64,000 bases of DNA, from contig NZ_BCLI01000005.1 of assembly GCF_001748385.1 (NCBI RefSeq), positions 124,001-188,000 of the forward strand, read 5' to 3'. The notes under the pieces are model-generated. The model was not told where the DNA came from. It did not search any database and was given only the letters and a program-made list of their open reading frames with translations. Both the position numbers and the translations under genes were made by a program. Numbering within the stretch: the first letter of the stretch is position 1; every line of letters begins with the position of its first letter. Origin of the DNA: Vulcanisaeta thermophila. GTDB taxonomy: Archaea; Thermoproteota; Thermoprotei; Thermoproteales; Thermocladiaceae. Shown one piece after another: positions 1-64,000 of the stretch.

Positions 1-354
1 CTCGACTAGGGAGTAACCTGGCATGAACAATGTCATTAGTGCGCCGAGCGCATACCTAATGTACATTAACGGGCCACTGCTTATTAGGAGTACGGCTGAT
101 AACGAGGCCAGGGATATGCCGAGGACCACCCAGTACCAAAGGCCCTCGATGCTTAGGAAGTACATGGCCCTATTATCCATTGGGTATCCCTCAAGCTCCA
201 CCGCACCCCTCTTCCAAAGCATCATTAATTCATAAGCCACGTACTCCCTGGGAACCCCAACCCTACTGGAAACCTCATTAACAATCTCCTCAACCGTGGC
301 GCAGGGCCTCCTCTCAACCTCCCTAAGCACCGCATCCCTAATATCACTAGCCAC
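1..354 (-). CDS. DUF1616-type membrane protein, N-terminal part (runs off the window)
   Basis: Reading the minus strand from a GTG at 354 gives 118 open codons that continue past the window edge. The first ~60 residues look like a small helical, winged-helix-like region (DIRDAVLREVERRP, then VPREYVAYELMMLWKRG). A membrane helix follows (WYWVVLGISLASLSAVLLI), then the stretch YIRYALGALMTLFMPGYSL, which resembles the start of archaeal DUF1616 membrane domains. Its GTG overlaps the last 8 bases of the upstream gene, so the two are translationally coupled. The family has no firm biochemical role; the neighbouring flippase and kinase suggest cell-surface work (inference). Confidence 0.6.
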   Translation of the reverse strand, partial: MASDIRDAVLREVERRPCATVEEIVNEVSSRVGVPREYVAYELMMLWKRGAVELEGYPMDNRAMYFLSIEGLWYWVVLGISLASLSAVLLISSGPLMYIRYALGALMTLFMPGYSLVE

Positions 355-1249
355 TGGGCATCACCCCGGTGGCGTTTATCCACAACTGCACGTAATTACC
401 CGTGTAGGTCAGTGTTAGGTTGCTTGGGTCGTAGTACCAAAGCTCGGCCACAACCCTGTAGGTGCCTGTGGAGTTTAGGGAGAAGGTTAATGGGGTGGTG
501 TAGGTGGCGTTGTTTAGGAGGACCACCTGGTACATTATTGTGGGCGTGAGGTCCAGCGGTGGCTCCGCCGTGGTATTGCTCGTTATGTAAACCTTGATTA
601 CGTACCAAATGGGCCTATCCATGTGATTGTAAATGAATAGGTATAGGTTTACGGGCTGCCCCACGGGAACCACGGTTGGGTAATCACCAATGCTCATGTT
701 GGAATTAAGAAGGGCTATTGCCGAGAAGGGTTCATGCGGACCACCAACAATCATTACGGCCACCCCAAATGCCACGAAAACCACCATCACTGCCGCCAGG
801 ACGCCCAGGACCTCCTCATTGAATAACAGGGTCCTCTCACCACCACTGGTGCGATTAACCCTATACTTACCCCTAAACCTGAGCCATAACCCACCAAGGA
901 TCTCCCTACGCCTTACGTACAACAGTACGGGCAGTGCAATAACCACGAGCAACGCAATTATTATCAATGCCAGGTTGAGCCAGTGGTGTAGGTGGACCGT
1001 GGGCGCCATGGAGTTGGCGGTGGTGATTATGTACTCGGCCATTAACGTGGCATTGCTGGTGTAGCCCTCCTGCTCGAGTTCGATGGCTTCATTGAGCGCA
1101 TTGACCAATGAGGTCACGTTGGCACCCTCAGCGCCTAATTTAGACACCATGGAGTAGGCCGTGAGTAGTTGGTTTACCTGGGCCACCGTGGGTATGGCTA
1201 GAATCCCAATAGCCAGTACTATGATTGGGATTAGCAGGTACGCCCTCAT
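347..1249 (-). CDS. Membrane protein with DUF1616-like extracytoplasmic region
   Basis: The 300-residue product starts with a signal or anchor helix (about residues 3-23), has a second helix at about 88-110 followed by an arginine-rich cytoplasmic stretch, and a third helix at about 148-170. The C-terminal 130 residues are a beta-rich, N-glycosylation-sequon-rich extracytoplasmic domain with the pattern GDYPTVVPVGQPVNLYLFI, as in DUF1616 proteins. It overlaps the next DUF1616-type gene by 8 bp, which suggests the two work together. It heads toward the window edge, downstream of a flippase, a nucleotidyltransferase-like gene and a P-loop kinase. The function is unknown; a role in surface polysaccharide or S-layer biogenesis is inferred from context only. 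Confidence 0.65.
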   Translation of the reverse strand: MRAYLLIPIIVLAIGILAIPTVAQVNQLLTAYSMVSKLGAEGANVTSLVNALNEAIELEQEGYTSNATLMAEYIITTANSMAPTVHLHHWLNLALIIIALLVVIALPVLLYVRRREILGGLWLRFRGKYRVNRTSGGERTLLFNEEVLGVLAAVMVVFVAFGVAVMIVGGPHEPFSAIALLNSNMSIGDYPTVVPVGQPVNLYLFIYNHMDRPIWYVIKVYITSNTTAEPPLDLTPTIMYQVVLLNNATYTTPLTFSLNSTGTYRVVAELWYYDPSNLTLTYTGNYVQLWINATGVMPSG

Positions 1250-1385
1250 ATTAGGGACCCAGGTTGGGTACTTTGTGGATTGTGGGTGTTAATTAATAAT
1301 GATGGGGTAATCAATCCCTGACCATAATGCATGTGAAGATGTTTATTCATAATTCAGGGCTTGGTTAAAACTGGAGAAATAAAGC

Positions 1386-2852
1386 TTACCCACTCAACAC
1401 GGCGGTGAAGGGTTTGACCATGAACTTCAGAAACCTGGGTAGTTGATTCATTACTGACTGGGGTATGGGCTTCATTATGTAAATAACGGCTAGGGTGTCC
1501 ATGAGTAGTATGATTTGAGATATTGGCCAACCACGCATTACCGTGATTGCCGATGATGCGGATGCCAACATGCCAATTACCAATAGGTTGAACAGGACGT
1601 CCCTATCCCTAAGGTGTGCATCGCTGATTATGAACGTAATTAACGAGGTCACTGAGGATAAGTATGATGAAAGGATTACTGAGTAGAAGCCTAGGTACTT
1701 AACGGTGGTTATGAATGTTAAGAGGCCCACGGTAATCCCCAATGCCGAGACCTTAACCGAGTGCCAACCCCTACCAAGGACCCAGTAGTATATTGTGTAT
1801 ATGCCCACCGGCGCCGAAATCACTGCGGAGGCGAATAGCAGCATTCCGTAGGGTATGGCCCTCACGTAATCACCATGCACAATGCCCAGGATGGGAAGTA
1901 GTGGGGCGGCTAATGTGGCTAACTGCGATAGTAAACCGCCGATCACTATAGCGGAGATTGTGTAATCCTTTATCAAGGCCTTTGTATTACCGCCTGCGCC
2001 TATCACGTGTGAGAGCTTGCTGCTGAATACGTTATTCACAGACCCAGTCAATGCCGTTACTGCCCCGAGCATGTATGTTGTTAGGTTGTATATTGCCACG
2101 TACTCAGGGCCCAGGGATAGGTACATTAGGTATGTCAATGCGTAACCCCCTATCGAGCCTATGTAACCGATTATCCAGTTTTGAAAGCCCATGTTAAGGT
2201 ACCTCTTAAATCCACTCCTTATCAGGGCTAGGCCCTTCAGTGGGTTTGGTAGTCGCTTTATAATTGACATGTAGTACAGGAGTGTCGTTAATTGACCAAT
2301 GAGCACCGATATTATTATTGCGTAGACGCTGTGCATTATCACCAGTAGGGCAACCTCAAGGGGCCTAAAGACGAGGCCATAGAGCATGTTCCCAATACCC
2401 TGGGACCTGAGCCTGCCCATTATCCATAGGTATGTTGATAGGACGCCCGTGAGTGCCTGGGTTATTATCCAGGCAATGTATATGTAGACAATACCCAGGT
2501 AGTAACTGGGTATCTTACTAATTATGTAGAGGGGTATTGCGAGGAGTAGTGTTAGTGAGTATGCGGTGGTTAGTATTATTGTGATGAGGAGTATGGCGGC
2601 CATGTGCTCCTCAAAGGGCATGTTCCTGGCATGGAGCATGGCGGCCTCCCTGGCAATGGCCACGTCAATGCCCAGTGTTGGGAAGAAGAGTGAGAATATA
2701 CCCATCATTGCCAGGAGCGAGTTGTAATAACCGTACTGTGTTAGGGGTATTAATTTAGTTAGTACGATGACGTATATCACGGCAAATGCATAATTCACGG
2801 CGGATGCCAAGTATCCAGCGATGACCCCAGACACTGGGGATTCACTACTCAT
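1386..2852 (-). CDS. Polysaccharide flippase-like transporter (MATE/Wzx fold)
   Basis: The 488-residue protein is almost entirely hydrophobic, with about 12-14 membrane helices. It opens with SGVIAGYLASAVNYAFAVIY and contains the ALLVIM and YVAIYNLTTYMLGAVTALTG type segments typical of polysaccharide biosynthesis (Wzx, RfbX) flippases. The expected role is to flip lipid-linked oligosaccharides across the membrane for N-glycans or exopolysaccharide. It lies in a minus-strand run behind a nucleotidyltransferase-like gene and a kinase and ahead of DUF1616-type proteins. The actual cargo cannot be read from sequence. Gene length matches the family, and there is no sign of truncation. Confidence 0.75.
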   Translation of the reverse strand: MSSESPVSGVIAGYLASAVNYAFAVIYVIVLTKLIPLTQYGYYNSLLAMMGIFSLFFPTLGIDVAIAREAAMLHARNMPFEEHMAAILLITIILTTAYSLTLLLAIPLYIISKIPSYYLGIVYIYIAWIITQALTGVLSTYLWIMGRLRSQGIGNMLYGLVFRPLEVALLVIMHSVYAIIISVLIGQLTTLLYYMSIIKRLPNPLKGLALIRSGFKRYLNMGFQNWIIGYIGSIGGYALTYLMYLSLGPEYVAIYNLTTYMLGAVTALTGSVNNVFSSKLSHVIGAGGNTKALIKDYTISAIVIGGLLSQLATLAAPLLPILGIVHGDYVRAIPYGMLLFASAVISAPVGIYTIYYWVLGRGWHSVKVSALGITVGLLTFITTVKYLGFYSVILSSYLSSVTSLITFIISDAHLRDRDVLFNLLVIGMLASASSAITVMRGWPISQIILLMDTLAVIYIMKPIPQSVMNQLPRFLKFMVKPFTAVLSG

Positions 2853-2891
2853 TTGCCTAACCCAGGTTGTGTGCTTAATTAAAAAGCAATA

Positions 2892-3818
2892 CTAATACGA
2901 GGATCTGAAAATATGGTTCATGAGCAGCCTCGGGAGGTCCGTGTTGAGCGTGGCCCTGAGGGCGGTGGGCATGCGCGTCAGTGTTTCCCTGTTTATGAAC
3001 CTCTCGGTGTAGCAGGGTATTAAGTACCGAGGGCCGTACTTAACGGGTAACTCACCCCTGAGGTTATCCCTCACGTTTAATGGGGCCAGCACCCTCACCA
3101 CGTTACTCACTGGGTTGTTTTGGCCGAATGCCAGGTCGCTTAGTTCCTTAACCATGGACATGAATAGCATGAGGGATTTCGTGAGGTGGAGTTCCCCAGC
3201 GTACCTGAGGGCCCCCGTTAAGTGGGTTAGCCAAAGGGCCGCTGTGTAGTAATCGCTTAGTGTGAACATCCACTCCTTAATGACGCTGTGGGCTACCGTG
3301 GCCAGTAGGTCCAGGGGCTCCACAGGGGCTCTGACCCTAATCCCATCGATGCGCCTATCTGCTGTGTGCCTAATTAGGTACTCACCGCTTATGTACACAA
3401 GCCCCGATACCGAGAGGTCCGTGGTCACGTCTAGGTAGTAATTATACGAGGCGCTGTGTAGGGTGGCTCCGTAGGGGGCCCTGTCAAGGAGTCTCAAACC
3501 GTCGTTCCTGAACATCCTTATTACCCTGCCCAGGTCCTCCCTCTTAACCACTAGGTCTATGTCTGACGGTATCCTTGGGAAGGGTCTTAGGGTCTTAACC
3601 ACCGTGTACTCAAGCCCATCCATACGCCTGACCACGTACTCGAGGAATCCCAGGAACTCCTCATACCTCCCCAGGTACTTATCATCAACCAGTAACTGAA
3701 CCTTGTTTAACTCAGCCAATGCCAACAAACCCGGGTCTAGCCCGTGATCACCACGCCCCCTTATCAACCCAGGTACTCCAATAATCCTCATGAGCCTTAT
3801 GGTGCCCTCAGGAGCCAC
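2892..3818 (-). CDS. Nucleotidyltransferase-like protein
   Basis: The 308-residue protein carries the motif FPRIPSDIDLVVKRED at about residues 80-95, which matches the acidic metal-binding segment of the minimal nucleotidyltransferase fold (uncharacterised NTP_transf_5-type proteins). A conserved-looking EPLDLLATVAHSVIKEW stretch and a helical C-terminal half follow. GTG at 3818 is the start, 10 bp after the stop of the upstream P-loop kinase, with GGTGTTGATC just upstream as a plausible ribosome binding site. Pairing with a thymidylate-kinase-like protein and a flippase recurs in archaeal surface-glycan loci (family knowledge). The substrate is unknown. Confidence 0.55.
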   Translation of the reverse strand: MAPEGTIRLMRIIGVPGLIRGRGDHGLDPGLLALAELNKVQLLVDDKYLGRYEEFLGFLEYVVRRMDGLEYTVVKTLRPFPRIPSDIDLVVKREDLGRVIRMFRNDGLRLLDRAPYGATLHSASYNYYLDVTTDLSVSGLVYISGEYLIRHTADRRIDGIRVRAPVEPLDLLATVAHSVIKEWMFTLSDYYTAALWLTHLTGALRYAGELHLTKSLMLFMSMVKELSDLAFGQNNPVSNVVRVLAPLNVRDNLRGELPVKYGPRYLIPCYTERFINRETLTRMPTALRATLNTDLPRLLMNHIFRSSY

Positions 3819-3828
3819 GGATCAACAC

Positions 3829-4464
3829 CTAAACCCTGTTTTTATCCATTGTCCCACTCACAATGCTTAGTAATTTATCCCTAGCCTCGGTTACCGTGAC
3901 GTTCGTGGTGTCAAGCACCGCAAGGTCCAGAACCCTGCTCAGGGCGTTGTAAATACCCAACTGCTCCCTTAACCCCCAATCAGCACCCCTGCGCACCCTG
4001 AGCACCTTGTAGTCAGCGGTTACGTAAACAATAACGTTGCTTCTCATGGCAATGGATATCAAGGCCTTACCGAGTATGGACCTTATGAATGCGGAATCTC
4101 CAGTGGTCATTGAGACCCAAACCACGAGGTCCAGGGCGCACCTATCGCCAATGACCACGTAGCCCAACAATGCGGGTAATGAATACCTGGTTAGGATTAT
4201 GGGTATTGCGGATATGAATTCCAGGAACCACCACAGGGGCCTCAGTGAGCCTGGTATGGAGATGCCGTAGTAGGGATTACCACGGCCCCTGAACACGGGG
4301 AACCTGGATAAAAACCTGGCGATTAGGGAGGCTATGGTGTGGCTACCCCTCATCCAGGAAACCCTAACCCTAAACCCACGCCTACTTAACTCCAAAGCCA
4401 GCTCCCTAGCCACCGTGGACTTGCCCGAGCCATCGGGGCCCGTTAGGCATATTATAATGCCCAT
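3829..4464 (-). CDS. Thymidylate-kinase-like P-loop kinase
   Basis: The 211-residue protein begins MGIIICLTGPDGSGKSTVAR, a Walker A loop (GPDGSGKS) at the N terminus as in thymidylate kinases. A later IGDRCALDLVVW (about residues 103-114) corresponds to the DR(Y/x) substrate loop, and RRGADW may be the lid. A canonical thymidylate kinase is present elsewhere in the window (22.8 kb) and this copy has a long hydrophobic insert (SLRPLWWFLEFISAIPIILT), so it is probably a paralog that phosphorylates something else, perhaps a lipid or sugar intermediate of the neighbouring glycan genes (inference). It appears to be the first gene of the minus-strand run. Confidence 0.6.
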   Translation of the reverse strand: MGIIICLTGPDGSGKSTVARELALELSRRGFRVRVSWMRGSHTIASLIARFLSRFPVFRGRGNPYYGISIPGSLRPLWWFLEFISAIPIILTRYSLPALLGYVVIGDRCALDLVVWVSMTTGDSAFIRSILGKALISIAMRSNVIVYVTADYKVLRVRRGADWGLREQLGIYNALSRVLDLAVLDTTNVTVTEARDKLLSIVSGTMDKNRV

Positions 4465-4630
4465 GGACTACTTTCATTAAGTTAAAACTTAATTTAAGGT
4501 TATGGTTTTTACTTATGATTAACCCTGGGTTGTCAGTGCATGTATGAACAGGGTACCAAAAGCCGTGGCTAAGTCAGCGCCAGCAGTCATGCCAAGCTTA
4601 ACAGTCACAACCAACGCCACATACCCAGGA

Positions 4631-4839
4631 GGCGAACCAGGGCTCTCTTTAAGGGCAGGCTCGAATTCATCGTTAACAATAGCTGGGTTCGCTAATTTGA
4701 CAACGATGAGGAGGCGCTCAAGGCGCTCCTTGAGAACTTCGGCTTAACAACCGCGTTAATTAAACGAGTGGAGCGTGAGGAGAGGCCGGTCTACATGACG
4801 AGTTTAACATCAGGTTTATTGAGCATTATTATTAAGTAG
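4631..4839 (+). pseudogene. Eroded coding remnant, identity unknown
   Basis: On the plus strand one frame reads FKGRLEFIVNNSWVR, then a TAA stop, then in the same frame FDNDEEALKALLENFG and VEREERPVYMTSLT before a TAG at 4837. The composition and helical pattern are protein-like on both sides of the internal stop, which is what a recently broken gene looks like. The other frames in this 440-bp gap are short. I do not recognise the family. The remainder of 4465-4907 shows no feature I can name. Confidence is low because the fragment is short. Confidence 0.35.
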
Positions 4840-4907
4840 GAAAGGTGAAGTGACGTGCCAATAATAAATATAACTTATTCGTTCGAGTGATAGTATTCCA
4901 GGGGTTC

Positions 4908-5540
4908 TTATCTTGGTTCTTCTATCTTAAGTATTGCCTTCACAACTTTGATAACTGGGTATAGTGTTTCTGACTGTATCACTATCTTGGCACTACCCGC
5001 TACTTCATTGCTTGTGGGGTTGTATGCTATGGAGTACTTCGCCTTGGTTAGCATGGGTATGTCCATCTCGCTATCCCCAATTGCCAATACCTCGTTCCAA
5101 TCGATACCCAGTTGGTTTAGTATTTCGTTGATTACTTCCTTACTTTCCACATTAACCCTAACCGAGATTAGGTTCCCGCTTTCATCATAGATCAACTCAT
5201 TGCTTATGTAATGATTCACGTAGTCCCTGATTGGTGCGCCCGTGTAGTTAAGGCCCCCTGTGATGGCTATGATCCTCATGTTCGCGGCCTTAAGCGTCCT
5301 TAGTAGTTCAATAGCACCCCTCCTCAGGGTTATTGGTGGTTCCGCCCAGGTCTTGGGCACCCCAAACCATAGAAGTGCGTCCGTTATGGCCCAGTCCCTG
5401 TAGTTTATGAGCCCTGCCTTGTACGCTTCCCTGTTTATTGATGCCCAGTACTCGGTGCCCAGTATCCTGTGTAGGTGTTGCCATGCGGATTTGAAGTACG
5501 TGAGTACCCCATCCACGTCTAGTATTGCCGTGGTTATCAT
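4908..5540 (-). CDS. HAD-superfamily phosphatase (phosphoserine-phosphatase-like)
   Basis: The 210-residue protein has all HAD motifs: motif I ILDVDGVLT (residues 6-14) with both aspartates, motif II IAITGG (about 95), a motif III lysine in VNVESKEVINEI, and motif IV GDSEMDIPML (about 157). The helical cap between motifs I and II suits small-molecule phosphatases of the SerB or phosphoglycolate group. The substrate cannot be decided from sequence. The ATG at 5540 lies 6 bp after the stop of the small heat-shock-like gene upstream, so the two are probably co-transcribed. Confidence 0.75.
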   Translation of the reverse strand: MITTAILDVDGVLTYFKSAWQHLHRILGTEYWASINREAYKAGLINYRDWAITDALLWFGVPKTWAEPPITLRRGAIELLRTLKAANMRIIAITGGLNYTGAPIRDYVNHYISNELIYDESGNLISVRVNVESKEVINEILNQLGIDWNEVLAIGDSEMDIPMLTKAKYSIAYNPTSNEVAGSAKIVIQSETLYPVIKVVKAILKIEEPR

Positions 5541-5546
5541 TATCCA

Positions 5547-5891
5547 TCACTCCACGCTTACCCGCTTACCTCCCTTAATGGGTAACTTAATTATTAATAG
5601 CCCATTGTTATAGCGCGCGGTGGCTCCCTGGTAATCCACGGGGCTTGGTAACTCCTTAATGAGTAGGTACTTCCTTCCCTCGCCCACGGCCGTAACCTTT
5701 ACCGTGCTTTCCCCTATTAACTCCACGGTTATCCCCTCCTTACCCACGCCTGGGACCTCCACCTCAAGTATAACCGCATCACCCTCAATCCAATACCTAT
5801 ACCTCGGCTCCCTGTAGTCACCACTAACCGTTGTTCCCCAGCCAATGCCTATGAATATGCCTATCATCCCACCCCCCACTAACCATGCCAC
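5547..5891 (-). CDS. Small Hsp20/alpha-crystallin-like protein
   Basis: The 114-residue protein has an alpha-crystallin-type beta sandwich from about residue 30: RYWIEGDAVILEVEVPGVGK, then GITVELIGESTVKVTAVGEG and a C-terminal NNGLLIIKLPIKGG. These match the DVPGV and A.y.nGvL.i.lP signatures of Hsp20 proteins. The N-terminal arm is short, glycine-rich and hydrophobic (MIGIFIGIGWG), unlike the usual phenylalanine-rich arm, so membrane or oligomer contact is possible (inference). The family acts as an ATP-independent holdase. The gene sits directly upstream of the HAD phosphatase with a 6-bp gap. Confidence 0.7.
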   Translation of the reverse strand: MAWLVGGGMIGIFIGIGWGTTVSGDYREPRYRYWIEGDAVILEVEVPGVGKEGITVELIGESTVKVTAVGEGRKYLLIKELPSPVDYQGATARYNNGLLIIKLPIKGGKRVSVE

Positions 5892-5927
5892 CCAAGCCTT
5901 AAATGCATTAGTGGTGCCACGTATTAA

Positions 5928-6425
5928 TCACTTCCGTCCTTGCCCTCCCTCACCACCCTCTAGGGCCTTTTTTATAATCTTGGGCTGCACGTACATCACC
6001 TTAACCAGCAGTATGAATTGCCTCAATAGGCGTTGGTACTCGAGCAGGTCTCTCCTGCCTGTTTCCATGTACTCCCTGAGCATTAAATCCGCAATGTCCT
6101 CCATGGTGTACTCATTAAGGTCCTTACCTCCTCGGTGTAGTACTTGGTCTTTGTTGGAGGTAATAATGCCCTGAGCATCCGCAGCATTAACGTTGCCTCA
6201 TTAGGGCTTAGGATCCCCTGGCCTCCAGTATCTTGATGAGGAACTCGTGATTGAGTTAAAGGCGCCTTCCAGCCTATCCATCCTAAGTTCCACATTCCTG
6301 AACCTAAACTCCACCTCTTTGAATTTAGAGGCTAGCCAATAACCCAGTGTAGCTGATGATGTGGCTACGCTGATTATCACCGTTATTATGGTTAGTAACG
6401 CATCAATGCCCATAGAAATCACCAA
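5928..6425 (-). pseudogene. Frameshifted copy of a membrane-anchored coiled-coil protein
   Basis: Three frames of the minus strand together rebuild one protein. The first piece (from 6425) gives a membrane helix and a coil ending DRLEGAFNS. The second gives NEATLMLRMLRALLPPTKTK followed by YYTEE. The third gives EYTMEDIADLMLREYMETGR and RRDLLEYQRLL before a TGA at 5930. The intact gene at 47220-47804 has the same order (membrane helix, coil, RTKYYTEED, EEYTWEDIQTL, ETGRRDLIEYR). At least two frameshifts, near 6240 and 6125, plus a small deletion after YYTEE, break this copy. Its start overlaps the upstream gene by 7 bp. Confidence 0.75.
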
Positions 6426-6847
6426 TTACTAGTTACGAAACCCAGGCCCAGCCCTGCGATGATACCCAACACAGTTCCTAAAGCTGGGTGTTTAAGTATA
6501 CGACCGACAATCAAGCCCACAATACCTCCACTAACCCCTGTAAGCACAATCCACCAGGACGGGGCGTCAAGTCTTAAGTGGTTGATTGGATCCTTTAATG
6601 GTGATTTCAGATCTCTATGAACTTCGTAATAATTTCTATCATGATATTCAATTATGTGGATTCTGCCTTCATCCTCCAGGGTGAATTCATAGTGGTTTGC
6701 ACCCAGGGCCTCGCCTATGGTCCTCACGGCACCACACATCGTAGGGTGAATTACGCCATGCTTCGGTACCCGCACACTCCTGTGCGGTGGCGCCTTCATT
6801 AACCCCCTAATCAATTCATGCCATGCCACGCAGTCGTTGAGGCTCAC
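6419..6847 (-). CDS. Hypothetical protein with C-terminal membrane hairpin
   Basis: The 142-residue protein has a soluble N-terminal part of about 90 residues (RGLMKAPPHRSVRVPKHGVI, then HYEFTLEDEGRIHIIEYHDR) and two glycine-rich hydrophobic segments at the end (WWIVLTGVSGGIVGLIVGRI and LGTVLGIIAGLGLGFV). I do not recognise the family. GTG at 6847 is supported as the start by a TATA-like ATTTATAAGG centred about 26 bp upstream (near 6873). It precedes and overlaps the broken coiled-coil gene, so its former partner may be lost. Confidence 0.55.
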   Translation of the reverse strand: MSLNDCVAWHELIRGLMKAPPHRSVRVPKHGVIHPTMCGAVRTIGEALGANHYEFTLEDEGRIHIIEYHDRNYYEVHRDLKSPLKDPINHLRLDAPSWWIVLTGVSGGIVGLIVGRILKHPALGTVLGIIAGLGLGFVTSNW

Positions 6848-6987
6848 ATGTTCACTAACACATGGTCCCTTATAAATCCTTTTACGGCCGGTCCCTTTTT
6901 GCCATTAATCTGCTGGCCCTTTAATGCCAATTTCACCTAATGGGTACTTAGTAATTATTAAATACCTAAGGTTTTATTTACTCGTCT

Positions 6988-8604
6988 ATGTCCATTGATT
7001 ATAGGTCATGGGCTAAGGAGCCCATAACGACTTTGGAGATGGCTGTTATTGATAGGAATACGGAGTATCTGGGGATCCCGAGGAGGATCCTCATGGAGAA
7101 TGCGGGTAGGGCTGTGGCCTCGGTGGTCATGGAGAGGAGGCCCAACGCCAGGAATGTGCTTGTGGTTGCGGGCCTTGGGGATAATGGTGGGGATGGTTTG
7201 GTCGCTGCGCGTTACCTGCACTCCTGGGGTAGGGATGTCAGGGTTATCCTGCTGGGCAGGAGAGCTGACGCCAGGGAGGAGTTAGTGGTGGCTAACCTAA
7301 ACGCCCTGTTGAACGTGGGTGTTGAGGTCATTGAGGCGCCCACGCCCTACGACTTACTAGCTAACCAGGACCTGTTCCACCCATGGGCTGAGGTCATTGT
7401 TGATGCCATAATTGGCACGGGGATTAGGGGCGTCCTCAGGGAGCCCCAGGCCACGGCTATTGAGTTGATTAATAAATCGGCTGCGTACAGGGTTGCCGTG
7501 GACGTGCCCAGCGGCCTCGACCCAGACACTGGGGAGGTTAGGGATGCCGCGGTTAGGGCTCACGTGACAGTGACAATGCACAGGCCCAAGGTGGGCCTTG
7601 TTAGGGAGTCCGCGGTTAAGTACGTGGGCGAATTAATAATCGCTGACATTGGGATTCCAGAGGAGGCTGAGCACGTGGTTGGCCCAGGGGATGCCCTGTA
7701 CCTTAACTACTCAAGGAGGCCCGAGTCCAAGAAGGGGGATAATGGTAGGGTTTTGTTCATAGGTGGTAGTAGGGAGTTCACGGGCGCCATTTACCTAGCC
7801 GCCAGGGCTGCCCTGAGGATGGGTGTGGATTTGTCAATAGTCATGGCGCCGCGTGACGTGGCCAGGGACATTAGGTCCCACGACCCGGACATAATAGCCA
7901 TCCCACTCGATGGTGATTACCTAAGCCAGGCCCATGTGGATAGGGTGCTGGAGCAGGTGGGTAGGTCGCACGTGGTCGCCATAGGCCCTGGGCTTGGGCT
8001 TAGGGAGGAGACCATGAGGGCCGTTGTGGAGCTGGTCTCGAGGGCCCTGGACATGGGTAAGAGGGTGGTTATTGATGCAGATGCCATAAAGGCCCTTGGG
8101 GAGCTTAAGAGGCAGGATTTGGTGAGGGATAATGTAATAGTCACACCACACGCTGGGGAGTTTAAGTGGTTGACCAACGTCGACGTTAGCGAATTAAAAC
8201 TCAAGGACAGGGTTTCCAGGGTTGTGGAGACCGTTAAGTCAATGCTCAGGGGTGGTGTGGTTCTCCTGAAGGGTAACGTGGATATAATAACCGATGGGCG
8301 CAGGTACAAGCTGAACCTCACGGGTAACCCAGGCATGACTGTGGGCGGTACGGGTGATGTACTCACTGGCGTCACGGCGGCGCTGGCGGTTAAGGTTAAG
8401 GACTTATTCGAAGCCGCTGCCCTGGCCTCCTTCATAACGGGACTAGCCGGGGACTTGGCCGTTAAGGACCTTGGCTTCCACATAACACCCACCGACGTTA
8501 TTGAGAGGTTGCCCGCGGTCATGAGGAGGTTATTCGACGTGGACTCCATTGTTAAGTCCTCGATCCACGAGGTATCGTATAGATTCCTGTCCAGTGAGGA
8601 TTAA
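6988..8604 (+). CDS. nnr: Bifunctional NAD(P)H-hydrate repair enzyme (epimerase + ADP-dependent dehydratase)
   Basis: The 538-residue protein repairs hydrated NAD(P)H. Residues about 1-215 are the YjeF_N epimerase, with AGLGDNGGDGLVAARYLHSW at about 61-80 and VAVDVPSGLDPDTGEV downstream. Residues about 230-510 are the ribokinase-like carbohydrate kinase (ADP-dependent dehydratase) domain, with VVAIGPGLGLREE and NPGMTVGGTGDVLTGV (about 447-462), whose GTGD aspartate is catalytic. Length and order match archaeal Nnr. An AT-rich TATA-like stretch (TTATTAAATAC) lies about 28 bp before the ATG. It is monocistronic here, with divergent genes on the left. Confidence 0.93.
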   Translation: MSIDYRSWAKEPITTLEMAVIDRNTEYLGIPRRILMENAGRAVASVVMERRPNARNVLVVAGLGDNGGDGLVAARYLHSWGRDVRVILLGRRADAREELVVANLNALLNVGVEVIEAPTPYDLLANQDLFHPWAEVIVDAIIGTGIRGVLREPQATAIELINKSAAYRVAVDVPSGLDPDTGEVRDAAVRAHVTVTMHRPKVGLVRESAVKYVGELIIADIGIPEEAEHVVGPGDALYLNYSRRPESKKGDNGRVLFIGGSREFTGAIYLAARAALRMGVDLSIVMAPRDVARDIRSHDPDIIAIPLDGDYLSQAHVDRVLEQVGRSHVVAIGPGLGLREETMRAVVELVSRALDMGKRVVIDADAIKALGELKRQDLVRDNVIVTPHAGEFKWLTNVDVSELKLKDRVSRVVETVKSMLRGGVVLLKGNVDIITDGRRYKLNLTGNPGMTVGGTGDVLTGVTAALAVKVKDLFEAAALASFITGLAGDLAVKDLGFHITPTDVIERLPAVMRRLFDVDSIVKSSIHEVSYRFLSSED

Positions 8605-8688
8605 CTCAGAAGCCTGGAAGCTCCTCACCACTCGGGGTCCACCATTCTCATCAACACGCAATTAGCACCTAAGGAAGGGGATTAATTA

Positions 8689-8964
8689 TTATTCCCTCAT
8701 TATGGGTATGACGAAGGACCTTGCCCTGCGCCTCACGTTGCGGTTCCTCATCACGTTATGCGCAACGTCGAGTGGGTTGTACTTAATGGTTAATCTAACG
8801 TACTCCCCATACTCATCGTCGACACACGCGATTATGTAGAGCCTTGGGTCCTTAATGAGTATTGCCTCGCACTTGCTACTTAAGTCCCCATAATCACCCA
8901 CTAGGTGCTTCCTGATTGCGAGCCAAAGCACCCTCCTCATTTTAAGCTCCTCAATCAGCACCAT
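8689..8964 (-). CDS. Hypothetical small basic protein
   Basis: The 91-residue protein starts MVLIEELKMRRVLWLAIRKH and ends in a strongly basic stretch (NRNVRRRARSFVIPIMRE). The middle reads as alternating beta strands (AILIKDPRLYIIACVDDEYG). I do not recognise the family. A second ATG at 8982 is in frame, but the TATA-like TTTAAAT at 8988-8994 lies about 27 bp before the ATG at 8964 and only about 9 bp before the other. I therefore chose 8964. A perfect 9-bp inverted repeat sits just upstream of this TATA box. Confidence 0.55.
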   Translation of the reverse strand: MVLIEELKMRRVLWLAIRKHLVGDYGDLSSKCEAILIKDPRLYIIACVDDEYGEYVRLTIKYNPLDVAHNVMRNRNVRRRARSFVIPIMRE

Positions 8965-8987
8965 ACAATTATAGATTAACATGGGTG

Positions 8988-9026
8988 TTTAAATTGCTTT
9001 CTATTCCATTTTTAAAAGGAATAGAA
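8988..9026. promoter_or_regulatory. TATA box with flanking 9-bp inverted repeat
   Basis: TTTAAAT at 8988-8994 is a TATA-like element for the minus-strand gene ending at 8689. Immediately upstream of it (in that gene's sense) lies a perfect inverted repeat, TTCTATTCC at 8999-9007 and GGAATAGAA at 9018-9026, with a 10-bp AT-rich spacer that itself contains TTTTTAAAA. The location over or next to the BRE suggests an operator for a dimeric regulator. It is in the shared intergenic region with the gene at 9120, so it could act on both. Confidence 0.45.
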
Positions 9027-9119
9027 TATTAATGTACTAAGGTTAAAAGACTTGCGATACCGCCCACGTTAACCACCCGCTAATTGGTCATTAAAACAAC
9101 CCTTAACTAACTCCGTTAA

Positions 9120-9914
9120 GTGATTACCCACGTGGTTAGGGAATCCCTAAGAACAACCACCAAGGCTCACACGGACACGGGGGCCATTACGTTATTAATC
9201 ATAAACTACGGCGCATCACTACTAACGCTAATACTGATGCATAACCAGATCCAAATACTTAGGGTGGCGCTGGTAACGGCATTATTCGCACTAAACACAA
9301 CGAGTCTAGTCAGGGTACACCTGCAATTAATATCGAGGCCAACGGTTAAATCCGTGGCACTCTTCCTAATCAACACACTACCCTACCTAGCACTACTGGT
9401 GAATCCACAGCCCTGGTTGGTGATACCAGCGGTTTCCCTCGCCGTCTTCCTGACCGAGGCCCTGAGGGGTAGGGGTAGGTCTGTGGTGGCTAATGTGTTC
9501 GGTACGTTGTTGATTGCGTCCACTTACATGCCCTGGTACGTAATGATGGGTGGGCACGCCTCACTGAGGGTTTTAATTGTCTACATTACCTGGGTTTTGT
9601 ACCACCTCTTTGCCTCGCTCTATGTTGAGGGTAAGCTACCATTTAGGAAGTCCGTCAAGCCCTGGTTCTCATCAATAACCTGGTTAACCTCCCTCCCAGC
9701 CCTGGCCTACGGCATTGCAGCCACAACCAGCCTGTTCATGCTCATTATTCTCCTGGAACCCACGGTTAGGGCGTTAATGGCTTTTTGGGAGGGTAAGCTG
9801 GGTATGGATGGGTTTAGAGTTAGGACTAGGAGGTTGGGCTTCACCCTCATGTTCGAATCCATACTCATGATATCACTACTCCTCCTCTACATATCATACC
9901 CCGCGTGGTTATAG
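9120..9914 (+). CDS. Polytopic membrane protein (YwiC-like?)
   Basis: The 264-residue protein is nearly all membrane helices, about eight by eye. An N-terminal region with KAHTDTGAITLLIINYG and a central VSLAVFLTEALRGRGRSVV are the main polar parts. The overall pattern resembles YwiC-like proteins, but the match is by impression only. GTG at 9120 is the only reasonable start near the first helix. A TATA-like CATTAAAAC lies about 26 bp upstream. A perfect 14-bp palindrome (TAGGCAATTGCCTA, 9912-9925) begins on its stop codon and might serve as a terminator or protein-binding site. Confidence 0.5.
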   Translation: MITHVVRESLRTTTKAHTDTGAITLLIINYGASLLTLILMHNQIQILRVALVTALFALNTTSLVRVHLQLISRPTVKSVALFLINTLPYLALLVNPQPWLVIPAVSLAVFLTEALRGRGRSVVANVFGTLLIASTYMPWYVMMGGHASLRVLIVYITWVLYHLFASLYVEGKLPFRKSVKPWFSSITWLTSLPALAYGIAATTSLFMLIILLEPTVRALMAFWEGKLGMDGFRVRTRRLGFTLMFESILMISLLLLYISYPAWL

Positions 9915-9925
9915 GCAATTGCCTA
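9912..9925. repeat. Perfect 14-bp palindrome at the gene end
   Basis: TAGGCAATTGCCTA is identical to its reverse complement and includes the TAG stop of the upstream membrane protein. A second copy of the core, GAGGCAATTA, occurs about 75 bp downstream, close to the promoter of the PEP carboxykinase gene, inside a weak ATTCTA/TAGAAT inverted repeat (9978-9983, 10000-10005). It may be a regulatory site; no direct evidence. Confidence 0.3.
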
Positions 9926-10015
9926 ATTGTGGATGGTTATTTGTTCATTATTACTGGGTGTTATGGATTAACCCATGATTCTAATTATTGAGGCAATTAT
10001 AGAATAGGGAGTAAT

Positions 10016-10024
10016 ATTTATATA
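10016..10024 (+). promoter_or_regulatory. TATA box of the PEP carboxykinase gene
   Basis: ATTTATATA at 10016-10024 is centred about 28 bp before the ATG at 10049. That spacing fits archaeal TATA elements driving leaderless or nearly leaderless transcripts. It is one of the clearest promoters in the window. Confidence 0.6.
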
Positions 10025-10048
10025 CACGTTGCTCATGATTAATAATGT

Positions 10049-11935
10049 ATGAGTGAAAACATAGACGATACCCAAGAATGGCTAAGAAAAATCCTCAGCA
10101 AAACCGCCTATGATAGGTTAATGAGGATTAATAACCGTGAGCTTCATAAGTTCATAGCATGGGCGGTGGATTTATGCAAGCCATCCTCGGTATTCATTAA
10201 CACGGGTAGTGAGGAGGACCTTGATTACATAAGGAGGAAGGCCATTGAGACCGGCGAGGAGATACCGCTGAGGACCCCTGGACACACGGTTCACTTTGAC
10301 AGCCCCTTTGACCAGGCCAGGGCTAGGGAGGACACGGCAATACTACTCCCTGGCGGCGCCAAGCTACCCTTCATTAGGACTAAGGATAGGGATGAGGGGC
10401 TTAGGGAGATGTACAAGCTACTCGATGGGATCATGAGGGGCCGTGAGATGCTCGTGGGCTTCTACTCCCTGGGGCCCAAGGGGTCACCCTTCAGCATACT
10501 GGCGGTTCAAATAACGGACTCCTACTACGTCATGCACAACGAAAACATACTCTACAGGCCAGCCTATGATGAGTTCGTTAAGCAGGGTGAGAGGGCCAGG
10601 TTCCTCAAGTTCATCCACAGCCAGGGCGAGTTGAATGAGATGAAGCAGAGCAAGAATATTAAGTTAAGGAGGATCTACATCGACCTGCAGGGTGAGACCG
10701 TATACAGCGTGAACACACAGTATGGGGGCAACAGCATAGGGCTGAAGAAACTGGCCCTCAGGCTCACCATAAAGAGGGCCATGGAGGAGGGATGGCTCAG
10801 TGAGCATATGTTCATAATAGGCGTCAGGGGCCCAGGCGGTAGGGTCACGTACTTCACTGGCGCATACCCATCGATGAGTGGTAAGACTTCCACGGCAATG
10901 CTGGGCTCATTAATCGGCGATGACCTGGCGTTCCTGAGGAATGTCAATGGTGAGGTTAGGGCTGTGAACCCCGAGGTGGGTGTTTTCGGGATAATCGAGG
11001 GTATAAACCCGGTGGATGACCCATTAATTTACGAGGTACTAACAAAACCGGGTGAGGTCATATTCTCAAACGTGCTGATGACCGATGACGGCGATGTTTA
11101 CTGGAACGGCATGGGAAAGCCCGAGCCTGACCACGGGATTAACTACACGGGGAAGTGGTGGAGGGGGAAGACCGATGAGAAGGGTAACCCAATACCACCA
11201 TCACACCCCAATGCCAGGTTCACAGTGTCACTGAAGGCCTTTAGAAACCTGGACCCAGCCTATGACGACCCCAATGGGGTGCCCATTGGCGGCATGATTT
11301 ACGGAGGTAGGGACCCAGATACCTGGGTACCCGTCTTCGAAGCCTTCAATTGGGAGCATGGTGTTGTGACCATAGCAGCCTCCCTGGAATCCGAGAGGAC
11401 AGCGGCCGTTATTGGGAAGCCTGGTGAGCGTGAGTTCCAGCCCATGGCGATCATAGACTTCCTCTCCGTGGACCTCGGGGTTTACATCAGTAACTACCTA
11501 AAGTTTGGGAGTGGCTTGTCGAGACCCCCGAAGATCTTTGGCGTTAATTACTTCCTGAGGGATGAGCAGGGCAGGTTCCTGAACAGTAAGGAGGATAAGA
11601 GGGTTTGGCTGCAGTGGATGGAGAGGAGGGTCCATAATGAGCTGCCGGCCATTGAGACGCCCATTGGTTACATACCCAGGTATGAGGACTTGAGGGTGTT
11701 GTTCAGGGAGGTCCTCAATAGGGACTATGCCCAGGAGGATTATAGGAGGCAATTCGCAATAAGGACCACGAAGCTCCTAGAGAAGATAGACAGGATATGG
11801 AAGATATACGCAGAGATACCCACAACCCCAAGGAGGTTCTTCGAGGTACTTGAGGAACAAAGGAGGAGGTTGTTAAGGGCTAAGGATGAGTATGGCGATG
11901 TTATACCGCCCGATAAGTTCAGCATGAAGTACTAA
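10049..11935 (+). CDS. pckG: Phosphoenolpyruvate carboxykinase (GTP)
   Basis: The 628-residue enzyme interconverts oxaloacetate + GTP with PEP + CO2 + GDP, the step into gluconeogenesis. The sequence shows the GTP-PEPCK P-loop GAYPSMSGKTSTAM (about residues 271-284), the kinase-2 aspartates in IGDDLAFLRN (about 290), EGINPVDDPLIYEVL, NWRRGK-equivalent KWWRGKTDEKGNPIPPSHPN and a C-terminal FGVNYFLRDEQG. Length matches the GTP-dependent family rather than the shorter ATP-dependent one. It stands alone behind a strong TATA box. Confidence 0.96.
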   Translation: MSENIDDTQEWLRKILSKTAYDRLMRINNRELHKFIAWAVDLCKPSSVFINTGSEEDLDYIRRKAIETGEEIPLRTPGHTVHFDSPFDQARAREDTAILLPGGAKLPFIRTKDRDEGLREMYKLLDGIMRGREMLVGFYSLGPKGSPFSILAVQITDSYYVMHNENILYRPAYDEFVKQGERARFLKFIHSQGELNEMKQSKNIKLRRIYIDLQGETVYSVNTQYGGNSIGLKKLALRLTIKRAMEEGWLSEHMFIIGVRGPGGRVTYFTGAYPSMSGKTSTAMLGSLIGDDLAFLRNVNGEVRAVNPEVGVFGIIEGINPVDDPLIYEVLTKPGEVIFSNVLMTDDGDVYWNGMGKPEPDHGINYTGKWWRGKTDEKGNPIPPSHPNARFTVSLKAFRNLDPAYDDPNGVPIGGMIYGGRDPDTWVPVFEAFNWEHGVVTIAASLESERTAAVIGKPGEREFQPMAIIDFLSVDLGVYISNYLKFGSGLSRPPKIFGVNYFLRDEQGRFLNSKEDKRVWLQWMERRVHNELPAIETPIGYIPRYEDLRVLFREVLNRDYAQEDYRRQFAIRTTKLLEKIDRIWKIYAEIPTTPRRFFEVLEEQRRRLLRAKDEYGDVIPPDKFSMKY

Positions 11936-12021
11936 TCAACACAACAATCCCTAATAAGCAAATGAAGCCTGATAAAACGCTGAGTATATGCGTATTGAGG
12001 ATTAAGTAGGGGATAAAAGGC

Positions 12022-12055
12022 ACTAAGGGGGTTTAGTAACTAAGGGGGGTTAGTA
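12022..12055. repeat. Tandem 17-bp repeats directly before the ATPase start codon
   Basis: ACTAAGGGGGTTTAGTA (12022-12038) is followed without a gap by ACTAAGGGGGGTTAGTA (12039-12055), differing at one base. Each unit is itself an imperfect dyad (ACTAA and TTAGT arms). A TATA-like GATAAAAGG at 12012-12020 lies just upstream, so a transcript would start within the repeats and the ATG at 12058 follows them by 2 bp. They look like a double operator or an RNA-level control site. Confidence 0.5.
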
Positions 12056-12057
12056 CC

Positions 12058-13110
12058 ATGTACTTCGACCCAGAACCCAAGAGGAGAAGGGAAGACTTCT
12101 ATGATTACGATGAGTTACTTCGTGAGTTTCAGGAGTCCGTTAGGAGTTACAAGGTAACCCTGGTTACTGGGCTTAGAAGGTATGGTAAAACATCACTAAT
12201 GCTCACTGGACTTAACGAATTGGGCATTAACTACCTATTCCTTGATTGCAGGTTACTTGGTGATAAACCAACCCTGAGGGGCTTTGTGGAATTGATAATA
12301 AATGAAATGAACAAGGACTCAACACTCAGGAGGATACTGGGTAGGCTCGACTTCCTGGAGGTTGGGGCCCTGGGGTTTAGGCTTAAGGTTAAGTTGAAGG
12401 TTAGGAATGCATTACTTAGCATTATTGAGGGTCTAGAGGGTACCGTGTTGGTGATTGATGAGGCTCAATTGCTCAGGGGCACTAATTATAGGTTTGATGA
12501 GTTGTTGGCTTACATTTACGATCACGTTAATATGAAGGTGGTTATCTCAGGCTCCGAGGTGGGTTTGTTGTATAGGTTCCTTAGGCTTAATGACCCTGAA
12601 TCACCACTCTACGGTAGGTCAATACGTGAGATTAGGATTAAGCCTCTACCTAGGGAGAAATCCATGGAATTCCTGAGGAAGGGGTTTGAGCAGGTTAATG
12701 TGGAGGTTAGTAATGATGTTATTGAGAGGGCTGTTGACGAATTGGATGGGGTAATTGGCTGGTTGACAATGTTTGGGTACGAGTATACAAGGCATGGTAA
12801 AAGCCTTGAGGAGGTAATCCACGAGGCAACACTACTGGCCGCATCCGAGGTGAATAAGGCGCTTGAAATCCATGGTGCAGCTAGGGCCAGGTTTGCAGCT
12901 GTTCTTGAATCCATAGCCATGGGCTCATCAACATGGGGCTCCATTAAGCGTTACGTGAGTGCCAGGCTTGGTCCAATAAATGACACGGCATTGAGTAACG
13001 TGATTAGGAACCTGGTGGATATGGGGTTGGTTAGTAAGGTTGATGATGGCTATGTAATCAATGACCCAATGGTCAGGCGTGCCGTAAGCAATGGGCTAAT
13101 TAAGCCATAA
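12058..13110 (+). CDS. Archaeal ATPase (STAND/AAA-type, PF01637-like)
   Basis: The 350-residue protein has a Walker A variant GLRRYGKTSLMLTGL at about residues 39-53, a Walker B segment GTVLVIDEAQLLRG at about 129-142, and sensor-like VVISGSEVGLLYR. The region from about 280 on is a winged-helix type tail (VKSK-like sequence SNVIRNLVDMGLVSKVDDGY). This layout is that of the archaeal ATPase family expanded in crenarchaea, many of which lie in accessory regions; their role is unknown, with defence or DNA-repair roles proposed for some. The gene is preceded by two tandem 17-bp repeats, which suggests tight regulation. Confidence 0.8.
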   Translation: MYFDPEPKRRREDFYDYDELLREFQESVRSYKVTLVTGLRRYGKTSLMLTGLNELGINYLFLDCRLLGDKPTLRGFVELIINEMNKDSTLRRILGRLDFLEVGALGFRLKVKLKVRNALLSIIEGLEGTVLVIDEAQLLRGTNYRFDELLAYIYDHVNMKVVISGSEVGLLYRFLRLNDPESPLYGRSIREIRIKPLPREKSMEFLRKGFEQVNVEVSNDVIERAVDELDGVIGWLTMFGYEYTRHGKSLEEVIHEATLLAASEVNKALEIHGAARARFAAVLESIAMGSSTWGSIKRYVSARLGPINDTALSNVIRNLVDMGLVSKVDDGYVINDPMVRRAVSNGLIKP

Positions 13111-13125
13111 ACCCACCCAAACCCT

Positions 13126-13165
13126 TCATCCTGGGAGGTATTTAATGATGGGTAATTCAGGATGA
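13126..13165. repeat. 8-bp inverted repeat after the ATPase gene
   Basis: TCATCCTG (13126-13133) and CAGGATGA (13158-13165) are perfectly complementary with a 24-bp spacer, 16 bp after the ATPase stop. It could be a transcript-end hairpin. The rest of the 13111-13251 gap shows nothing else I can name. Confidence 0.25.
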
Positions 13166-13251
13166 CCCCGAATCCCTGGTTCACTACGGTATAACTAATT
13201 CACTGTACAGGTACATGACGGCAACAAAGGATAGAATCAGCATTATGGGTA

Positions 13252-13677
13252 TTACGTAGTTATAGAGGGGTGACACATGATCCTCCTCCTTATTAAGGCC
13301 ATGCCTATTCCGCTGGCTATGTGTAGTATGAAGAAGAAGGCCAATGGGGCTATTAGTATTATGTGCAATTGAAGTGCCAAGCCCCTATTTAGCAACCCGA
13401 AGGTTGCGTAGTAAATAATACTGGCCGTGGTGGGGCCAGCGCCAAAGCCCGTCACCGCCTCAAGTACCGAAAGGGATAGTAAAACCCAGGCGGTCTTCCT
13501 TTGAAAGTTGGGTGAGTAGATGGTCCTGTCAATGCTCATTCCCAGCACTGGGTAGGCCATGAGGGCCAATCCCAGGGCTGTTAATGGTGGGATTTTTAGG
13601 TATAGGGACATTGATGATGCGAAGGCACCAATAAACACTGGGAAATCACTAACTAACCAGCGCCTTGTACTGATCAT
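13252..13677 (-). CDS. Four-helix membrane protein, possible cytochrome b partner of the sulfite-oxidase-like gene
   Basis: The 141-residue protein has four hydrophobic segments and begins 2 bp after the stop of the broken molybdopterin gene, so the two formed an operon. Two histidines 13 residues apart in one stretch (LHIILIAPLAFFFILH) could ligate heme, as in the small b-type cytochromes that accompany periplasmic sulfite-oxidase-family enzymes (MsrP/MsrQ-like logic, inference). The frame itself is intact, but its catalytic partner is interrupted by a stop, so it may be drifting. No family match is certain. Confidence 0.45.
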   Translation of the reverse strand: MISTRRWLVSDFPVFIGAFASSMSLYLKIPPLTALGLALMAYPVLGMSIDRTIYSPNFQRKTAWVLLSLSVLEAVTGFGAGPTTASIIYYATFGLLNRGLALQLHIILIAPLAFFFILHIASGIGMALIRRRIMCHPSITT

Positions 13678-13679
13678 AA

Positions 13680-14018
13680 CTAAACACCGCTGCTTTTCCT
13701 GGCCACGTCCGGGTATCCTCGGGACTCCCAGTAACCCAGGTAGTTCTCGTTTGTCACAGTTAACTTAACAAGCCACTTGGTGTACTTATAACCCCATCAC
13801 CTGGGCACCACAAGCCTCACTGGGTAACCGTGTGCATGGGGCAGTGGATGCCCATCGACCATGTACGCAACCAAGGTGTCGCCCTCCATGGCCTTCCAAA
13901 GTGGTAAATCACTGATGTACCCATCGGCACCGTAGGATACGACCTTAATTGCGCCCTGCCTAACCCCAGCCTCATTGAGTATGTACTTAAGGGGTACCCC
14001 GGTCCACTCAACGGTTGC
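13680..14018 (-). pseudogene. Truncated sulfite-oxidase-family molybdopterin protein with internal stop
   Basis: One minus-strand frame reads TVEWTGVPLKYIL, GAIKVVSYGADGYISDLPLW, then DGHPLPHAHGYPVRLVVP, a TGA stop, and WGYKYTKWLVKLTVTNEN ending at a TAG (13680-13682). These are hallmark segments of the molybdopterin and dimerisation parts of sulfite-oxidase/MsrP-family enzymes (VEWTGVPL, G.PLP..HG.P.RL, KW...). The internal TGA falls where the family has an ordinary residue. The N-terminal half, with the cofactor cysteine, is missing: homology ends near 14018, where an unrelated plus-strand gene begins. It is therefore a truncated pseudogene. Confidence 0.8.
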
Positions 14019-14021
14019 TTA

Positions 14022-14821
14022 ATGGTGGTTCTCGGCGAGGCCGTTATGAATGCGGTGTACCTGGAGGTCCTCTTTGGATCCATTAAAGACCTACTCCTCA
14101 TAGTACCCCCAGGTCCAGTTTGGTTATTGGTACATTAATAATCCGCTGGCGAATGCCCTGGGCGTACTCAGTGAGGGCATTAATTCAATAATGTTCATAC
14201 TCATGGCACTACTCACAGTAATACCCATTAGGGACAGAGTGAGTAAGCACCTACTACTGGCCACATTCATGGCATTACTCCTAAACCCTGGGGGATTGGG
14301 TTGACCTACCCACACTACCCATTGTATCACTACTCGTAACACCATACATCGGAGCAGGCGCATCCGTGGCCTACTTCATAGTCTATGCCAAGGAGGCCAC
14401 TGTCTACATAAACTATGCGGCATCCATAATCATAATGCTCACACTAATCCCAAGACCACTCAACAACACCAAACTCCAGGACTACCTAGCATTGATCGCC
14501 ATACTCACAGGGGCCCTAGGCGACCTAACCTACTTTACCCTGCTCTTTATGATACTAAGGTCAATATTCATAGTGGCACTATTAACGGTAATACTGGCAT
14601 CCGCAATCACAGGGACACTCAACAGGGAGGTAAAGCCAGGGCGGCCCGGTCAATGGCTCGCCCCAGTGATTTATACGGTGACGTCCCTGGTATACACCAT
14701 GGCATCCCTCGAGGTATTGAGGCCAGCATCACCCGTGGCGCCAATCCTCATTGAGGCCTTGGTATCGCCATTATTCTACGTACCAATGATTGCGGTGATT
14801 GTGAGGCTATACCTCACCTAA
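14022..14821 (+). pseudogene. Polytopic membrane protein broken by two homopolymer frameshifts
   Basis: Three consecutive frames join into one hydrophobic protein. MVVLGEAVMNAVYLEVLFGS runs to a C5 run at about 14105-14109, where dropping one C restores QFGYWYINNPLANALGV. That frame ends at a G4 run near 14289, where dropping one G gives LNPGDWVDLPTLPIVSLLV and continues into the long last piece (14366-14821). The result has about eight membrane helices, and I do not recognise the family. Both breaks are single-base additions in homopolymers, so sequencing error is possible, but the neighbouring gene is also broken, which favours genuine decay. The ATG at 14022 is tentative, and the 5' end may be truncated too. 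Confidence 0.6.
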
Positions 14822-14961
14822 TCATGGGATTGATTGCGACATTAATTTGTATATTAATTAATAATTTTGGTTATTTGATGTGAAGAAAGTACTTGTTATT
14901 TTAACTGATTAGTAGACGTTAATTAATAAATTGAAAAACGGGATCGAACTTCCGAAATAAT

Positions 14962-15549
14962 ATGGATCTAGGGGATGTGGTGGATAAGGTATTTAGGGAG
15001 ATGCCCCCAGAATCCAGGTTCACGGATGCAGATGCCGAGGTTATTAAGAAGTACTCGAGGGAGTTACTGAGCATAGGCGATAAAATAGTGAAGGTATTTT
15101 ACGACACACTCTTTGCCCACGAACCCACAGCCTCAGTATTCAAGCCCGGTGAAAGGCCCGCGAGGGAGAAGACCCTGGCCGATTGGTGGATTAGGACGAT
15201 TAATGGACCCTTTGATAGGAGTTATTGGGAGTGGCAGGCTTACGTTGGTGTCATACACTTTAGGAGGGATGTGACTAACTCGATGATGATTGCCATGTGG
15301 GCCGTGATACTCAACCTAGTGCAGTATGAACTAAGCAAGGTACTGTCCAAGGAGGAACTTGCAATGCTCATGTCATCACTGCACAAACTGGCCGCAACAT
15401 GTGTCTCCTTAACCGTAGAGGGCTACGTAGAAAGCTACACAACGGCTATTAAGGAGGCAATTGGCGCGGATGATGATCTAATGAGGAATGTGATTGCCCT
15501 GATGAAGGACAAGGTACTTGGGAGTGTTAGTAGGCCCGTGACGTTGTGA
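14962..15549 (+). CDS. Protoglobin
   Basis: The 195-residue protein matches the single-domain protoglobin family (about 195 residues in Aeropyrum). It has the extended N-terminal helix, ADAEVIKKYSRELLSIGD, then FYDTLFAHEPTASVF, and WEWQAYVGVIHFRRDVTN with the likely proximal heme histidine at residue 99. The TCVSLTVEGYVESYTTAI helix follows. Protoglobins bind O2, CO and NO and may sense gas or detoxify reactive species. It stands immediately upstream of the copper-protein cluster, but the 98-bp gap holds a promoter, so it is probably its own unit. Confidence 0.88.
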   Translation: MDLGDVVDKVFREMPPESRFTDADAEVIKKYSRELLSIGDKIVKVFYDTLFAHEPTASVFKPGERPAREKTLADWWIRTINGPFDRSYWEWQAYVGVIHFRRDVTNSMMIAMWAVILNLVQYELSKVLSKEELAMLMSSLHKLAATCVSLTVEGYVESYTTAIKEAIGADDDLMRNVIALMKDKVLGSVSRPVTL

Positions 15550-15558
15550 GTTACGGTT

Positions 15559-15625
15559 GGTGTAACGGTTATTTTAACTGGTTCCATTAAAATCCACGGA
15601 CCGGTTACACCGAGGGTTTTTAACC
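15559..15625. promoter_or_regulatory. Promoter region of the cupredoxin gene with inverted half-sites
   Basis: GGTGTAAC at 15559-15566 and its exact complement GTTACACC at 15604-15611 face each other across 37 bp. Next to the second copy is a TATA-like GTTTTTAACC (about 15616-15625), about 26 bp before the GTG at 15648. A half-site touching the BRE/TATA is a normal place for an archaeal regulator. The membrane-bound winged-helix protein at 16825-17334 is the obvious candidate to bind (inference). Confidence 0.45.
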
Positions 15626-15647
15626 AGGTAACCACATACCCTGCACG

Positions 15648-16463
15648 GTGAGTGTGATGAGGAGGACCTGGTTAATAATCGGGATAGTAATAGCGGTGGT
15701 CGCAGCCTCGCTAGTTGCGCTTGCAATTACTTCCTATTATTATTACTACTATTATGGTTATTACCGCGGACCTGGCTACTACGCACCGGGTCCTTGGGGT
15801 TTCATGAGTTGGATGTGGAGCTGGATGTGGGGTTATAGAGGTGGTTATTACGGTCCTGGCACCACGGTTTCCCCAACCACTGCGCCCACTGGCTATGGCT
15901 ATTATTACTATGGTTACTCCACATTCACAATACCGATTAGTGAGGCTATGAACCTGTCCATGAACATACCCAGTTACGCGCATGTGATTAGGGGTAATGA
16001 TACCATCGTGTTCACGAGCAATGACATAACCCTGGTGGTGCTTGCAATGATGGGTGACGATGCGGTTAAGATGACGGGCATGTCACCACCGCCTTACGCC
16101 CATGGTGATGTCTTCGTGATTTACGGGCTAATAAACCCAACACTCGTGATACCACCTGGCTCTGTGGTTCATGTGATATTCATAAACCTGGATGATGACA
16201 TGTACCACAACTTCGTAATAACCACGGTACCACCACCATACCCATACAATGTAATGCCCTACGTGGGGATGTATGGAGGGTACATGGGGCCTGGCATGAT
16301 GTCAATGATGAGTTGGTTACCACCAGCCAATTACAACGCTGGTTACGCATATGGTTATGAGTACACCGTGGTACTTAACGGGCCGGGCACGTACTGGTAC
16401 CTCTGCACCTACCCTGGACATGCTGAGGAGGGTATGTACGGCGAGGTGATTGTGGGATCGTGA
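15648..16463 (+). CDS. Sulfocyanin-like blue copper protein (membrane-anchored cupredoxin)
   Basis: The 271-residue protein has an N-terminal membrane anchor (residues about 8-28), then a tyrosine-, glycine- and tryptophan-rich linker to about residue 92, then a cupredoxin domain. The type 1 copper ligands are visible: His187 in MYHNFVITTV and Cys253, His258 and Met263 in LCTYPGHAEEGMYG, the C-x4-H-x4-M spacing of sulfocyanin and rusticyanin. It should carry electrons on the outer membrane face, between a quinol oxidase-type or metal-oxidising system and a terminal oxidase (family knowledge); no oxidase gene lies in this window. A long insert (PYPYNVMPYVGMYGGYMGPG and following) near the copper loop is unusual. 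GTG 15648 fits the TATA spacing; ATG 15657 is the alternative. Confidence 0.88.
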   Translation: MSVMRRTWLIIGIVIAVVAASLVALAITSYYYYYYYGYYRGPGYYAPGPWGFMSWMWSWMWGYRGGYYGPGTTVSPTTAPTGYGYYYYGYSTFTIPISEAMNLSMNIPSYAHVIRGNDTIVFTSNDITLVVLAMMGDDAVKMTGMSPPPYAHGDVFVIYGLINPTLVIPPGSVVHVIFINLDDDMYHNFVITTVPPPYPYNVMPYVGMYGGYMGPGMMSMMSWLPPANYNAGYAYGYEYTVVLNGPGTYWYLCTYPGHAEEGMYGEVIVGS

Positions 16464-16467
16464 GGTG

Positions 16468-16647
16468 ATGGGTATGTGCATGGGCCACATATTCATGAGC
16501 CACGACCACACGGGGCATGGTGATGATAAGGAAAAGGAGGAACTTAGGCGTGAGGTTGAAATGCTCAAATTAAGGGTTGAGAAGTTGGAGGCTGAGGTTG
16601 AGTTGCTAAGGAGCCTAGTCAATAGGGGTGGTTCCCATGATCACTGA
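16468..16647 (+). CDS. Small His/Met-rich coiled-coil protein
   Basis: ATG 16468 follows GAGGTG and the cupredoxin stop by 4 bp. The 59-residue product starts MGMCMGHIFMSHDHTGHG, nine potential metal ligands (Met, Cys, His), and continues as one charged heptad coil (EKEELRREVEMLKLRVEKLE and on). It ends GGSHDH, again with histidines. No membrane segment is present, so it should be cytoplasmic. It may be a small copper- or zinc-binding chaperone or an assembly peptide for the cupredoxin system (inference). I know no named family. Confidence 0.6.
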   Translation: MGMCMGHIFMSHDHTGHGDDKEKEELRREVEMLKLRVEKLEAEVELLRSLVNRGGSHDH

Positions 16648-16828
16648 AGCAATCGCACTGGCAATTCTCCTATGCCCATGCATGGGGTGGTGGGGGCCCT
16701 GGTGGTTTGGTTACGGTTACTGGTTTGCATCGCCAATGTTCATAATTGGTCCCATACTCCTTGTACTGTTCATGGCATTGATAGTACTACTCATAGTGTG
16801 GCTCCTGAGACAGATAATGAGGAGTTAG
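16637..16828 (+). CDS. Small aromatic-rich membrane protein
   Basis: ATG 16637 overlaps the end of the preceding coiled-coil gene; a GTG at 16628 is also possible. The product (63 residues) has CPC near its N terminus (LLCPCMGWWGPWW), a run of tryptophan, tyrosine and glycine, and a strong single membrane helix (IIGPILLVLFMALIVLLIVW) followed by a basic tail. It is the third gene of the cupredoxin operon and probably sits beside it in the membrane. The CPC pair could hold a metal. No family assignment is possible. It overlaps the end of the convergent regulator gene by 4 bp. Confidence 0.6.
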   Translation: MITEAIALAILLCPCMGWWGPWWFGYGYWFASPMFIIGPILLVLFMALIVLLIVWLLRQIMRS

Positions 16829-17334
16829 TGATTTTTCCTGAGTTCATCCATTTTAACCCTAACTAAGTTCCTCCCCTTAACCTTAGTAACCTCAACAAGG
16901 CCCTTCTCCTCGAGCCTCTTAATAATCCTCCAAACCCTCACCTTATTCAGACCAAGGTCCCTCGTTATCATGTACTGATAAACCTCACCACCATTCTTAA
17001 TAATGTAATCAAGGACCTCACGCTCCTGCCTCGGCAGTAGCTTCAAAACCTGGTTAACACCATCACTGGGTTTAGGGCTAGCATTAACGCTGACCCCGTG
17101 GTCGGTGGCCACCTGCCTACCCAGCACCGCAGGCATTACTATTAATGCAATGCCTATGGTGAGTAGTGACAGGGGTAGGAAGAGTGGGTAGTACATCATG
17201 GGCCCGCACATCATACCCATGCAACCATACCTACCCATGACACCAACCATGTATAAAGCTCCATAGAGAAGGTACACTGAGAACGCAAGCAGTACGGCAC
17301 CGACCACGAGTAGTGCCAGGTGTGTAGTATTCAT
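16825..17334 (-). CDS. Membrane-bound winged-helix regulator with Met/Cys-rich loop
   Basis: The 169-residue protein has two membrane helices (about residues 6-31 and 49-72) joined by a short outer loop reading YGCMGMMCGPMMYYP, then a linker and a C-terminal winged helix (PRQEREVLDYIIKNGGEVYQ, with IKRLEEKGLVEVTKVKGRNL as the wing). Winged-helix domains of this type (MarR/HTH-like) bind DNA as dimers. The loop holds Cys and Met clusters like those of Cu(I)-binding sites, so the protein is a candidate one-component extracytoplasmic copper sensor (inference). It is convergent with the cupredoxin operon and its last codons overlap it. A similar architecture recurs at 61637-62206. Confidence 0.75.
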   Translation of the reverse strand: MNTTHLALLVVGAVLLAFSVYLLYGALYMVGVMGRYGCMGMMCGPMMYYPLFLPLSLLTIGIALIVMPAVLGRQVATDHGVSVNASPKPSDGVNQVLKLLPRQEREVLDYIIKNGGEVYQYMITRDLGLNKVRVWRIIKRLEEKGLVEVTKVKGRNLVRVKMDELRKNH

Positions 17335-17355
17335 TAATTGTGGGGGTTTTAACTC

Positions 17356-17394
17356 ATTAATAAGCCCTTCTTAATCCCCTAATGTTATTAAGAA
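17356..17394 (-). promoter_or_regulatory. Promoter and inverted repeat upstream of the membrane regulator
   Basis: A TATA-like TTATTAA (about 17356-17362) lies about 26 bp before the regulator's ATG at 17334. Just upstream of it is a perfect 8-bp inverted repeat, TTCTTAAT (17368-17375) and ATTAAGAA (17387-17394), with an 11-bp spacer. This is a candidate autoregulatory operator. Confidence 0.4.
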
Positions 17395-17620
17395 AGATAC
17401 ACATGGCTTTGCTAAGGTATTTAATAATTATCTAAATTATCCATAAATTTGTGAATTATATTTGGAAAATTAGGGGAGGCTCCTAGATGTTAATTTCCTT
17501 ATTATCAATTATTTATCATTAATTAAGCTGATAAAATAAATGAACATAAAATTAGCCCTTTTATAAAGCAATAAACCCATGCCATGATTAATATGCGAGG
17601 CATGGCCCACGTAGAAAATG
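17395..17620. other. AT-rich intergenic stretch
   Basis: About 225 bp of markedly AT-rich sequence separate the regulator gene from the oxidoreductase operon. A TTTTATAAAG at about 17559-17568 looks like a second, upstream TATA box. Two in-frame ATGs (17584, 17593) follow it and could give a longer version of the zinc-finger protein. I see no RNA gene or coding remnant here. Confidence 0.4.
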
Positions 17621-17629
17621 ATTTATATA
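17621..17629 (+). promoter_or_regulatory. TATA box of the oxidoreductase operon
   Basis: ATTTATATA at 17621-17629 is centred about 28 bp before the ATG at 17653, supporting the shorter zinc-finger protein as the first gene of a leaderless operon transcript. If the upstream ATG were used, this element would lie inside the coding region. Confidence 0.55.
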
Positions 17630-17652
17630 GCCACCCACCTCATTTACTACCC

Positions 17653-17940
17653 ATGTCTAGCGATGACTTTGAGCCGCATGGAATATACATGTGGCTTGGC
17701 CTTGATAAGGGCAGGAATAAGATAGTCTTTAGGTCAGACCTTAAGTCCAGGGATTTGAATGGTGAGGTGGAGAGGGTTAAGAGAGCCCTTGAGACCATGG
17801 GCTGGGTTTACTGCATTGATTGTAGGACGCCCATTTTTGACCTGGACGCGGCAATTAGGCACCTAAGGCTTGGTCACGTGTTGGCAACCAGGTTCATGAG
17901 GGATGAGGTAACCAAGGAGGAGGTGCGCTCGGTGGGATGA
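17653..17940 (+). CDS. Small C2H2 zinc-finger protein coupled to the OFOR operon
   Basis: The 95-residue product starts MSSDDFEPHGIYMWLGLDKG and carries one classical zinc-finger pattern, CIDCRTPIFDLDAAIRHLRL followed by GH, that is C-x2-C-x12-H-x4-H. The N-terminal half is a mixed region with KIVFRSDLKSRD and a helix VERVKRALETMG. Its stop is one base before the ATG of the 2-oxoacid:ferredoxin oxidoreductase alpha gene, so translation is coupled. The finger could bind nucleic acid, or be structural and help assemble the enzyme. I do not recognise a named family. Confidence 0.65.
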   Translation: MSSDDFEPHGIYMWLGLDKGRNKIVFRSDLKSRDLNGEVERVKRALETMGWVYCIDCRTPIFDLDAAIRHLRLGHVLATRFMRDEVTKEEVRSVG

Positions 17941-17941
17941 C

Positions 17942-20759
<2,818 letters not shown>

Positions 20760-20815
20760 CGTTCACTGTGAATGTGTCCGCAATATTTAAATTAAAATTG
20801 CCCCTTCATACTAAC

Positions 20816-21580
20816 GTGGCCCTTTACTACGACATAGTACCCACTGGAATACCGGGGCTTGATGAGGCGCTTGGGGGTGGATTCATTAGGGGCAGGACAT
20901 ACCTCATTAGCGGTGAGACTGGTACTGGTAAAACCCTACTCTCACTATCCTTCCTAATGAATGGCATTTACAAATTTGGCGAGCCAGGCATTTACGTGTC
21001 CGTTGATGAGACCTACGACCAGTTAGTAAATGGTGTTAGGAGGTTTGGTTGGGATCTCGAGGCCCTCAGGGGGCAGGGCTACCTGGAGATCTTAATACCC
21101 GAGATGGACATTATTGAGAAGATTCGTGAGAAGGACCCAATAACCGTGGCCAAGTCCCTGGTCTACACCATAGCCGACTACGCCAAGTCCCTGGGAGCCC
21201 AAAGGCTGGTTATTGACCCCATAGCCCCATTGGTAACCCTGGAGAAGGATGTGCAAGTCCTCAGGGAGTACATTAGGGCCTTAGTCATGGGGATTGAGCG
21301 TGAGGTTGGTGTGACCACTATAATAACCACGGAGATACCCACGGGGGCCAGGATGATTTCTAGGTATGGTGTTGAGGAATTCCTAGCCGCTGGGGTGTTC
21401 GTAATGGGGCTTGCACAATCACCCGATGGGGACTTCAAGCGCTACTTATTCATTAGGAAGATGAGGTGGCAGGCGGTGCAGCCCACAATACTGGAGGTTG
21501 AGATCCAGCCAAGGGTTGGTGTTGTGGTTAAGGGTCCCCTGAGGAATGTCCACATCCCATTCTACTCACTAATGATATGA
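20816..21580 (+). CDS. KaiC/RadA-like ATPase (single RecA domain)
   Basis: The 254-residue protein has VPTGIPGLDEALGGGFIRGR at the N terminus, the KaiC hallmark, then Walker A SGETGTGKTLL and Walker B LVIDPIAPLV. The usual glutamate follows in VSVDETYDQL. It is a single-domain archaeal KaiC-like protein, a family with proposed roles in signalling and regulation. A GTG at 20768 would add 16 residues, but a TATA box (ATTTAAATT, 20784-20793) lies between, and the GTG at 20816 is 28 bp after its centre. I therefore chose 20816. It sits just after the oxidoreductase operon. Confidence 0.75.
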   Translation: MALYYDIVPTGIPGLDEALGGGFIRGRTYLISGETGTGKTLLSLSFLMNGIYKFGEPGIYVSVDETYDQLVNGVRRFGWDLEALRGQGYLEILIPEMDIIEKIREKDPITVAKSLVYTIADYAKSLGAQRLVIDPIAPLVTLEKDVQVLREYIRALVMGIEREVGVTTIITTEIPTGARMISRYGVEEFLAAGVFVMGLAQSPDGDFKRYLFIRKMRWQAVQPTILEVEIQPRVGVVVKGPLRNVHIPFYSLMI

Positions 21581-21584
21581 TGAA

Positions 21585-22649
21585 TTAATTATTCCGCCTC
21601 CCCTCTATGAAGTCCAGGAGCCACTGATAAGCCACGTCGGGCGGTGCGTGGACTGGTGGGTTCTTGAAGGCCCATGCTGATAAGCTGATCAAAGGCCCAC
21701 CAACCTCCCTGTCCAGGGCTAGTTTCACGACCCTCACAATGTCTATCATTACGCCGGCGTTGTTCCACGGGTCATAAACCTCAAGGTCCACCCTAATCCT
21801 CACAGGGACGCCGCCGAACCCCCTGGCCTCTATGAACATGTGCGCCACCTTCCTACTCCCGAGGAATGGTATGTAGGCCACTGGCGAAATGAAGGCATCG
21901 AATTCATCACCCTCGGCCATCCTCTTAACAGCCTCTGTCTTGGTTTTCTCCTTCTGCCCCTTCCTGTACATTAGGTTTAGGAAGTCCGGTGTGCCGCCCA
22001 CGTTTAGTTGGTACGTACCATCGATCTTGACCCCCCTGAGGTTTAATAGCCTAATTATTGTTTTATGGAGCACGGTGGCCCCTATCTGGTTCTGTACGTC
22101 ATCGCCAGCCAGGGGTAGCCTTGCCCTTGTGAACCTGTCCTGCCACTCCCTGGATGTGGCTATTACCGCGGGCATCGCATTAACGAATGCAACGCCACTC
22201 CTTAGGGCAGCCTCTGCATAGGCCTCACTGGCCTTTTGGGCACCTGTGGGTAGGTAGTTAATGAGTACGTGGGCGTTCGTGCTCTCCAGCTCCCTCACCA
22301 CATCCTCCAGGTTCCCCTCAACCGTGGGTATGAAACTGTCCCTTAACTGCTCAGCGACCCCATCAAGTAGTGGGCCAGGCCTCACGATAACGCCTAGCTT
22401 ACCCACATCCACAACCTTCAATGCATTGTTGGGCGGCGTGTATATTGCCTCGCCCAGGTCCTTACCCACCTTCCTGGAGTCTACGTCGAAGGCGGCCACT
22501 ATCCTGATGTCCCTGGGTATGTATGGCCCTATTCTTTCGAAGGTTAGCCCAATGGGGTTTGCCTCCATTTCACAGTACTTGAGCCCCTGTACGAAGGCGG
22601 AGGCAGTATTACCCACGCCCGCGATTGCCACGTTTATGGTGCCCTTCAT
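21585..22649 (-). CDS. ino1: Inositol-3-phosphate synthase (archaeal type)
   Basis: The 354-residue enzyme converts glucose-6-phosphate to inositol phosphate using NAD. It begins with the nucleotide-binding loop NVAIAGVGNTASAFVQGL, then has INYLPTGAQKASEAYAEAAL, the substrate-site segment LPLAGDDVQNQIGATVLHKT, and TDFL-like GGTPDFLNLMYR. These match the archaeal myo-inositol-1-phosphate synthases. The product feeds inositol phospholipids (and, in some hyperthermophiles, di-inositol phosphate). It is convergent with the KaiC-like gene (stop codons 4 bp apart). Confidence 0.93.
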   Translation of the reverse strand: MKGTINVAIAGVGNTASAFVQGLKYCEMEANPIGLTFERIGPYIPRDIRIVAAFDVDSRKVGKDLGEAIYTPPNNALKVVDVGKLGVIVRPGPLLDGVAEQLRDSFIPTVEGNLEDVVRELESTNAHVLINYLPTGAQKASEAYAEAALRSGVAFVNAMPAVIATSREWQDRFTRARLPLAGDDVQNQIGATVLHKTIIRLLNLRGVKIDGTYQLNVGGTPDFLNLMYRKGQKEKTKTEAVKRMAEGDEFDAFISPVAYIPFLGSRKVAHMFIEARGFGGVPVRIRVDLEVYDPWNNAGVMIDIVRVVKLALDREVGGPLISLSAWAFKNPPVHAPPDVAYQWLLDFIEGRRNN

Positions 22650-22812
22650 TGCCGTTCTCTATTAACAGCTGTTAATAAACATTGCGCCTGGAGGCTTGGG
22701 TGTGGTGAACCCCGTACTGGGTCCATCACTATGTAAATGGGGCCCCAGCACTTGGTTGAAACCATGCGTGGGTCAGGAATTAATTAAAATACTCCACAGG
22801 CACAGCGCGCAT

Positions 22813-23439
22813 GTGGCCAGGCCCCTATTCATAGCTGTGGAGGGGATTGATGGTGTTGGGAAGAGCACGGTCATTAACGAGGTGGCGAGGAGGCTCAGGA
22901 GTGAGGGGATTGGTGTTCACGTAACCTCGGAGCCCTCGCAATCGCCCATTGGTAGGTTAATTAGGGACTGGTTACTAAGGCCTGGCTCCCAGGTGGCTCA
23001 CCCATCGGTTTTTGCGCTCCTATTCGTTGCCGATAGGGTTCAGCATTACTATGGTGAGGTGAAGCCCATGCTCGAGAGGGGGTACCTGGTCATTACCGAG
23101 AGGTACATGGAGAGTACCCTGGCGTATCAAGGCGCCATGGGCCTACCCATGGATTGGTTGGAATCGCTGCATATGTACGTACCAAGACCAGACCTGACAA
23201 TAGTCCTGGACGCACCCATTGATGTGGTAATGGATAGGTTAAGGGCCCGGCAGAACCTAGAGATTTTCGAGGTGAATAAGGATCTACTGAGTAGGGTTAG
23301 GGATTTACTCCTTAGTAGGGCTAGGGTTAATGGTTACCCCGTTATCAACTCCGTGGGTGATGTGGATGCCGTGGTTAACGAGGTTATGGGCATAATCAAG
23401 GGGCGGTTAAGTGGCAATAACACCTTGCAAACAATTTAA
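22813..23439 (+). CDS. tmk: Thymidylate kinase
   Basis: The 208-residue enzyme phosphorylates dTMP to dTDP. It shows the P-loop AVEGIDGVGKSTVI near the N terminus, the ERYMESTLAYQGA segment (ERY instead of DRY) and PDLTIVLDAPIDVVMDRLRA with the lid. A 39-codon longer frame exists, but it has no typical sequence, and a TATA-like AATTAATTAAAATAC (about 22776-22790) lies before GTG 22813, so I chose that start. Length then matches the family (about 200). Confidence 0.9.
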   Translation: MARPLFIAVEGIDGVGKSTVINEVARRLRSEGIGVHVTSEPSQSPIGRLIRDWLLRPGSQVAHPSVFALLFVADRVQHYYGEVKPMLERGYLVITERYMESTLAYQGAMGLPMDWLESLHMYVPRPDLTIVLDAPIDVVMDRLRARQNLEIFEVNKDLLSRVRDLLLSRARVNGYPVINSVGDVDAVVNEVMGIIKGRLSGNNTLQTI

Positions 23440-23466
23440 ATAAGCGTAATAATAACACCAGCAGAT

Positions 23467-24453
23467 ATGAGCGTTAGGATGATTGATATAACCACTAAGG
23501 AGCAGGTCTACAGGGAGGCCCTGGCCACGGGCTTCCTAAAGGTTGATGAGGACACCATGGGCGAGTTAATGGAAATAGGCGCCAGCGGACTTGGCAACGC
23601 AGCCCTAATAGCCAAGGTCTCCGCGATAATGGCCACTAAAATGGCTTGGAAGTACATACCCCTACTACACCCTGTACCCATGACCTACATAGACGCCAGG
23701 GTTAGGTATGAGAAGGATGGCATTAGGATGGCCGTGCTAGCCAGGACAAGGGCTAAGACGGGTGTGGAGATGGACGCGCTCTTCGGAACATTCATAGGGC
23801 TCCTGGCCGCGTGGAATACAATAAAGGGTTGCAGCAAAACCTGCACCCCAGAGTGGGTTAAGAACTTCCTGGGGAAGCCCGTTCAGTCCTGCGGATCAAG
23901 CAGGGTAGATGGTATGTACGGGATAAGGGTTGAGAGTAAGGTTAAGTCCGAAGACCCAGTGAACACGGGCTTTGCATTCGAGGAGAATGTGAAGGGATTA
24001 CCCGCGGTTTCCATGTTCGACGTAACCACGGAACCCACTTACTACGGGGAGGCCCTTGTGGAGGGTTTCATAAGGCTTAGGGGTGAGACCGTGGATTTAA
24101 TAAGGAGTGGTAAGGTGGAGAAGGGTGACGTGATCACGGTGGCCAAGACCGCGGCCATAAACGCGGCCAAGAGGGCTTGGGAGCTACTACCGCTCACGCA
24201 TCTTAATTACATAACGTATGTTAATGTCGATGTTAACGTGCTTGATAATGGGGTTAGGGTTTCCGTGGAGACCAGGAACGTCTCTAATACGGGCTCGGCC
24301 ATGGAGGCCGTCATGGCGGTGGGGACTGCATTACTCACTGTTTGGGATATGGTGAAGAAGTACGAGAAGGATGAGAGGGGTCAGTACCCAACCACGGAGA
24401 TAACGGAGATAAAGGTCCTAAAGGCCCTGAAAACCCCAACCCTAGAGGACTGA
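23467..24453 (+). CDS. Tandem fusion of two MoaC-like domains
   Basis: The 328-residue protein is twice the MoaC length. MoaC makes cyclic pyranopterin phosphate in molybdenum/tungsten cofactor synthesis. Domain 1 (about 1-140) keeps His68 (LLHP), KTGVEMDAL (Glu101, Asp103) and Lys120. Relative to E. coli Lys51 and Asp128 it has Leu42 and Asn117. Domain 2 (about 170-328) keeps Lys219 (KVEKGDV), His245, Glu280, Asp294 and Lys297 (VWDMVKK), but the first glutamate is Ala278. The spacing Lys219-His245 (26) and Asp294-Lys297 (3) equals the bacterial enzyme. MoaC sites form at a dimer interface, so the fused pair may rebuild one composite site (inference). The convergent neighbour is a sugar nucleotidyltransferase. 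Confidence 0.85.
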   Translation: MSVRMIDITTKEQVYREALATGFLKVDEDTMGELMEIGASGLGNAALIAKVSAIMATKMAWKYIPLLHPVPMTYIDARVRYEKDGIRMAVLARTRAKTGVEMDALFGTFIGLLAAWNTIKGCSKTCTPEWVKNFLGKPVQSCGSSRVDGMYGIRVESKVKSEDPVNTGFAFEENVKGLPAVSMFDVTTEPTYYGEALVEGFIRLRGETVDLIRSGKVEKGDVITVAKTAAINAAKRAWELLPLTHLNYITYVNVDVNVLDNGVRVSVETRNVSNTGSAMEAVMAVGTALLTVWDMVKKYEKDERGQYPTTEITEIKVLKALKTPTLED

Positions 24454-24455
24454 GT

Positions 24456-25151
24456 TTACCCAGGGAACACGTTCTTAATGACGCCCTCAACCTCCTCAAC
24501 ATCCTTAACCGTATCCACAGACTTCCAATAAACATCCCTATAAACAACGCCCTTAATCCTCCTCTCACTGGCCAGTTTGGGGAATGCCGTGACCTCGATA
24601 TCGCCCTTGTCGGGTAGGTAGTTCATGATTTCCCTAGTGAATGCGTAAACACCAGCGTTTATTAAGTGCTCAAGGAGTGGCTTCTCCCTGAACTCCCTAA
24701 TGAAGCCCTCTCCATCAACATTAACAACACCGTAGGGGCTCCTCATGGGGACCAGGGCCACGGAGGCTATGACACCACCACCCAGGCTGTTTATTAATGG
24801 CTCTATCCGAAGGTTTGTTATCACATCACCATTAAGCACCACGAACACGTCATCCTCCAGGAACTTGGAGGCATTCTTAATAGCACCGCCCGTCCCCAGG
24901 GGCTCCTCCTCAACACTGTAGAACAGCCTAACACCGAACTTGGACCCATCACCCATAACCTCGAATACCCTGGTCCTCAGGTACCCAACGGCAAGTACAA
25001 TGTCCCTAATGCCCTGGGCCCTCAACCACTCAATCTGCCATTGGAGTATTGGCTTACCACCAACCTCCACTAGGGGCTTGGGCCTGTCTATGGTTAATGG
25101 CTGAAGCCTCTTACCAAAACCACCCGCCAGTATCAGTGCCTTAACCATCAA
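24456..25151 (-). CDS. Sugar-1-phosphate nucleotidyltransferase
   Basis: The 231-residue protein starts MMVKALILAGGFGKRLQPLT with the nucleotide loop GGFGKRL, then KPLVEVGGKPILQWQI. VLNGDVI (about 103) is the metal-binding aspartate region. It lacks the long C-terminal left-handed helix, so it is the short GDP-mannose/glucose-1-phosphate thymidylyl-or-uridylyl-transferase-like form. Its product would be an NDP-sugar for glycosylation; the nucleotide and sugar are not determined. It is convergent with and 2 bp from the MoaC fusion. Confidence 0.85.
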   Translation of the reverse strand: MMVKALILAGGFGKRLQPLTIDRPKPLVEVGGKPILQWQIEWLRAQGIRDIVLAVGYLRTRVFEVMGDGSKFGVRLFYSVEEEPLGTGGAIKNASKFLEDDVFVVLNGDVITNLRIEPLINSLGGGVIASVALVPMRSPYGVVNVDGEGFIREFREKPLLEHLINAGVYAFTREIMNYLPDKGDIEVTAFPKLASERRIKGVVYRDVYWKSVDTVKDVEEVEGVIKNVFPG

Positions 25152-25237
25152 TGATTACTCATCAACACCCCCTTTAATTTATTTACCTCGTAAACCTTAG
25201 GTTGAGTTAAGCTTATTAACTTAAACCTCAGGTTTAT

Positions 25238-25912
25238 GTGCGTATGATTCACGAAGCCATCAACCTACTTAGGCAGGGCAGGATAATATTCATACACGAC
25301 TCCGAGGATAGGGAGAATGAGGTTGATGCCGTGATAAGGGCCGATGCCGTGAACACAGCCACAATAACCTGGCTCAGGAAGTACGCAGGCGGTTTGATAT
25401 GCTTTGTCACGGACGAGGCCATAGGCAGACAACTGGGCCTGGGCTTCATGAGCGAGCTTCTCCGTAATGCGGGCTTTAATGGGTTGGTGAAGAGGCCCGG
25501 TTATGGTGATGACCCTGCCTTCTCGATATACGTGAATCACGTGAATACAAAGACGGGGATTAGGGATAATGATAAGGCCTTGACCATAAGTAGGCTCGCG
25601 GATGTGGTTAAGGTGGCGGTGGGTGGTGAGGTCTCTAGGGCACGGGATTTATTCTATAGGGAGTTCTACGCACCTGGTCATGTGCCGATATTGCTGGGTA
25701 GGGTTGGCCGTAGGTTTGGGCATACGGAATTATCACTGATACTAGCCAAAATGGCCAATATACCACCCGCCCTAGTAATAACAGAGGTGCTCAGTGATGA
25801 TGGCTCAGCAGCAAGTGTTGATTATGTAAGGGAGGTGGCCTCTAGGATGGGGTCCGTGGTCGTTGCGGGTCACGACATAATTAATCACGCTAGGGAACTA
25901 TCAATAATCTAA
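25238..25912 (+). CDS. ribB: 3,4-dihydroxy-2-butanone 4-phosphate synthase
   Basis: The 224-residue enzyme makes the four-carbon precursor of riboflavin from ribulose 5-phosphate. Conserved parts are HDSEDRENEVDAV (about residues 20-32, metal and substrate acidic residues), APGHVPILLGR and RFGHTELSLILAK, with the catalytic histidine and glutamate in the last. The C-terminal GTP cyclohydrolase II domain found in bacterial fusions is absent, as usual in archaea. GTG 25238 or ATG 25244 can be the start, after a TATA-like CTTATTAAC. A complex hairpin follows the stop. Confidence 0.92.
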   Translation: MRMIHEAINLLRQGRIIFIHDSEDRENEVDAVIRADAVNTATITWLRKYAGGLICFVTDEAIGRQLGLGFMSELLRNAGFNGLVKRPGYGDDPAFSIYVNHVNTKTGIRDNDKALTISRLADVVKVAVGGEVSRARDLFYREFYAPGHVPILLGRVGRRFGHTELSLILAKMANIPPALVITEVLSDDGSAASVDYVREVASRMGSVVVAGHDIINHARELSII

Positions 25913-25951
25913 CCACGATATAGCCGCGCGCCCACCGTGGCCTGGCTATAT
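25913..25951. repeat. Overlapping inverted repeats after ribB
   Basis: CCACG (25913-25917) can pair with CGTGG (25936-25940), and ATATAGCC (25918-25925) with GGCTATAT (25944-25951). The two pairings interlock, so they are mutually exclusive. The second arm merges into a TATA-like GGCTATATATAC. The role is unclear: it could be a terminator for ribB, an operator, or an alternative-pairing RNA switch for a short transcript. A separate TATA-like TTGTTTAAG (about 25998-26006) suits the next gene. Confidence 0.4.
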
Positions 25952-26029
25952 ATACTATGTATTTTATGAACGATAATATATTGCGGTTATAGGGGTCTTG
26001 TTTAAGTAATGCTATAGGCATAATTCTTG

Positions 26030-27688
26030 ATGCCTTACTATAACTACCAGCTTACTCTGGATAAAATACTTACCTATGCGGAACGTGTGTGGCCAAGCCA
26101 GGAGATTGTTTATAGGGATTTAAGGCGATATAGGTACAGGGAGTTTGCCGATAATGTTAAGAGGCTTGTTACGGGCCTTAGGAAACTCGGTGTTAAGCCC
26201 GGCGATAAGATTGGCGTTCTGGATTGGGATACCGATGTCTACCTAATGCTTTATTACGCGGTTCCCATGAGTAGGGCGGTAATACACACCGTCAACATTA
26301 GGTACCCACCTGAATTAATCGCAAAGACAATACTGCACGCTGAGGATAAGTACCTCGTTGTTAGGGATGAGTTCCTACCAATCCTCGAGAAGTTCCCTGA
26401 CTTCTTCAGGAGATTTAGGTTGATCGTTTACAGTGATTCCAAGGAGCCCGTTAAGTCCAGTGTGTTCACGGACATCATAAACTTCTGGGACTTACTGAAT
26501 AACGAGCCCACGGAGAACTTCGATGATGTGAGGGAGACTGACATGGCAACGATCTTCTACACCTCAGGAACCACCGGGGAGCCAAAGGGTGTTTGGTTCA
26601 CGCACAGGGATTTGATACTCCATGCCATGGCCAATTCAATAGTGGCCAGTATATTCCGTGATGAGAATGGGGAGCCATTCTTCCACCCAGACGATGTGTA
26701 CCTAATACTCGTGCCCCTGTTCCACGTACACTCATGGGGATACCCACACTTCAGCATACTCACTGGTAGGAAATACATAATGCCCGGTCGTTACGAGGTG
26801 CCCAAGATCCTAGAACTAATGAAGAAGGAGGCACCCAGCAACCCCAACGCGGGCGTCTACTCGGCCATGGTACCCACAATACTGCACATGATCCTAACAC
26901 ACCCAGACGCTGAGAAGTACAGGGATGTCCTTAGGAGGTGGAAGGTAATAATAGGCGGGGCCGCACTACCCGAGGGACTGGCCAGGCTGGCCAAGAGCTT
27001 CGGCGTTAAGATCGCAGCTGGCTATGGCCTCTCTGAGACATGCCCAGTGCTTACGGTTGCATACCCAACACTGGAGATTATGAAGTTGGACCCAGAGGCC
27101 AGGTTTAGGGAGATGATAAAGACTGGCGTGCCAATACCGCTGGCACAAGTTCGTGTTGTTGACCCAAGCGGTAAGGATGTGCCTTGGGATGGGAAGACCG
27201 TGGGCGAAATAATAGTGAGGACCCCCTGGCTAACCCGTGAGTACTACAAGGATCCCGAGAAGACCGCTAAGCTTTGGGAGGGTGATTGGTTGCACACTGG
27301 TGACTTGGCCGTTGTGGATCAGTACGGTTACTTACAGATTGTGGATAGGGAGAAGGACGCCATCAAGTCTGGTGGTGAGTTCATACCATCGCTACTCCTC
27401 GAGGACGTAATATCCACGCACCCCAAGGTGTCCGCGGTGGCCGTTGTGGGCATGCCCCATGAGAAGTGGGGTGAGAGGCCCGTGGCGTTTATAATACCCA
27501 AGGGTGAGCTTACTGAGGAGGAGTTGAGGGAATTCCTCATGAAGAAGGTTGATGAGGGTAAGATAATGAAGTGGTGGATACCGGATAAGTTCATATTCGT
27601 GAGGGAGTTACCACTAACGAGCACAGGTAAGATTGATAAGAAGGTGCTTAGGGAGCAGGTTAAGCAGATGCTATCCCAACAGAAGTGA
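26030..27688 (+). CDS. Acyl-CoA synthetase (AMP-forming)
   Basis: The 552-residue enzyme activates a carboxylic acid to its CoA thioester with ATP. FYTSGTTGEPKGVWFTHRDL (about 178-197) is the AMP-binding signature, AAGYGLSETCPVLTVAY the A5 motif, and WLHTGDLAVVDQYGY the A7 region. The C-terminal lysine lies in LPLTSTGKIDKKVLRE. The length and the EFIPSLLLEDV hinge match medium/long-chain fatty-acyl CoA ligases. It is followed by an acyl-CoA dehydrogenase, so both may serve fatty-acid degradation. ATG 26030 is preferred over the adjacent upstream TTG. Confidence 0.88.
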   Translation: MPYYNYQLTLDKILTYAERVWPSQEIVYRDLRRYRYREFADNVKRLVTGLRKLGVKPGDKIGVLDWDTDVYLMLYYAVPMSRAVIHTVNIRYPPELIAKTILHAEDKYLVVRDEFLPILEKFPDFFRRFRLIVYSDSKEPVKSSVFTDIINFWDLLNNEPTENFDDVRETDMATIFYTSGTTGEPKGVWFTHRDLILHAMANSIVASIFRDENGEPFFHPDDVYLILVPLFHVHSWGYPHFSILTGRKYIMPGRYEVPKILELMKKEAPSNPNAGVYSAMVPTILHMILTHPDAEKYRDVLRRWKVIIGGAALPEGLARLAKSFGVKIAAGYGLSETCPVLTVAYPTLEIMKLDPEARFREMIKTGVPIPLAQVRVVDPSGKDVPWDGKTVGEIIVRTPWLTREYYKDPEKTAKLWEGDWLHTGDLAVVDQYGYLQIVDREKDAIKSGGEFIPSLLLEDVISTHPKVSAVAVVGMPHEKWGERPVAFIIPKGELTEEELREFLMKKVDEGKIMKWWIPDKFIFVRELPLTSTGKIDKKVLREQVKQMLSQQK

Positions 27689-27754
27689 TGGGGGTTGCCT
27701 AGGAACCTTAAAATCAAACAGGGTTATGCTTTATTACCCTGAAACCAGTGGTTA

Positions 27755-28978
27755 ATGCGTATGGACTTCGGATTCTCCAGGGAGGAGGTATTATTTAGGG
27801 ATTCCGTGAGGGAGTTCGGTGAGAGGTACGTAAAACCACACTGGATTGAACTGGACGAGGGCAAGTACTCACTCCTCGACCTAATACCCAGGCTTGCGGA
27901 GCACGGGCTAGTGGGGTTAACAATAAGCTCAAGGTACGGTGGTTCAGAGGGCTCATTCTTAATGGCCGCCATAGCGGCTGAGGAACTGGCCAAGGCGGAC
28001 CCAAGCCTAGCCGTGCCCGTGTACTTCCTACTTGAGACAGCATGGCCCTTCATAGTCCAGAGGTACGCCAAGGACAGTGTTAAGGAGGAGGTGTTGCCTA
28101 GGCTCGTTAAGGGCGAGGCGTGGATTGGCATAGCATCCACGGAACCCCAGGGGGGCAGTGACGTGGCTGGTGAAAGGACCGAGGCCAAGTTCGTGAATGG
28201 TAAGTGGTTGGTTACGGGTGAGAAGAGCATGGTGACCGGCGTCTCCATAGCCCTTAAGTTACCCTACGGTGGTGGCTTTGTAACAATAACCAGGACCGGG
28301 CCACTAGAGGCTAGGCATAGGGCAATAACCACGTTCCTACTCATGGTCAAGAGGAATGGGGTGGTCAATGAGGGTATCGAGACCAGGGAGTGGGATGAGT
28401 GGGGTAGGCACGGCATACCCACTAATTACCTAAAATTGAACAACACACCCGTGGACCCGGACTTCATACTGGGCGAGGTTAACAACGGCTTTAAGATAGC
28501 CATGGAGGGCTTCAACGTTGCGAGGACCATAATAGGGGCCGCATCCATAGGCTCCGCAATGTGGCTGCTGGAGCAGGGAAGGGAGTGGATTAAGCAGAGG
28601 GTGGTTTTTGGGAAGCCCATAGCCTCGTACCAATCCATAAGCTTCAAATACGCAGAGCTCCACGCAAGGCTTGAGGCGGCTAAGTTAATGGTTTACAAGG
28701 CCGCGTGGCTAGCCGATAAATTCTACAGTGGAGACCCAGCGGTGAGTATAAGTGACGTGGCTGCCGCGGGCGCCATGGCCAAGATGCTAGCCGTGGAGGC
28801 TGCGGTGGACACGGGGCTCGAGGTTATGAAGTGGTTTGGAGGAATGAGTTACTTCAGGGAGACCCCAATAGCCAGGGCATTGCTGGGCATACTTAGTTAC
28901 TACGTGGGTGCCGAGGGGACGCAGAACATAATGAGATTAATAATCGCGAGGCAGGTAATAGGTAGGGAGGTTGAGTGA
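27755..28978 (+). CDS. Acyl-CoA dehydrogenase
   Basis: The 407-residue flavoprotein introduces the alpha-beta double bond into acyl-CoA. It has the FAD-site stretch IASTEPQGGSDVAGERTEAK (about 127-146), KWLVTGEKSMVTGVSIA, and the C-terminal GAEGTQNIMRLIIARQVIGR, in which the glutamate near residue 387 is the likely catalytic base. The order of all-helical, beta and helical domains is regular. It lies 66 bp after the acyl-CoA synthetase on the same strand, with its own TATA-like CTTTATTA about 24-26 bp before its start. The physiological acyl chain is unknown, and no ETF genes lie nearby. Confidence 0.88.
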   Translation: MRMDFGFSREEVLFRDSVREFGERYVKPHWIELDEGKYSLLDLIPRLAEHGLVGLTISSRYGGSEGSFLMAAIAAEELAKADPSLAVPVYFLLETAWPFIVQRYAKDSVKEEVLPRLVKGEAWIGIASTEPQGGSDVAGERTEAKFVNGKWLVTGEKSMVTGVSIALKLPYGGGFVTITRTGPLEARHRAITTFLLMVKRNGVVNEGIETREWDEWGRHGIPTNYLKLNNTPVDPDFILGEVNNGFKIAMEGFNVARTIIGAASIGSAMWLLEQGREWIKQRVVFGKPIASYQSISFKYAELHARLEAAKLMVYKAAWLADKFYSGDPAVSISDVAAAGAMAKMLAVEAAVDTGLEVMKWFGGMSYFRETPIARALLGILSYYVGAEGTQNIMRLIIARQVIGREVE

Positions 28979-29011
28979 AATAACCAAGGCATTAAAATAT
29001 GTATTAAACCC

Positions 29012-29089
29012 TGGCGGGCCCGGTGGGATTTGAACCCACGACCTACGGCTTAGAAGGCCGCCGCTCTGTCCATGCTGAGCTACGGGCCC
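29012..29089 (-). tRNA. tRNA-Arg (anticodon TCT)
   Basis: The reverse strand folds as a full cloverleaf: acceptor GGGCCCG/CGGGCCC, D arm with GAGC closing, anticodon stem GCGGC with loop CTTCTAA pairing GCCGT, and a T arm GTGGG-TTCAAAT-CCCAC. The anticodon TCT reads arginine AGA/AGG. CCA is encoded at the 3' end (29014-29012). No intron is needed. Confidence 0.92.
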
Positions 29090-29199
29090 TATTGGTTCAT
29101 ATCGTTATTTTATTCCTGTTTTTTAAGTTCTTTCGCTTAGCGTGATTCGTGCTCGTCGGTGTGAATAACGTTTAAAAATAAGCCTTGTTTCTCTCCCTG

Positions 29200-31515
29200 A
29201 TGAGTAAATCGAAGGCCATTAACACCATGGGTTTAAGGACAACTGTGCAGAGTCCGAAAATACCACTCTTCATAAGAATCACACAGTGGCTTACTATTTC
29301 ATCAGCATTACTCTCCTTTTCGTTGCTTGGCTACTATGTAAGGCTTTACCCCGTATTTCTCTACGGGTTTTATATCAACGAGTTTGATCCTTACATTAGG
29401 TACTTCATGACCGAGCAGATACTTAAGTACGGAGCCCTGAAGGGGCTCCTCTGGTGGTTACATAAGGGTTATGGGGCTCACTTCACTGATTTCTGGTATC
29501 CATGGGGTATTAACTGGACTGTGGTGCTTTCTCCTGGTGTTTCCTGGCTTGGTGCAGTACTGTATAAGGTACTCGCTCACTTTGGTTATAGCTTACTGCA
29601 GACCGTTGTTTTATTCCCTGCTATTTTAAATGCCATGGTTGTACCAGCAATGTTTTACTTAGGGTATAGGCTAGGAGGTAAGTATGTGGGGTTAACCGCA
29701 GCCTTATGGTCCGTGTTCTCCACAATGATCCTCCAGAGGGCCACCGCAGGTTGGTTTGCAGATGCGCCTGTCTTTCAATTAATGGCCACATTGGGACTTG
29801 CGTTTTATGTTGAAACCTTAACGAGGAACGATAGGTATTGGTTGATTTTCGCAATTCTCTCCGCATTATTCAATGGCATGACTGTGTGGCTCTGGGGCTC
29901 CTACGTATTCCTCTGGAACTTCTATGGATTATTCACAATTGCCGTATTATTGTACATACTAATTAGGATGGCAATGAGGCAGAATCCCCTGATTAATGTC
30001 GATAGGGTCGTATTTTCCTACATACTTACTGATCTTGGGTTTAACACATTCGTGGTAATAACCCCCAGGTACTCGATCTATACATTATTATCGGGTTTAA
30101 GCGCTGTTGCAAATGCTACATTGCTCTTTGCATTAATTTCCTACTTACTAATAAAGCTTTACCAAAACCCAAAATACCAGCGTACCATGTCGATGATGAT
30201 TAAGTACTTCCTGGTAGTTCTTGTGGTATTGATTGCTGTGTTTATTATTTCTGGTCTCATGGGAATTGGTGGTAAGTTCCTAGGTGCTTTATCACCACTG
30301 GCCAGGAGCGCCATTGTTCAGAGCGTTGCGGAGCATAGCCCATCAAGCCTCCAGCAGAGTTTCTTCAACGTCTCGATTACGCTGCCCTTCGTTATATACA
30401 CAATACTACTCTCGGTATTCACATTATCATTACCGGCCCTCCTAATAAGTATTGGTTCCCTCGCCGCCGCTTACTTCGCGTCATCCGAGGTTTGGTTGTT
30501 CATGATCCTGGGCCTATTTTGGATACCAGCCACGGCGTACGGTTTCATTAAGCTTTCTGAGTTATCGCTGGGTAGGAAGTCCCTGGTTGGTCTCGTGGTG
30601 ATGACCGTGCTGGGTGTTTTAATGGCCATTTCATTAATCATAAACCTACAACCCGCCCTATCCACGGCCATACTCCCACAGCAGATAGTGAGCACGGTAA
30701 CACCCCCATACCCCACCCCAGACTGGCTTGATGCCCTTAGGTGGATTTCATATAATACACCACCCAATGCCACCATCCTCTCCTGGTGGGATTACGGTTA
30801 CTGGACGGCTGTCATTGGTAATAGAACCAGCCTTGCGGATAACTCCACAGTCAATAGTACGCAGATAGCCCTGATTGGACTCTTCTTCATGTCCAACCCA
30901 TATAACTACACGGGTGTTTTGGACATTCTCAATGAGCTTCATGATCCGCAGTACATCCTGATATTTGAGCCGTACATCGTGGTTCCAACTAACCGTAGCA
31001 TATGCGTACTAATACCCGAGTACCCCGCTGGCGGTGACTTCGCCAAGAGTTACTGGATGGCTAGGATAGCTGGTTATAGCGTCCCATACATCGAGACTCA
31101 CTACATAGGTATTGGTCAATTAACAACACAATCAGGTATCCTGTCCATTTATGTACCGTACGCAAACGACGCCACTGGTTACTACGCAGCGGTCAACACA
31201 ACACTGTACCTATTAATGTTCAATTCAGAGGTGGTGGACTCATCATATGCTGTGTGGAGCATGTGTGCCCGGAATGGGATTCCGGCGTACTGGGTATTTG
31301 AGAGCATACCAATGGTGGTGTCCAGTGGGACCACGTTTAAGGTAATAACAGAACCACTGTCAGGTTACCAGGGGCCATCAACACCGTACTATTACCTCCT
31401 AAGCCCACCACCATGGGCCCAGTTGGTCTATGTATCGAGGCCCTATGGCTGGGTCATTATTTATAAGATTAATTATGACGTGCTCAGGAGCCTCGCTGGC
31501 TCAGTTTCTCAATGA
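29200..31515 (+). CDS. aglB: Oligosaccharyl transferase STT3/AglB
   Basis: The 771-residue enzyme transfers a lipid-linked glycan to asparagine in N-X-S/T sequons on the outer membrane face. The N-terminal half has about 11-13 membrane helices with the first acidic motif in INEFDPYIRYF and the second in GWFADAPVFQ. The catalytic-domain signature WWDYG lies near residue 529. The C-terminal globular domain shows the usual scattered aromatic residues. ATG 29200 is placed about 26 bp after a TATA-like TTTAAAAATAAG. The end overlaps the convergent nop10 gene by 32 bp. Confidence 0.95.
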   Translation: MSKSKAINTMGLRTTVQSPKIPLFIRITQWLTISSALLSFSLLGYYVRLYPVFLYGFYINEFDPYIRYFMTEQILKYGALKGLLWWLHKGYGAHFTDFWYPWGINWTVVLSPGVSWLGAVLYKVLAHFGYSLLQTVVLFPAILNAMVVPAMFYLGYRLGGKYVGLTAALWSVFSTMILQRATAGWFADAPVFQLMATLGLAFYVETLTRNDRYWLIFAILSALFNGMTVWLWGSYVFLWNFYGLFTIAVLLYILIRMAMRQNPLINVDRVVFSYILTDLGFNTFVVITPRYSIYTLLSGLSAVANATLLFALISYLLIKLYQNPKYQRTMSMMIKYFLVVLVVLIAVFIISGLMGIGGKFLGALSPLARSAIVQSVAEHSPSSLQQSFFNVSITLPFVIYTILLSVFTLSLPALLISIGSLAAAYFASSEVWLFMILGLFWIPATAYGFIKLSELSLGRKSLVGLVVMTVLGVLMAISLIINLQPALSTAILPQQIVSTVTPPYPTPDWLDALRWISYNTPPNATILSWWDYGYWTAVIGNRTSLADNSTVNSTQIALIGLFFMSNPYNYTGVLDILNELHDPQYILIFEPYIVVPTNRSICVLIPEYPAGGDFAKSYWMARIAGYSVPYIETHYIGIGQLTTQSGILSIYVPYANDATGYYAAVNTTLYLLMFNSEVVDSSYAVWSMCARNGIPAYWVFESIPMVVSSGTTFKVITEPLSGYQGPSTPYYYLLSPPPWAQLVYVSRPYGWVIIYKINYDVLRSLAGSVSQ

Positions 31516-31711
31516 TTAACTTAGCAACATCGGGGCTTAACTTCAACTCCCCACTAATCACCCTCATGTATAAGCGATACTTACCATACCTATCCTCAGG
31601 GGAGAATTTGGCTGGGTGGGGGACCTCAAGCTCCCCACCGCAGTATGGGCATCTATCCTTCCTAAGGGTGTACCTACCGCAGGACTTGCACCTTCTCATT
31701 ATTGAGTCCAC
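31484..31711 (-). CDS. nop10: H/ACA RNP component Nop10
   Basis: The 75-residue protein has CKSCGRYTLRKDRCPYCGGE, a zinc ribbon, and HPAKFSPEDRYGKYR, the Nop10 hallmark. It partners Cbf5, Gar1 and L7Ae in RNA-guided pseudouridylation of rRNA. GTG 31711 is about 26 bp after a TATA-like TTATAAAT inside the end of the aIF2 alpha gene; ATG 31699 (MRRCKSCG) is the alternative and gives the common family start. It closes the L44e-S27e-aIF2alpha-Nop10 operon found across archaea. Confidence 0.9.
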   Translation of the reverse strand: MDSIMRRCKSCGRYTLRKDRCPYCGGELEVPHPAKFSPEDRYGKYRLYMRVISGELKLSPDVAKLIIEKLSQRGS

Positions 31712-31745
31712 GGGGCCAGTACGAAGGACCCATTTATAAGGCTAA

Positions 31746-32603
31746 TTATGATTGTTCGGTGATCCTTGAGAAACTGGCCTCGCCGCCCCTCTTCTTCATC
31801 TCCCTGGTTATGAAGTTCACCATGTCATTGAGCGCCTGCTCAAGCTTCTTTGGGTCCCTACCCACCAGGTCCACCCTATACCTTGGCGGTCCTATGGTGT
31901 AGATACTAACCTTCTCAACACCCTCGCCCTTAGCGAGCTCCATGGACTTCGTAAGAACCTCCCTGATATGCCTAACACCATCAGGCCTTATACTAACTAC
32001 CCTGATCACGCCCGATATGGTGATGGGCTCCACCTCCACCCTCTCCCTGGCAACCTCCAGTATTGCGTTTATTACATTATCGTCCAAGCCCAATTTCCTC
32101 AGTTCTACTGGTCCGTGTTTAGCCACGTTCTCGAACATGGTTAGGAGGTCTCCGTAGTAGTCCTCAAGCTTCCATCCAAAGTCCCTGAGGGCCTTGTCCA
32201 GTGGTATGTTTAGTTTCTTGGCCACCAGCTCCAGCAGCCTTATCCCCCTTAGGGTCCTCTTCCACTTATTCATCTTCTCCTTCCTCTCCTCATCCCTAAC
32301 CTTCTTTAGGGATACATCCACTAACTTCCTGCTTGGGTTAACCCTAACCACCCTAAACACCGTTTTCTGACCCACCTTTAGGTAATCCTTTATGTCGTGG
32401 AACCAGGACTGAACCACCTCATTGATTGGCGCGTAGGCCTCCAGGCCTCCGTACTCATCCAGTAGTACGTAGGCCCCATGATCCTCTATCCTATAGACCG
32501 TGCCCACAACCAATTCCCCAATTTCTGGCAGTTCCTTCCTACTGATCCTAATACTGAGAACACCTTTCTTAATCTCCTCAGCCTTATCCTCCCTTTTGCT
32601 CAT
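31746..32603 (-). CDS. Translation initiation factor 2, alpha subunit
   Basis: The 285-residue subunit begins with an S1 RNA-binding domain (GELVVGTVYRIEDHGAYVLL, about residues 25-95), then a helical domain (LDKALRDFGWKLEDYYG) and the C-terminal alpha-beta domain (TISGVIRVVSIRPDGVRHIR). With the gamma subunit it supports binding of initiator tRNA to the ribosome. Length matches archaeal aIF2 alpha (about 270). It follows S27e by 37 bp in the conserved operon. Confidence 0.93.
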   Translation of the reverse strand: MSKREDKAEEIKKGVLSIRISRKELPEIGELVVGTVYRIEDHGAYVLLDEYGGLEAYAPINEVVQSWFHDIKDYLKVGQKTVFRVVRVNPSRKLVDVSLKKVRDEERKEKMNKWKRTLRGIRLLELVAKKLNIPLDKALRDFGWKLEDYYGDLLTMFENVAKHGPVELRKLGLDDNVINAILEVARERVEVEPITISGVIRVVSIRPDGVRHIREVLTKSMELAKGEGVEKVSIYTIGPPRYRVDLVGRDPKKLEQALNDMVNFITREMKKRGGEASFSRITEQS

Positions 32604-32640
32604 TGATTACAGGGTGGTTACCTGGGTAATTTATACTTTT

Positions 32641-32847
32641 TTACTCGTACGTGGTGACCACGGTCCCGCCAACGATCTTACCAACACCGCCTGTGGGTTC
32701 TATTAGGACGTTACCGCAGACCAGGCACCTAACTATCATGGATGGTCTATCGAAGACCACCTGCTCATTACCGCAGTTATTACACCTAATCCTTATGAAC
32801 CTGGACCTGGGCCTTGGTATTAGGACCTTGCGCCAGTTAGTGGGCAC
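32641..32847 (-). CDS. rps27e: Small ribosomal subunit protein S27e
   Basis: The 68-residue protein holds a zinc ribbon ([20 protein letters not shown] and C-x2-C in CLVCG) and the end [16 protein letters not shown] that closely follows the archaeal S27e pattern. It lies between L44e, whose stop codon directly adjoins its start, and aIF2 alpha, the usual archaeal order. Confidence 0.95.
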
Positions 32848-33132
32848 TCACCTCACCTCCGTAAGCTCTACCTTCTTCAACCTACCCAGTGGTTTCATTA
32901 TTACGTAACCGCACTGCCTACACTGTAGCTTGAGTACCACGACCTTCGTGGTCTTGGCAAACCTCTTCTGCTTGGGCTTCCTACTGGACCCATAGCCCTT
33001 AAGCTTCCTCAGATACCTCCTCTGGCCCTCGGCCAGGTTCCTCCTCTTACCATGGCTGTAAATGGACACTGTGTGCTCCGTGTAGGCATTACACCTGGGG
33101 CAATACGCATTCACAACCTTTGGGAACTTCAC
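32848..33132 (-). CDS. rpl44e: Large ribosomal subunit protein L44e
   Basis: The 94-residue protein opens [20 protein letters not shown] and ends with a second CxxC (LQCRQCGYV), with the basic middle [20 protein letters not shown]. These are the L44e (eL42) hallmarks. It sits at the head of the S27e-aIF2alpha-Nop10 run, 37 bp after the GINS gene. Confidence 0.95.
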
Positions 33133-33169
33133 GACTTGCGGAGTACAAGCCCCCTTTAAATGCTTTTAC

Positions 33170-33664
33170 CTACGCAATAATGTCCACAACCCCCCTATCC
33201 CTCAGTGTCGATGCGTCAGTCCCAGGTAGGGCTGCCACGTCAAAAACCTCAAAAGGCCCCAGTTGCGCCAGCGTAACGCTTTTGAGTTGTGGGAATCCAT
33301 TCCTGAAGGATACCATGGTCAATCCCTCACTAACCCTTTGGGTCGACCCTAGCTCTAGGAGTGGTGTGAGGAGGCGCCTCTCCTCGGTCATTAGTAACTC
33401 ATTGGGTATTTCCCTACCCATCCTGTACATCCTCATTATCTTCCCAATGCGAATCACGACCAGCATCTCCAATTGCTCCCTCACCATGGAATTTATGCTC
33501 CTCGCAATCTCCTGATCGCTGATTATTGAGGCCATGTACTCATTGATCTCATGGACAATCCTAGCGTATGAGTCAAAGGGTGGTTTTTGCAGGTCATCGC
33601 TGGACATCTCCATCTTCACAAACTCCTGTAACTTCATCAATGCGCCACTAATCAAGGAACTCAC
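33170..33664 (-). CDS. GINS-complex subunit (Gins15/51-like)
   Basis: The 164-residue protein has the GINS A-domain helices (HEINEYMASIISDQEIARSI and EQLEMLVVIRIGKIMRMYRM), then LLMTEERRLLTPLLELGS, and a C-terminal small B-domain, LGPFEVFDVAALPGTDASTL. The order A then B marks the Gins15/51 type. It helps load the MCM helicase. Its start overlaps the end of the primase small-subunit gene by 17 bp, a known archaeal pairing, with PCNA one gene further. Confidence 0.8.
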   Translation of the reverse strand: MSSLISGALMKLQEFVKMEMSSDDLQKPPFDSYARIVHEINEYMASIISDQEIARSINSMVREQLEMLVVIRIGKIMRMYRMGREIPNELLMTEERRLLTPLLELGSTQRVSEGLTMVSFRNGFPQLKSVTLAQLGPFEVFDVAALPGTDASTLRDRGVVDIIA

Positions 33665-34718
33665 CCCAGCCTGTCATTACTAAGTAAATGCCTATGTTTA
33701 TGGGGACCTTAACAATACTTCCCTCATCACCCGCCACATCAACCCCCATAACCCTCCTCACAGGTAACCTCCTGAGTAACCTAATGGTTAGTGAACCCTT
33801 CTTAAATGGCGTTGCCAAGTCTATAACGTACTCAACACCCCTCTCGAGATCGCCTAGCCCCAGCTCCGCAACCCTCAGCCCAGTCTTCCCATGGAGGCTA
33901 TTGTGCATCCTAATCAATCTGTGTATGTCCATTGTGACGACCTCATCCACGTGAACCGCCAACTTCCTGGAAATCTCACCATTCAATGAGGATAACCTAC
34001 CCATGACGTTCCTTGGCACTTTGTCACGTTTGCTTTGAAGTTCCTCCAGGAGTTCCGCGTCGATATCGTGGAGAGCCTCCGCGACCCTACCACCAACCCC
34101 CCTTATCTTTGGGTCTATGAGGACCACATCACGTGTACGTAAGCGCCTAATTAGGTGCTCAGTGTTGAATTCCCTCATTAGTAGGTAATCTATTATTTCC
34201 CTCCTCTCGTTATCACTAAGCCTCTTAACCTCATCACCCTCTATGTGTACGTGGAATCCACGATGCCCAGAGAAGTAAACCCTCAAATCCCTCTCTGTGA
34301 AGCCGAAGTCGTCAGTTAATACGTCTATCAGTTTCTCAACCTCCTCCAGGGCGTCCCCCAGGCACTCTAGGGTCATGAGTTCCGTGGCCCTGCAGCTCTC
34401 GGTCTCCAGGTGGTCACCATCTATGTCGAAGACCAGGTCCGCACCCAACCAACCCTTCTGGTCCATGTCCTGATTAGACGGGTCCCGGTACAGCGCTGTG
34501 GAATAGTAGACGTGGGCCGGTACATTGTTTACTAGGTACTGCTTAAGTTCCTGCGCATTCTTGAATGATACGTGCCTAACCATACCCTCCTTATCGAAGA
34601 ATTGAAAACCAAACTCCCTAAGCTCAATGTTGCTTACCTCCAGGTTAGCCGATCTGTAGTAATTCCTAAACAATACCTTCATCAACTTCGCAAAATCCTC
34701 ACTTAGCATGTTAACCAT
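33648..34718 (-). CDS. priS: DNA primase small subunit PriS
   Basis: The 356-residue catalytic subunit has the metal-binding DxD in ADLVFDIDGDHLE (about residues 93-105) and the YFSGHRGFHVHIEGD motif, both diagnostic. VVLIDPKIRGVGGRVAEAL and the later acidic patch complete the core. It makes the primers for replication with PriL (not in this window). I chose ATG 34718, about 26 bp after a TATA-like element (TTTTAATT on the plus strand, 34741-34748); upstream TTG 34727 and downstream ATG 34709 are also in frame. Confidence 0.93.
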   Translation of the reverse strand: MVNMLSEDFAKLMKVLFRNYYRSANLEVSNIELREFGFQFFDKEGMVRHVSFKNAQELKQYLVNNVPAHVYYSTALYRDPSNQDMDQKGWLGADLVFDIDGDHLETESCRATELMTLECLGDALEEVEKLIDVLTDDFGFTERDLRVYFSGHRGFHVHIEGDEVKRLSDNERREIIDYLLMREFNTEHLIRRLRTRDVVLIDPKIRGVGGRVAEALHDIDAELLEELQSKRDKVPRNVMGRLSSLNGEISRKLAVHVDEVVTMDIHRLIRMHNSLHGKTGLRVAELGLGDLERGVEYVIDLATPFKKGSLTIRLLRRLPVRRVMGVDVAGDEGSIVKVPINIGIYLVMTGWGEFLD

Positions 34719-34781
34719 GCATATCAAGGCATTGTGCCCTTTTTAATTACTTAGGGATTTTACAGCGATTTTACTCAGGTA

Positions 34782-35537
34782 TTACTCAATCATTGGGGCT
34801 ACGTAGTAGGTTAACTTACCGCCCATGGGTATCTCGAAGGTAAGCGCAATGGGCTTCTGTGTGGCGAACTCCACGGTAACTATATCGCTAATCCTGTACG
34901 CCTTGGACACCGTGTCCACTAGGTAATCAAGGCTGTACTTGGCGGTGGCCGGCTCCTTTAGGTCGTACTCGAACATGACCTCGCCCTCCTTCTCAAACTT
35001 AACCTCCACATCACCCTTATCACTGCTTGCGGTTACGTACAACCCATCATCCCTGGCATCGAACTTAACAGCATCCGCTATCACATCGGCATCCTTAAGC
35101 GCCTGGTTTAGGGAGTCGCTGGAGAGTTTGGCTAGTACCGTGAACACCACCTTTGGTGTTGGTAATTCCTCAGCGCTTATGTCCATTAGGGGTAGGGTCA
35201 TGGTCCTAGAGGCCTTACTCACCAGTTTCACCCTTAACTTACCCTCACTAACCTCCATGCTCAGTTTATCACCCTTCTTAATCCTCCTAAGTAGTTTCTT
35301 GAAGTCCGTGAAGTTAATCCCAATCCTCACATCCTCGCTCAGGTTCTCTGGGTACTCCTCAAAGGCCTCCCTGGGTATTAATAGGTCTATCATCGCTGTT
35401 CTCGAGGGGTCCAACGCCCTGAGCTTCATGCCGTCGTTGGAGACTGTGAAGCTTGCCTCCTCAATCAATGCCGAGATAGCGTCCACTATCTGGGCGAACT
35501 CCCTGGCATCTGGGTATGTGATTTTAACCTCAGGCAT
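34782..35537 (-). CDS. pcn: DNA polymerase sliding clamp (PCNA)
   Basis: The 251-residue protein follows the PCNA pattern: MPEVKITYPDAREFAQIVDA, LRALDPSRTAMIDLLIPREA, and the interdomain loop region. The C-terminal VDTVSKAYRISDIVTVEFAT and MGGKLTYYVAPMIE end the second half. It forms a trimeric ring on DNA. ATG 35537 follows a TATA-like TTTTAAATTT by about 29 bp, and an adjacent in-frame GTG 35540 is also possible. It precedes priS, as in many crenarchaea. Confidence 0.93.
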   Translation of the reverse strand: MPEVKITYPDAREFAQIVDAISALIEEASFTVSNDGMKLRALDPSRTAMIDLLIPREAFEEYPENLSEDVRIGINFTDFKKLLRRIKKGDKLSMEVSEGKLRVKLVSKASRTMTLPLMDISAEELPTPKVVFTVLAKLSSDSLNQALKDADVIADAVKFDARDDGLYVTASSDKGDVEVKFEKEGEVMFEYDLKEPATAKYSLDYLVDTVSKAYRISDIVTVEFATQKPIALTFEIPMGGKLTYYVAPMIE

Positions 35538-35607
35538 CACTAGGACTCTCACGGCCCAAATTTAAAACCTACACTTCAGCGGGTAACCTGTATTACCTTA
35601 ATTTTAA

Positions 35608-35940
35608 TCACTCGTACTCACGCCACACGTAGCCACAGCGGACGCATTTATAGAACCTGGTGGGCGGTTCATCAGCAGCCCTGGTCTGCTGAACCCAGAA
35701 ATAGGCCTCCTCATAACCGCACTTGGGGCACCTGGCCTTGACCTTGGGCAGGGCCTCATCTCCGGTCTTGGTTAGTACTATGGGCTTGTCATCCCTCTTG
35801 GTTACCGTCCTCTCCACAAGCCTGCTTGTGGGGTTCACCTCCTCCTCATAACCACACTTGGGGCATTTCCAAATGGACCTGCCATTCACCTTAGTTAAGG
35901 TCATTATGCTATGACATTTGGGGCAGAACTTCAGGGCCAT
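35608..35940 (-). CDS. tfs: Transcription factor S
   Basis: The 110-residue protein has an N-terminal zinc ribbon (FCPKCHSIM and WKCPKCGYEEE) and a C-terminal TFIIS-type ribbon (RCPKCGYEEAYFWVQQTRAA followed by DEPPTRFYKC and CVRCGYVW). The acidic pair DE at the finger tip inserts into RNA polymerase to trigger transcript cleavage. The true start is ATG 35940; a longer open frame would run into the divergent S19e region and is not used. Upstream is a TATA-like stretch for a leaderless start. Confidence 0.92.
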   Translation of the reverse strand: MALKFCPKCHSIMTLTKVNGRSIWKCPKCGYEEEVNPTSRLVERTVTKRDDKPIVLTKTGDEALPKVKARCPKCGYEEAYFWVQQTRAADEPPTRFYKCVRCGYVWREYE

Positions 35941-36040
35941 TACGCAACCCCCTATCATGACCCATTTATTAATCCTTCGCCTCATGAAGCCCTGGCAGTA
36001 AAAGTTTTTAACACCAGGGTTTAGTGGTGGTTGATCAACC

Positions 36041-36526
36041 TTGGTGGGCGTTAAGGATGTACCGGCGGATTTACTCATAAGGGAGACCGCCAAGTACCTG
36101 AAGGAGAACGTGCCCCAGGTAAAACCGCCGGACTGGGCCATATTCGTTAAGACAGGGGCCAATAAGGACAGGCCACCCATGCAGGAGGATTGGTGGTACA
36201 TAAGGGCTGCGGCAATCCTTAGGAAGGTTTACCTCCACGGACCAGTGGGTATTGAGAGGTTGAGGATGGCCTTTAGTTACAGGGCTAAGGTGGGCCCCGC
36301 AACCAGAAGTGAAAGGACCAGGAAGGCTGGGGGTGCCATTATTAGGAATATACTCCACCAACTGGAGGAGGCTGGGTTAATAACCAAGGTACCCAAGAAG
36401 GGTAGGGTAGTCACGCCACAGGGGAGGGCGTTGCTCGATGGGATTGCCGAGAACATACTAAAGGAATTAGCCAAGCAAAACCCAGAACTCAGTAAGTACA
36501 TAGTACCGAGGACCCCTCAACAGTGA
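36041..36526 (+). CDS. rps19e: Small ribosomal subunit protein S19e
   Basis: The 161-residue protein has the S19e pattern: VKDVPADLLIRETAKYLKEN, WWYIRAAAILRKVYLHGPVG with the RKVYLHGP hallmark, and GAIIRNILHQLEEAGLI. The start is ambiguous: TTG 36041 or GTG 36044, both without a strong Shine-Dalgarno. The gene is divergent from tfs. It begins a short S19e, PDCD5-like, L39e plus-strand set, each unit with its own TATA-like element. Confidence 0.93.
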   Translation: MVGVKDVPADLLIRETAKYLKENVPQVKPPDWAIFVKTGANKDRPPMQEDWWYIRAAAILRKVYLHGPVGIERLRMAFSYRAKVGPATRSERTRKAGGAIIRNILHQLEEAGLITKVPKKGRVVTPQGRALLDGIAENILKELAKQNPELSKYIVPRTPQQ

Positions 36527-36580
36527 TTACGTAGACTAAATGGGCAAGGTTAATAAATAGGTTATGTTACAGTCCCATGA

Positions 36581-36943
36581 ATGTCCTCACAGGATTACCC
36601 AGAGGGTTATGATGAGGGGCAGGTGAGTGATGAGGAGCTGGAGCAGATTAGGCAGAGGAAGATGCAGGAATTGCAGAGGCAATTGGAGGAGGAGCGCAGG
36701 AGACAGGAATTGGCAGCCCAAAGGAGGGCAGCCCTGAGGTTAATACTAACGCCCGAGGCTAGGGAGAGGCTTGATAACCTGAGGGTCGTTAGGCCAGAAC
36801 TAGTGGAGGCACTGGAGCAGCAGTTAATAAGCCTGGCCCAATCGGGTAGGATTAGGGTTCCCATAACCGATGAGGACCTAAAGAGGATACTCGAGGCCGT
36901 TTACAAGCAAACCCATAGGGAGTTCCGCATACGGTACAGGTAA
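36581..36943 (+). CDS. DNA-binding protein of the PDCD5 family
   Basis: The 120-residue protein has a long charged N-terminal helix ([20 protein letters not shown]) and the family core ([20 protein letters not shown], then [20 protein letters not shown]). Archaeal relatives bind double-stranded DNA. A TATA-like TTAATAAATAGG precedes ATG 36581 by about 26 bp. Genomic placement between S19e and L39e is the usual archaeal one. Confidence 0.9.
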
Positions 36944-36998
36944 CCCATTAAACAGGGGGCTAAACTTATAAAGTCACCATGAAACCATGCATGGAAGT

Positions 36999-37154
36999 AT
37001 GGCTAGGAATAAGCCCCTGGGCAAGAAACTAAGGCTTGCGGCCGCCAATAAATCCAATAGATCACCACCCGTTTGGGTCACAGCGAAGACTAATAGGAGG
37101 GTTTTAACGAACCCCGCAAGAAGGTACTGGAGAAGGGTTAAATTAAAGCTTTAA
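36999..37154 (+). CDS. rpl39e: Large ribosomal subunit protein L39e
   Basis: I read this short gene directly: the ATG at 36999 gives 51 codons, starting [20 protein letters not shown] and continuing through [12 protein letters not shown] and [12 protein letters not shown], the L39e hallmark end. A TATA-like CTTATAAAG lies about 28-30 bp upstream. Its size and composition match archaeal L39e exactly. L31e, which often follows, is not here. Confidence 0.95.
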
Positions 37155-37237
37155 TTTATTATTAACTTATTAATGAATTATCATCAACTTCGCAAAATCA
37201 TTTTAATAGATAACTTAAAAATCCACTATACCAAATC

Positions 37238-37720
37238 GTGTATGTGCAGATAATAGGTGAGGTGCTTAAGGGAATAATGAGGAATTACCCCACGGGGGTG
37301 ACCATAGTAACCACTAAGTATGAGAATAAGTACTACGGCTTAACCGTGAACTCCTTCACATCACTATCCCTAGACCCACCCCTGGTGTTGATAGCAATCG
37401 ACAAGAAATTATTTAGTCATGGGGTGATTGATAAATCCGGTGTCTACGCAGTTAACATACTGCCCAGTGATATGAAGGACCTAGCCATTAGATTCGCAAC
37501 GGCACCCCAGGAGGAGAGGTTCAAGGGCTTGAAGGTTTTCGAGGCCAAGACAGGCTCACCAATAATTGAGGGGGTTATTGCGTACCTTGATTGTAAGGTG
37601 GTTGCTAAGTACCCAGGTGGTGATCACACAATATTCGTTGGGGAGGTTGTGGATGGGAATATACTGAGTAATAAGCCACCCCTGGTTTATTACAACCGTA
37701 ATTATTACTCAATACCCTGA
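37238..37720 (+). CDS. Flavin reductase-like FMN-binding protein
   Basis: The 160-residue protein has the flavin-reductase fold: RNYPTGVTIVTT, then GLTVNSFTSLSLDPPLVLIA (residues about 33-52) and a GDHTIFVGEVVDG near the C terminus. It should bind FMN and reduce a flavin or act with a partner oxygenase or oxidoreductase. It is monocistronic. GTG 37238 is the start. It lies just before a C/D-box RNA candidate. Confidence 0.8.
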   Translation: MYVQIIGEVLKGIMRNYPTGVTIVTTKYENKYYGLTVNSFTSLSLDPPLVLIAIDKKLFSHGVIDKSGVYAVNILPSDMKDLAIRFATAPQEERFKGLKVFEAKTGSPIIEGVIAYLDCKVVAKYPGGDHTIFVGEVVDGNILSNKPPLVYYNRNYYSIP

Positions 37721-37756
37721 GGTAAGTTATTTATAACCCATTAATCCAGCATTGAT

Positions 37757-37812
37757 TGAATGATGATGGGTACCAAAACTAGATTGGTGAAGAGCTCATG
37801 ACGAGCTGATCA
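37757..37812 (+). ncRNA. C/D-box guide sRNA candidate
   Basis: A complete C/D architecture is readable: C box ATGATGA (37760-37766), 12-nt guide, D' CTAG (37779-37782, one change from CTGA), a 4-nt spacer, C' GTGAAGA (37787-37793, degenerate), a second 12-nt guide GCTCATGACGAG, and D box CTGA (37806-37809). A TATA-like TTATTTATAA (37726-37735) lies about 26 bp before the predicted 5' end. The 12-nt guide spacing and 4-nt internal loop are those of archaeal methylation guides. It would direct 2'-O-methylation five bases upstream of D or D' in a target not identified here. Confidence 0.6.
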
Positions 37813-38139
37813 TCAAAGGCCCATTAAGTTGATTGACTGGGCTATGGCCCTGGCCCTCCTCAATGTTCCAGTGACCTTAACCGTGAGAACCATAACCCTA
37901 GCCCCATCAACATCTCTAACAATGCACGTGGACGCCCTCAACACGTTTACTAAGTTACGAGGGACGCCCAGCACGGCAAAGCCCTTGCCTGGGTACGTAT
38001 CGTAAACCCTGACGTTAACCCCCAGCGCATCCTTACCCGCCAATTGCTTAAAGACCTCATTCAACCTACCCAAAACCCGCCCCAGGTACTCCGGGGGATA
38101 AACGCTAAGGACTAGGTACCTATTATGCACCCTGGCCAT
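37813..38139 (-). CDS. rnp2: RNase P protein component 2 (Pop5)
   Basis: The 108-residue protein starts MARVHNRYLVLSVYPPEYLG and ends ARVMVLTVKVTGTLRRARAI, matching Pop5. It pairs with Rpp30 in archaeal RNase P, which matures tRNA 5' ends. A longer frame reaches 38208 but is not needed: the ATG at 38139 gives the usual length and overlaps the Rpp30 end by 17 bp. The gene follows L15e, an RNA-binding protein and Rpp30 in the conserved order. Confidence 0.85.
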   Translation of the reverse strand: MARVHNRYLVLSVYPPEYLGRVLGRLNEVFKQLAGKDALGVNVRVYDTYPGKGFAVLGVPRNLVNVLRASTCIVRDVDGARVMVLTVKVTGTLRRARAIAQSINLMGL

Positions 38140-38761
38140 GAACCCCACCCACGCATAGACCCCTTCTATAAATGGCGTCGCTGATGATCCCCATGGGATT
38201 ATCACCAACCAATGATGAGAGCTCCTTAACGTCCATCCCAGTGAGCAGGCTTAGGAGGGCCACCACATCCCTGGGGTTCCTAACATCATACACGTCATCA
38301 ACTCCCTGGGACACTATGACCCTTAAACCATCAATGTGCATGTACTCCATCAGGGAGTTCCTAAGGAATAGGAGGCCCGCCTCACCCATGGAGATTATTG
38401 GCTTAAGCACGAACTCCAGGGCCTTACCCTCCCTAGCCATAACCCTTGCCTGGGCCTTTGACGGTGTTACCTCCCTATTTACGGTGTTTATGGTTATTAC
38501 GTCAATCCTCTCATCAGTTATCAACTTATTAAGTACAAACCTACTCCAGGGAATCACGGACACAACATCGTACCTCCTAGCCAGCCTCACCCTCCACATA
38601 CTGCCCTGGGTTAGTACGAGTTTTGTGAATATTGGTAGTTCAGGGTTATCCGGCTGTCTAGTTGCCGTGGTCACTAATACCGAGTAACCCACACTCCTCA
38701 TGATGTGGATTACCCTGGGGTCCAGGGTGTTAATGTGGAATTCCACGAACACGTCATTCAC
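38123..38761 (-). CDS. rnp3: RNase P protein component 3 (Rpp30)
   Basis: The 212-residue protein fits the PHP/TIM-like fold of archaeal Rpp30 (RVIHIMRSVGYSVLVTTATR, IDVITINTVNREVTPSKAQA, EFVLKPIISMGEAGLLFLRN). It overlaps both the upstream RNA-binding gene (8 bp) and pop5 (17 bp), the translational coupling usual in this super-operon. The C-terminal ends in HGQGA. Confidence 0.82.
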   Translation of the reverse strand: MNDVFVEFHINTLDPRVIHIMRSVGYSVLVTTATRQPDNPELPIFTKLVLTQGSMWRVRLARRYDVVSVIPWSRFVLNKLITDERIDVITINTVNREVTPSKAQARVMAREGKALEFVLKPIISMGEAGLLFLRNSLMEYMHIDGLRVIVSQGVDDVYDVRNPRDVVALLSLLTGMDVKELSSLVGDNPMGIISDAIYRRGLCVGGVHGQGA

Positions 38762-39158
38762 CGCAGACCCTCTTCACGAAGCCCTGCACGTCACCCTCAA
38801 CCCTGAGCCTAATCCTTATTGTGTCATCACCATCACTAACCATGTAGAAGCCCCTGGCAATGCCCTGCTTATCAAGTCTTAGGTAGAAATCCCTACCCTC
38901 AACCCTACTGTCCAGGGTCTTTAGTAGGTAATCCCTATTACCCAGTGATTTGCATATGGACGTTAATAATGACGTGATCCTCTCCCCATCGCTCACCACC
39001 GTGTATATGCGGAATATGGGGTTTCCGTAATGGCCCCACGTGACCTCAATAATAATGGGTACATCACCACCGAGTAGGTTCGTGAGGATGTTGATTACTT
39101 TATCCAGGCTCTCTGTGGCGTGTACGTAGGTTTCAACTTCCATTCTAAGCTTAACCAT
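38754..39158 (-). CDS. RNA-binding protein (COG1325-like)
   Basis: The 134-residue protein starts MVKLRMEVETYVHATESLDK and has VPIIIEVTWGHYGNPIFRIY and a regular alpha-beta pattern. The VHATES start is characteristic of the archaeal COG1325 (PF01877) RNA-binding proteins found next to L15e and RNase P genes. The exact RNA is not known. ATG 39158 immediately follows the L15e stop by 1 bp; a longer start at 39185 would overlap L15e. Confidence 0.75.
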   Translation of the reverse strand: MVKLRMEVETYVHATESLDKVINILTNLLGGDVPIIIEVTWGHYGNPIFRIYTVVSDGERITSLLTSICKSLGNRDYLLKTLDSRVEGRDFYLRLDKQGIARGFYMVSDGDDTIRIRLRVEGDVQGFVKRVCGE

Positions 39159-39159
39159 A

Positions 39160-39744
39160 CTACTGGGTACTGCCCTGACTACCACTGCCCTGGGTTGACT
39201 GAGCCCTCCTCCTAAGCCTCTCTATCAATGCCCTCTGCCTCTCCCTGAGCCTTCTCCTCCTACGACCCTCCTTATCCTCCTTACCCACGAGCCATGCAAA
39301 GTCCGGGTCACTCCTTATGGCTGGGTGGTTGGGGTCCACGAGTATCACCTCATACCACACGTAGGTGCCATCCTCACCAACCCAGTAGGAGCCTATGACC
39401 TCCATGTTTGGGTGCTTCCTGGTGGCCCTCTCCTCAGCAATGACTTGAAGGCTCTTACTCGTGGTTATCCCATAAACACCCATTCTCTTGGGCCTCCTAC
39501 CACTCCTTGGTCTCCTCCTATTGAATGGGCCCCTCCTGACCCTAACCCTAACCACTATTATGCCCTGCTTAGCCTTATAGCCATACTGCCTAGCCTTATT
39601 AATCCTCGTGGGCTTCTCAACCCTAACTATGGATGGCTCCCTACGCCACTTAATCAATCGTTGCTTCATAACCAAGTCCCAAAGCCAGCTATCCTTGGCA
39701 CCGCTCCATGCCTCGGCAAGGTAATGGTACATTCCCTTTGCCAT
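39160..39744 (-). CDS. rpl15e: Large ribosomal subunit protein L15e
   Basis: The 194-residue protein starts [20 protein letters not shown] and has [20 protein letters not shown] and [20 protein letters not shown], characteristic of L15e. The C-terminal tail is a basic, serine/glutamine-rich extension. It heads the cluster L15e, COG1325-like, Rpp30, Pop5. Confidence 0.95.
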
Positions 39745-39785
39745 TATGTGAGCCGTGGATTAGGCATTTAAAAAGTATTCCTTAA

Positions 39786-40322
39786 TTAACCCACAGAGCC
39801 CTCACAGGGGCTCCTTAACTCGAAGGATAGGCCAGAGAGGGCATCCCTGAAGTACCCACTGGCCCTTAGGGATTCCTCACGGAGCGCTATAGAGAGTACC
39901 GTGGCTATGGGCATGTCCTGGTACGTACTCACCACCCTACTCAACTCACTTAGTAAGTCCCTCACCTTAGCGATTAAGTAGTCGCCCACTAGCACGTACT
40001 CGCCACCCAACCTATGAAGCTCGCCAATGGCTAACCTGCCTACATCAGTAACCCTAACCATTGGGTACTTACCGCCAATGTACTCCACCAACGACTCCCT
40101 AATCAACCCCTCCAAATCCCCAATAACCTCACCACTCAGTATTGGTGGCGAGTCGAACCTGTACCTGAGAATGTGCGATGACAGGTAAGTAATGAGTAAT
40201 AACCTGTGCAGTGTTATTGTTGAGGACCTGGAGTACCAAATCATGTAGAGAAGTAGGTACCTCCTGGGGAGCACCCTCAGTGACCAATTACCAATCCTAA
40301 CCTCATCAAGCCTAATCATCAC
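39786..40322 (-). CDS. Hypothetical protein
   Basis: The 178-residue protein starts MMIRLDEVRIGNWSLRVLPR and has a helical middle (GEVIGDLEGLIRESLVEYIG) with regular hydrophobic spacing like a winged helix, VRVTDVGRLAIGELHRLGGE. I do not recognise it. It lies between L15e and a THUMP-SPOUT protein on the same strand, 41 bp from L15e, so an RNA-related role is plausible by context only. Confidence 0.5.
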   Translation of the reverse strand: MMIRLDEVRIGNWSLRVLPRRYLLLYMIWYSRSSTITLHRLLLITYLSSHILRYRFDSPPILSGEVIGDLEGLIRESLVEYIGGKYPMVRVTDVGRLAIGELHRLGGEYVLVGDYLIAKVRDLLSELSRVVSTYQDMPIATVLSIALREESLRASGYFRDALSGLSFELRSPCEGSVG

Positions 40323-40350
40323 CTGTTGATGCCCCGCATTAATTAAAGGG

Positions 40351-41301
40351 TTAAGTGCCCAGGGACCACACAGTGAATAAAACGCCCAGTGCGTATGATA
40401 ATGCGTTCGTGGTCCTCATGGGGTGCCCGGTAAATGGCCCCAGCCTAACCTCATACATAGCCCTACGCCTGAGGCTGAGGCTCACGTCATCATACTCATT
40501 ACCCAATACAAAACCAATGACGGCATTGGTGTTTCTAAGCTCCCTGGCCACCTCAATGAGCCTCCTCTCATTATCCCTGGCGTGCATGGACAGGACAATG
40601 GGTACGTCAATACCATCCAGGGCATTCTCCTGGGGAACCACCTTAACCCTGGGCAGTGGGTTGAGTCCAAGGGCCTTGTAAGCCCTCTCCAGGATTAATG
40701 GGTTTGTTATTAACCTCAACTCCAGGTTCAGTGCATGGCTTAATTGAATTAGGTCCATCGCCTCGTAAACACCGCGTGGACCATCGACTACGCCCACGAC
40801 CCTATTAACCCAGTCCATGGGTATGGAATCCCTACGCTTACTAAACAATTCACTGGTTGAGTAACCCACTATGAATGAGTCCTCCCTAACCTCCACGTAT
40901 ATGTAATACCTAGGGTTCTCCAGGTCGGGGGTTGCGAATTGGGATAGGTAATTACCCAACTCCCTCGCCAACTCCACACTCGTCATTGGAAACCTCTTAT
41001 CAATCCTCCTAACAATAACCTTAAACGTACCACCGCCACCACCGACCAACTTCATGAGCAACTCCCTACACACAGCCTTGAGCTTATCCAGGTCCCTATC
41101 AATGACCCCGTGGATTATCGAGACGTGAGACACGTAGTCCAGCTCTCTGACCTTACTAATGACATCACCACCGCAATTACCCACGTCAATGATTGCCTTA
41201 TTACGGCCCCACTCCACGATTTCCCCACACCCAATGCTCAGTAGTACGTCGTATGGCTTCAAATCCCTTATTGAGGGCTCGAAGGTCACCAGTAACCTCA
41301 T
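40351..41301 (-). CDS. THUMP and SPOUT-like RNA-methyltransferase-like protein
   Basis: The 316-residue protein has an N-terminal RNA-binding THUMP-type region (KVRELDYVSHVSIIHGVIDR and FKVIVRRIDKRFPMTSVELA, about residues 1-165) and a C-terminal SPOUT-like fold (LITNPLILERAYKALGLNPL, then AVIGFVLGNEYDDVSLSLRR and GPFTGHPMRTTNALSYAL near the end). This COG1818-type pairing is found in archaea and is expected to modify tRNA or rRNA. The modified position cannot be inferred. The SPOUT motif glycines are conserved, so it is likely active. Confidence 0.7.
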   Translation of the reverse strand: MRLLVTFEPSIRDLKPYDVLLSIGCGEIVEWGRNKAIIDVGNCGGDVISKVRELDYVSHVSIIHGVIDRDLDKLKAVCRELLMKLVGGGGGTFKVIVRRIDKRFPMTSVELARELGNYLSQFATPDLENPRYYIYVEVREDSFIVGYSTSELFSKRRDSIPMDWVNRVVGVVDGPRGVYEAMDLIQLSHALNLELRLITNPLILERAYKALGLNPLPRVKVVPQENALDGIDVPIVLSMHARDNERRLIEVARELRNTNAVIGFVLGNEYDDVSLSLRRRAMYEVRLGPFTGHPMRTTNALSYALGVLFTVWSLGT

Positions 41302-41349
41302 TGCTCAATTAATACTGCCTTACACACTATATTAAGGCTTGTTGGTTCA

Positions 41350-42069
41350 CTAAATCGTGAGCTCCCTTATCAATGCATCCAGCCCCTCCCTGGTGCTCGG
41401 GACCTTGTGGGTCTTCACTATAACCCCATCACTAATCCTGGAAACCCTGTGGCAATTACCGATTAATTCCAGGTTGTGCGTGACCATGACTATGGTCATC
41501 CCCAACTCCCTATTCAACCTCCTGAAAATGCCCATGATAACCTCCGCACTCTTTGTGTCCAGGTTCCCAGTAGGCTCATCAGCAAGTAATAACCTTGGCC
41601 TAGCCACAATGGCCCTTGCAATGGCAACCCTCTGCTGCTCACCACCACTCAATTCACTGGGCCTCCTTCTGGCCTTATCACTGAGGCCCACCATCTCCAG
41701 GGCCTCGAGCGCCAACTTCCTACGCTCACCAGGGCCCACACCCCTGGCTATTAGTGGTAACTCCACATTCTCAATGACAGTCATCCTGGGTATTAAGTAG
41801 TAGAGCTGGAATACGAAGCCCACGTACTCATTCCTATACCTATCAAGCTCGGCATTGGAGAGCCTATGGAGTTCATAAGGTCCAACCCTCAGGTAACCCC
41901 TACTAACCCTATCAAGGCCACCAATGAGGCTCAGCAGTGTTGTCTTGCCGGAACCACTCGGGCCCACTATGCACCTGAACTCACCCTCATCAACCTCCAG
42001 ATTAACACCACGAAGCGCGGGGTAATCACCGTAAAACTTCCAAACATCCCTAGCCTCTATAAGGGGCAC
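41350..42069 (-). CDS. ABC transporter ATP-binding protein (LolD/MacB-type)
   Basis: The 239-residue ATPase has Walker A GPSGSGKTTLL (about residues 33-43), Q-loop in FVFQLYYLIPRMTVIENVEL, signature LSGGEQQRVAIARAI and Walker B LLLADEPTGNLD. The ENVELPL segment and the overall family features are those of MacB/LolD exporters. The permease and the surface protein it should serve are divergently transcribed immediately to its right (42202-45023), a split operon layout. Confidence 0.9.
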   Translation of the reverse strand: MPLIEARDVWKFYGDYPALRGVNLEVDEGEFRCIVGPSGSGKTTLLSLIGGLDRVSRGYLRVGPYELHRLSNAELDRYRNEYVGFVFQLYYLIPRMTVIENVELPLIARGVGPGERRKLALEALEMVGLSDKARRRPSELSGGEQQRVAIARAIVARPRLLLADEPTGNLDTKSAEVIMGIFRRLNRELGMTIVMVTHNLELIGNCHRVSRISDGVIVKTHKVPSTREGLDALIRELTI

Positions 42070-42201
42070 AGCACATGGGGACGCACATCATTAAATACCT
42101 AACTCACTATACTGTTGGAACAAAGATGCCGCAATGACCACGTTACTGAGCCCTATAGAGAGGAGAGATAGCTTTATAAAATAATGATTACTCGTTACTC
42201 G

Positions 42202-43818
42202 ATGTCGAAAAAGATAACGAAAAAGAGTAAGAGGTACCTCATAATTACGGTAATAATAGCCCTGGCACTGGCCATGACCGTAGTGGCCCAGCAGTACTAC
42301 AACACCGCACCACCATTCTCCATAGTTAATATTGAGACAATACCATCACCAAGCACAACGGGCATTAGCAAGGTCACAATAACACTACTCTACATAGGAG
42401 GTAACTACCTCTATAACACCGAGTTCCAATTAACCACGTGCAGCGGCACTGTGGTGTCCCGAAACCCAGTCTTCATTGGTTGGTTAAGCCCTGGACAGGA
42501 GGTAACGATTAGTTACCTAATAAACTCCACACTACCCATAAATTGCCAGGCCACACTAACGGCATCATGGGCCGCGGAGTACGAGGCATCACCAAGGGCC
42601 CAAATAACAACCTACATAGAGGTGAGCGGCTCAGGATCCACAACCATAAACTTCCCACTTGTTATCTACGGAACCCCAGACATCACAATATCCACAAACA
42701 CCACTAGCGTGGTAAGTAACATGGTGAACCCCGTGAAAATACTCATAGTAAACAACGGAAGCGGCCCAATATACAACCTCCAGGTCACGGTAACACCCCA
42801 GGGCGCCGTAATGAGCGGGGTCACCAATGTCATTAGCATAGGCACACTAAACCCAGGCGGTAGGTATGGGTTGGTGCTTTACCTAATACCAACGTCAACG
42901 GGCCCCATAAGCCTAAACATAGCATACTCGGGCATTGACCAGAGCGGTGGCTCAATCAATGGGGCATATACAATAAGCCTTGGCGTGGTCACCGCATCCC
43001 CAAGCCAGGTACTGGTATTCCCAGTGAATTCCTCATTAACCGTGGGCCTGGGCAGGATTATCCTGGGCATTAGAAACACAAACCCAGTGCCCATTGACAA
43101 CGTAACCCTGGTACTAACCTCAGTATCAGGGGTTAACCTAATGGGCACAACAACCTACGAAATAACCAGCATAATGCCCGGCTCCACGTACTACCTGGAA
43201 ATACCCATAGCAGTATCAATAACCTCATCCTCAGCAACCATAACCTACGCACTATCATACCAATACTCCAACGGCTACCCAGCAAGCACCCAGGGAAGCC
43301 TATCACTAACGGTACTCAGCACACCATCAATACTAGTGACCGGTTACCAAATAGCCCCAACACCAACTCGGGTTGGTAATGTAACCTCCGTATCCCTAAA
43401 CTTCGTAAACACAGGGCCTATTCCAGCGTACAACCTAAACGTGACCATAATACCAGGGCCTGGGGTTAGGGTAATAAGTCAGTCAAGCACATACATGGGA
43501 ACCCTGAACCCACAGCAGTTGGGCGCCGTGGCCTTCAGCTTCATACCCACAAGACCAGGTAACACCACAATAACATTCCTAATACAGTACGTTGACCAGT
43601 ACGGTCAATCACACAATGTCTACTACACGGTACCAATAACCGTTACTGGCAATGCCACATTCACCACATCACCAATAGGGGCCGGCGCATCCTCGGGCCA
43701 AGGCTATTATTACAGGAGACCGCCAGTGATTAGTTACGTGTTGATCGGCATTGCGGTGCTTGCTGTCGTGATCATAGTGGTGATTGTGCTTGTCCTACGT
43801 AGGGTGGGGCGCAAATGA
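42202..43818 (+). CDS. Surface protein with tandem beta domains, partner of the ABC permease
   Basis: The 538-residue protein has an N-terminal signal helix (RYLIITVIIALALAMTVVAQ), a long threonine/serine-rich extracellular part with repeated COG1361-like beta domains (NPVKILIVNNGSGPIYNLQV, NTNPVPIDNVTLVL, NTGPIPAYNLNVTI: each a conserved N-x-x-P-x-x-N/D-V turn), and a C-terminal membrane helix followed by LRRVGRK. ATG 42202 is about 26 bp after the TATA-like CTTTATAAAA; an ATG at 42184 is also in frame. It overlaps the permease by 4 bp, so it is probably a subunit or substrate-handling protein of the transporter. Confidence 0.75.
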   Translation: MSKKITKKSKRYLIITVIIALALAMTVVAQQYYNTAPPFSIVNIETIPSPSTTGISKVTITLLYIGGNYLYNTEFQLTTCSGTVVSRNPVFIGWLSPGQEVTISYLINSTLPINCQATLTASWAAEYEASPRAQITTYIEVSGSGSTTINFPLVIYGTPDITISTNTTSVVSNMVNPVKILIVNNGSGPIYNLQVTVTPQGAVMSGVTNVISIGTLNPGGRYGLVLYLIPTSTGPISLNIAYSGIDQSGGSINGAYTISLGVVTASPSQVLVFPVNSSLTVGLGRIILGIRNTNPVPIDNVTLVLTSVSGVNLMGTTTYEITSIMPGSTYYLEIPIAVSITSSSATITYALSYQYSNGYPASTQGSLSLTVLSTPSILVTGYQIAPTPTRVGNVTSVSLNFVNTGPIPAYNLNVTIIPGPGVRVISQSSTYMGTLNPQQLGAVAFSFIPTRPGNTTITFLIQYVDQYGQSHNVYYTVPITVTGNATFTTSPIGAGASSGQGYYYRRPPVISYVLIGIAVLAVVIIVVIVLVLRRVGRK

Positions 43819-45023
43819 GGGTGGCGGATTACTTCAGGCTTGCCTGGGGAGCCCTGTGGGAGCGTAGGGGTAGGACTATAGGTGCCATTGTCGGTATCAT
43901 AATAGCCATCGTGGCCCTGGGGCTAGCCCTGGGCCTCGGCCAGGGCTACAGGACACTGGCCTTTGGTTTCTTCGAGAGAGTGTTCGGCACAAACACGATA
44001 TTCCTATTCCCAGGGGAGAACTCAAGGCTAACCCTAACCAATGTTTACGAAATCCTAAACATACCCCACGTAACCAACGCAGTACCCATACTGGCAACCA
44101 CGGTCAGGGTGACTATAAACGGGCACACGGTAACAGCAACCCTAATGGGCGTAACCGCACAGGAACTAGAACAACTATACGGAGTAACATCACTAAACAA
44201 CGCACTCCTATCCGGAGCCCCACTGCTAACCCCCGGAATAGCCCTCGTGGGCTACAACGTGGCATTCACAAGCACAGGACAGCAAATTGCATACCCAGGG
44301 CAGGTGATCGTACTAACAACACCAGGCGGTACCCAGGTAACCTACACAATAGGAGGCGTACTTCAATCAAGCGGCATAGGGATTATTGGGCTTAACCCAA
44401 ACAATGCCATATTCATAGACATGAACACATTCCTAGCACAATTCGACCCAGGCGGCTTGGTCAATGGGGTGATAATCTACGTGGACTCACCAAACAACGT
44501 CAATGAAGTAACCAACGAGTTGAAGGCCCTATTCCCCATGGACCAGGTACTCAACCTATCCACCCTACTCACAAGCATAAACCAATTCTTCACAGTACTG
44601 GAGTTATTCCTGGGCTTCATAGCGGGTATAAGCTTCGTCATAATTGGGATTTGGATATTCGACACGATGATGATAAGCATCATCCAGAGAACCAGGGAGT
44701 TCGGTATAATGAGAGCCGTGGGCTTCAGCGGCAGGTCAATACCCATACTACTAATAATAGAATCGGTAATAATAGCCCTAATAGGCTCCGCAATAGGCAC
44801 AGCACTGTTAGCGGCAATAGTACACGCAATACCACAACCCACAAACCCATTCAACCCCAGGGCCTTCGCAAGCTCACCATCAATAACACTACCCATTGTG
44901 GTAACACCAATAGACTTTGCGGCATTATTCATACTACCCATAGCAATAAACATACTGGCATCACTAATACCCGCACTAAGGGCCATGAGAATACCCCCAG
45001 CACAGACACTAAGGTACGAGTAA
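43815..45023 (+). CDS. ABC transporter permease (FtsX/MacB-type)
   Basis: The 402-residue permease has the MacB layout: an N-terminal helix (TIGAIVGIIIAIVALGLALG), a large extracytoplasmic domain of about 220 residues, and three C-terminal helices including FGIMRAVGFSGRSIPILLII and the final PALRAMRIPPAQTLRYE. These ends are diagnostic of the FtsX superfamily. It is expected to work with the ATPase at 41350 and the beta-domain protein just upstream, moving or releasing something at the cell surface. A 9-bp hairpin follows its stop. Confidence 0.88.
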   Translation: MRVADYFRLAWGALWERRGRTIGAIVGIIIAIVALGLALGLGQGYRTLAFGFFERVFGTNTIFLFPGENSRLTLTNVYEILNIPHVTNAVPILATTVRVTINGHTVTATLMGVTAQELEQLYGVTSLNNALLSGAPLLTPGIALVGYNVAFTSTGQQIAYPGQVIVLTTPGGTQVTYTIGGVLQSSGIGIIGLNPNNAIFIDMNTFLAQFDPGGLVNGVIIYVDSPNNVNEVTNELKALFPMDQVLNLSTLLTSINQFFTVLELFLGFIAGISFVIIGIWIFDTMMISIIQRTREFGIMRAVGFSGRSIPILLIIESVIIALIGSAIGTALLAAIVHAIPQPTNPFNPRAFASSPSITLPIVVTPIDFAALFILPIAINILASLIPALRAMRIPPAQTLRYE

Positions 45024-45024
45024 A

Positions 45025-45053
45025 AATTAAAGACGCCGTGAGCATCTTTAATT
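45025..45053 (+). terminator. Hairpin right after the permease stop
   Basis: AATTAAAGA (45025-45033) and TCTTTAATT (45045-45053) form a perfect 9-bp inverted repeat with an 11-base loop, starting 2 bp after the stop. No long T run follows, so termination by this hairpin is only a guess. Confidence 0.35.
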
Positions 45054-45163
45054 CCTTATGACTTTAGACCAGCTCATGCCTACACTCAGCTTATATACAT
45101 GATATACATGGTGTGCAAATGTTTATCATTTCTTTCCAAATAATATCATAGTGAGCGGATAAT

Positions 45164-46600
45164 ATGCTGGGGCAGGGTGATATTAAAAATAGAAAGAAAA
45201 GATCAACCCTATACTACGCAGTAATCGGCTTTGGCATATTAATGTGGGCAACACTAGCCCTCACAATCCTACACTTAATTTCCACTCAATACTATAACTG
45301 GTTACTCATTATTTACCTCTTTATTTTTAACATTTTATATATTTTGTATAGTTATCGTGAGTACGCTGAAAAGATTGGCGTCAATACCAGGTTAATTATT
45401 AGCAATGGGCTTCTTGCCACCCTCATAGTAGCGACCCTGGATATTATAATAGCCATGACTTGGCAGTACCACCCACCACTCCTTAGGGGTGAGGGCCCAT
45501 TGGTAAGTTTCATCATGATATACCTAAGCCTAATCGCGGGCCTATTAATTGGCCTTTTAATTTACGACTTACTAATTTACCGCTATTTCGACCCAATATT
45601 TAAGAGGCGAGGCTTATTCATCGGCTCCTTTGGCGGGGTTAATGCCTACGTATTCAATGGAAGGTATAACGGGTTTGGCTTCAGTAGCCTATTGAGGGGC
45701 ATTGCCTTCGTTTTCACACCCAATGGCACCCTTGATGATACGGGCAGGGCCATACTGGCCCATGAGATTGAACATGCAAGGGATAGGCATGGTTTAGTGA
45801 TTATCTCCACGGCCCTTTTATTCCCAGCGGCTATAGTAACATCCACATACCTCAATAACCCCACTAGTTATGCGTTCCTCCTATTCGCACCATTCCTAAT
45901 TATGTTAACATTCCTTACCTGGCGCCTTTGCGAGATTCACGCGGACTTAGCGATGCATAGAGCCTTTGGTGCCAGGTCACTTGATTATTTACGTAATGCC
46001 ATTAAGGCTATGTACGGCGTTGACGATTTTAAGAGGGTACCGCTTAGGTCTAGGATTACCCACCCAGGTAGGCGTGACCTAGTCCTCGCCTTCGGCGACG
46101 CCGTGGCTCCCCATGCACCCTGGGAGATCCCGCTGATGGCCTCGTTATTTGTGGGCGGTGTTGTCGGGACCTCACTAATTCATTGGCTGACCCCCATTGG
46201 GTTTAATACCAGGGTCCTTATACTTTATTATTCCCTGGTCGTTATTAATGCCCTAATACTCATTTTCTCACTTGGCCTTGTTTACAGGCCCATTGTTAGG
46301 TTATTCCTCGATAACCTGCTGACGGAGAGAGGCTTACTGAATACTTCATTGCTCCTGTCAAGCATATACGTGGCCTCATCATCAATATCCGTACTCACGT
46401 CCATTACACCATTCCCAAACACATTATTACTCATACCCCTATTAATTGCCCTAGCCGCTGTGTATCACTACTCACGTAACTTCAGGGCATCTCTGATGGC
46501 GGTGGCGGCCACAATGGCGGTGTTCGTCGCGGTGGGTTACTTATTAACACTGTTAATACCCATGATTGCACCACGATTAATGCCCATGTTACGTACGTAG
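45164..46600 (+). CDS. M48-family membrane metalloprotease (HtpX-like)
   Basis: The 478-residue protein has several membrane helices on either side of the zinc site HEIEH (residues 200-204, in LAHEIEHARDRHG) and a downstream CEIHADLAMHRAFG with the third ligand glutamate. These mark an HtpX-like peptidase facing the cytoplasm, used in membrane protein quality control. Upstream of the start are two tandem ATATACATG units (45093-45110) and an AATAATATC. The extra C-terminal membrane region is longer than in bacterial HtpX. Confidence 0.82.
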   Translation: MLGQGDIKNRKKRSTLYYAVIGFGILMWATLALTILHLISTQYYNWLLIIYLFIFNILYILYSYREYAEKIGVNTRLIISNGLLATLIVATLDIIIAMTWQYHPPLLRGEGPLVSFIMIYLSLIAGLLIGLLIYDLLIYRYFDPIFKRRGLFIGSFGGVNAYVFNGRYNGFGFSSLLRGIAFVFTPNGTLDDTGRAILAHEIEHARDRHGLVIISTALLFPAAIVTSTYLNNPTSYAFLLFAPFLIMLTFLTWRLCEIHADLAMHRAFGARSLDYLRNAIKAMYGVDDFKRVPLRSRITHPGRRDLVLAFGDAVAPHAPWEIPLMASLFVGGVVGTSLIHWLTPIGFNTRVLILYYSLVVINALILIFSLGLVYRPIVRLFLDNLLTERGLLNTSLLLSSIYVASSSISVLTSITPFPNTLLLIPLLIALAAVYHYSRNFRASLMAVAATMAVFVAVGYLLTLLIPMIAPRLMPMLRT

Positions 46601-46736
46601 ATATGGAACGCTTAAGCGTGGTTATCCCATTTCTCCTGGGCAATCATGGCTTAATTCAGGATCTAGTTAATGATTAAACCCCGGAAACCAACGGTTGTGG
46701 GAAACCTTTATATCCTAAGCCGTGATTTACTTAGTA

Positions 46737-47219
46737 ATGAGGAAGGGAATGTTAATAACGGGCATGGTGTTATTGGTAATCGCCATTGCATTATTCGCAA
46801 TAGGCTTTACAGGCGCCGCAAAAGTCATAGGCACCCCCTCATCCTCACCCAAAACCATAAGCCTAAGCCCCGGCGACGAGATCCTAATAGGCAGTGTTGA
46901 AGCCGGTACAGCACTGGGTATGGTGTATAATGACTCATTGAATAAACCACTGGGGGTGAATTACACAAGCCCTGGGTACCTAAGCACCACGCAGGTTGAT
47001 GGGCTCTACGTGGTGACGTACGCACCCCTAAGTGGTGTTGGTGATTTATACCTAGTTAATAATTATACAACTACCGTCAGCGTAACGTACAGGGTCATAT
47101 CCATATCAGCATCCAGCGGTTTAATCACCTCGGGCGTGATGATATTCCTATCCATAGTGATCGGAATCGTGGGATTAATACTAACCATACTAGGCGCGGT
47201 GCTTAAGCCAAGGCATTAA
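46737..47219 (+). CDS. Small two-helix membrane protein
   Basis: The 160-residue protein has an N-terminal helix (MLITGMVLLVIAIALFAIGF), an extracytoplasmic beta-rich part (ISLSPGDEILIGSVEAGTAL, PGYLSTTQVDGLYVV) and a C-terminal helix (GVMIFLSIVIGIVGLILTIL). I do not recognise the family. ATG 46737 follows a TATA-like CTTTATATCC by about 26 bp. Its stop abuts the convergent coiled-coil gene. Confidence 0.55.
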   Translation: MRKGMLITGMVLLVIAIALFAIGFTGAAKVIGTPSSSPKTISLSPGDEILIGSVEAGTALGMVYNDSLNKPLGVNYTSPGYLSTTQVDGLYVVTYAPLSGVGDLYLVNNYTTTVSVTYRVISISASSGLITSGVMIFLSIVIGIVGLILTILGAVLKPRH

Positions 47220-47804
47220 TCACTCCTTCCTTTCCCGCTTCCTATTGGGACCTATTAAACCAGCCATTAAGTGCCCCTCGGCAATGGCTATGAACACCAG
47301 GAGCTTAGCCCTATACTCAATGAGATCCCTCCTACCAGTCTCCAGGGCCTCCAGGTACATGTGCTCCGCAATCTCCCTAAGCGTCTGTATGTCCTCCCAC
47401 GTGTACTCCTCATAGGGCTTCTCCACTATTAAATACCTCAATTTCTTATAATCCTCCTCAGTGTAGTACTTGGTCCTCACCATGGGGATCGTAGAAAGCA
47501 CCCTCTTAAGTGCAAGGGCCTCCGCATCACTAATCACATTCTTAATCGCCAAGACATCGATTAAGGCATTCCCAAAGCCCTCCACCGAGTTTGACAGTAA
47601 TCTAATGGCACCCTCAATACCCGTTAACCTCTTCTCCACACTACCCAGCCTATTTTCAATATTACCCAGCCTATTCTCAAGATTATTAAGCCTAGCCTCC
47701 ACCCTCTCCTCAACCCTATTCACCCTATCCCAAAGTAATGTGGTGATTATGGCGATGACCGCGGTTATGCTGCCAATCACTGTGGCAACCGATGTTACAT
47801 CCAT
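47220..47804 (-). CDS. Membrane-anchored coiled-coil protein
   Basis: The 194-residue protein has one N-terminal membrane helix (TVIGSITAVIAIITTLLW), then a heptad coil of about 45 residues (NRVEERVEARLNNLENRLGN and GSVEKRLTGIEGAI), and a helical C-terminal domain with RTKYYTEEDYKKLRYLIVEK, YTWEDIQTLREIAEHMYLEA and ETGRRDLIEYRAKLLVFIA. I do not know a named family. A broken relative lies at 5928-6425. ATG 47804 fits a TATA-like TTAATAATGG about 26 bp upstream. Confidence 0.6.
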   Translation of the reverse strand: MDVTSVATVIGSITAVIAIITTLLWDRVNRVEERVEARLNNLENRLGNIENRLGSVEKRLTGIEGAIRLLSNSVEGFGNALIDVLAIKNVISDAEALALKRVLSTIPMVRTKYYTEEDYKKLRYLIVEKPYEEYTWEDIQTLREIAEHMYLEALETGRRDLIEYRAKLLVFIAIAEGHLMAGLIGPNRKRERKE

Positions 47805-47838
47805 CAAAATTAATAAACCACAACCCATTATTAAGCCT

Positions 47839-48456
47839 TTACTTAGTTATTTTTACACCAAGAACCTCCTGGAAGAATTTCATGGCCTCAGCCTTGGTAA
47901 CCCTCTGGCCCCTACCCACCTTATGCCTAGCCCTTCTCCTATACATAACCCTAAGACCAGGCCTTGCGAGCACAGTCACCACATTCATCCCCCAAACACC
48001 CACAGCAGGGTCATACCTAGTGCCCGGTATCATTATGTGCTCCCTAATCCCAAAGGCCACATTACCCCAGTCATCGAAGGAACTCTCCTTTAGTGTGAAG
48101 TCCACGGCGGCCAAGGCCCTCAGCAGGAACCACACCGCCTTATTCTTCCTTAGAGTAACCGCAACGCCAATGGGCTCGCCCTTCCTCACATTCCAATCCT
48201 TAATGGACCTCTTGGCAAGCCTATAACTGGGTTCCTGCTGTGTTAATTCCCTGAGCACCTTAGCAGCCCTCTCCAGTTTCTCACCGCTCTCCCCAACACC
48301 TATGTTAACAACCACCTTATCGATCCTAATAACCCTCATTGGGTGATCCGCTGGTAGTACGAACTTCCTCCAATCCAACTGCTCCGGGGTTAAGGTCCTT
48401 AGATCCACCTGCGTTAGGTCTATGACTGGCATTGGCTGTGGTGGTGATGTTCTCAT
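47839..48456 (-). CDS. rpl5: Large ribosomal subunit protein L5
   Basis: The 205-residue protein has the L5 core: HPMRVIRIDKVVVNIGVGES, a basic loop RLAKRSIKDWNVRKGEPIGV, and AFGIREHIMIPGTRYDPAVG. The gene is alone, outside an S10/spc operon, next to a coiled-coil gene and a divergent transporter. That is unusual in position but not in sequence. It is a core 5S-rRNA-binding protein of the large subunit. Confidence 0.93.
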   Translation of the reverse strand: MRTSPPQPMPVIDLTQVDLRTLTPEQLDWRKFVLPADHPMRVIRIDKVVVNIGVGESGEKLERAAKVLRELTQQEPSYRLAKRSIKDWNVRKGEPIGVAVTLRKNKAVWFLLRALAAVDFTLKESSFDDWGNVAFGIREHIMIPGTRYDPAVGVWGMNVVTVLARPGLRVMYRRRARHKVGRGQRVTKAEAMKFFQEVLGVKITK

Positions 48457-48466
48457 TAATAAGCAT

Positions 48467-48524
48467 TTTTGTCTACCCCATTAGGTAAATATTTATATAT
48501 AGAGTACCCACTTTACAGACAAAA
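48467..48524. promoter_or_regulatory. Promoter of the MFS transporter, flanked by inverted repeats
   Basis: TTTTGTCT (48467-48474) and AGACAAAA (48517-48524) are perfect complements on either side of a strong TATA element ATATTTATATATAG (48489-48502). The transporter ATG at 48554 is about 58 bp from the TATA centre, giving an unusually long leader of about 30 nt. A dimeric regulator bridging the two sites is plausible. The region is shared with the divergent rpl5. Confidence 0.45.
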
Positions 48525-48553
48525 CCCCTATTAACTCTGGCCCCACACGGTGC

Positions 48554-49930
48554 ATGATGAGCGAAAAAACACCCTTCAAACCACTGGATGAAACAAGGCC
48601 CAGAAGGGCACATATAAAGTTGCTACTCATATCGGGCGCCGGCTTCTTCGCAGATGCCTACGACCTATTCGCCATATCCGTAGCCCTGGTTTTCCTAAAG
48701 CAGGTGTGGCCACTCTCACCGTCAGAGGTGGCCCTCATAGCCATGGCTGCACTCCTCGGAGCCACCATAGGACCCTTCATATTCGGCAGGATAGGCGATA
48801 TATTCGGGCGTAAGTACATATACGGTGTTGAGGCCGCATTGCTAACAGCGGGCGCCATAGCATCCGCACTATCCATAAACCCCACAATGCTTTGGATAAG
48901 CAGGTTCATACTGGGCCTTGGCGTGGGTGGTGACTACCCCATAAGCGCCACGCTGATGAGTGAGTACTCACCAGCAAGGAGCAGGGGACTATTCGTGACT
49001 GGGGTCTTCTCAATGCAGGGATGGGGAATAATAACAGCAGCCCTACTGGGCCTTGGACTACTAAACCTTCACGTAAACCCAGACATTGCCTGGAGGGTAA
49101 TACTGGGCGTTGGCGCCGTGGCACCAGCCCTAGTCATATACTTCAGGCGTAGGATTTATGAAACGCCAAGGTTCGCATACTTCGTGAAGCAGGACTTAAA
49201 TGAGGTTAAGAAGGCTGTGAAGGATGTATTAAACAGCGAGGTTGAGGTACCGGTTAACGGCATTAATAATGGCCACAAGGTGCATTTACGTAATTACCTC
49301 ACAACGATACTGGCCACGGCAATACCCTGGTTCGCACTGGACGTATTCTTCTACGGAACCAACATATTCGGACCCTTCGTAACCACAGCCCTAGGGCTCG
49401 CAAAGAACCCACTGGCGGGCATCTATACGCAATTGTACATAGCCCTCGCATTCCTAGTCCCAGGTTACTACGTAGCCGCACTCATAGTAGATAGGATGGG
49501 TAGGAAGGCCATGCAGATAATGGGCTTCGCAATCGTGGGCACCGCCTACCTAGCAATGGCACTACTACTAAGGCATGGCCTAGTAATACCCAGCCTAATC
49601 CTGGCACTGTACGGATTAGTTCAATTCTTCACAAACGTGGGCCCCAACGTAACCACATTCATACTACCCACGGAACTATTCCCAACCAGGTACAGAACCA
49701 CCGGCCACGGAATAGCCGCAGGAAGCGGCAAACTGGGCGCCACATTGGCAGCCCTACTAATACCCATCCTATTCCCAATAACGAGCAACATCAGCGAAGC
49801 CGCTAAATTAACCATAATGTCAAACCTATTGATAGTACTAGCCACATTCGCACTAATCGGCGCACTCCTCACACTACCAATCAAGGAACCCAGGGGGAAG
49901 CCGCTGGAGGTAATCTCGGGCGAGGTATAA
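48554..49930 (+). CDS. MFS transporter, phosphate-symporter-like
   Basis: The 458-residue protein has 12 predicted membrane helices, the MFS motif A variant GRIGDIFGRKYIYG after helix 2, and LGVGGDYPISATLMSEYS in helix 4, a stretch characteristic of PHS-type (phosphate:proton) and related inorganic-ion symporters. ETPRFAYFVKQD is the usual end of the first half. The substrate is likely phosphate or an organic acid; sequence does not decide. ATG 48554 and 48557 are both available. Confidence 0.82.
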   Translation: MMSEKTPFKPLDETRPRRAHIKLLLISGAGFFADAYDLFAISVALVFLKQVWPLSPSEVALIAMAALLGATIGPFIFGRIGDIFGRKYIYGVEAALLTAGAIASALSINPTMLWISRFILGLGVGGDYPISATLMSEYSPARSRGLFVTGVFSMQGWGIITAALLGLGLLNLHVNPDIAWRVILGVGAVAPALVIYFRRRIYETPRFAYFVKQDLNEVKKAVKDVLNSEVEVPVNGINNGHKVHLRNYLTTILATAIPWFALDVFFYGTNIFGPFVTTALGLAKNPLAGIYTQLYIALAFLVPGYYVAALIVDRMGRKAMQIMGFAIVGTAYLAMALLLRHGLVIPSLILALYGLVQFFTNVGPNVTTFILPTELFPTRYRTTGHGIAAGSGKLGATLAALLIPILFPITSNISEAAKLTIMSNLLIVLATFALIGALLTLPIKEPRGKPLEVISGEV

Positions 49931-50001
49931 ACATTAAAACACTCACTAAAACACTTAGGTATGATTAATTTAAAAATTCTGGGGATTTTTAGGTGAAATC
50001 A

Positions 50002-50505
50002 ATGGTTAAGTTCCCCTATTGGGTTATTGAGGGCGCCCTGGCCGGATCCTCAATGCCCCTGGATGAGGACGCCGTGAACATGTGGTTTAGGATGGGGATT
50101 AGGGCTGTGGTTATTTTAACTGAGGAGTGGGAGTTCGCAATGGAGGGTTGGGACTTCAACGACTACATAAGTACTCTCAAGGAACTCGGTATGGACTTCC
50201 TCCATGTACCCACTAGGGATGGTTATGCACCCAGTGAGGAGGTTATGTATGGGATTGTTAGGTGGATTGATGAGAGGATAATGAGTGGTAAGCCCGTGCT
50301 TGTTCATTGCCATGCGGGTGTTGGTAGGAGTCCCACGGTTATAGCGGCTTACTTGATGTATAGGAGGAGGCTTAGTGCTGATGATGCTTTGGAGGTGGTT
50401 GGTAGGTATAATGATGAGATTTCCATAACCAATGAGCAGTACCTAGCGTTAGTGGCCTTCGAGCATTACCTAAGGCAGGTTGGTAATGCAGCATACACAG
50501 CATGA
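50002..50505 (+). CDS. Dual-specificity protein phosphatase
   Basis: The 167-residue protein has the catalytic loop VHCHAGVGRSP (Cys103, Arg109), of the form C-x5-R, with the general-acid aspartate in VPTRDGYAPS (Asp73). This is a cysteine-based dual-specificity phosphatase, acting on phospho-tyrosine/serine proteins or small phosphates. A TATA-like TTTAAAAATT about 26-29 bp upstream supports ATG 50002 over the in-frame GTG 49993. Confidence 0.88.
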   Translation: MVKFPYWVIEGALAGSSMPLDEDAVNMWFRMGIRAVVILTEEWEFAMEGWDFNDYISTLKELGMDFLHVPTRDGYAPSEEVMYGIVRWIDERIMSGKPVLVHCHAGVGRSPTVIAAYLMYRRRLSADDALEVVGRYNDEISITNEQYLALVAFEHYLRQVGNAAYTA

Positions 50506-50648
50506 TAATCATAAAATCACGTTTATTTCTAACATCAAAGAAATGATATTAAAATTCAAATATTATAATAGTGATTTTTCCATATGTCAAAATTATCAAA
50601 TAATAGATAACAATATGTTTATATTAAAGCCCAGCGCAACAATTATTG

Positions 50649-52505
50649 ATGACAGTTTTTAGGATACTAAGGGTAGACCTATCCAGAGAACATTTCACCG
50701 AGGAAGTGATTAAGGAGGACCTCCTCAAAAAATTCCTTGGCGGCAGGGGATTAGCAGCCTACCTAGCGTTAAAGGAAATACCCAGGGGCATAGACCCATT
50801 CGACCCAAGCAACAAACTCTACATATTCTCAGGACCCCTAAGCGGCATTGCCACCATATCCTCAAGCAGGGTCAACGTAACCACCAGATCACCACTAACC
50901 GGCGTCTACACACACTCCAACGCAGGAGGCAACTTCTCATACTGGCTCAGGAAATCCGGCTATGATGGGTTGGTAATAGAGGGTAAGGCAGAGGAACCCG
51001 TGTACCTAGTCATTAAGGATGGAGAACCAAAACTAAAACCAGCCAAGCACATCTGGGGAAAATGGACCGGGGCCGCCACAAAAATAATACTCGAGGAGAA
51101 TGGGTTCCCACCAGACGAGACAAAGGCTGGGGTCGCCGTAATAGGACCAGCCGGGGAGAACCTAGTCAGGTTCGCTGGGATTAGGATGAGCGATTACGAG
51201 AGATTCGCAGGGCGTGGTGGCGTTGGCGCCGTCATGGGCAGTAAACTACTCAAGGGAATACTCGTGTGGGGCACCAGGGACCTGTACAAAGAGCTCGTGG
51301 ATAAGAGTAAATTCATGAAGGTGAACAACGACATCGTGAAGAGGATAGCAGTCCACGACACAACAAAGACATTGCATAAGTATGGCACTAACGTACTCAT
51401 GAATATTGTGCAGTCCATAGGCGCCCTACCCCACTACAACTTCGGGGGAACGGGCAAGCTGAAGGATGTAACGCCCGTTAGCGAGGAGTACATAAAGGAT
51501 CACTACCCCACAGAGACCCACGGATGCCATAACTGCCCAATTGGCTGCACGCAAATGCCCACGGTTAAGTCCGGACCATTCAAGATATCAGCCACCGAGA
51601 AGTACGTGAAGCAGGAGTATGAAAATACATGGGCACTGGGACCCAACATAGGGGTTACGGACCCAGAGGCGGATCTTAAGTATCAGAAACTCGCCAACGA
51701 GCTGGGCCTGGACACAATAAGCCTAGGCAACACACTGGCAATGGCCGTGGAACTGGCAAAGAATGGAAAGCTCCAGTTAGACATTGACTGGGGTGATGCA
51801 GGGGCCCTGGAGTACCTAATCTACAAGATAGCCTACAGGGACGGCATCGGCGATGACCTGGCAGAGGGCGATTACAGACTGGCCGTTAAGTATGGAATGC
51901 CCCAGTTATTCGTCGGGTCCAGGGGACAGGGCCTACCTGCCTACGACCCCAGGGCACTGAAGGGATTCGCAATAGCATACTACACAGCCAATAGGGGTGG
52001 TGACCACCTGGAGGCTTATACCCCCACGTGGGAGATCTTTGGAGTGCCTGAGAAGGTGGATCCGTTTGATGAATCACCGACAAATATAGAGAGGGAGGCT
52101 AGGCTTGTTAAGTGGAACCAGGACCTATTCGCTGTTGTGGATTCAACCATATTCTGCAAGTTCGAGAACCTAATGCCCAACATAGACACTGAGAAGGACT
52201 TTGCGGACCTGTACAACGCGGCCTTTGGCTGGGACTTAACACCACAGGATGTGTTAACGATTGGTGAGAGGATATTCAATGTGGAGAGACTACACTGGGT
52301 TAAGGAGGGTAAGTGGGTCAAGGATGAGTTACCGCCTAGGATGAGGGAGCCCATACCTGATGGACCAGCTAAGGGTCACAACGCCGCTAAGATGTTTGAT
52401 GAGGGCATAAAGGTTTATTACAAGCTCAGGGGCTGGGTTGATGGTAAACCCACTAGGGACACTTTGAAGAGGCTTGGGCTTGAGGAGTTTGATTACCTAC
52501 TATGA
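50649..52505 (+). CDS. Aldehyde ferredoxin oxidoreductase
   Basis: The 618-residue enzyme binds a tungsten (or molybdenum) pterin cofactor and a [4Fe-4S] cluster and oxidises aldehydes to acids using ferredoxin. The cluster motif HGCHNCPIGCTQMP (about residues 292-305) has three cysteines, and STIFCKFENL later supplies the fourth. SSSRVNVTTRSPLTGVYTHS, GRGGVGAVMGSKLLKGILVW and the GGDHLEAYTP pterin-binding site are present. A TATA element TTTATATTA (50618-50626) lies about 26 bp before ATG 50649. It may process amino-acid- or sugar-derived aldehydes. Confidence 0.93.
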   Translation: MTVFRILRVDLSREHFTEEVIKEDLLKKFLGGRGLAAYLALKEIPRGIDPFDPSNKLYIFSGPLSGIATISSSRVNVTTRSPLTGVYTHSNAGGNFSYWLRKSGYDGLVIEGKAEEPVYLVIKDGEPKLKPAKHIWGKWTGAATKIILEENGFPPDETKAGVAVIGPAGENLVRFAGIRMSDYERFAGRGGVGAVMGSKLLKGILVWGTRDLYKELVDKSKFMKVNNDIVKRIAVHDTTKTLHKYGTNVLMNIVQSIGALPHYNFGGTGKLKDVTPVSEEYIKDHYPTETHGCHNCPIGCTQMPTVKSGPFKISATEKYVKQEYENTWALGPNIGVTDPEADLKYQKLANELGLDTISLGNTLAMAVELAKNGKLQLDIDWGDAGALEYLIYKIAYRDGIGDDLAEGDYRLAVKYGMPQLFVGSRGQGLPAYDPRALKGFAIAYYTANRGGDHLEAYTPTWEIFGVPEKVDPFDESPTNIEREARLVKWNQDLFAVVDSTIFCKFENLMPNIDTEKDFADLYNAAFGWDLTPQDVLTIGERIFNVERLHWVKEGKWVKDELPPRMREPIPDGPAKGHNAAKMFDEGIKVYYKLRGWVDGKPTRDTLKRLGLEEFDYLL

Positions 52506-52538
52506 TTATGATTGACCTTGTGAATTAAAACCTTGAAT

Positions 52539-53474
52539 TCAATTTTTATTACCACCGCTCAACTCATTTCTAACCTTAATGGCTGCCCTAAGGATCTTGT
52601 CTTTCACGAGCTCACCGTCTAAGTTGCCATCGGCTAATGCCTCGATCACGACTTGGTACATACTTGTGCTTTGCCAGGTCTCGGAGACCCTAACCTTAAC
52701 CTCCTTAATACTACCATCCCTAATGGCCTCCTTAAGTCTCTCCTCAAAGGCCCAGGGATCCACTGTGCTCGGGACGTCTAAACGGGCCCTAACGCGCTTA
52801 AAGGGTGCCCTCTCCCTGTGTATGATTAGGGAGTCCAGCATTACGTAATTGGGTATCGTAATGACCTGCCCATTATCACTAATCAATTCCGTGAACATTA
52901 GGGATATGCTCCTAATAGTCCCTGTGAAGCCATTGGGCATGCCCTCGGTGGGGTACATGGCCCTTATCACGCCATAACGCCAATTAACAATGGTAACCCT
53001 ATCACCAGGTTTGTAGCGTGATGTTATGACTATGACTATGCCGGCGATGACATTCTGAAAGGTTTGTTGGACTGCGAGACCGATTATTAATCCCGTGGCG
53101 GTCCCCGTGAAGGCCGCTATGGATAGCCCAAACTTTACGAACGTAACTGCCAGGGCAACCAGAACCGCCACTATTATTACCAGGTTAAGTATGAACTTGA
53201 GCATGGAGCCTAGGACCCTATCATGAACACTAATGACCTCGGAAACCCTCTTACCAGTGTCCCAAACCAATATGGCGCCGATGGTTATTATAATGAGGGA
53301 CCTGGCGACTGGTTCGTAAGTCCTTAGTAAATTGCCCCAGTTGGTGGGTAGGTACTGAATCACCGTCCAATAGAGGACGTAGATTAAAACACCAATGACA
53401 ATGAGAAGAAACCACTCAGCAAGGATCCTAAGAATCAACCTACCCAACCTAATCCCAGCACCAGCCCCACCCAT
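52539..53474 (-). CDS. Mechanosensitive ion channel, MscS family
   Basis: The 311-residue protein has three or four N-terminal membrane helices, the third followed by the pore/lining helix and the diagnostic GLAVQQTFQNVIAGIVIVIT and RYKPGDRVTIVNWRYGVI beta-domain start. The C-terminal part is mixed alpha-beta. It protects against osmotic downshift. The start has a TATA-like element (minus strand CTTTATATATTC) centred about 26 bp upstream. Confidence 0.88.
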   Translation of the reverse strand: MGGAGAGIRLGRLILRILAEWFLLIVIGVLIYVLYWTVIQYLPTNWGNLLRTYEPVARSLIIITIGAILVWDTGKRVSEVISVHDRVLGSMLKFILNLVIIVAVLVALAVTFVKFGLSIAAFTGTATGLIIGLAVQQTFQNVIAGIVIVITSRYKPGDRVTIVNWRYGVIRAMYPTEGMPNGFTGTIRSISLMFTELISDNGQVITIPNYVMLDSLIIHRERAPFKRVRARLDVPSTVDPWAFEERLKEAIRDGSIKEVKVRVSETWQSTSMYQVVIEALADGNLDGELVKDKILRAAIKVRNELSGGNKN

Positions 53475-53718
53475 GCTAACCCATGAACTACAGCAAGAAT
53501 ATATAAAGGTTCCTCATACTCATAACCCAATGCTTAACCGTAGAGTCCATTAGCCCCAAACAACGACTTGCCCATTGAGTTCTCCATGCAAAACTCACAC
53601 GCTTAATCATAATAATTAATGGGTAAAGCCGGGATCGAATGAAGACCGAGGCATATCACAACAAAAACTTTAAAGCCGAGCAAAATAACGAAAACTATAC
53701 GCATAGGGCTATGTCATA

Positions 53719-53807
53719 GCCGGGGTGGCCGAGCCAGGTCCAAGGCGCGGGCCTGGAGAGTCCGTCCCCGCAAGGGGGCCCGGGTTCAAATCCCGGCCCC
53801 GGCACCA
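53719..53807 (+). tRNA. tRNA-Ser (anticodon GGA)
   Basis: The sequence folds with acceptor GCCGGGG/CCCCGGC, a D arm with GGC closing, anticodon stem CGGGC/GTCCG with loop CTGGAGA, a long class II variable arm (CCCC/GGGG pairing around GCAA) and the T arm CCGGG-TTCAAAT-CCCGG. Anticodon GGA decodes serine UCC/UCU. CCA is encoded. A TATA-like AACTATA lies about 22 bp upstream. Confidence 0.93.
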
Positions 53808-53834
53808 AAATCCTAAACCTACGTGAGGCTTATG

Positions 53835-54170
53835 CTGGTTTTAAGTTCACGCCTAAGGTTAGGCATCTCCGTGAGATCCTCCTATGCTAAGTATTGAAAG
53901 TTAGCATTGAGCAGGGGTTCACGTGGAGCTTAAGAAGTCCTCATGGTCTTTTGGAGGTTCATTCTTTTAGGCTTGCTTCCTTGGCCATTGTGGATATTAA
54001 TACCCGTAACCTCCACATAGGCTTCCCAAGTACAAGCTTAGCCCAATCCCTATGAAACCTACGTACTCCAGCATCATTAATTAACGCCTCATTAATAGCC
54101 CTATCTACAGCCGACCTGAGCGGTAGTCTATCCTACCTTATGGTTACTTCATTCATGTGCCTGTGCATTA
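53835..54170. pseudogene. Coding remnant region
   Basis: The gap after tRNA-Ser has broken but protein-like pieces. On the plus strand FTWSLRSPHGLLEVHSFRLA and SLAIVDINTRNLHIGFPS read as one frame of about 60 codons. On the minus strand LRSAVDRAINEALINDAGVR and WAKLVLGKPMWRLRVLIS also read open over the same region. The plus-strand piece resembles fragments of archaeal repeated protein families (for example PaREP-type), but I cannot confirm it. A 10-bp palindrome CTTCGCGAAG is at 54194-54203, and a TATA box for the next gene at about 54229-54240. Confidence 0.35.
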
Positions 54171-54258
54171 TTATTCGTATTTTAGGTTTATGGCTTCGCG
54201 AAGAATTTAACGACTGATGATGTGTAAGCTTTAAAAATGCATTAATGGGGTAATTTAC

Positions 54259-55140
54259 GTGAAGATATTCAGGTTAACTAATGGGGAGTCAACGTTCCAG
54301 TATGCCATGGTGGGTGATAAGGTGTTTGAGCTTGGTGTTGATCCTATAAAGGCCCTCATTAGCTACGCTAATGGTAAGGTGGTAGGTCTTGGGGCTGAGG
54401 TTAATATTGATGTTAATCAATTATTGAGTAAGGACTATAGGAGTAGTGGTTTAAGGTTTACTAAGCCCTATGACCCACCTGAGGTTTGGGGGAGTGGGAT
54501 TAGTTATGAGGTTTCAATGAGGAGGTACTCTGAGGAAGGTGAGGTGGCTAGGATTGGTAAATTAACGATTTATGAGAAGGTTTATAGTGCTGAAAGACCT
54601 GAAATATTCTTTAAGGCAACAGCCAATAGGTGTGTTGGGCATGGTGAACCAATAGCAGTTAGGGGCGACTCAGAGTGGACACTCCCTGAGCCCGAATTGG
54701 GTGTTGTGATAACAAGTAGTGGTAAGGTAATTGGGTACACTATTATTGATGATGTGTCGGCAAGGGATATTGAGGCTGAGAACCCACTTTACTTACCCCA
54801 GTCGAAGATTTACAACGGCTGCTGTGCCTTCGGCCCATTCGTGGTTACGCCCGATGAGATTAAAAACCCATACTCACTTCAAATTAGGCTAAGGATAATC
54901 AGGGGTGGTAAGGTCATTTATGAGGGAGAGGTGAGTACTGAGCGTATGAGGAGGAGGATTGATGAGCAGATTAAGTACCTTATAAGGAATAACACGGTGC
55001 CTGATGGTACAATCCTAATGACTGGCACTGGGATATTGCCTGGTAGGGATGCTGCATTAAGGGATGGCGATATTGTTGAAATAAGCATAAGTGGGATAGG
55101 TACGTTAACGACGCCGGTTATTAAGCTTAAGGTTGAGTAG
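54259..55140 (+). CDS. FAH-family hydrolase/dehydratase, 2-keto-3-deoxy-arabonate dehydratase-like
   Basis: The 293-residue protein has the fumarylacetoacetate-hydrolase fold: WGSGISYEVSMRRYSEEG, PEIFFKATANRCVGHGEPIA, then PEPELGVVITSSGKVIGYTI with the acidic metal ligands and IIDDVSARDIEAENPLYLPQ. The length and DVSARDIEAENPL segment resemble crenarchaeal 2-keto-3-deoxy-D-arabonate dehydratases of oxidative pentose degradation. The KDG kinase a few genes on fits sugar-acid metabolism. GTG 54259 is supported by a TATA-like CTTTAAAAA about 26 bp upstream. Confidence 0.78.
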   Translation: MKIFRLTNGESTFQYAMVGDKVFELGVDPIKALISYANGKVVGLGAEVNIDVNQLLSKDYRSSGLRFTKPYDPPEVWGSGISYEVSMRRYSEEGEVARIGKLTIYEKVYSAERPEIFFKATANRCVGHGEPIAVRGDSEWTLPEPELGVVITSSGKVIGYTIIDDVSARDIEAENPLYLPQSKIYNGCCAFGPFVVTPDEIKNPYSLQIRLRIIRGGKVIYEGEVSTERMRRRIDEQIKYLIRNNTVPDGTILMTGTGILPGRDAALRDGDIVEISISGIGTLTTPVIKLKVE

Positions 55141-55456
55141 ATAAACGACGAACCCCTCAAAACTCTCTTATAACATAACATATTATAGGGATCCACCGCC
55201 CTTCAGCTAAGCCCAAAATCATATGTCACCAGAGATCCGCTTGTTTCCTTGGCTGTACTCGATACGTCATCATTAGTCTTACCGTTTATGCAGCCTCTCT
55301 CAGAGGGTGGTTATAATTTCCTGATAACTAACAGTACTTAAATAGGTTAAGTCTTCAACGGTCTCCTTAGCATTTAAGGGTAGACGTTGATATTAAAGAC
55401 CACTATGCCGGCACATGTGCATTAATCCGTAGTAGTATGTGGGGCGTAATTTTAGC
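55141..55456. other. Intergenic region, nothing identified
   Basis: These 316 bp contain no tRNA, no clear promoter for either neighbour and no repeat I can name. On the minus strand a 37-codon reading frame (PPSERGCINGKTNDDVSSTA and on, ending at a TGA) has protein-like composition and could be a fragment of a lost gene. A degenerate CCTCTCTCAGAGGG dyad is too short to interpret. Confidence 0.3.
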
Positions 55457-57082
55457 CTAGTGTTTAACTGCGTACTTCACAATCTCTAGTAAGCCCATGG
55501 GCCCCTCTCTGAACAGTGACTCATCCATTGGCTTTAGGTTTCTTGATATTAGGGGTTTGAACTCCATCTTGTTGAGTATGTCCTTCTCTATGTCAATACC
55601 TGGTGCGTATTCCTCAAGAACCAAGCCCTCGTTAGTTAGCCTAAACACCGCCCTCTCGGTTATGTAAAGCACCTCCTTACCTACCTTAAGTCCAAGTTCT
55701 GCGTTGAAGCCGATTTTATATGGTTTCTTAACGAACTTTATGATTGACCCATCCCTGAGTATCATTAATCTATTATTCACTATGGAGATATCCCTTTTAC
55801 CAGCGGTGAAGGCGCCTGCGAAGTATATCCTTGGTGATCCATGGGCTATTACAGGGAAACCACCGGGCCCGGTTATTCTTTCGGGCAGGAAGCTTGGATT
55901 CACATCACCATTGGGGCCCACCTGCATGAAACCCAGCGAGGCCGCGTCTATGGCGCCTCCCTCGTAGATTATGAATTGGTCGGGCATGGGTATCACGGCC
56001 CTGGGTGATAGGGCAACGCCAAAGTCGTCATCACTCATTACGATGCCGCCCCATGGTCCTGACTCAACCGTGGTCATTATGTAATCCTCTAATCCCTCCC
56101 TCGTAATTACATCAGCGGCTAGTGCTGGTATCCCCACACCCAGGTTTATAGTGATTGGCCTGCCCAACCTCTCAATGAGTCTTGCAAACTCCAGGACAAC
56201 TCTCCTGGCAATAACAAGTTCAAAATCAAGCCCCCTATTACTGGGTAGGCACACACTGCTTGCTATGACGCGACCGCATACACGTGGGTCATAATTAATA
56301 CTCGCCGACTGAGTGTGGTACTGGGGAGGCGATACGACCACGTAATCGATGAGTGGTCCTGGGACGTGCACGTCCCTTGGACTAACGAGCTTACTCACGT
56401 AGAGAACCTGTGCGATAACAATGCCCGGGTTTGGCTGCGCCTTAACTGCCTGGGCCATTGCTAGTACGGAGCCGTATATGGCCTCCTCACTCATTGACAG
56501 GTTGCCGCCCTCATCGGCTGTACTACCTCTTATCAACCCAACATTGGGCTTTGGGCAATCATACAACAGGTACTCCTCACCCTTCACCTCAATTAACTCA
56601 ACACTACAGGTCCTCCTCTCCCTAGCCAGGTCATTCAGGTAAACGCCGTCCTGCCTTGGGTCCAGGAAGGTCCCGAGCCCAACCTTGGTAATGGTGGGAC
56701 TACCAGAGGCTACGCTCCTGAGCCAGCGGGTTGCGACGCCTATGGGGAATGAGTAAGCCTCAACCCTATTCTCAGCGGTGAGTCTTTGGAGCCAGGGAGC
56801 CATGCCAATGAATGGAATCATGAAGCCCCTCATGAAGCCAAAGTCATTATCCTCAAACATCCACCTAGCCACTAAATCCAAGGCCCTATTCCTGGCGGCG
56901 GGTAGTGAGTCGGAGATTATGAATAGGCCCCTGGGATGCCCTGTATTCCTGTACTTTTCATATAATTTTATGAGTAGGTACTCGGGTGTCGTGGCCATGT
57001 TAAAACCAGAAACAGCAATTACTGAGTAATCCCGGATTAAATCCAATGCCTCATTAACATCAACAACCTTACCCATCAACAT
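55457..57082 (-). CDS. Acyl-CoA:carboxylate CoA-transferase (family I, fused subunits)
   Basis: The 541-residue protein joins the alpha and beta halves of a family I CoA-transferase. The first half has the usual ISDSLPAARNRALDLVARWM and TADEGGNLSMSEEAIYGSVL. The second has NLGVGIPALAADVI and the catalytic-glutamate region TTVESGPWGG, and then FVIYEGGAIDAAS-like QFIIYEGGAIDAASLGFM. The glutamate forms a glutamyl-CoA intermediate. It moves CoA between short-chain acids, for example with acetate or propionate. ATG 57082 or 57076 both fit a TATA-like GGTATAAATTC about 24-26 bp upstream. Confidence 0.8.
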   Translation of the reverse strand: MLMGKVVDVNEALDLIRDYSVIAVSGFNMATTPEYLLIKLYEKYRNTGHPRGLFIISDSLPAARNRALDLVARWMFEDNDFGFMRGFMIPFIGMAPWLQRLTAENRVEAYSFPIGVATRWLRSVASGSPTITKVGLGTFLDPRQDGVYLNDLARERRTCSVELIEVKGEEYLLYDCPKPNVGLIRGSTADEGGNLSMSEEAIYGSVLAMAQAVKAQPNPGIVIAQVLYVSKLVSPRDVHVPGPLIDYVVVSPPQYHTQSASINYDPRVCGRVIASSVCLPSNRGLDFELVIARRVVLEFARLIERLGRPITINLGVGIPALAADVITREGLEDYIMTTVESGPWGGIVMSDDDFGVALSPRAVIPMPDQFIIYEGGAIDAASLGFMQVGPNGDVNPSFLPERITGPGGFPVIAHGSPRIYFAGAFTAGKRDISIVNNRLMILRDGSIIKFVKKPYKIGFNAELGLKVGKEVLYITERAVFRLTNEGLVLEEYAPGIDIEKDILNKMEFKPLISRNLKPMDESLFREGPMGLLEIVKYAVKH

Positions 57083-57312
57083 TCCATAATTCCTGGGAAT
57101 TTATACCTTAGTAAAGATGCATTTTTTGCATATCTACTTAACAAATTACCCATGAAAAATAAAATACGAAAATAAACAAATAAATATATAAAAATAATTA
57201 TAAAGCGACCAATAAGAATATACCCATAACTACCTCACAATTATAGTATGGCATTAAGATCATTTCTCCTCTCTATATTGCCAGGACTCTACATCCTTTG
57301 GATGATGAGGGT
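57083..57312. other. AT-rich intergenic stretch
   Basis: These 230 bp are very AT-rich (with an AATAAATATATAAAAATAAT run near 57179-57198) and hold the CoA-transferase promoter. They end at the 3' end of tRNA-Val. No other gene is visible. Confidence 0.4.
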
Positions 57313-57405
57313 TGGTGGGCCCGCCGGGACTTGAACCCGGGATCTCCCGCGATCTAATGCGGTGCATCGTCAGGCGGGCATCCTACCAGGCTAGACTACG
57401 GGCCC
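57313..57405 (-). tRNA. tRNA-Val (anticodon GAC) with a short intron
   Basis: The minus strand folds with acceptor GGGCCCG/CGGGCCC, D arm closed by GTCT/GGAT, anticodon stem CCCGC/GCGGG and T arm CCGGG-TTCAAGT-CCCGG. Between the anticodon-stem halves are 23 nt instead of 7, so about 16 nt are an intron. Placing it after position 37 leaves the loop CTGACGC, anticodon GAC (valine GUC/GUU), and an intron at about 57352-57367. The flanking arms GATGC and GCATT can pair, but the usual bulge-helix-bulge does not form neatly. CCA is encoded (57313-57315). A TATA-like CTTAAAAAC lies about 25-30 bp upstream. Confidence 0.82.
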
Positions 57406-57559
57406 TTGGCATTAGTGCCTTTCCCTGTGTTTTTAAGTTCTTTGTTTCGTTATTCCCATGTTATTATTCTGCGTTGCTTCATGCTGCTGGTAATGCCTAC
57501 AACGGCGGGTCTAGGCCTAACCCGTAATTCTTTAATGCCCTCATTACCCACATTCACTG

Positions 57560-58525
57560 ATGCCTGAGGTTGTTGCCCTCGGTGAGCCCCTGGTTCAGTT
57601 TAATGCGGTGACCACGGGCCCCCTGAGACATGTTACCTACTTTGAGAAGCATGCCACTGGGTCTGAGGCCAATGTTTGTGTTGCTTTGGTTAGGCTTGGG
57701 GTTTCCTGTGGCTTGATTACTAGGCTTGGTCTTGATGAGTTTGGCTTGTTTATTTATAATTGGCTTAGGGGTGAGGGTGTTGATGTTAGTCGTATCAAGT
57801 TCGATCCTGAGAGGCCCACGGGTATTTACTTCGTTCAGAGGGGCTACCCACTCCCTGGTGTTAGTGATGTGGTTTATTACCGAAGGGGCTCCGCAGCCTC
57901 TGCACTGAGTCCTGGGGATGTTGATGCTGAGTACATTGGTGGTGCCAGGGTATTCCACACCAGTGGGATAACCCTGGCCATTAGTGAGAGCGCCAGGGAC
58001 GCGGCTTTCAGGGCCATGGAGGTGGCCAGGTCCCGCAATGTCCTGGTGTCCTTCGATGTTAATTACAGGAGGAAGCTCTGGGCCAGGGAGGGCGATGCCG
58101 TGGGGGTTTTAACGAAGGCCCTGGGCTTTGTGGATATACTCTTCCTGGATAGTGATGAGGCAAGGTTACTCCTAGGTGTTTCGGAGCCCGGCGATGTGTT
58201 TAGGGAGGTTAGTGCCAGGTTTGGCATTGGCAAGGTTGTTCTTAAGCTTGGTGTTAAGGGCTCCATTGTGTATTGGGATGGTAAGGTGGCCAGGGCCGAT
58301 GCCTTTAGGGTGCCTGTGGTGGATCCCATAGGCGCTGGTGATGCGTATGCCGGTGTCTTACTGGCCTCTGTGCTCAGGGGGTTGCCCATTGAGCAGGCGG
58401 TGGTTAGGGCCTCCGCAGCTGCGGCCATGGTTGTCATGACCAGGGGTGATGAGGAGAATTTACCCCGTGAGGAGGACCTTGAGAGGTTCCTTAGCGGTTA
58501 TGGTAGGCAGGTTGACTTTAGGTGA
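57560..58525 (+). CDS. PfkB-family sugar kinase, 2-keto-3-deoxygluconate kinase-like
   Basis: The 321-residue kinase starts MPEVVALGEPLVQFNAVTTG and has TGSEANVCVALVRLGVSCGL near the N terminus, as in crenarchaeal KDG kinases. The catalytic signature DPIGAGDAYAGVLLASVLRG, with the aspartate base, lies near residue 253. KDG kinase phosphorylates 2-keto-3-deoxygluconate in the semi-phosphorylative Entner-Doudoroff pathway. It is downstream of the tRNA-Val and near the FAH-family dehydratase, which fits sugar-acid catabolism. Confidence 0.82.
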   Translation: MPEVVALGEPLVQFNAVTTGPLRHVTYFEKHATGSEANVCVALVRLGVSCGLITRLGLDEFGLFIYNWLRGEGVDVSRIKFDPERPTGIYFVQRGYPLPGVSDVVYYRRGSAASALSPGDVDAEYIGGARVFHTSGITLAISESARDAAFRAMEVARSRNVLVSFDVNYRRKLWAREGDAVGVLTKALGFVDILFLDSDEARLLLGVSEPGDVFREVSARFGIGKVVLKLGVKGSIVYWDGKVARADAFRVPVVDPIGAGDAYAGVLLASVLRGLPIEQAVVRASAAAAMVVMTRGDEENLPREEDLERFLSGYGRQVDFR

Positions 58526-58622
58526 ATAAATTATTTAATGAGGTTTCACGGTGCATTCCACGGAGTGTTCACACACCTTTACAGGACATACTTTATTAAG
58601 GTTTTAAGGCGCTGCGGTTTCG

Positions 58623-59168
58623 ATGAAGGCTTGGGTAATAGGTGTAATAGTAGTAGTGGTGGTAATAGCTGGAGTAGTTGCCTACTTATCAATGAGCCAC
58701 ATGTCAATAACGCCAAGCCCAGGCGTGAGTAGCGCTGTGTATGTTTACTTAACTGATAAGCCCGTTAAGGTGGATCACCTATACGTTACAATAAGCCAGG
58801 TGGCCTTTCACAAAGAGGGCGGTGGCAATGATACATGGGTCACGTGCTCCCTAACGGGCACAACCTTTGACCTAGCCCAGTTGGTCAATGCAAGCGAGTT
58901 AATGTCCCGGTGCTCATTACCCAATGGAACCTATAATCTAATATTCATAAGTGTTAGTGGGGTTCAGGCTGTGGTTAATGGGCAAACCTACAACTGCACA
59001 CTACCCAGTGGTGAGTTTAAGGTGCCCCTTGAACCAAGCCCCATTGTTGTCAATGGCACTAGTTATGATGTGACCGTGGACTTCGGCGCAGTGCGTAATG
59101 TCATAATCACGGGCAGTGGTAAGTGCCTAGTAACCCCTGTTATTCACGTGGGTGTTTCGAAGCATTAA
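58623..59168 (+). CDS. DUF4382-like secreted or anchored protein
   Basis: The 181-residue protein has an N-terminal anchor (VIGVIVVVVVIAGVVAYLSM) then a beta-rich domain, SSAVYVYLTDKPVKVDHLYV and TISQVAFHKEGGG, which match the DUF4382 opening. LPNGTYNLIFISVSGVQAVV and a C-terminal DVTVDFGAVRNVIITG follow. The function of this family is unknown. It faces outward at the membrane and lies 97 bp after the sugar kinase. Confidence 0.65.
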   Translation: MKAWVIGVIVVVVVIAGVVAYLSMSHMSITPSPGVSSAVYVYLTDKPVKVDHLYVTISQVAFHKEGGGNDTWVTCSLTGTTFDLAQLVNASELMSRCSLPNGTYNLIFISVSGVQAVVNGQTYNCTLPSGEFKVPLEPSPIVVNGTSYDVTVDFGAVRNVIITGSGKCLVTPVIHVGVSKH

Positions 59169-59295
59169 ATTAAATATCTTAGTTAGTTACCTTATTAAAA
59201 ATTATTTTATACTTACCCTCTTTCTTATTTATCCTTATTATTGGCGTTAATGGAATGGTATTTATAAGGGGTTCCCCACCGTTTAATGCAGGGTT

Positions 59296-59937
59296 ATGCG
59301 TAGGGCCTTGATTGTTGGTGTTAATGGGATTAGTATTTCCGTGGCTAGGTTATTGATTAATAATGGTTATGATGCAACCTTCATAGTTAAGAGTGAGCAT
59401 GAGGGCCAGGTGGTTAGGGATGTACCGGCCTACGTGTACGTTAGTGATCAGGTCAATGAGGAGGTCCTCGATAATGCGGGTATTGATAAGGCTGAGTTGG
59501 TCCTGTCCTTCGCGGATGATGAAACAAACCTGAAGGTTGCCAGTATTGCCCGGTCTAGGGGTGTCCCTGTGGTTATGGCTTTGGTTAATGATAAGGAGAA
59601 TTACCTGGATAGGTTCATAGAGCTGGGTGTCTATGCCATACCAATTGTGGATGCTGTTATTTCGAAAATAGCCCATTACCTCAGGATGCCCTTTAAGCAA
59701 TTATTGTTTGCTGATGAGCTAGTCCAGGCTTATTATGTGGTGATTAGTATGGACTCTCCATACCTGGGTGATGAGTTGGGGCAGTTGGAGAGGAGGTGTG
59801 GTGTTTCCATACCGCTGGTGATTAGGGGTAATGAGGTTATCCTGGGGAGGGATAACCTTAGTATTGAGGCTGGTGATAAATTATTGATTGTGGGTAGGAG
59901 CGATGCCGTTGTTAGATGTGTCGAGAAACTTTATTAA
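59296..59937 (+). CDS. TrkA/RCK-domain K+ transport regulatory protein
   Basis: The 213-residue protein has an N-terminal Rossmann RCK domain (RALIVGVNGISISVARLLIN, ADDETNLKVASIARSRGVPV) and a C-terminal TrkA_C-like domain (DSPYLGDELGQLERRCGVSI, then DNLSIEAGDKLLIVGRSDAV). The glycine-rich loop is degenerate (GVNGIS for GxGxxG), which may alter nucleotide binding. It normally gates a Trk/Ktr-type channel, but no channel gene is adjacent. It is convergent with and overlaps the permease gene by 26 bp. Confidence 0.82.
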   Translation: MRRALIVGVNGISISVARLLINNGYDATFIVKSEHEGQVVRDVPAYVYVSDQVNEEVLDNAGIDKAELVLSFADDETNLKVASIARSRGVPVVMALVNDKENYLDRFIELGVYAIPIVDAVISKIAHYLRMPFKQLLFADELVQAYYVVISMDSPYLGDELGQLERRCGVSIPLVIRGNEVILGRDNLSIEAGDKLLIVGRSDAVVRCVEKLY

Positions 59938-61246
59938 TGGAGTATAGAACAAGCCCAACAATTAGCCAAGTGCACACTATCAATAGGTATATGGGCCTCG
60001 TGATTAGCACCAACACTATGGCTAGAGTGTACGTGGCGATGCCTCCAAGCGCTACGAGAGGTAGTTTAATGGTGCCGAGGGTAACTGCGGGTGTGTTGAA
60101 GTGCCTAAGTAGGTGTTTCTCTCTGTTCCTGAATGCCATGAGTGATGCCATGGTTAGTAGGTAGACCATTATTGATGCTATACCGTAGGAGTTGGCTATT
60201 AACTCCACACTCCCCGGTACTATAAATAACAATGCTATTAGTGATGCTGTGATGATTGATATATAGGGAGTTCTATACCTACCGTGAACCTCACGCAACC
60301 TTGTGTGTAGTAATCCATCCTCACTCATTATGTACATGTTTCTCGAGAAGTCCACGATGCCCGCGTTAACCGATATTAGGAGAACCACTGTTATTGCTAG
60401 GGATACGTACGTGGTTATGAGTGTATTATGGAATAATTGAGTGGCCAGTGCGGTTATTGGGTCGCTTAGGTTTGTTGATAATGTGGTTATGTTGTTTGTG
60501 ATTAATGCCAGGGTTGATATTAACAGGGCCACTGCCGTGGATAGTGACGAGACACCCAGTATACTCCTTGGTATGGACACCGCGGGCGACATGGCCTCGC
60601 CAGCTGACTGGGCTATCACGTCAATGCCTATGTAACCCCTCAATGAAAGGCTCAGCCCGCTGAGTGGGTCGGTACCCCTGAGGCTTGTGTTCGTGACCTG
60701 GGTGGGTAATGCATGTGTTAGTACTAGGTAGTAGCCCATTATTATTATCAGCGCTATGCTTGATAGGTCTATAAGTAGGAGTGCCAGGTTGAACCTTGCG
60801 GAGGTCTTTATACCAGCGATGTTAATTCCCATGAGGATTAAAACCACCACTATGGACATTAACGAGTTCAGGGGCCAGCGGGACAGAGGAGTTACCACAC
60901 CGCCTAGGTAGTTGACAGTGCCCAGTGCTCCGTAGGCTATCATTAGTACTTGGTCAAAGCCCAGTAGCCAGCCGGCCACGAAGCCCCAGAAATCACCCAA
61001 TCCACGCTTCACGTAGTAATACGCACCACCGCTCCTGGGTATGGCGCTGCCGAACTCAGCGTAGGCAAGCCCAACTAGCCATAGCGATAATGAGCCCAGG
61101 AGCATGGTTAATGGTAATAACGAGCCTGAGTAGAGGGCTATTACGCCCAGGGTGAAGTAGTACGTGGAGGACACGTCGGAGTAACCCAGTGCGAAGAGGT
61201 CTATGGTTCCCAACTCCCTCTTTAGCCACGTTACTTTACGGGCCAT
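59912..61246 (-). CDS. APC-family amino acid permease
   Basis: The 444-residue protein has 12 predicted membrane helices. It opens IDLFALGYSDVSSTYYFTLG, with GSAIPRSGGAYYYVKRGLGD after the second helix, a hallmark of APC transporters. GIDVIAQSAGEAMSPAVSIP is the conserved helix 6-7 region. It imports or exchanges an amino acid, polyamine or related compound. Upstream of the start (61246) lies a region with the promoter for the winged-helix gene. Confidence 0.85.
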   Translation of the reverse strand: MARKVTWLKRELGTIDLFALGYSDVSSTYYFTLGVIALYSGSLLPLTMLLGSLSLWLVGLAYAEFGSAIPRSGGAYYYVKRGLGDFWGFVAGWLLGFDQVLMIAYGALGTVNYLGGVVTPLSRWPLNSLMSIVVVLILMGINIAGIKTSARFNLALLLIDLSSIALIIIMGYYLVLTHALPTQVTNTSLRGTDPLSGLSLSLRGYIGIDVIAQSAGEAMSPAVSIPRSILGVSSLSTAVALLISTLALITNNITTLSTNLSDPITALATQLFHNTLITTYVSLAITVVLLISVNAGIVDFSRNMYIMSEDGLLHTRLREVHGRYRTPYISIITASLIALLFIVPGSVELIANSYGIASIMVYLLTMASLMAFRNREKHLLRHFNTPAVTLGTIKLPLVALGGIATYTLAIVLVLITRPIYLLIVCTWLIVGLVLYSINKVSRHI

Positions 61247-61390
61247 TCATTACCGCAGTAACCGAGCCTTTTATATACCTTGGTATAATTTAGTTGCGGT
61301 TTTAGTGCATGGTTGCAGTGAGGTTGCCGTTTGGTTGCACGGTACTTTTTACGACATGGTTATATGCTGTTGCTAAGTGTGTACCTTGTG

Positions 61391-61684
61391 ATGATGAGGA
61401 AGAGGCCCAGGTCTAGGGTTGAGATATACGCGGACATACTACTGGCACTTAATAAAATGGGGACCTGTGACAAGCTCAGTAGGCTGGCCATGATGGTGGG
61501 TGTTCCCTATGATAGGTTGGTGAGGTATCTTGAGGAGCTTAAATCCATGGGACTGGTTAGGTGGGAGCCGTTTGCTGGTGTTTCCCTGACGCTTAGGGGT
61601 TATGAATTAACCATGTCGTGTGGTATGGATAGAGACTCACTCATTAGATCCATTGACGAGCTTAGAACCGCCCCTCAGTATTAA
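61391..61684 (+). CDS. Small winged-helix protein
   Basis: The 97-residue protein (start MMRKRPRSRVEIYADILLAL) is a compact winged-helix: TCDKLSRLAMMVGVPYDRLV is the helix-turn-helix and YLEELKSMGLVRWEPFAGVS the wing, as in the small archaeal HTH_45 proteins. It probably regulates transcription. A TATA-like GTTATATGC lies about 26 bp before ATG 61391. Its end overlaps the convergent membrane-bound winged-helix gene by 48 bp. Confidence 0.7.
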   Translation: MMRKRPRSRVEIYADILLALNKMGTCDKLSRLAMMVGVPYDRLVRYLEELKSMGLVRWEPFAGVSLTLRGYELTMSCGMDRDSLIRSIDELRTAPQY

Positions 61685-62206
61685 AATGTTGGTGACACCA
61701 GCCCTACGCCTCTCAATTAAACCCTTAACCTCCAGCTTCTTAACAAGTCTGGAGACCTGGTACTTACTTAGACCAAGCTGCCTGCCCAACTCAGCCTGCG
61801 TTATTACACCGCCTCTCTTCTTAATAATTCTGAGGGCCCTCTTTTCTAGATCCGTTAATGGCATAGGCACGGGCATTCCCCCCTCACCGTCGGGTGATGG
61901 CTTTGTCAGCACTGTGGCGCTGCCCCTAGTTAGTGATGTGTATATGAGTATTGATGATATTGATGAGAGTATTATGGCTATTATCAGAGTCAGTAGGAAG
62001 TTGTAAAGTATGGTTGAGTTCTTAAATGGCTGTATTATGCTAACAACAATAGGTCTCCCGTCAATTCCCGTCATTATCACCGGTATTTTACTCGACATGA
62101 AGAAGAGGTATGTCTTGACCACTATGAATATTAGGAGTGCCGTTAGGGATATGCCAAGCCACAGTCGAAGGTACCTCGTGAATATGTTATTACCATACGT
62201 GGGCAT
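61637..62206 (-). CDS. Membrane-bound winged-helix regulator
   Basis: The 189-residue protein has two membrane helices (about residues 14-36 and 68-92) around an outer loop of about 30 residues (IPVIMTGIDGRPIVVSIIQP), then a polar linker and a C-terminal MarR-like winged helix (LEKRALRIIKKRGGVITQAE, LGRQLGLSKYQVSRLVKKLE). It shares its layout with the copper-cluster regulator at 16825-17334 but lacks the Met/Cys-rich loop, so it senses something else. It is convergent with the small winged-helix gene. The target genes are unknown. Confidence 0.72.
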   Translation of the reverse strand: MPTYGNNIFTRYLRLWLGISLTALLIFIVVKTYLFFMSSKIPVIMTGIDGRPIVVSIIQPFKNSTILYNFLLTLIIAIILSSISSILIYTSLTRGSATVLTKPSPDGEGGMPVPMPLTDLEKRALRIIKKRGGVITQAELGRQLGLSKYQVSRLVKKLEVKGLIERRRAGVTNILILRGGSKLVNGSNE

Positions 62207-62293
62207 TGAGTATTAAGTGGGTAGCCAATTTATATGCTTTCCCTCCTAAATCCCCAGGGATTCTTTATTAGTTTGTGGCTTAAACTAAGCACG

Positions 62294-63781
62294 ATGCATG
62301 CTTACATCGTCTCCACAATGAGTGATTCTGGGAAGACCACGTTAGTGGCTGGCCTGATAAGGTTGGCGGTGAACAAGGGTTTGAGAACAGCGCCATTCAA
62401 GGCGCAGAACATGTCATTGAATAGCTACCCGGCCATTGAGGGTGGTGAGATAGCCCTGGCACAGGCCATGCAGTCATACGTAGCTGGTGTGAAACCCAGT
62501 ATTTACTTCAACCCAGTGCTCATAAAGCCCATGGGTGAGGACAGGGCTGAGTACGTGGTTCTTGGTAAGCCCAGGAAACAAATAACCTTCGGTGATTACC
62601 TCAGGGATGCGAGGTTCAGGGCCCTGGTGATAAGGGCCATTAAGGGCAGCATTAAGAGGTTAATCAATGAGTACGACTTGGTGATAGGTGAGGGGGCTGG
62701 CTCCGCTTACGAACCAAACCTGGCACCGTACGACCTGGCAAACTTCAGACCAGCGCAGTGGCTTGGGGCCAATGTCTACGTTGTCCTGGACATAGACAGG
62801 GGAGGGGCATTCACACAGGGGCTTGGGCTCATGAACTCACTACCCAGTAAGTGGAGGGGCATGGTCCGTGGATTCATAATAAACAAGTTTAGGGGTGACG
62901 AGAGGCTGCTCAGGGATGCCGTGAAGTGGCTTGAGGATAGGACTGGGAAGCCCGTACTGGGCGTTATACCTTACATAAACGACTTAATACTGTGGCCCGA
63001 GGACTCCATGGACCTCAAGCCCATTGGGAATGGGCCCCTGGACATAGCCCTCATAGCCTACCCATACATCTCCAACTTCAACGACATATACCCACTGGCG
63101 TTTGAGGGGGACGTCACGGTGAGGATTGTTAGGTCACCCATGGAACTGGGGGAACCACACATGATAATACTACCCGGCTCCAAAAACGTGGTAGCCAGCG
63201 TGGAGTGGCTTAGAAGGACGGGGCTTGATAAAGCGATAAAGAGGCTGGTGGGCTCCTCAGTGATACTGGGCATATGCGGAGGATTCCAAGCACTAAGCAA
63301 AAAACTCAGCGACCCCACGGGAATCGAGGCGGGGGCACCAGGGCATTACCACGGGCTAGGGCTCATAGACCTGGAGGTTGAGTACGGAGTTGAGAAGATC
63401 ACCGCACTATCAAGGGCTGTGGTTAACCACGGGGGCATTGAGGGCGCGGAAATAAGGGGCTACGAAATACACAGGGGAATAATAAAATACACAGGAAGCA
63501 CGACCCCCTTCATAACAATAATCGAAAGAAACAACAGGAAGGTAAACATACCAGATGGAGTACTCGATGAGGGGAGAATGATCGTGGGAATAACACTACA
63601 CGACTCACTGGGAAACCCAGAATTCAGAACATTCATACTCAACCTGGCCAGGGAAATAGCGGGACTCCCAAAACAAAAACCCAACAACACAACAAGCATA
63701 ACAGCACTAATCAACCAAATAGACAAACTAGCCACAACAATAAAAAACAAAATAGACGTCGAATACATAATAAACCTCTAA
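62294..63781 (+). CDS. cobQ: Cobyric acid synthase
   Basis: The 495-residue amidotransferase starts MHAYIVSTMSDSGKTTLVAG, with an ATP-binding P-loop-like SDSGKT, and KAQNMSLNSYPAIEGGEIAL, the family hallmark. The C-terminal glutaminase domain has the nucleophile Cys327 in ILGICGGFQALSKK. It adds amides to four corrin side chains late in cobalamin synthesis. The start at 62294 (rather than upstream 62234) gives the normal length and has a TATA-like CTTTATTA 27 bp upstream. No other cobalamin gene is in this window. Confidence 0.92.
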   Translation: MHAYIVSTMSDSGKTTLVAGLIRLAVNKGLRTAPFKAQNMSLNSYPAIEGGEIALAQAMQSYVAGVKPSIYFNPVLIKPMGEDRAEYVVLGKPRKQITFGDYLRDARFRALVIRAIKGSIKRLINEYDLVIGEGAGSAYEPNLAPYDLANFRPAQWLGANVYVVLDIDRGGAFTQGLGLMNSLPSKWRGMVRGFIINKFRGDERLLRDAVKWLEDRTGKPVLGVIPYINDLILWPEDSMDLKPIGNGPLDIALIAYPYISNFNDIYPLAFEGDVTVRIVRSPMELGEPHMIILPGSKNVVASVEWLRRTGLDKAIKRLVGSSVILGICGGFQALSKKLSDPTGIEAGAPGHYHGLGLIDLEVEYGVEKITALSRAVVNHGGIEGAEIRGYEIHRGIIKYTGSTTPFITIIERNNRKVNIPDGVLDEGRMIVGITLHDSLGNPEFRTFILNLAREIAGLPKQKPNNTTSITALINQIDKLATTIKNKIDVEYIINL

Positions 63782-64000
63782 ACACCCCATCTCTTTCCTT
63801 CTTCGGTCTTCATAGTTGTGGGTAGATCCCTCAACCTTACTCCACAATCACTACTCAATCCCTAAAGCATACCTCTGCATTAAATTCAATCCCCCAACGA
63901 AGAAGACGCACCCGCAGTATGAGAGCTATGTATTTATTTCGTGTCTTTTTGCTTTATTATTTTTGTTATTTTATGTTGAATTGCATGAGATTTTTAATGG
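63782..64000. other. Intergenic sequence at the window end
   Basis: These 219 bp after cobQ hold no recognisable gene, RNA or repeat. The last 80 bp are AT-rich, as upstream regions here often are. Confidence 0.3.

Follow-up and report, generated by a model that had tools for sequence, protein, structure and literature searches.

A Met-tipped, membrane-anchored winged-helix protein as a candidate one-component regulator of copper-protein genes in Thermoprotei

A cluster of copper-protein genes in the hot-spring archaeon Vulcanisaeta thermophila faces the gene of a small membrane protein that, judging from the sequence and its relatives, may act as a one-component regulator dedicated to this cluster: bound to an operator, it would repress the adjacent copper-protein genes, and extracytoplasmic Cu(I) would relieve this repression. 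We lean towards this account as a whole. More tentatively, and with somewhat greater doubt than confidence, we propose a Thermoprotei family of approximately 150-185 aa in which the tip of a helical hairpin would read extracytoplasmic Cu(I) without a kinase, response regulator or separate sensor domain and switch off a promoter, the GTTWCAC word and a W-rich CPxC partner remaining constant as the target gene is swapped. Comparison among genomes lends support to the cluster, the predicted topology, the synteny, the conserved putative operator and the presence of its half-site near distant homologs. The initial annotation of this DNA had already suggested a one-component membrane regulator of the neighbouring genes, a suggestion strengthened by the synteny, by an operator that is both unique and conserved, and by the recurrence of its half-site beside distant homologs.

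Gene cluster and identity of the cupredoxin

The analysed genome, that of V. thermophila CBA1501, comprises 2,022,594 bp in 10 contigs, the same size and contig number as in the published genome of this strain (PMC5069417); positions refer to the window, that is, the whole stretch of 64,000 nucleotides that was analysed. Within 15648-17334 there are four small genes, three on the forward strand and one on the reverse strand (Table 1). The three forward genes overlap or are separated by 4 bp, and the genes of the W-rich peptide and the regulator are convergent, with overlapping stop codons. All four open reading frames of the cluster as initially annotated were recovered, as were the features assigned to the two short products, namely, a metal-ligand-rich N terminus with a coiled coil in one and an aromatic-rich (here, W-rich) membrane protein with CPC in the other. 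Directly upstream of the cupredoxin promoter lies a protoglobin gene (14962-15549, forward strand; PF11563, 75.5 bits), and at least four further loci of Vulcanisaeta (L069, L071, L073 and L075) likewise have a protoglobin homolog ahead of the cupredoxin.

Table 1. Genes and promoter elements of the cluster, with window coordinates
Feature	Position	Strand	Characteristics or basis
Rusticyanin-like type 1 copper protein	15648-16463	+	N-terminal TM anchor, Tyr/Gly-rich stretch
59-aa peptide starting MGMCMGHIFMSHDH	16468-16647	+	Met/Cys/His-rich N terminus, coiled coil, SHDH end
63-aa W-rich membrane peptide with CPC	16637-16828	+	Sequence and orthologs
169-aa membrane-anchored winged-helix regulator	16825-17334	-	Sequence, Pfam, orthologs, AlphaFold model
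Putative operator GGTTACAC-CGAGGG-TTTTTAA-CCAG-GTAACC	15603-15633	+	Straddles BRE/TATA; consensus GGTTWCA-N18-GWAACC
Probable TATA box inside the operator	15617-15623	+	Inferred from sequence and position
Outlying half-site GGTGTAAC (left arm in the initial annotation)	15559-15566		Sequence, orthologs

The four type 1 ligands previously assigned to the cupredoxin were confirmed at His187, Cys253, His258 and Met263 and are kept in full-length orthologs; together with a Copper-bind match (28.4 bits, cut-off 21.2), this ligand set identifies a type 1 copper protein. The label 'sulfocyanin-like', in contrast, fitted less well than 'rusticyanin-like': the protein scored 103.6 bits against the rusticyanin model TIGR03095 (below the curated cut-off of 146.7) vs. 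16.7 bits against the sulfocyanin model TIGR03094 (cut-off 168.4), and sulfocyanin was rejected as the best label; the Pfam SoxE score (PF06525) was 22.5 vs. a cut-off of 21. The nearest solved structures, and the top sequence matches among these, are rusticyanins (PDB 2cak and 1rcy), with which the C-terminal domain shares the Cys-x4-His-x4-Met spacing, although the V. thermophila protein differs from rusticyanin in its score below the TIGR03095 cut-off and in its long, Tyr/Gly-rich, membrane-anchored N terminus.

The cupredoxin, W-rich peptide and regulator genes are syntenic in Vulcanisaeta, Caldivirga and Thermocladium, and the cupredoxin is essentially limited to the Vulcanisaeta family. 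The His/Met/Cys peptide is present in four genomes, in all of which the W-rich protein lacks a His/Cys tail, whereas most genomes without a separate peptide encode such a tail on the W-rich protein. The peptide and the tail are complementary, which suggests that a single metal-binding function may be placed on either chain. In one complete Vulcanisaeta genome (G019; L073, 6232-8263), the regulator gene is split by approximately 1.4-1.5 kb of inserted DNA that carries a 358-aa open frame resembling a transposase, and the cupredoxin and the operator are intact; we count the interruption of the regulator gene against the regulatory account.

The regulator and its loop

The winged helix of the regulator scored above the Pfam cut-offs for DUF7343 (PF24034; 31.3 vs. 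27.6) and MarR_2 (PF12802; 31.2 vs. 27), models that span the winged helix only, the Met-tipped hairpin falling outside. Two hydrophobic helices flank the loop YGCMGMMCGPMMYYP, with the tip GCMGMMCG. An AlphaFold model (mean pLDDT 78) placed the helices at residues 3-36 and 45-76, the tip at 37-44 and the winged helix at 91-160, with confident helices and winged helix and a low-confidence linker (76-89). The hydrophobic helices, the Pfam matches and the model agree with the two-helix membrane protein with a winged-helix tail that had been proposed, and the combination of a DNA-binding domain and TM helices in one chain is the architecture of a transmembrane transcription regulator. Because the DNA-binding domain must be cytoplasmic, the tip would face outside. 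A search of solved structures with the regulator profile gave no match, and Foldseek with the regulator model returned generic ArsR/MarR-like winged helices alone, none with an E-value below 0.001. The window also encodes a distant paralog (~32% identity; 61637-62206, reverse strand), a two-helix membrane winged-helix protein without the Met/Cys loop.

Of the 33,834 windows of 15 residues taken from the open stretches in all six frames, none but the regulator loop and one segment of the cupredoxin reach this level of Met+Cys richness. The loop reads YHCMGMMCGMMMYYP in most species, YHMMGMMGGFLAYYP in one Caldivirga (L062) and YMGMMRG in Thermocladium (L067/L068). The Met/Cys loop pointed out previously is therefore conserved as a loop with its Met kept in orthologs, but its Cys is absent in L062 and L067/L068; the loop Cys appears dispensable, which we count against our preferred explanation. 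In a 14-sequence alignment, the loop Met41 is the sole fully invariant residue in the N-terminal half, and the loop Met is invariant across distant homologs as well. These residues also bear on the alternative that the role of sensor or partner falls to the W-rich CPxC membrane protein, which would signal within the membrane to a regulator that senses no ligand of its own. Of all the neighbours, the W-rich protein is the most constant; its gene converges on that of the regulator in both Vulcanisaeta-type and Pyrobaculum-type loci, and it has a soft-metal motif (CPxC), in many cases together with a His/Cys tail; however, the regulator loop carries its own invariant Met and soft-ligand pattern, and we consider this alternative decidedly unlikely.

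Relation to known regulators

The nearest studied archaeal kind is ArnR. ArnR/ArnR1 of Sulfolobus resembles the present protein as an archaeal HTH regulator with a two-TM-helix anchor, and acts via inverted repeats; it consists of an N-terminal HTH, a HAMP domain, a sensor domain and a C-terminal TM pair, and activates archaellum genes via TCGAC-N5-GTCGA (PMC6396743). Here, the domain order is reversed (N-terminal TM hairpin, C-terminal winged helix), there is no HAMP, sensor or other further domain, the putative operator straddles the TATA box, and the context is copper. CopR of Pyrococcus furiosus, composed of an N-terminal HTH and a metal-sensing TRASH domain, is likewise an archaeal one-component regulator whose gene lies next to copper genes and whose semi-palindromic site is close to the TATA box (PMC7830388), but the word membrane is absent from that report, whereas the present regulator gave no Pfam match to a TRASH domain and has its putative ligands in an outer membrane loop.

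In CueR, CopY, CsoR, ComR, BxmR and archaeal CopR, the metal site is in a domain directly joined to the DNA-binding part (PMC10141476, PMC7830388), and outer copper is read by two-component systems, e.g., CusRS, one-component regulators being predicted to detect cytoplasmic signals according to a review of bacterial copper signalling (PMC10141476). Proteins that combine a TM region with a DNA-binding domain are common in Thermoproteota according to a census of such transmembrane transcription regulators (PMC10269533), in which the words copper and metal are absent; the regulator family, its loop and its operator are undescribed in the literature searched. A literature search that covers part of the published work, such that an earlier description is possible, surfaced no membrane-bound one-component copper sensor and no description of the Pyrobaculum/Vulcanisaeta cluster. 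What appears to be new is the block synteny with a Met-kept loop, the TATA-straddling operator, and the occurrence of its half-site next to distant homologs that have no cupredoxin. If the proposal is true, few complete transmembrane signalling devices would be smaller than this two-helix protein, which would itself both sense outside copper and bind DNA; having a defined operator, it can be tested directly and could become a simple model for membrane-bound transcription factors.

A conserved operator in the cupredoxin promoter

The operator, with its exact 18-bp spacing, is found in 12 of the 14 orthologous cupredoxin promoters, and information averages 1.75 bits across the half-sites, 1.24 across the TATA-containing spacer and about 0.46 across the flanks. 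A lack of conserved DNA sites, which the initial annotation had named as grounds for dropping its proposal, was accordingly not observed. The particular sites it had put forward fared differently: GTTACACC (15604-15611) is part of the conserved operator, whereas TTCTTAAT...ATTAAGAA, upstream of the regulator, is present in 0 of 13 orthologs and was rejected as the regulator's own site. Half-sites of the form GTGTAACC, similar to GGTGTAAC, occur upstream of the operator in L064 and L074. In Caldivirga L062, the half-sites are present at changed spacing, a point that we count against the preferred explanation.

The 2.02-Mb V. thermophila genome contains one exact match to the operator, that in the cupredoxin promoter. 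Allowing two mismatches, the matches in the same genome equalled the reversed control in number, and therefore no wider regulon is visible; no half-sites were found in Vulcanisaeta CopA promoters. Given these two results, we rejected the view that in Vulcanisaeta the operator marks a copper regulon spread over the genome.

The same half-site beside distant homologs

A profile search identified full-length homologs with the Met/Cys loop in Pyrobaculum/Thermoproteus-type genomes and in records named Thermoproteus, Thermofilaceae and Desulfurococcales. The proposed co-occurrence of loop and cupredoxin accordingly holds in part: the two are syntenic in the three genera named above, but none of the distant loop-bearing homologs has a cupredoxin beside it. 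Instead, these homologs are divergent from a gene for a secreted, Met-rich protein that matches PepSY weakly, and most of them are convergent with or near the gene of a W-rich CPMCGWWGG... protein resembling the W-rich peptide of the window; further neighbours are often DUF411, YHS and a CopA-type ATPase (TIGR01511, 562.6 bits). In a whole-genome search, the PepSY protein was found in 10 of the 81 genomes of the class and in none of the Vulcanisaeta family. From these distributions of PepSY and cupredoxin, it would follow that one target gene was exchanged for another while the regulator and its W-rich CPxC partner were retained; this would be a clear example of regulatory rewiring in which the regulator and the DNA word stay the same. 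Two complete genomes congeneric with the Pyrobaculum-type carriers (G029 and G030) lack both the PepSY gene and the composite half-site/TATA pattern described below, and the phylum search gave no match to a loop-type regulator in either.

An unbiased count of 7-mers in the divergent promoters of the distant homologs identified GTTTCAC/GTGAAAC as the most enriched word (8 of 9 regions, 0.22 expected), and the corresponding count in cupredoxin promoters identified GTTACAC (8 of 12, 0.18 expected), with GGTTTCA close behind; these expected counts ignore relatedness, and one genus contributes several of the nine regions, which leaves effectively about five plus three independent lineages. The distance from the end of the half-site to the TATA box is 6-7 bp in most promoters of both target types. 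Four Pyrobaculum/Thermoproteus-type genomes each contain the composite half-site/TATA pattern a single time, in every case in the PepSY promoter, and its reversed control has no match in those four genomes; because the pattern was derived from the same promoters, it is informative for genome-wide rarity only. Half-sites are also located upstream of a DUF411-CopA operon (G028), a DUF411-thioredoxin operon (G026) and CopA itself (G031).

The distribution of the half-sites can be set against the possibility that the operator is read by a different, soluble factor, the membrane winged-helix protein being a neighbour with another target. The operator is absent from the regulator's own promoter in Vulcanisaeta, and in G035 the half-sites remain although the regulator is gone; both facts would fit a soluble factor, and we count both against the preferred explanation. 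On the other side, the site is unique to the cupredoxin promoter and recurs beside regulator homologs at unrelated target genes, and in G043, which has the PepSY and W-rich genes and no regulator, there are 0 half-sites in 5 kb. We consider a soluble factor the least probable of the alternatives. At the G035 locus (L235, 2963-3322), a deletion took out the regulator gene that had separated the W-rich and PepSY genes, leaving the W-rich signal peptide and CPM motif fused to the PepSY protein; the GTTTCAC half-sites upstream of the fused W-rich/PepSY gene survive.

Proposed mechanism and the case for copper

Under the proposed membrane-bound regulation, the winged helix would bind the GGTTWCAC half-sites straddling the TATA box of the cupredoxin promoter, and the bound regulator would block TBP/TFB or the polymerase. 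Outside the membrane, Cu(I) would be bound by the Met-rich tip, aided by Cys or His where present; the Cu(I)-bound hairpin would then move, relieving the repression, and the cupredoxin, the His/Met/Cys peptide and the W-rich CPxC protein would be made and handle copper at the cell surface. That the regulator binds the operator is our inference. In archaea, sites on both sides of the TATA box usually signify repression, and because the half-sites flank the TATA box, the regulator probably represses the cupredoxin promoter.

The nature of the signal is our best guess, as is the step from the loop to DNA binding: we favour Cu(I) because copper proteins make up the targets and neighbours and the tip conserves residues with thioether or thiol ligands. 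The link to copper is circumstantial, though stronger than the initial annotation could show: the homologs are accompanied by CopA, DUF411, YHS and Met-rich PepSY genes. Alternatively, the hairpin might sense redox state or an oxidant through Met/Cys oxidation, or Ag, Hg or As, with the cupredoxin and PepSY proteins as part of the response. This is the least improbable of the alternatives, though still fairly unlikely: a disulfide could form in the CPxC-type loop of many homologs, the cupredoxin follows a protoglobin gene both here and in several Vulcanisaeta, and DUF411 and YHS proteins are not exclusive to copper, but several module-bearing homologs lack the loop Cys, and the recurrent neighbours are CopA-type ATPases and type 1 copper proteins. 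As to what copper sensing would serve, the 'surface electron-transfer module' of the initial annotation is a guess, and a role in extracytoplasmic copper handling is no worse a fit, given that the targets of the homologs are copper-handling rather than redox-chain genes. In Vulcanisaeta and Caldivirga loci L198-L202, a YHS-domain gene either overlaps the start of copA or directly adjoins it, and the two likely form a YHS-CopA operon.
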